From NCBI RefSeq assembly GCF_000003605.2, contig NW_003141145.1, positions 1 through 25,231 on the forward strand: a stretch of 25,231 nt of DNA, read 5' to 3'. Within the stretch, counting starts at the first letter, position 1, and each line of letters begins with the position of its first letter. The position numbers and the translations under genes are program-made. The DNA comes from Saccoglossus kowalevskii. Its lineage: Eukaryota > Hemichordata > Enteropneusta > Harrimaniidae. Positions 1 through 25,231 of the stretch are shown in pieces. The notes below the pieces were generated by a model. It ran no database searches, was not told where the DNA came from, and saw only the letters and a program-made list of their open reading frames with translations.

Positions 1-26
1 GAATGCTTTGAATGCAATTCAAGTAT

Positions 27-90
27 CTGGATTGTGTGAGAGCAATTCTGGTATTTTGGATTTGTCAGTGCAATTCATGTATCTGGATTG
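27..90. other. Cluster of single-base deletions at the left edge
   Basis: Compared with the matching order at about 2455-2580, this stretch reads TATCTGG for TATTCTGG twice (near 25 and 80), GATTGTGTGAG for GATTGTTGTGAG, and GGATTTGTCAG for GGATTTTGTCAG. All are losses of one T from a T run. The rest of the monomers keep normal spacing. This pattern fits uncorrected long-read homopolymer error, perhaps near a contig edge, better than biological divergence. Confidence 0.75.
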
Positions 91-179
91 TTGTTTGTGC
101 AATTGATGTATTCTGGATTGTTGTGAATGCAATTCAAGTATTCTGGATTGTTGTGAGTGCAATTCAAGTATTCAGGATT

Positions 180-270
180 ATTGTGAGTGCAATTTAGGTA
201 TAATGGATCGTTGTGAGTGCAATTCTGTTATTCTGGATTCGTTGGGAGTGCAAATCATGTATTCTGGATT
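180..270 (+). repeat. Marker A trimer (first of 17 copies, 91 bp)
   Basis: Marker A is three consecutive diverged monomers: A1 carries CAATTTAGGTATAATGGATC, A2 carries CAATTCTGTTATTCTGGATTC and is 31 bp long because of an extra C, and A3 carries GTTGGGAGTGCAAATCATG. Further copies start at 6871, 8762, 10352, 12362, 12453, 14131, 15899, 17760, 19253, 19764, 20665, 21236, 21327, 22107, 23667 and 23758. Copies at 6871, 8762, 15899, 17760 and 19253 have GTTGTGAG instead of GTTGGGAG in A3 (family II); four of these also read GGAATCG at the A2/A3 joint. The + strand frame that reads through most monomers has a TAG and a TAA in A1. Function unknown; its value is as a higher-order landmark. Confidence 0.93.
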
Positions 271-840
271 ATTGTGAGTGCAATTCTGGTGTTGTGGATT
301 GTTGTGAATGCAATTCATGTTTTCTGGATTGTTGTGAATGCAATTCAAGTATTCTTGAATGTTGTGAATGCAATTCAAGTATTCTGGATTGTTGTGAGAG
401 CAATTTTGTTATTTTGGATTGTTGTCAGTGCAATTCATGTATTCTGGATTGTTGTTAGTGCAATTCATGTATTCTGGATTGTAGTGAATGCAATTCAAGT
501 ATTTTGGATTGTTGTGAGTGGAATTCTGGTATTCTGGTTTGTTGTGAATGCAATTCAAGTATTCTGGATTGTTGTGAGTGCAATTCAAGTATTCTGGATT
601 GTTGTGAGTGCAATACTGGTATTCTGGATTGTTTTGAATGCAATTCATGTATTCTGGATTGTTGTGAATGCAATTCAAGTATTCTGGATTGTTGTGAGAG
701 CAATTCTCGTATTCTGGATTGTTGTGAGTACAATTCTGGTATTTTAGATTGTTGTGAGTGCAATTCATGTATTCTGGATTGTTGTGAGTGCAATTCATGT
801 ATTCCGGATTGTTGTGAATGCAATTCAAGTATTCTGGACT

Positions 841-1080
841 GTTGTGAGTGCAATTCAAGTATTCTGGATTGTTGTGAGTGCAATTCTGGTATTCTGGATT
901 GTTGTGAATGCAATTCAAGTATTCTGGATAGTTGTGAATGCAATTCAAGTATTCTGGATTGTTGTGAGTGCAATTCAAGTATTCTGGATTGTTGTGAGTG
1001 CAATTCTGGTATTCTGGATTGTTGTGAATGCAATTCAAGTATTCTGGATAGTTGTGAATGCAATTCAAGTATTCTGGATT
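841..1080 (+). repeat. 120-bp tetramer repeat, two tandem copies
   Basis: Four monomers form a 120-bp unit repeated twice: GAGTG/CAAG, GAGTG/CTGG, GAATG/CAAG ending GGATA, and GAATG/CAAG. The third unit's final A (GGATA in place of GGATT) is the tell-tale base. A GCTGTGAATG/CTGG monomer and then a GTTGTTAATG monomer follow. The same run appears near 1921-2160, 3301-3540, 5521-5760, 10681-10920, 22860-23100 and twice in 24361-24960; single-copy versions occur at 11221-11340 and 11761-11880. Confidence 0.9.
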
Positions 1081-1680
1081 GTTGTGAGTGCAATTCAAGT
1101 ATTCTGGATTGCTGTGAATGCAATTCTGGTATTCTGGATTGTTGTGAGTGCAATTCAAGTATTCTGGATTGTTGTTAATGTAATTCTGGTATTCTGGATT
1201 GTTGTGAGTGGAATTCAAGTATTCTGGATTGTTGTGAGTGCAATTCAAGTATTCTGGATTGTTGTGAGTGCAATACTGGTATTCTGGATTGTTGTGAATG
1301 CAATTCATGTATTCTGGATTGTTGTGAATGCAATTCAAGTATTCTGGATTGTTGTGAGAGCAATTCTAGTATTCTGGATTGTTGTGAGTACAATTCTGGT
1401 ATTTTGGATTGTTGTGAGTGCAATTCATGTATTCTGGATTGTTGTGAGTGCAATTCATGTATTCCGGATTGTTGTGAATGCAATTCAAGTATTCTGGATT
1501 GTTGTGAGTGCAATTCAAGTATTCTGGATTGTTGTGAGTGCAATACTTGTATTCTGGATTGTTTTGAATGCAATTCATGTATTCTGGATTGTTGTGAATG
1601 CAATTCAAGTATTCTGGATTGTTGTGAGAGCAATTCTCGTATTCTGGATTGTTGTGAGTACAATTCTGGTATTTTAGATT

Positions 1681-1920
1681 GTTGTGAGTGCAATTCATGT
1701 ATTCTGGATTGTTGTGAGTGCAATTCATGTATTCCGGATTGTTGTGAACGCAATTCAAGTATTCTGGATTGTTGTGAGTACAATTCTGGTATTTTGGATT
1801 GTTGTGAGTGCAATTCATGTATTCTGGATTGTTGTGAGTGCAATTCATGTATTCCGGATTGTTGTGAACGCAATTCAAGTATTCTGGATTGTTGTGAGTG
1901 GAATTCTGGTATTCTGGATT
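1681..1920 (+). repeat. 120-bp tandem duplication with TTCCGG and GAACG variants
   Basis: Positions 1681-1800 and 1801-1920 are nearly identical four-monomer units: CATG, CATG with TTCCGG, GAACG/CAAG, and a CTGG unit. The last unit is GTGAGTAC in the first copy and GTGAGTGG in the second. The duplication recurs near 3061-3300, 5281-5520 and 18413-18650. The rare CpG-bearing variants TTCCGG and GAACG travel together, which shows common descent of these copies. Confidence 0.88.
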
Positions 1921-2250
1921 GTTGTGAATGCAATTCAAGTATTCTGGATAGTTGTGAATGCAATTCAAGTATTCTGGATTGTTGTGAGTGCAATTCAAGT
2001 ATTCTGGATTGTTGTGAGTGCAATTCTGGTATTCTGGATTGTTGTGAATGCAATTCAAGTATTCTGGATAGTTGTGAATGCAATTCAAGTATTCTGGATT
2101 GTTGTGAGTGCAATTCAAGTATTCTGGATTGCTGTGAATGCAATTCTGGTATTCTGGATTGTTGTGAGTGCAATTCAAGTATTCTGGATTGTTGTTAATG
2201 TAATTCTGGTATTCTGGATTGTTGTGAATAGAATTCAGGTATTCTGGATT

Positions 2251-2280
2251 TTTGTGAATGCAATATAAGAACTTTGGCTT
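2251..2280 (+). repeat. Marker B monomer (first of 12 copies)
   Basis: This is the most diverged common monomer. Its second half is CAATATAAGAACTTTGGCTT, six substitutions from the usual CAAG form across 20 positions, and it begins TTTGTGAATG. It is followed by GTTGTAAGTG with a CAGG core. Other copies start at 3631, 4442, 5852, 11013, 11433, 11973, 13263, 16260, 19584, 23218 and 25080. All twelve look identical in the diverged half by eye, so they were spread by recent copying. In family I the downstream units read GGATCATT; at 5852, 16260 and 19584 they read TTCTTGATTTTTG (family II). Confidence 0.93.
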
Positions 2281-2520
2281 GTTGTAAGTGCAATTCAGGT
2301 ATTCTGGATCATTTTGAGTGCAATTCAAGTATTCTCGATCATTGTGAGTGCAATTCAAGTATTCTGGATCATTGTGAGTGCAATTCAAGTATTCTGGATT
2401 ATTGTGAGTGCAAATTAAGTATTCTGGATTGTTGTGAGTGCAATACTGGTATTCTGGATTGCTTTGAATGCAATTCAAGTATTCTGGATTGTTGTGAGAG
2501 CAATTCTGGTATTTTGGATT

Positions 2521-2549
2521 TTGTCAGTGCAATTCATGTATTCTGGATT
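2521..2549 (+). repeat. 29-bp GTCAG monomer after marker B
   Basis: The unit joint reads GGATTTTGTCAGTG, one base shorter than GGATTGTTGTCAGTG elsewhere. It follows the marker B series (B, CAGG, three GGATC-linked units, CAAATTAAG, AATACTGG, TTTGAATG) by about 270 bp in its type position. Other copies lie near 4711, 12181, 13531, 20246 and 23487; a further shortened copy is at about 63-89. It is normally followed by GTTGTTTGTG or, at 4741, GTTATTTGTG. Confidence 0.85.
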
Positions 2550-4441
2550 GTTGTTTGTGCAATTGATGTATTCTGGATTGTTGTGAATGCAATTCAAGTA
2601 TTCTGGATTGTTGTGAGTGCAATTCATGTATTCTGGATTGTTGTGAGTGCAATACTGGTATTCTGGATTGTTTTGAATGCAATTCATGTATTCTGGATTG
2701 TTGTGAGAGCAATTCTCGTATTCTGGATTGTTGTGAGTTCAATTCTGGTATTTTGGATTATTGTCAGTGCAATTCATGTATTCTGGATTGTTGTGAGTGA
2801 AATTCATGTATTCTGGATTGTTGTGAATGCAATTCAAGTATTCTGGATTGTTGTGAGTGGAATTCTGGTATTCTGGATTGTTGTGAATGCAATTCAAGTA
2901 TTCTGGATTGTTGTGAGTGCAATTCAAGTATTCTGGATTGTTGTGAGTGCAATACTGGTATTCTGGATTGTTTTGAATGCAATTCATGTATTCTGGATTG
3001 TTGTGAATGCAATTCAAGTATTCTGGATTGTTGTGAGTACAATTCTGGTATTTTAGATTGTTGTGAGTGCAATTCATGTATTCTGGATTGTTGTGAGTGC
3101 AATTCATGTATTCCGGATTGTTGTGAACGCAATTCAAGTATTCTGGATTGTTGTGAGTACAATTCTGGTATTTTGGATTGTTGTGAGTGCAATTCATGTA
3201 TTCTGGATTGTTGTGAGTGCAATTCATGTATTCCGGATTGTTGTGAACGCAATTCAAGTATTCTGGATTGTTGTGAGTGGAAATTCTGGTATTCTGGATT
3301 GTTGTGAATGCAATTCAAGTATTCTGGATAGTTGTGAATGCAATTCAAGTATTCTGGATTGTTGTGAGTGCAATTCAAGTATTCTGGATTGTTGTGAGTG
3401 CAATTCTGGTATTCTGGATTGTTGTGAATGCAATTCAAGTATTCTGGATAGTTGTGAATGCAATTCAAGTATTCTGGATTGTTGTGAGTGCAATTCAAGT
3501 ATTCTGGATTGCTGTGAATGCAATTCTGGTATTCTGGATTGTTGTGAGTGCAATTCAAGTATTCTGGATTGTTGTTAATGTAATTCTGGTATTCTGGATT
3601 GTTGTGAATAGAATTCAGGTATTCTGGATTTTTGTGAATGCAATATAAGAACTTTGGCTTGTTGTAAGTGCAATTCAGGTATTCTGGATCATTGTGAGTG
3701 CAATTCAAGGATTCTGGATCATTGTGAGTGCAATTAAAGTATTCTGGATCATTGTGAGTGCAATTCAAGTATTCTGGATTATTGTGAGTGCAAATTAAGT
3801 ATTCTGGATTGTTGTGAGTGCAATACTGGTATTCTGGATTGCTTTGAATGCAATTCAAGTATTCTGGATTGTTGTGAGTACAATTCTGGTATTTTAGATT
3901 GTTGTGAGTGCAATTCATGTATTCTGGATTGTTGTGAGTGCAATTCATGTATTCCGGATTGTTGTGAATGCAATTCAAGTATTCTGGACTGTTGTGAGTG
4001 CAATTCAAGTATTCTGGATTGTTGTGAGTGCAATTCTGGTATTCTGGATTGTTGTGAATGCAATTCAAGTATTCTGGATAGTTGTGAATGCAATTCAAGT
4101 ATTCTGGATTGTTGTGAGTGGAATTCTGGTATTCTGGATTGTTGTGAATGCAATTCAAGTATTCTCGATTGTTGTGAGTGCAATTCAAGTATTCTGGATT
4201 GTTGTGAGTGCAATTCTGGTATTCTGGATTGTTGTGAATGCAATTCAAGTATTCTGGATAGTTGTGAATGCAATTCAAGTATTCTGGATTGTTGTGAGTG
4301 CAATTCAAGTATTCTGGATTGCTGTGAATGCAATTCTGGTATTCTGGATTGTTGTGAGTGCAATTCAAGTATTCTGGATTGTTGTTAATGTAATTCTGGT
4401 ATTCTGGATTGTTGTGAATAGAATTCACGGTATTCTGGATT

Positions 4442-5881
4442 TTTGTGAATGCAATATAAGAACTTTGGCTTGTTGTAAGTGCAATTCAGGTATTCTGGAT
4501 CATTTTGAGTGCAATTCAAGTATTCTGGATCATTGTGAGTGCAATTCAAGTATTCTGGATCATTGTGAGTGCAATTCAAGTATTCTGGATTATTGTGAGT
4601 GCAAATTAAGTATTCTGGATTGTTGTGAGTGCAATACTGGTATTCTGGATTGCTTTGAATGCAATTCAAGTATTCTGGATTGTTGTGAGAGCAATTCTGG
4701 TATTTTGGATTTTGTCAGTGCAATTCATGTATTCTGGATTGTTATTTGTGCAATTGATGTATTCTGGATTGTTGTGAATGCAATTCAAGTATTCTGGATT
4801 GTTGTGAGTGCAATTCATGTATTCTGGATTGTTGTGAGTGCAATACTGGTATTCTGGATTGTTTTGAATGCAATTCATGTATTCTGGATTGTTGTGAGAG
4901 CAATTCTCGTATTCTGGATTGTTGTGAGTTCAATTCTGGTATTTTGGATTATTGTCAGTGCAATTCATGTATTCTGGATTGTTGTGAGTGAAATTCATGT
5001 ATTCTGGATTGTTGTGAATGCAATTCAAGTATTCTGGATTGTTGTGAGTGGAATTCTGGTATTCTGGATTGTTGTGAATGCAATTCAAGTATTCTGGATT
5101 GTTGTGAGTGCAATTCAAGTATTCTGGATTGTTGTGAGTGCAATACTGGTATTCTGGATTGTTTTGAATGCAATTCATGTATTCTGGATTGTTGTGAATG
5201 CAATTCAAGTATTCTGGATTGTTGTGAGAGCAATTCTCGTATTCTGGATTGTTGTGAGTACAATTCTGGTATTTTAGATTGTTGTGAGTGCAATTCATGT
5301 ATTCTGGATTGTTGTGAGTGCAATTCATGTATTCCGGATTGTTGTGAACGCAATTCAAGTATTCTGGATTGTTGTGAGTACAATTCTGGTATTTTGGATT
5401 GTTGTGAGTGCAATTCATGTATTCTGGATTGTTGTGAGTGCAATTCATGTATTCCGGATTGTTGTGAACGCAATTCAAGTATTCTGGATTGTTGTGAGTG
5501 GAATTCTGGTATTCTGGATTGTTGTGAATGCAATTCAAGTATTCTGGATAGTTGTGAATGCAATTCAAGTATTCTGGATTGTTGTGAGTGCAATTCAAGT
5601 ATTCTGGATTGTTGTGAGTGCAATTCTGGTATTCTGGATTGTTGTGAATGCAATTCAAGTATTCTGGATAGTTGTGAATGCAATTCAAGTATTCTGGATT
5701 GTTGTGAGTGCAATTCAAGTATTCTGGATTGCTGTGAATGCAATTCTGGTATTCTGGATTGTTGTGAGTGCAATTCAAGTATTCTGGATTGTTGTTAATG
5801 TAATTCTGGTATTCTGGGATTGTTGTGAATAGAATTCAGGTATTCTGGATTTTTGTGAATGCAATATAAGAACTTTGGCTT
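4442..5881 (+). repeat. About 1.4-kb segmental duplication of 2251-3660
   Basis: Monomer order and rare variants match 2251-3660 at an offset of about 2191, then about 2221 after a one-monomer difference near 5221 (a GAGAG/CTCG unit present here and missing at the equivalent point near 3030). Small private differences include GTTATTTGTG at 4741, an extra base near 4428 (CACGG), GGG at about 5816 and, in the partner, GGAAATTC near 3280. Both segments start and end at a marker B monomer, so exchange between B copies is a simple explanation. Confidence 0.85.
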
Positions 5882-6811
5882 GTTGTAAGTGCAATTCAGG
5901 TATTCTTGATTTTTGTGAATGTAATTCAAGTATTTTGGTTTGTTGTGAGTGCAATTATGGTATTCTGGATTGATATGAGTGCAATTCTGGTATTCTGGAT
6001 TGTTGTTAATGTAATTCTGGTATTCTGGATTGTTGTGAATACAAATCTGGTATTCTGGATTGCTGTGAATACAATTCTTGTGTTCTGGATTGTTGTGAAT
6101 GCAATTCAAGTATTTTGGTTTGTTGTGAGTGTGATTCGGATATTCTGGATTTTTGTGAATGCAATTTTGGTATTCTGAATTGTTGTGAGAGCAATTCAAG
6201 TATTCTGGATTGCTGTGAATACAACTCTTGTATTCTGGATTGTTGTGAGTGCAATTCAAGTATTCTGGATAGTTGTGAGTGCAATTCAAGTATTATGGAT
6301 TGTGGTGAGTACAATTCAAGTATTCTTGATTTTTGTGAATGTAATTCAAGTATTCTGGATTGTTGTGAATGCAATTCAAGTATTCTGGATTGTTTTGAGT
6401 GGAATTCTGGTATTCTGGATTGTTGTGAATGCAATTCAAGTATTCTGGATTGTTGTGAGTGCAATTCAAGTATTCTGGATTGTTGTGAGTGCAATACTGG
6501 TATTCTGGATTGTTTTGAATGCAATTCATGTATTCTGGATTGTTGTGAATGCAATTCAAGTATTCTGGATTGTTGTGAGAGCAATTCACGTATTCTGGAT
6601 TGTTGTGAGTGCAATTCTGGTATTTTGGATTGTTGTGAGTGCAATTCATGTATTCTGGATTGTTGTGAGTGCAATTCATGTATTCTGGATTGTTGTGAAT
6701 GCAATTCAAGTATTCTGGATTGTTGTGAGTGCAATTCTGGTATTATGGATTGTTGTGAATGCAATTCAAGTATTCTGGATTGTTGTGAGTGCAATTCAAG
6801 TATTCTGGATT

Positions 6812-6840
6812 GTTGTGAGTGCATCCAAGTATTCTGGATT
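6812..6840 (+). repeat. 29-bp GCATCCAAG monomer, upstream companion of marker A
   Basis: The usual GCAATTCAAG is replaced by GCATCCAAG, making a 29-bp unit. It recurs near 8702, 10263, 12972, 14073, 15840, 17702, 19194, 20609 and 22050, ten copies in all. In most cases exactly one ordinary monomer separates it from A1 of marker A. At 10263 two monomers intervene. Near 12972 no marker A follows, and the array jumps into the 120-bp tetramer series instead, marking a recombination point. Confidence 0.85.
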
Positions 6841-8461
6841 GTTGTGAGTGCAATTCAAGTATTCTGGATTATTGTGAGTGCAATTTAGGTATAATGGATC
6901 GTTGTGAGTGCAATTCTGTTATTCTGGAATCGTTGTGAGTGCAAATCATGTATTCTGGATTATTATGAGTGCAATTCTGGTATTCTGGATTGTTGTGAAT
7001 GCAATTCATGTTTTCTGGATTGTTGTGAATGCAATTCAAGTATTCTTGAATGTTGTGAATGCAATTCAATTATTCTGGATTGTTGTGAGAGCAATTCTGG
7101 TATTTTGGATTGTTGTCAGTGCAATTCATGTATTCTGGATTGTTGTTAGTGCAATTCATGTATTCTGGATTGTTGTGAGTGCAATTCTGGTATTCTGGAT
7201 TGTTGTGAGTGCAATTCAAGTATTCTGGATTGCTGTGAATACAATTCTTGTATTCTGGATTGTTGTGAGTGCAATTCAAGTATTCTGGATAGTTGTGAGT
7301 GCAATTCAAGTATTATGGATTGTGGTGAGTACAATTCAAGTATTCTTGATTTTTGTGAATGTAATTCAAGTATTCTGGATTGTTGTGAGAGCAATTCCTG
7401 GTATTTGGATTGTTGTCAGTGCAATTCATGTATTCTGGATTGTTGTTAGTGCAATTCATGTATTCTGGATTGTTGTGAATGCAATTCAAGTATTCTGGAT
7501 TGTTGTGAGTGGAATTCTGGTATTCTGGATTGTTGTGAATGCAATTCAAGTATTCTGGATTGTTGTGAGTGCAATTCAAGTATTCTGGATTGTTGTGAGT
7601 GCAATACTGGTATTCTGGATTGTTTTGAATGCAATTCATGTATTCTGGATTGTTGTGAATGCAATTCAAGTATTCTGGATTGTTGTGAATGCAATTCAAG
7701 TATTCTGGATAGTTGTGAGTGCAATTCAAGTATTATGGATTGTGGTGAGTACAATTCAAGTATTCTTGATTTTTGTGAATGTAATTCAAGTATTCTGGAT
7801 TGTTGTGAATGCAATTCAAGTATTCTGGATTGTTTTGAGTGGAATTCTGGTATTCTGGATTGTTGTGAATGCAATTCAAGTATTCTGGATTGTTGTGAGT
7901 GCAATTCAAGTATTCTGGATTGTTGTGAGTGCAATACTGGTATTCTGGATTGTTTTGAATGCAATTCATGTATTCTGGATTGTTGTGAATGCAATTCAAG
8001 TATTCTGGATTGTTGTGAGAGCAATTCACGTATTCTGGATTGTTGTGAGTGCAATTCTGGTATTTTGGATTGTTGTGAGTGCAATTCATGTATTCTGGAT
8101 TGTTGTGAGTGCAATTCATGTATTCTGGATTGTTGTGAATGCAATTCAAGTATTCTGGATTGTTGTGAGTGGAATTCTGGTATTCTGGATTGTTGTGAAT
8201 GCAATTCAAGTATTCTCGATTGTTGTGAGTGCAATTCAAGTATTCTGGATTGTTGTGAGTGCAATTCTGGTATTCTGGATTGTTGTGAATGAAATTCAAG
8301 TATTCTGGATAGTTGTGAATGCAATTCAAGTATTCTGGATTGTTGTGAGTGCAATTCAAGTATTCTGGATTGCTGTGAATGCAATTCTGGTATTCTGGAT
8401 TGTTGTGAGTGAAATTCTGGTATTCTGTATTGTTGTGGGTGCAATTCACGTATTCTGGATT

Positions 8462-8552
8462 ATTGTGAGTGCAACTTACGTATAATGGATCGTTGTGAGT
8501 GCAATTATGTTATTCTCGATTCGTTGTGAGTGCAAATCATGTATTCTGGATT
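8462..8552 (+). repeat. Diverged marker A' trimer (first of 3 copies)
   Basis: The three-monomer layout and the 31-bp middle unit match marker A, but linked substitutions distinguish it: CAACTTACGTATAATGG in place of CAATTTAGGTATAATGG, CAATTATG in place of CAATTCTG, and TTCTCGATTCG in place of TTCTGGATTCG. Copies at 17460-17550 and 18953-19043 carry the same substitutions. All three are followed about 300 bp later by an ordinary marker A, so A' and A form a linked pair within family II. Confidence 0.9.
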
Positions 8553-8611
8553 ATTGTGAGTGCAATTCTGGTATTCTGGATTGTTGTGAATGCAATTCAA
8601 GTATTCTGGAT

Positions 8612-9570
8612 TGTTGTGAGTGCAATTCTGGTATTATGGATTGTTGTGAATGCAATTCAAGTATTCTGGATTGTTGTGAGTGCAATTCAAGTATTCTGGA
8701 TTGTTGTGAGTGCATCCAAGTATTCTGGATTGTTGTGAGTGCAATTCAAGTATTCTGGATTATTGTGAGTGCAATTTAGGTATAATGGATCGTTGTGAGT
8801 GCAATTCTGTTATTCTGGAATCGTTGTGAGTGCAAATCATGTATTCTGGATTATTATGAGTGCAATTCTGGTATTCTGGATTGTTGTGAATGCAATTCAT
8901 GTTTTCTGGATTGTTGTGAATGCAATTCAAGTATTCTTGAATGTTGTGAATGCAATTCAATTATTCTGGATTGTTGTGAGAGCAATTCTGGTATTTTGGA
9001 TTGTTGTCAGTGCAATTCATGTATTCTGGATTGTTGTTAGTGCAATTCATGTATTCTGGATTGTTGTGAGTGCAATTCTGGTATTCTGGATTGTTGTGAG
9101 TGCAATTCAAGTATTCTGGATTGCTGTGAATACAATTCTTGTATTCTGGATTGTTGTGAGTGCAATTCAAGTATTCTGGATAGTTGTGAGTGCAATTCAA
9201 GTATTATGGATTGTGGTGAGTACAATTCAAGTATTCTTGATTTTTGTGAATGTAATTCAAGTATTCTGGATTGTTGTGAGAGCAATTCTGGTATTTTGGA
9301 TTGTTGTAAGTGCAATTCATGTATTCTGGATTGTTGTTAGTGCAATTCATGTATTCTGGATTGTTGTGAATGCAATTCAAGTATTCTGGATTGTTGTGAG
9401 TGGAATTCTGGTATTCTGGATTGTTGTGAATGCAATTCAAGTATTCTGGATTGTTGTGAGTGCAATTCAAGTATTCTGGATTGTTGTGAGTGCAATACTG
9501 GTATTCTGGATTGTTTTGAATGCAATTCATGTATTCTGGATTGTTGTGAATGCAATTCAAGTATTCTGGA
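8612..9570 (+). repeat. About 0.96-kb segmental duplication of 6721-7680
   Basis: The order from TATTATGG through GCATCCAAG, marker A, TTTTCTGG, TTCTTGAATG, CAATTATTC and GTGGTGAG matches 6721-7680 at an offset of 1891. The clearest difference is near 7391-7400, where the first copy reads ATTCCTGGTATTTGG and this copy ATTCTGGTATTTTGG. The copies part at about 7681/9572, where GAATG/CAAG faces GAGAG/CACG. Confidence 0.85.
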
Positions 9571-10800
9571 TTGTTGTGAGAGCAATTCACGTATTCTGGA
9601 TTGTTGTGAGTGCAATTCTGGTATTTTGGATTGTTGTGAGTGCAATTCATGTATTCTGGATTGTTGTGAGTGCAATTCATGTATTCTGGATTGTTGTGAA
9701 TGCAATTCAAGTATTCTGGATTGTTGTGAGTGGAATTCATGCATTCTGGATTGTTGTTTGTGCAATTCATGTATTCTGGATTGTTGTGAATGCAATTCAA
9801 GTATTCTCGATTGTTGTGAGTGCAATTCAAGTATTCTGGATTGTTGTGAGTGCAATACTGGTATTCTGGATTGTTTTGAATGCAATTCATGTATTCTGGA
9901 TTGTTGTGAGAGCAATTCTCGTATTCTGGATTGTTGTGAGTTCAATTCTGGTATTTTGGATTGTTGTCAGTGCAATTCATGTATTCTGGATTGTTGTGAG
10001 TGCAATTCATGTATTCTGGATTGTTGTGAATGCAATTCAAGTATTCTGGATTGTTGTGAGTAGAATTCTGGTATTCTGGATTGTTGTGAATGCAATTCAA
10101 GTATTCTGGATTGTTGTTAGTGCAATTCAAGTATTCTGGATTGTTGTGAGTGCAATTCTGGTATACTGGATTGCTGTGAATGCTATTCAAGTATTCTGGA
10201 TTGTTGTGAATGCAATTCAAGTATTCTGGATTGTTGTGAGTGCAATTCAAGTATTCTGGATTGTTGTGAGTGCATCCAAGTATTCTGGATTGTTGTGAGT
10301 GCAATTCAAGTATTCTGGATTATTGTGAGTGCAATTCAAGTATTCTGGATTATTGTGAGTGCAATTTAGGTATAATGGATCGTTGTGAGTGCAATTCTGT
10401 TATTCTGGATTCGTTGGGAGTGCAAATCATGTATTCTGGATTATTGTGAGTGCAATTCTGGTATTGTGGATTGTTGTGAATGCAATTCATGTTTTCTGGA
10501 TTGTTGTGAGTGCAATTCATGTATTCTGGATTGTTGTGAACGCAATTCAAGTATTCTGGATTGTTGTGAGTGGAATTCTGGTATTCTGGATTGTTGTGAA
10601 TGCAATTCAAGTATTCTGGACTGTTGTGAGTGCAATTCAAGTATTCTGGATTGTTGTGAGTGCAATTCTGGTATTCTGGATTGTTGTGAATGCAATTCAA
10701 GTATTCTGGATAGTTGTGAATGCAATTCAAGTATTCTGGATTGTTGTGAGTGCAATTCAAGTATTCTGGATTGTTGTGAGTGCAATTCTGGTATTCTGGA

Positions 10801-12002
10801 TTGTTGTGAATGCAATTCAAGTATTCTGGATAGTTGTGAATGCAATTCAAGTATTCTGGATTGTTGTGAGTGCAATTCAAGTATTCTGGATTGCTGTGAA
10901 TGCAATTCTGGTATTCTGGATTGTTGTGAGTGCAATTCAAGTATTCTGGATTGTTGTTAATGTAATTCTGGTATTCTGGATTGTTGTGAATAGAATTCAG
11001 GTATTCTGGATTTTTGTGAATGCAATATAAGAACTTTGGCTTGTTGTAAGTGCAATTCAGGTATTCTGGATCATTGTGAGTGCAATTCAAGTATTCTGGA
11101 TCATTGTGAGTGCAATTCAAGTATTCTGGATCATTGTGAGTGCAATTCAAGTATTCTGGATTATTGTGAGTGCAATTCAAGTATTCTGGATTGTTGTGAG
11201 TGCAATACTGGTATTCTGGATTGTTGTGAATGCAATTCAAGTATTCTGGATAGTTGTGAATGCAATTCAAGTATTCTGGATTGTTGTGAGTGCAATTCAA
11301 GTATTCTGGATTGCTGTGAATGCAATTCTGGTATTCTGGATTGTTGTGAGTGCAATTCAAGTATTCTGGATTGTTGTTAATGTAATTCTGGTATTCTGGA
11401 TTGTTGTGAATAGAATTCAGGTATTCTGGATTTTTGTGAATGCAATATAAGAACTTTGGCTTGTTGTAAGTGCAATTCAGGTATTCTGGATCATTGTGAG
11501 TGCAATTCAAGGATTCTGGATCATTGTGAGTGCAATTCAAGTATTCTGGATCATTGTGAGTGCAATTCAAGTATTCTGGATTATTGTGAGTGCAAATTAA
11601 GTATTCTGGATTGTTGTGAGTGCAATACTGGTATTCTGGATTGTTTTGAATGCAATTCAAGTATTCTGGATTGTTGTGAGAGCAATTCAAGTATTCTGGA
11701 TTGTTGTGAGTGCAATTCAAGTATTCTGGATTGTTGTGAGTGCAATTCTGGTATTCTGGATTGTTGTGAATGCAATTCAAGTATTCTGGATAGTTGTGAA
11801 TGCAATTCAAGTATTCTGGATTGTTGTGAGTGCAATTCAAGTATTCTGGATTGCTGTGAATGCAATTCTGGTATTCTGGATTGTTGTGAGTGCAATTCAA
11901 GTATTCTGGATTGTTGTTAATGTAATTCTGGTATTCTGGATTGTTGTGAATAGAATTCAAGTATTCTGGATTTTTGTGAATGCAATATAAGAACTTTGGC
12001 TT
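10801..12002 (+). repeat. Nested marker B duplications of 420 and 540 bp
   Basis: Three marker B monomers at 11013, 11433 and 11973 end three successive versions of the same segment. Positions 11221-11460 copy 10801-11040 (offset 420), and 11761-12000 copy 11221-11460 (offset 540). The first interval lacks the CAAATTAAG and TTTGAATG monomers that the second contains. CAATTCAAGGATTC at about 11508-11521 is shared with the segment after the 3631 marker B. Confidence 0.85.
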
Positions 12003-12361
12003 GTTGTAAGTGCAATTCAGGTATTCTGGATCATTGTGAGTGCAATTCAAGTATTCTGGATCATTGTGAGTGCAATTCAAGTATTCTGGATTGTTGTGAG
12101 TGCAATACTGGTATTCTGGATTGTTTTGAATGCAATTCAAGTATTCTGGATTGTTGTGAGAGCAATTCTGGTATTTTGGATTTTGTCAGTGCAATTCATG
12201 CATTCTGGATTGTTGTTTGTGCAATTCATGTATTCTGGATTGTTGTGAATGCAATTCAAGTATTCTGGATTGTTGTGAGTGCAATTCAAGTATTCTGGAT
12301 TGTTGTGAGTGCAATACTGGTATTCTGGATTGTTTTGAATGCAATTCATGTATTCTGGATT

Positions 12362-12543
12362 GTTGTGAGTGCAATTTAGGTATAATGGATCGTTGTGAGT
12401 GCAATTCTGTTATTCTGGATTCGTTGGGAGTGCAAATCACGTATTCTGGATTATTGTGAGTGCAATTTAGGTATAATGGATCGTTGTGAGTGCAATTCTG
12501 TTATTCTGGATTCGTTGGGAGTGCAAATCATGTATTCTGGATT
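12362..12543 (+). repeat. Tandem A-A pair (91-bp duplication)
   Basis: Two marker A trimers abut directly. The first ends with CAAATCACG, the second with CAAATCATG, so the pair is marked by a CG/TG difference. The same arrangement with the same CACG-then-CATG order is found at 21236-21417 and 23667-23848. The shared asymmetry means the pair arose once and was then copied as a unit, rather than three times. Confidence 0.92.
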
Positions 12544-13543
12544 ATTGTGAGTGCAATTCTGGTGTTGTGGATTGTTGTGAATGCAATTCATGTTTTCTGG
12601 ATTGTTGTGAATGCAATTCAAGTATTCTTGAATGTTGTGAATGCAATTCAAGTATTCTGGATTGTTGTGTGAGCAATTTTGTTATTTTGGATTGTTGTCA
12701 GTGCAATTCATGTATTCTGGATTGTTGTTAGTGCACTTCATGTATTCTGGATTGTAGTGAATGCAATTCAAGTATTTTGGATTGTTGTGAGTGCAATTCA
12801 AGTATTCTGGTTTGTTGTGAATGCAATTCAAGTATTCTGGATTGTTGTGAGTGCAATTCTGGTATACTGGATTGCTGTGAATGCTATTCAAGTATTCTGG
12901 ATTGTTGTGAATGCAATTCAAGTATTCTGGATTGTTGTGAGTGCAATTCAAGTATTCTGGATTGTTGTGAGTGCATCCAAGTATTCTGGATTGTTGTGAG
13001 TGCAATTCAAGTATTCTGGATTGTTGTGAGTGCAATTCTGGTATTCTGGATTGTTGTGAATGCAATTCAAGTATTCTGGATAGTTGTGAATGCAATTCAA
13101 GTATTCTGGATTGTTGTGAGTGCAATTCAAGTATTCTGGATTGCTGTGAATGCAATTCTGGTATTCTGGATTGTTGTGAGTGCAATTCAAGTATTCTGGA
13201 TTGTTGTTAATGTAATTCTGGTATTCTGGATTGTTGTGAATAGAATTCAGGTATTCTGGATTTTTGTGAATGCAATATAAGAACTTTGGCTTGTTGTAAG
13301 TGCAATTCAGGTATTCTGGATCATTGTGAGTGCAATTCAAGTATTCTGGATCATTGTGAGTGCAATTCAAGTATTCTGGATCATTGTGAGTGCAATTCAA
13401 GTATTCTGGATTATTGTGAGTGCAAATTAAGTATTCTGGATTGTTGTGAGTGCAATACTGGTATTCTGGATTGTTTTGAATGCAATTCAAGTATTCTGGA
13501 TTGTTGTGAGAGCAATTCTGGTATTTTGGATTTTGTCAGTGCA

Positions 13544-14149
13544 ATTCATGCATTCTGGATTGTTGTTTGTGCAATTCATGTATTCTGGATTGTTGTGAAT
13601 GCAATTCAAGTATTCTGGATTGTTGTGAGTGCAATTCAAGTATTCTGGATTGTTGTGAGTGCAATACTGGTATTCTGGATTGTTTTGAATGCAATTCATG
13701 TATTCTGGATTGTTGTGAGAGCAATTCTCGTATTCTGGATTGTTGTGAGTTCAATTCTGGTATTTTGGATTGTTGTCAGTGCAATTCATGTATTCTGGAT
13801 TGTTGTGAGTGCAATTCATGTATTCTGGATTGTTGTGAATGCAATTCAAGTATTCTGGATTGTTGTGAGTAGAATTCTGGTATTCTGGATTGTTGTGAAT
13901 GCAATTCAAGTATTCTGGATTGTTGTTAGTGCAATTCAAGTATTCTGGATTGTTGTGAGTGCAATTCTGGTATACTGGATTGCTGTGAATGCTATTCAAG
14001 TATTCTGGATTGTTGTGAATGCAATTCAAGTATTCTGGATTGTTGTGAGTGCAATTCAAGTATTCTGGATTGTTGTGAGTGCATCCAAGTATTCTGGATT
14101 GTTGTGAGTGCAATTCAAGTATTCTGGATTATTGTGAGTGCAATTTAGG
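13544..14149 (+). repeat. About 0.6-kb segmental duplication of 9735-10340
   Basis: The order CATGCATTC, GTTGTTTGTG, AATACTGG, TTTGAATG, GAGAG/CTCG, GTGAGTTC, TTGTCAG, GTGAGTAGAATTC, GTATACTGG, GAATGCTATTC, GCATCCAAG matches 9735-10340 at an offset of about 3809. The copy at 9735-10340 has one extra GGATTATTG/CAAG monomer before marker A. The right half, from GTAGAATTC onward, recurs again near 21843-22130. Confidence 0.85.
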
Positions 14150-15779
14150 TATAATGGATCGTTGTGAGTGCAATTCTGTTATTCTGGATTCGTTGGGAGT
14201 GCAAATCATGTATTCTGGATTATTGTGAGTGCAATTCTGGTGTTGTGGATTGTTGTGAATGCAATTCATATTTTCTGGATTGTTGTGAATGCAATTCAAG
14301 TATTCTTGAATGTTGTGAATGCAATTCAAGTATTCTGGATTGTTGTGAGAGCAATTTTGGTATTTTGGATTGTTGTCAGTGCAATTCATGTATTCTGGAT
14401 TGTTGTTAGTGCAATTCATGTATTCTGGATTGTAGTGAATGCAATTCAAGTATTTTGGATTGTTGTGAGTGGAATTCTGGTATTCTGGTTTGTTGTGAAT
14501 GCAATTCAAGTATTCTGGATTGTTGTGAGTGCAATTCAAGTATTCTGGATTGTTGTGAGTGCAATTCTGGTATTCTGGATTGTTGTGAATGCAATTCAAG
14601 TATTCTGGATAGTTGTGAATGCAATTCAAGTATTCTGGATTGTTGTGAGTGCAATTCAAGTATTCTGGATTGTTGTTAATGTAATTCTGGTATTCTGGAT
14701 TGTTGTGAATACAAATCTGGTATTCTGGATTGCTGTGAATACAATTCTTGTGTTCTGGATTGTTGTGAATGCAATTCAAGTATTTTGGTTTGTTGTGAGT
14801 GCAATTCTGGTATTCTGGATTGTTGTGAGTGTGATTCGGATATTCTGGATTTTTGTGAATGCAATTTTGGTATTCTGAATTGTTGTGAGAGCAATTCAAG
14901 TATTCTGGATTGCTGTGAATACAATTCTTGTATTCTGGATTGTTGTGAGTGCAATTCAAGTATTCTGGATAGTTGTGAGTGCAATTCAAGTATTATGGAT
15001 TGTGGTGAGTACAATTCAAGTATTCTTGATTTTTGTGAATGTAATTCAAGTATTCTGGATTGTTGTGAGAGCAATTCTGGTATTTTGGATTGTTGTCAGT
15101 GCAATTCATGTATTCTGGATTGTTGTTAGTGCAATTCATGTATTCTGGATTGTTGTGAATGCAATTCAAGTATTCTGGATTGTTGTGAGTGGAATTCTGG
15201 TATTCTGGATTGTTGTGAATGCAATTCAAGTATTCTGGATTGTTGTGAGTGCAATTCAAGTATTCTGGATTGTTGTGAGTGCAATACTGGTATTCTGGAT
15301 TGTTTTGAATGCAATTCATGTATTCTGGATTGTTGTGAATGCAATTCAAGTATTCTGGATTGTTGTGAGAGCAATTCACGTATTCTGGATTGTTGTGAGT
15401 GCAATTCTGGTATTTTGGATTGTTGTGAGTGCAATTCATGTATTCTGGATTGTTGTGAGTGCAATTCATGTATTCTGGATTGTTGTGAATGCAATTCAAG
15501 TATTCTGGATTGTTGTGAGTGGAATTCAAGTATTCTGGATTGTTGTGAGTGGAATTCTGGTATTCTGGATTGTTGTGAATGCAATTCAAGTATTCTCGAT
15601 TGTTGTGAGTGCAATTCAAGTATTCTGGATTGTTGTGAATACAATTCATGTATTCTGGATTGTTGTGAATGCAATTCTGGTATTCTGGATTGTTGTGAGT
15701 GGAATTCTGGTATTCTGGATTGTTGTGAATGCAATTCAAGTATTCTGGATTGTTGTGAGTGCAATTCTGGTATTATGGA

Positions 15780-15803
15780 TGTTGTGAATGCAATTCAAGT
15801 ATC
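15780..15803. other. Two single-T deletions
   Basis: The sequence reads TTATGGATGTTGTG for TTATGGATTGTTGTG, and 21 bases later AAGTATCTGG for AAGTATTCTGG. The surrounding order matches 6741-6840, where both bases are present. Together they shift the register by two bases. Confidence 0.75.
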
Positions 15804-16259
15804 TGGATTGTTGTGAGTGCAATTCAAGTATTCTGGATTGTTGTGAGTGCATCCAAGTATTCTGGATTGTTGTGAGTGCAATTCAAGTATTCTGGATTAT
15901 TGTGAGTGCAATTTAGGTATAATGGATCGTTGTGAGTGCAATTCTGTTATTCTGGATTCGTTGTGAGTGCAAATCATGTATTCTGGATTATTATGAGTGC
16001 AATTCTGGTATTCTGGATTGTTGTGAATGCAAATCATGTTTTCTGGATTGTTGTGAATGCAATTCAAGTATTCTTGAATGTTGTGAATGCAATTCAATTA
16101 TTCTGGATTGTTGTGAGAGCAATTCTGGTATTTTGGATTGTTGTCAGTGCAATTCATGTATTCTGGATTGTTGTTAGTGCAATTCATGTATTCTGGATTG
16201 TTGTGAATGCAATTCAAGTATTCTGGATTGTTGTGAATACAATACTGGTATTCTGGATT

Positions 16260-17158
16260 TTTGTGAATGCAATATAAGAACTTTGGCTTGTTGTAAGTGC
16301 AATTCAGGTATTCTTGATTTTTGTGAATGTAATTCAAGTATTCTGGATTGTTGTGAATGCAATTCAAGTATTTTGGTTTGTTGTGAGTGCAATTATGGTA
16401 TTCTGGATTGATATGAGTGCAATTCTGGTATTCTGGATTGTTGTTAATGTAATTCTGGTATTCTGGATTGTTGTGAATACAAATCTGGTATTCTGGATTG
16501 CTGTGAATACAATTCTTGTGTTCTGGATTGTTGTGAATGCAATTCAAGTATTTTGGTTTGTTGTGAGTGTGATTCGGATATTCTGGATTTTTGTGAATGC
16601 AATTTTGGTATTCTGAATTGTTGTGAGAGCAATTCAAGTATTCTGGATTGCTGTGAATACAACTCTTGTATTCTGGATTGTTGTGAGTGCAATTCAAGTA
16701 TTCTGGATAGTTGTGAGTGCAATTCAAGTATTATGGATTGTGGTGAGTACAATTCAAGTATTCTTGATTTTTGTGAATGTAATTCAAGTATTCTGGATTG
16801 TTGTGAATGCAATTCAAGTATTCTGGATTGTTTTGAGTGGAATTCTGGTATTCTGGATTGTTGTGAATGCAATTCAAGTATTCTGGATTGTTGTGAGTGC
16901 AATTCAAGTATTCTGGATTGTTGTGAGTGCAATACTGGTATTCTGGATTGTTTTGAATGCAATTCATGTATTCTGGATTGTTGTGAATGCAATTCAAGTA
17001 TTCTGGATTGTTGTGAGAGCAATTCACGTATTCTGGATTGTTGTGAGTGCAATTCTGGTATTTTGGATTGTTGTGAGTGCAATTCATGTATTCTGGATTG
17101 TTGTGAGTGCAATTCATGTATTCTGGATTGTTGTGAATGCAATTCAAGTATTCTGGAT
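16260..17158 (+). repeat. Segmental duplication of about 5852-6720
   Basis: From marker B through GATATGAG, ACAAATCTGG, GTGATTCGG and GTGGTGAG to the CATG-CATG pair, the order matches 5852-6720. The offset is about 10408 at the left and 10438 after one extra GAATG/CAAG monomer near 16345. The duplicated section then continues without a break into the block below, so this copy is composed of two sources. Confidence 0.83.
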
Positions 17159-17933
17159 TGTTGTGAGTGGAATTCTGGTATTCTGGATTGTTGTGAATGC
17201 AATTCAAGTATTCTCGATTGTTGTGAGTGCAATTCAAGTATTCTGGATTGTTGTGAGTGCAATTCTGGTATTCTGGATTGTTGTGAATGAAATTCAAGTA
17301 TTCTGGATAGTTGTGAATGCAATTCAAGTATTCTGGATTGTTGTGAGTGCAATTCAAGTATTCTGGATTGCTGTGAATGCAATTCTGGTATTCTGGATTG
17401 TTGTGAGTGAAATTCTGGTATTCTGTATTGTTGTGGGTGCAATTCACGTATTCTGGATTATTGTGAGTGCAACTTACGTATAATGGATCGTTGTGAGTGC
17501 AATTATGTTATTCTCGATTCGTTGTGAGTGCAAATCATGTATTCTGGATTATTGTGAGTGCAATTCTGGTATTCTGGATTGTTGTGAATGCAATTCAAGT
17601 ATTCTGGATTGTTGTGAGTGCAATTCTGGTATTATGGATTGTTGTGAATGCAATTCAAGTATTCTGGATTGTTGTGAGTGCAATTCAAGTATTCTGGATT
17701 GTTGTGAGTGCATCCAAGTATTCTGGATTGTTGTGAGTGCAATTCAAGTATTCTGGATTATTGTTAGTGCAATTTAGGTATAATGGATCGTTGTGAGTGC
17801 AATTCTGTTATTCTGGAATCGTTGTGAGTGCAAATCATGTATTCTGGATTATTATGAGTGCAATTCTGGTATTCTGGATTGTTGTGAATGCAATTCATGT
17901 TTTCTGGATTGTTGTGAATGCAATTCAAGTATC
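16733..17933 (+). repeat. About 1.2-kb segmental duplication of 7735-8935
   Basis: At an offset of 8998 the two segments look almost identical, including marker A' and the following marker A. A single-base difference is visible in A1 (GTTAG at about 17764, GTGAG in the partner). The left part, up to about 17158, also matches 6295-6720, since 7735-8160 is itself a copy of 6295-6720. The match stops at 17930, at the cluster of single-base deletions. Confidence 0.85.
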
Positions 17934-18020
17934 TGGATGTTGTGAGTGCAATCATGTATCTGGATTGTGTGAGTGCAATACTGGTATCTGGATTGTTTGA
18001 ATGCAATTCATGTATCTGGA
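17930..18020. other. Eight single-T deletions on a segment junction
   Basis: Within about 90 bp there are four TATCTGG in place of TATTCTGG, plus GGATGTTG for GGATTGTTG, GCAATCATG for GCAATTCATG, GATTGTGTG for GATTGTTGTG, and GATTGTTTGAATG for GATTGTTTTGAATG. Outside the three clusters such deletions are almost absent. Left of it the array follows the order of 8760-8935 (family II); right of it, that of 4801-5490 (family I). Confidence 0.85.
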
Positions 18021-18689
18021 TTGTTGTGAGAGCAATTCTCGTATTCTGGATTGTTGTGAGTTCAATTCTGGTATTTTGGATTATTGTCAGTGCAATTCAT
18101 GTATTCTGGATTGTTGTGAGTGAAATTCATGTATTCTGGATTGTTGTGAATGCAATTCAAGTATTCTGGATTGTTGTGAGTGGAATTCTGGTATTCTGGA
18201 TTGTTGTGAATGCAATTCAAGTATTCTGGATTGTTGTGAGTGCAATTCAAGTATTCTGGATTGTTGTGAGTGCAATACTGGTATTCTGGATTGTTTTGAA
18301 TGCAATTCATGTATTCTGGATTGTTGTGAATGCAATTCAAGTATTCTGGATTGTTGTGAGAGCAATTCTCGTATTCTGGATTGTTGTGAGTACAATTCTG
18401 GTATTTTAGATTGTTGTGAGTGCAATTCATGTATTCTGGATTGTTGTGAGTGCAATTCATGTATTCCGGATTGTTGTGAACGCAATTCAAGTATTCTGGA
18501 TTGTTGTGAGTACAATTCTGGTATTTTGGATTGTTGTGAGTGCAATTCATGTATTCTGGATTGTTGTGAGTGCAATTCATGTATTCCGGATTGTTGTGAA
18601 CGCAATTCAAGTATTCTGGATTGTTGTGAGTGGAATTCTGGTATTCTGGATTGTTGTGAATGCAATTCAAGTATTCTGGATTGTTGTGA

Positions 18690-19546
18690 ATGCAATTCAA
18701 GTATTCTCGATTGTTGTGAGTGCAATTCAAGTATTCTGGATTGTTGTGAGTGCAATTCTGGTATTCTGGATTGTTGTGAATGAAATTCAAGTATTCTGGA
18801 TAGTTGTGAATGCAATTCAAGTATTCTGGATTGTTGTGAGTGCAATTCAAGTATTCTGGATTGCTGTGAATGCAATTCTGGTATTCTGGATTGTTGTGAG
18901 TGAAATTCTGGTATTCTGTATTGTTGTGGGTGCAATTCACGTATTCTGGATTATTGTGAGTGCAACTTACGTATAATGGATCGTTGTGAGTGCAATTATG
19001 TTATTCTCGATTCGTTGTGAGTGCAAATCATGTATTCTGGATTATTGTGAGTGCAATTCTGGTATTCTGGATTGTTGTGAATGCAATTCAAGTATTCTGG
19101 ATTGTTGTGAGTGCAATTCTGGTATTATGGATTGTTGTGAATGCAATTCAAGTATTCTGGATTGTTGTGAGTGCAATTCAAGTATTCTGGATTGTTGTGA
19201 GTGCATCCAAGTATTCTGGATTGTTGTGAGTGCAATTCAAGTATTCTGGATTATTGTTAGTGCAATTTAGGTATAATGGATCGTTGTGAGTGCAATTCTG
19301 TTATTCTGGAATCGTTGTGAGTGCAAATCATGTATTCTGGATTATTATGAGTGCAATTCTGGTATTCTGGATTGTTGTGAATGCAATTCATGTTTTCTGG
19401 ATTGTTGTGAATGCAATTCAAGTATTCTTGAATGTTGTGAATGCAATTCAATTATTCTGGATTGTTGTGAGAGCAATTCTGGTATTTTGGATTGTTGTCA
19501 GTGCAATTCATGTATTCTGGATTGTTGTTAGTGCAATTCATGTATT
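18690..19546 (+). repeat. Segmental duplication of about 8200-9055 and of 17200-17930
   Basis: The stretch starts at the rare TTCTCGATTG monomer, runs through GAATGAAATTC, TTCTGTATTG, marker A' and marker A, and matches 8200-9055 (offset about 10491) and 17200-17930 (offset about 1493). The GTTAG change in A1 is shared with the 17.7-kb copy and not the 8.7-kb copy, so the nearer pair is the younger duplication. To its left lies the family I insert. Confidence 0.83.
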
Positions 19547-19763
19547 CTGGATTGTTGTGAATGCAATTCAAGTATTCTGGATTTTTGTGAATGCAATATA
19601 AGAACTTTGGCTTGTTGTAAGTGCAATTCAGGTATTCTTGATTTTTGTGAATGTAATTCAAGTATTCTGGATTGTTGTGAATGCAATTCAAGTATTTTGG
19701 ATTGTTGTGAGTGCAATTATGGTATTCTGGATTGTTGTGAGTGCAATTCAAGTATTCTGGATT

Positions 19764-22700
19764 ATTGTGAGTGCAATTTAGGTATAATGGATCGTTGTGA
19801 GTGCAATTCTGTTATTCTGGATTCGTTGGGAGTGCAAATCATGTATTCTGGATTATTGTGAGTGCAATTCTGGTATTGTGGATTGTTGTGAATGCAATTC
19901 ATGTTTTCTGGATTGTTGTGAATGCAATTCAAGTATTCTTGAATGTTGTGAATGCAATTCAAGTATATTCTGGATTGTTGTGAGAGCAATTTTGGTATTT
20001 TGGATTGTTGTCAGTGCAATTCATGTATTCTGGATTGTTGTTAGTGCAATTCATGTATTCTGGATTGTTGTGAGTGCAATTCAAGTATTCTGGATCATTG
20101 TGAGTGCAATTCAAGTATTCTGGATTATTGTGAGTGCAAATTAAGTATTCTGGATTGTTGTGAGTGCAATACTGGTATTCTGGATTGTTTTGAATGCAAT
20201 TCAAGTATTCTGGATTGTTGTGAGAGCAATTCTGGTATTTTGGATTTTGTCAGTGCAATTCATGCATTCTGGATTGTTGTTTGTGCAATTCATGTATTCT
20301 GGATTGTTGTGAATGCAATTCAAGTATTCTCGATTGTTGTGAGTGCAATTCAAGTATTCTGGATTGTTGTGAGTGCAATACTGGTATTCTGGATTGTTTT
20401 GAATGCAATTCATGTATTCTGGATTGTTGTGAGAGCAATTCTCGTATTCTGGATTGTTGTGAGTTCAATTCTGGTATTTTGGATTGTTGTCAGTGCAATT
20501 CATGTATTCTGGATTGTTGTGAGTGCAATTCATGTATTCTGGATTGTTGTGAATGCAATTCAAGTATTCTGGATTGTTGTGAGTGCAATTCAAGTATTCT
20601 GGATTGTTGTGAGTGCATCCAAGTATTCTGGATTGTTGTGAGTGCAATTCAAGTATTCTGGATTATTGTGAGTGCAATTTAGGTATAATGGATCGTTGTG
20701 AGTGCAATTCTGTTATTCTGGATTCGTTGGGAGTGCAAATCATGTATTCTGGATTATTGTGAGTGCAATTCTGGTATTTTGGATTGTTGTCAGTGCAATT
20801 CATGTATTCTGGATTGTTGTTAGTGCAATTCATGTATTCTGGATTGTAGTGAATGCAATTCAAGTATTTTGGATTGTTGTGAGTGGAATTCTGGTATTCT
20901 GGTTTGTTGTGAATGCAATTCAAGTATTCTGGATTGTTGTGAGTGCAATTCAAGTATTCTGGATTGTTGTGAGTGCAATTCTGGTATTCTGGATTGTTGT
21001 GAATGCAATTCAAGTATTCTGGATAGTTGTGAATGCAATTCAAGTATTCTGGATTGTTGTGAGTGCAATTCAAGTATTCTGGATTGTTGTTTGTGCAATT
21101 CATGTATTCTGGATTGTTGTGAATGCAATTCAAGTATTCTGGATTGTTGTGAGTGCAATTCAAGTATTCTGGATTGTTGTGAGTGCAATACTGGTATTCT
21201 GGATTGTTTTGAATGCAATTCATGTATTCTGGATTGTTGTGAGTGCAATTTAGGTATAATGGATCGTTGTGAGTGCAATTCTGTTATTCTGGATTCGTTG
21301 GGAGTGCAAATCACGTATTCTGGATTATTGTGAGTGCAATTTAGGTATAATGGATCGTTGTGAGTGCAATTCTGTTATTCTGGATTCGTTGGGAGTGCAA
21401 ATCATGTATTCTGGATTATTGTGAGTGCAATTCTGGTGTTGTGGATTGTTGTGAATGCAATTCATGTTTTCTGGATTGTTGTGAATGCAATTCAAGTATT
21501 CTTGAATGTTGTGAATGCAATTCAAGTATTCTGGATTGTTGTGAGAGCAATTTTGTTATTTTGGATTGTTGTCAGTGCAATTCATGTATTCTGGATTGTT
21601 GTTAGTGCAATTCATGTATTCTGGATTGTAGTGAATGCAATTCAAGTATTTTGGATTGTTGTGAGTGGAATTCTGGTATTCTGGTTTGTTGTGAATGCAA
21701 TTCAAGTATTCTGGATTGTTGTGAGTGCAATTCAAGTATTCTGGATTGTTGTGAGTGCAATACTGGTATTCTGGATTGTTTTGAATGCAATTCATGTATT
21801 CTGGATTGTTGTGAATGCAATTCAAGTATTCTGGATTGTTGTGAGTAGAATTCTGGTATTCTGGATTGTTGTGAATGCAATTCAAGTATTCTGGATTGTT
21901 GTTAGTGCAATTCAAGTATTCTGGATTGTTGTGAGTGCAATTCTGGTATACTGGATTGCTGTGAATGCTATTCAAGTATTCTGGATTGTTGTGAATGCAA
22001 TTCAAGTATTCTGGATTGTTGTGAGTGCAATTCAAGTATTCTGGATTGTTGTGAGTGCATCCAAGTATTCTGGATTGTTGTGAGTGCAATTCAAGTATTC
22101 TGGATTATTGTGAGTGCAATTTAGGTATAATGGATCGTTGTGAGTGCAATTCTGTTATTCTGGATTCGTTGGGAGTGCAAATCATGTATTCTGGATTATT
22201 GTGAGTGCAATTCTGGTGTTGTGGATTGTTATGAATGCAATTCATGTTTTCTGGATTGTTGTGAATGCAATTCAAGTATTCTTGAATGTTGTGAATGCAA
22301 TTCAAGTATTCTGGATTGTTGTGAGAGCAATTTTGGTATTTTGGATTGTTGTCAGTGCAATTCATGTATTCTGGATTGTTGTTAGTGCAATTCATGTATT
22401 CTGGATTGTAGTGAATGCAATTCAAGTATTTTGGATTGTTGTGAGTGGAATTCTGGTATTCTGGTTTGTTGTGAATGCAATTCAAGTATTCTGGATTGTT
22501 GTGAGTGCAATTCAAGTATTCTGGATTGTTGTGAGTGCAATACTGGTATTCTGGATTGTTTTGAATGCAATTCATGTATTCTGGATTGTTGTGAATGCAA
22601 TTCAAGTATTCTGGATTGTTGTGAGAGCAATTCTCGTATTCTGGATTGTTGTGAGTACAATTCTGGTATTTTAGATTGTTGTGAGTGCAATTCATGTATT

Positions 22701-25231
22701 CTGGATTGTTGTGAGTGCAATTCATGTATTCCGGATTGTTGTGAACGCAATTCAAGTATTCTGGATTGTTGTGAGTGGAATTCTAGTATTCTGGATTGTT
22801 GTGAATGCAATTCAAGTATTCTAGACTGTTGTGAGTGCAATTCAAGTATTCTGGATTGTTGTGAGTGCAATTCTGGTATTCTGGATTGTTGTGAATGCAA
22901 TTCAAGTATTCTGGATAGTTGTGAATGCAATTCAAGTATTCTGGATTGTTGTGAGTGCAATTCAAGTATTCTGGATTGTTGTGAGTGCAATTCTGGTATT
23001 CTGGATTGTTGTGAATGCAATTCAAGTATTCTGGATAGTTGTGAATGCAATTCAAGTATTCTGGATTGTTGTGAGTGCAATTCAAGTATTCTGGATTGCT
23101 GTGAATGCAATTCTGGTATTCTGGATTGTTGTGAGTGCAATTCAAGTATTCTGGATTTTTGTTAATGTAATTCTGGTATTCTGGATTGTTGTGAATAGAA
23201 TTCAGGTATTCTGGATTTTTGTGAATGCAATATAAGAACTTTGGCTTGTTGTAAGTGCAATTCAGGTATTCTGGATCATTGTGAGTGCAATTCAAGTATT
23301 CTGGATCATTGTGAGTGCAATTCAAGTATTCTGGATCATTGTGAGTGCAATTCAAGTATTCTGGATTATTGTGAGTGCAAATTAAGTATTCTGGATTGTT
23401 GTGAGTGCAATACTGGTATTCTGGATTGTTTTGAATGCAATTCAAGTATTCTGGATTGTTGTGAGAGCAATTCTGGTATTTTGGATTTTGTCAGTGCAAT
23501 TCATGCATTCTGGATTGTTGTTTGTGCAATTCATGTATTCTGGATTGTTGTGAATGCAATTCAAGTATTCTGGATTGTTGTGAGTGCAATTCAAGTATTC
23601 TGGATTGTTGTGAGTGCAATACTGGTATTCTGGATTGTTTTGAATGCAATTCATGTATTCTGGATTGTTGTGAGTGCAATTTAGGTATAATGGATCGTTG
23701 TGAGTGCAATTCTGTTATTCTGGATTCGTTGGGAGTGCAAATCACGTATTCTGGATTATTGTGAGTGCAATTTAGGTATAATGGATCGTTGTGAGTTCAA
23801 TTCTGTTATTCTGGATTCGTTGGGAGTGCAAATCATGTATTCTGGATTATTGTGAGTGCAATTCTGGTGTTGTGGATTGTTGTGAATGCAATTCATGTTT
23901 TCTGGATTGTTGTGAATGCAATTCAAGTATTCTTGAATGTTGTGAATGCAATTCAAGTATTCTGGATTGTTGTGAGAGCAATTCATGTGTTCTGGATTGT
24001 AGTGAATGCAATTCAAGTATTTTGGATTGTTGTGAGTGGAAATTCTGGTATTCTGGTTTGTTGTGAATGCAATTCAAGTATTCTGGATTGTTGTGAGTGC
24101 AATTCAAGTATTCTGGATTGTTGTGAGTGCAATACTGGTATTCTGGATTGTTTTGAATGCAATTCATGTATTCTGGATTGTTGTGAATGCAATTCAAGTA
24201 TTCTGGATTGTTGTGAGAGCAATTCTCGTATTCTGGATTGTTGTGAGTACAATTCTGGTATTTTAGATTGTTGTGAGTGCAATTCATGTATTCTGGATTG
24301 TTGTGAGTGCAATTCATGTATTCCGGATTGTTGTGAATGCAATTCAAGTATTCTGGACTGTTGTGAGTGCAATTCAAGTATTCTGGATTGTTGTGAGTGC
24401 AATTCTGGTATTCTGGATTGTTGTGAATGCAATTCAAGTATTCTGGATAGTTGTGAATGCAATTCAAGTATTCTGGATTGTTGTGAGTGCAATTCAAGTA
24501 TTCTGGATTGTTGTGAGTGCAATTCTGGTATTCTGGATTGTTGTGAATGCAATTCAAGTATTCTGGATAGTTGTGAATGCAATTCAAGTATTCTGGATTG
24601 TTGTGAGTGGAATTCTGGTATTCTGGATTGTTGTGAATGCAATTCATGTATTCCGGATTGTTGTGAATGCAATTCAAGTATTCTGGACTGTTGTGAGTGC
24701 AATTCAAGTATTCTGGATTGTTGTGAGTGCAATTCTGGTATTCTGGATTGTTGTGAATGCAATTCAAGTATTCTGGATAGTTGTGAATGCAATTCAAGTA
24801 TTCTGGATTGTTGTGAGTGCAATTCAAGTATTCTGGATTGTTGTGAGTGCAATTCTGGTATTCTGGATTGTTGTGAATGCAATTCAAGTATTCTGGATAG
24901 TTGTGAATGCAATTCAAGTATTCTGGATTGTTGTGAGTGCAATTCAAGTATTCTGGATTGCTGTGAATGCAATTCTGGTATTCTGGATTGTTGTGAGTGC
25001 AATTCAAGTATTCTGGATTGTTGTTAATGTAATTCTGGTATTCTGGATTGTTGTGAATAGAATTCAGGTATTCTGGATTTTTGTGAATGCAATATAAGAA
25101 CTTTGGCTTGTTGTAAGTGCAATTCAGGTATTCTGGATCATTTTGAGTGCAATTCAAGTATTCTCGATCATTGTGAGTGCAATTCAAGTATTCTGGATCA
25201 TTGTGAGTGCAATTCAAGTATTCTGGATTTG
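19764..25231 (+). repeat. Higher-order block 5, family I
   Basis: Family I returns with seven marker A trimers, all of the GTTGGGAG type (19764, 20665, 21236, 21327, 22107, 23667, 23758), and marker B at 23218 and 25080. Marker A spacing is compressed here, from 91 bp to about 1.56 kb, and two tandem A-A pairs are present. From about 24040 the order closely repeats 520-1100 near the left edge (offset about 23520). The last 150 bp repeat 2251-2390, including the uncommon GGATCATTTTGAG and TTCTCGATC monomers. The array runs off the window edge. No gene is present. Confidence 0.85.

Follow-up and report, generated by a model that had tools for sequence, protein, structure and literature searches.

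Within a satellite array, eight T runs spread over ~84 bp (17931-18015) have each lost a single T, and this cluster is very probably a sequencing or assembly error, a patch of ~84 bp of read sequence that was left uncorrected by other reads and in which T was under-called on this strand. Our best reading is that the cluster is not a real biological feature. We favor a technical origin because similar losses are present at some contig ends as well as in the interior of C3000, a contig of an unrelated satellite.

Results

The Array and Its Recurrent Indels

The window analyzed (positions 1-25231; 25,231 nucleotides) is one whole contig, C3210, composed entirely of a 30-bp satellite and taken from a draft assembly of 572,110,611 bases in 4,830 contigs. 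A single tandem array occupies 9-25229, with ~841 copies of the 30-bp unit that are 86% matching. Wrap-around alignment to the monomer reveals 35 deletions and 31 insertions in these 25 kb, and many of them fall at repeating positions of the unit (A at 22, G at 11 and C at 26). Indels with a repeating unit position or a regular spacing look inherited. Single-T losses are unlike these recurring indels, lying in the same alignment at the contig start (25, 34, 60 and 81), at 15779/15801 and at 17931-18014.

Other small contigs of the assembly were also inspected (C3198-C3218, C2997-C3004 and C4499-C4501), and many are arrays of differing tandem units of 17 to ~490 bp. The small contigs thus hold a rich set of satellites from one genome. 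Tandem tRNA genes occur as well. C2500:1-10000 (L015) is a tandem, minus-strand array of 39 tRNA calls by ARAGORN, comprising 28 tRNA-His GTG, 10 tRNA-His ATG and one undetermined; those ATG copies that were examined are nearly identical in sequence, and A34 is unusual in tRNA-His. C3200:1-1500 (L034) carries four tandem tRNA-Pro genes with anticodons AGG, TGG, AGG and TGG.

Table 1. Positions of the T losses, of the blocks around the cluster, and of loss-bearing termini and interior blocks in satellite contigs
Feature	Contig	Position	Strand	Basis
Cluster, eight T runs each one T short	C3210	17931-18015	+	two methods: monomer alignment, T-run census
Four single-T losses (T runs 26, 35, 61, 82) and one mismatch	C3210	1-82	+	alignment to 2457-2590, T-run census
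Two single-T losses in a family II copy that is unbroken apart from them	C3210	15780-15802	+	alignment, T-run census
Interval of order change, family II to family I	C3210	17901-17934	+	alignments to 4701-4930 and 19333-19563; model switch at 17900
Family II block on the left, copied from 18671-19392 with T runs collapsed	C3210	17178-17932	+	exact matches, copying model
Family I block, copied from 4762-5538 with T runs collapsed and no mismatch	C3210	17933-18670	+	exact matches, copying model
Family II block, right copy	C3210	18671-19425	+	exact matches, copying model
Terminus, losses TTTT	C3210	start		
Terminus, losses TTT	C3000	start		
Terminus, losses CCC	C3206	start		
Terminus, losses GG	C3213	end		
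Terminus, losses AA	C2998	start		
Terminus, losses AA	C2999	end		
Interior block with at least two losses	C3210	cluster		
Interior block with at least two losses	C3000	10101		
Interior block with at least two losses	C3206	9601		

Eight T Runs Are Short within 84 bp

The first-pass annotation had described eight one-T losses within ~90 bp, and both methods recover them. The shortened runs lie at 17931/32, 17937/38, 17951/52, 17958/59, 17967/68, 17986/87, 17996/97 (TTTT reduced to TTT) and 18014/15. Alignment of 17932-18022 to its close copy at 4793-4890 gives no mismatches and seven gaps, with the eighth loss appearing in a longer alignment, so the cluster differs from this copy by indels and by no substitution, as an error patch would. 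Ordinary monomers had been said hardly ever to lose a T; the background used here is 2 losses in ~3,160 T runs. With one pseudo-count added to this background, eight short runs among 12 have p ~3e-22, or ~1e-18 after correction for the number of places, and chance is therefore excluded as the origin of the cluster. The losses are also selective: none of the four A runs and none of the five G runs in the cluster is affected (hypergeometric 0.0024), on which ground a plain homopolymer-length error, in which runs of every base type should suffer, was rejected. The left edge of the cluster is sharp, with 17765-17930 an exact match to 19258-19423; the 175 bp preceding the cluster contain 21 T runs.

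One biological explanation is that an old sub-family of monomers with short T runs was copied into this position. In its favor, there are regularly spaced, recurring indels of other kinds in the array that look inherited. A 34-mer that carries four of the losses, however, occurs once in the genome, and GTATCTGGATTGTTGTGA is found in a genome search only at 15799 and 18012, both in C3210; these counts are an argument of limited weight. Furthermore, the stretch equals 4793-4890 in everything except the losses. An inherited variant should be present in more than one copy, and with the 34-mer found once we rejected this explanation as very improbable.

The Cluster Lies at a Family Switch

The cluster had been placed where family II order gives way to family I order, and exact identities on both sides (17765-17932 with 19258-19425, and 18016-18681 with 4884-5549) confirm this and allow the position to be refined. 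Families I and II agree over 17902-17930 and diverge by ~17934, so the switch must lie within 17901-17934; every loss is at the right edge of this interval or beyond it, inside the family I copy. A copying model with T runs collapsed takes 17178-17899 from 18671-19392 and 17900-18670 from 4762-5538, with no mismatch in either, and the region 17178-19425 is arranged II-I-II. The family I block is thus flanked by two exact copies of the family II block, 1493 bp apart.

The same model places 68 switches in the window with a median gap of 353 bp, and a random 84-bp stretch lies within 10 bp of one of them 29% of the time, so the coincidence of cluster and switch is not by itself strong evidence. 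This frequency bears on the proposal of a false join, in which two reads, or one chimeric read, unite families II and I at ~17931; such a join overlaps with an uncorrected error patch, the assembly being wrong in structure as well. The first loss does fall at the right edge of the switch interval, and the II-to-I junction is unique within the window: the 17701-17932 tail has 10 further copies at 90% identity or more, of which eight continue into TCTTGAATG, two into TCTGGATTG in another order and none into family I, and a search of the C3210 window with the loss-free 61-bp junction gave no exact match. Against it, switches are frequent, the flanking blocks are both exact copies joined in register, and neither the 15780/15802 pair nor the internal cluster of C3000 (10131-10203) starts at a model switch. 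We regard a false or chimeric join as rather unlikely. The first-pass suggestion of an unpolished stretch is well supported by similar losses at the C3210 start, at some other termini and in the interior of C3000; its further suggestion, of a false join with a false family I insert, is not demonstrated, given the many switches, the family I block that is free of mismatches after T-run collapse and the other clusters, which do not begin at switches.

Similar Losses Elsewhere in C3210 and in an Unrelated Satellite

The T-run census lists 23 shortenings in C3210: 8 belong to the cluster, the first 82 bp contain 5, the pair at 15780/15802 adds 2, and there are 8 others. Among the five at the contig start, the one at 4 is a substitution by alignment. 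Seven of the eight others lie within 3 bp of model switch points, the exception being 7404, and these seven look like artefacts of the model path. The losses at the contig start and at 15780/15802 were absent from the list of the first-pass annotation. At the start, the restriction to T is weak when taken alone (hypergeometric 0.085). Losses apart, the region around 15780/15802 differs from 17559-17721 by one mismatch in 163 bp, and the model switch closest to the pair, at 15673, is ~105 bp away.

The signature recurs in unrelated sequence of the assembly, as expected of an error patch. In C3000, a 44-bp satellite, T runs are shortened at 6, 14, 23 and 110 and at eight places in 10131-10203 (73 bp). 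The figure of eight is sensitive to the template path, in which there is a switch at 10172. A 100-bp block alignment resolves the internal cluster into losses of one T at four places and a two-base loss, TC. The nearest model switch, at 10172, is inside this cluster and not at its left edge. The terminal loss patches of the two contigs are of similar length, 82 bp in C3210 and ~110 bp in C3000.

A real burst of mutation, a single event of error-prone synthesis at a recombination junction that shortened eight of 12 T runs by one T each, would account for the position of the cluster at a switch, for the lack of mismatches and for losses on one side only. In one form of it, the eight losses would be real and would stem from a single event of strand-biased one-base slippage, as DNA synthesis left a family II template for a family I template. 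However, losses are not confined to junctions: those at the C3210 start and at 15780/15802 lie off model switches, and the termini of other contigs have similar losses of other base types. A junction-specific process was rejected for this reason, and we hold both the burst in general and the slippage event in particular to be highly improbable. Error-prone repair at a recombination junction, offered as an alternative in the first-pass annotation, is unnecessary as an explanation, and the losses at contig ends are hard to reconcile with it.

Single-Base Losses at Contig Termini

For 23 satellite contigs, the first and last 100 bp were aligned to the best other copy in the examined part of the same contig, which gave 44 usable termini out of 46 (the C3213 start and the C3218 end were left out as non-repeat ends). 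An error signature is indeed present at contig termini: at least two single-base losses are found in 6 of 44 termini and in 3 of 1233 interior blocks from nine contigs (Fisher p 9e-8), with the two-loss rule and the 100-bp block both picked after the window had been seen. Each of the six loss-bearing termini has lost a single base type (Table 1). Losses outnumber gains by 24:3 at termini, compared with 31:26 inside, where 10 of the 31 come from the two T-cluster blocks. The remaining 38 of 44 termini, the right end of C3210 among them, have fewer than two losses. Of the three interior blocks, the one in C3206 has lost two G's; because it also has gains, and because its altered string GTGGGCCATTAGA occurs twice within 100 bp, its losses are probably inherited, and it is still counted among the three. 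An earlier terminus count against consensus units was discarded, as it was confounded by non-repeat ends.

Some termini share a short string. Read inward, 13 of 75 contig termini start with at least three bases of AGTTCATCA, where ~2% would be expected, the string having been chosen after the termini had been inspected. All nine bases are present in L035, seven in L005 and L007 and six in L054, and only 4 of 75 termini have at least six; at least one three-base case, L077, matches its own repeat unit. The string may be leftover adaptor or barcode at read ends. A text search of the literature for AGTTCATCA and TGATGAACT named no adaptor among the matches listed.

Discussion

An uncorrected error patch could arise if one-base dropouts occurred as a burst in one read and no second read corrected them. 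C3210 would then rest on one or very few reads at the cluster, and with a single read carrying the layout, its errors would stay. A dropout restricted to one base type would fit the loss of one of the four base signals in a single-molecule read.

Why the patch should lie inside the contig may be explained if a read with a poor beginning enters the contig at ~17931. If the assembly layout used reads from their very first base, a poor read start would come to lie inside a contig with a sharp left edge; a read start at ~17931 may also tie the losses to the family switch, which would then mark the passage from one read to another and no change in the genome. Such read starts should give a sharp edge at each internal cluster, but a switch is seen only at 17931. 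Since the other internal clusters, at 15780/15802 and at 10131-10203 of C3000, do not begin at a model switch, the read start stays a guess, to which we give somewhat less than an even chance.

The probable error patch has two consequences. Bursts of indels in small, all-satellite draft contigs call for caution before a biological reading is adopted. Furthermore, patches of one-base-type loss, at the ends of contigs or inside them, may mark stretches that were left uncorrected by a second read, and they can be seen with no reads at hand.

Three known systems can be compared with these observations. Satellite arrays with higher-order blocks are reshaped by unequal exchange, and the 30-bp array of C3210 resembles them in its exact in-register blocks of up to ~700 bp and its frequent family switches; the T losses differ in being no part of the exchange process.

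According to the portions of the literature consulted, homopolymers account for most HiFi errors, in the form of small indels or incorrect run lengths (PMC9186530, PMC7545148), and HiFi assemblies retain errors in homopolymer and low-complexity regions (PMC12016036). Those portions, retrieved by a search not aimed at such patches, make no mention of patches of one-base-type loss (PMC9186530, PMC7545148, PMC12016036). The likeness to these HiFi errors is one of error type, and consists in small indels in one-base runs that are left in a repeat assembly. The difference is that the cluster in C3210 hits runs of only two T's, eight of them in 84 bp, that all the changes are losses, and that A and G runs are intact.

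Contig ends that rest on one read and are left uncorrected are a known kind of error. The cluster differs from them in lying inside its contig, and the likeness is that loss patches of similar length are present at the termini of this same assembly.
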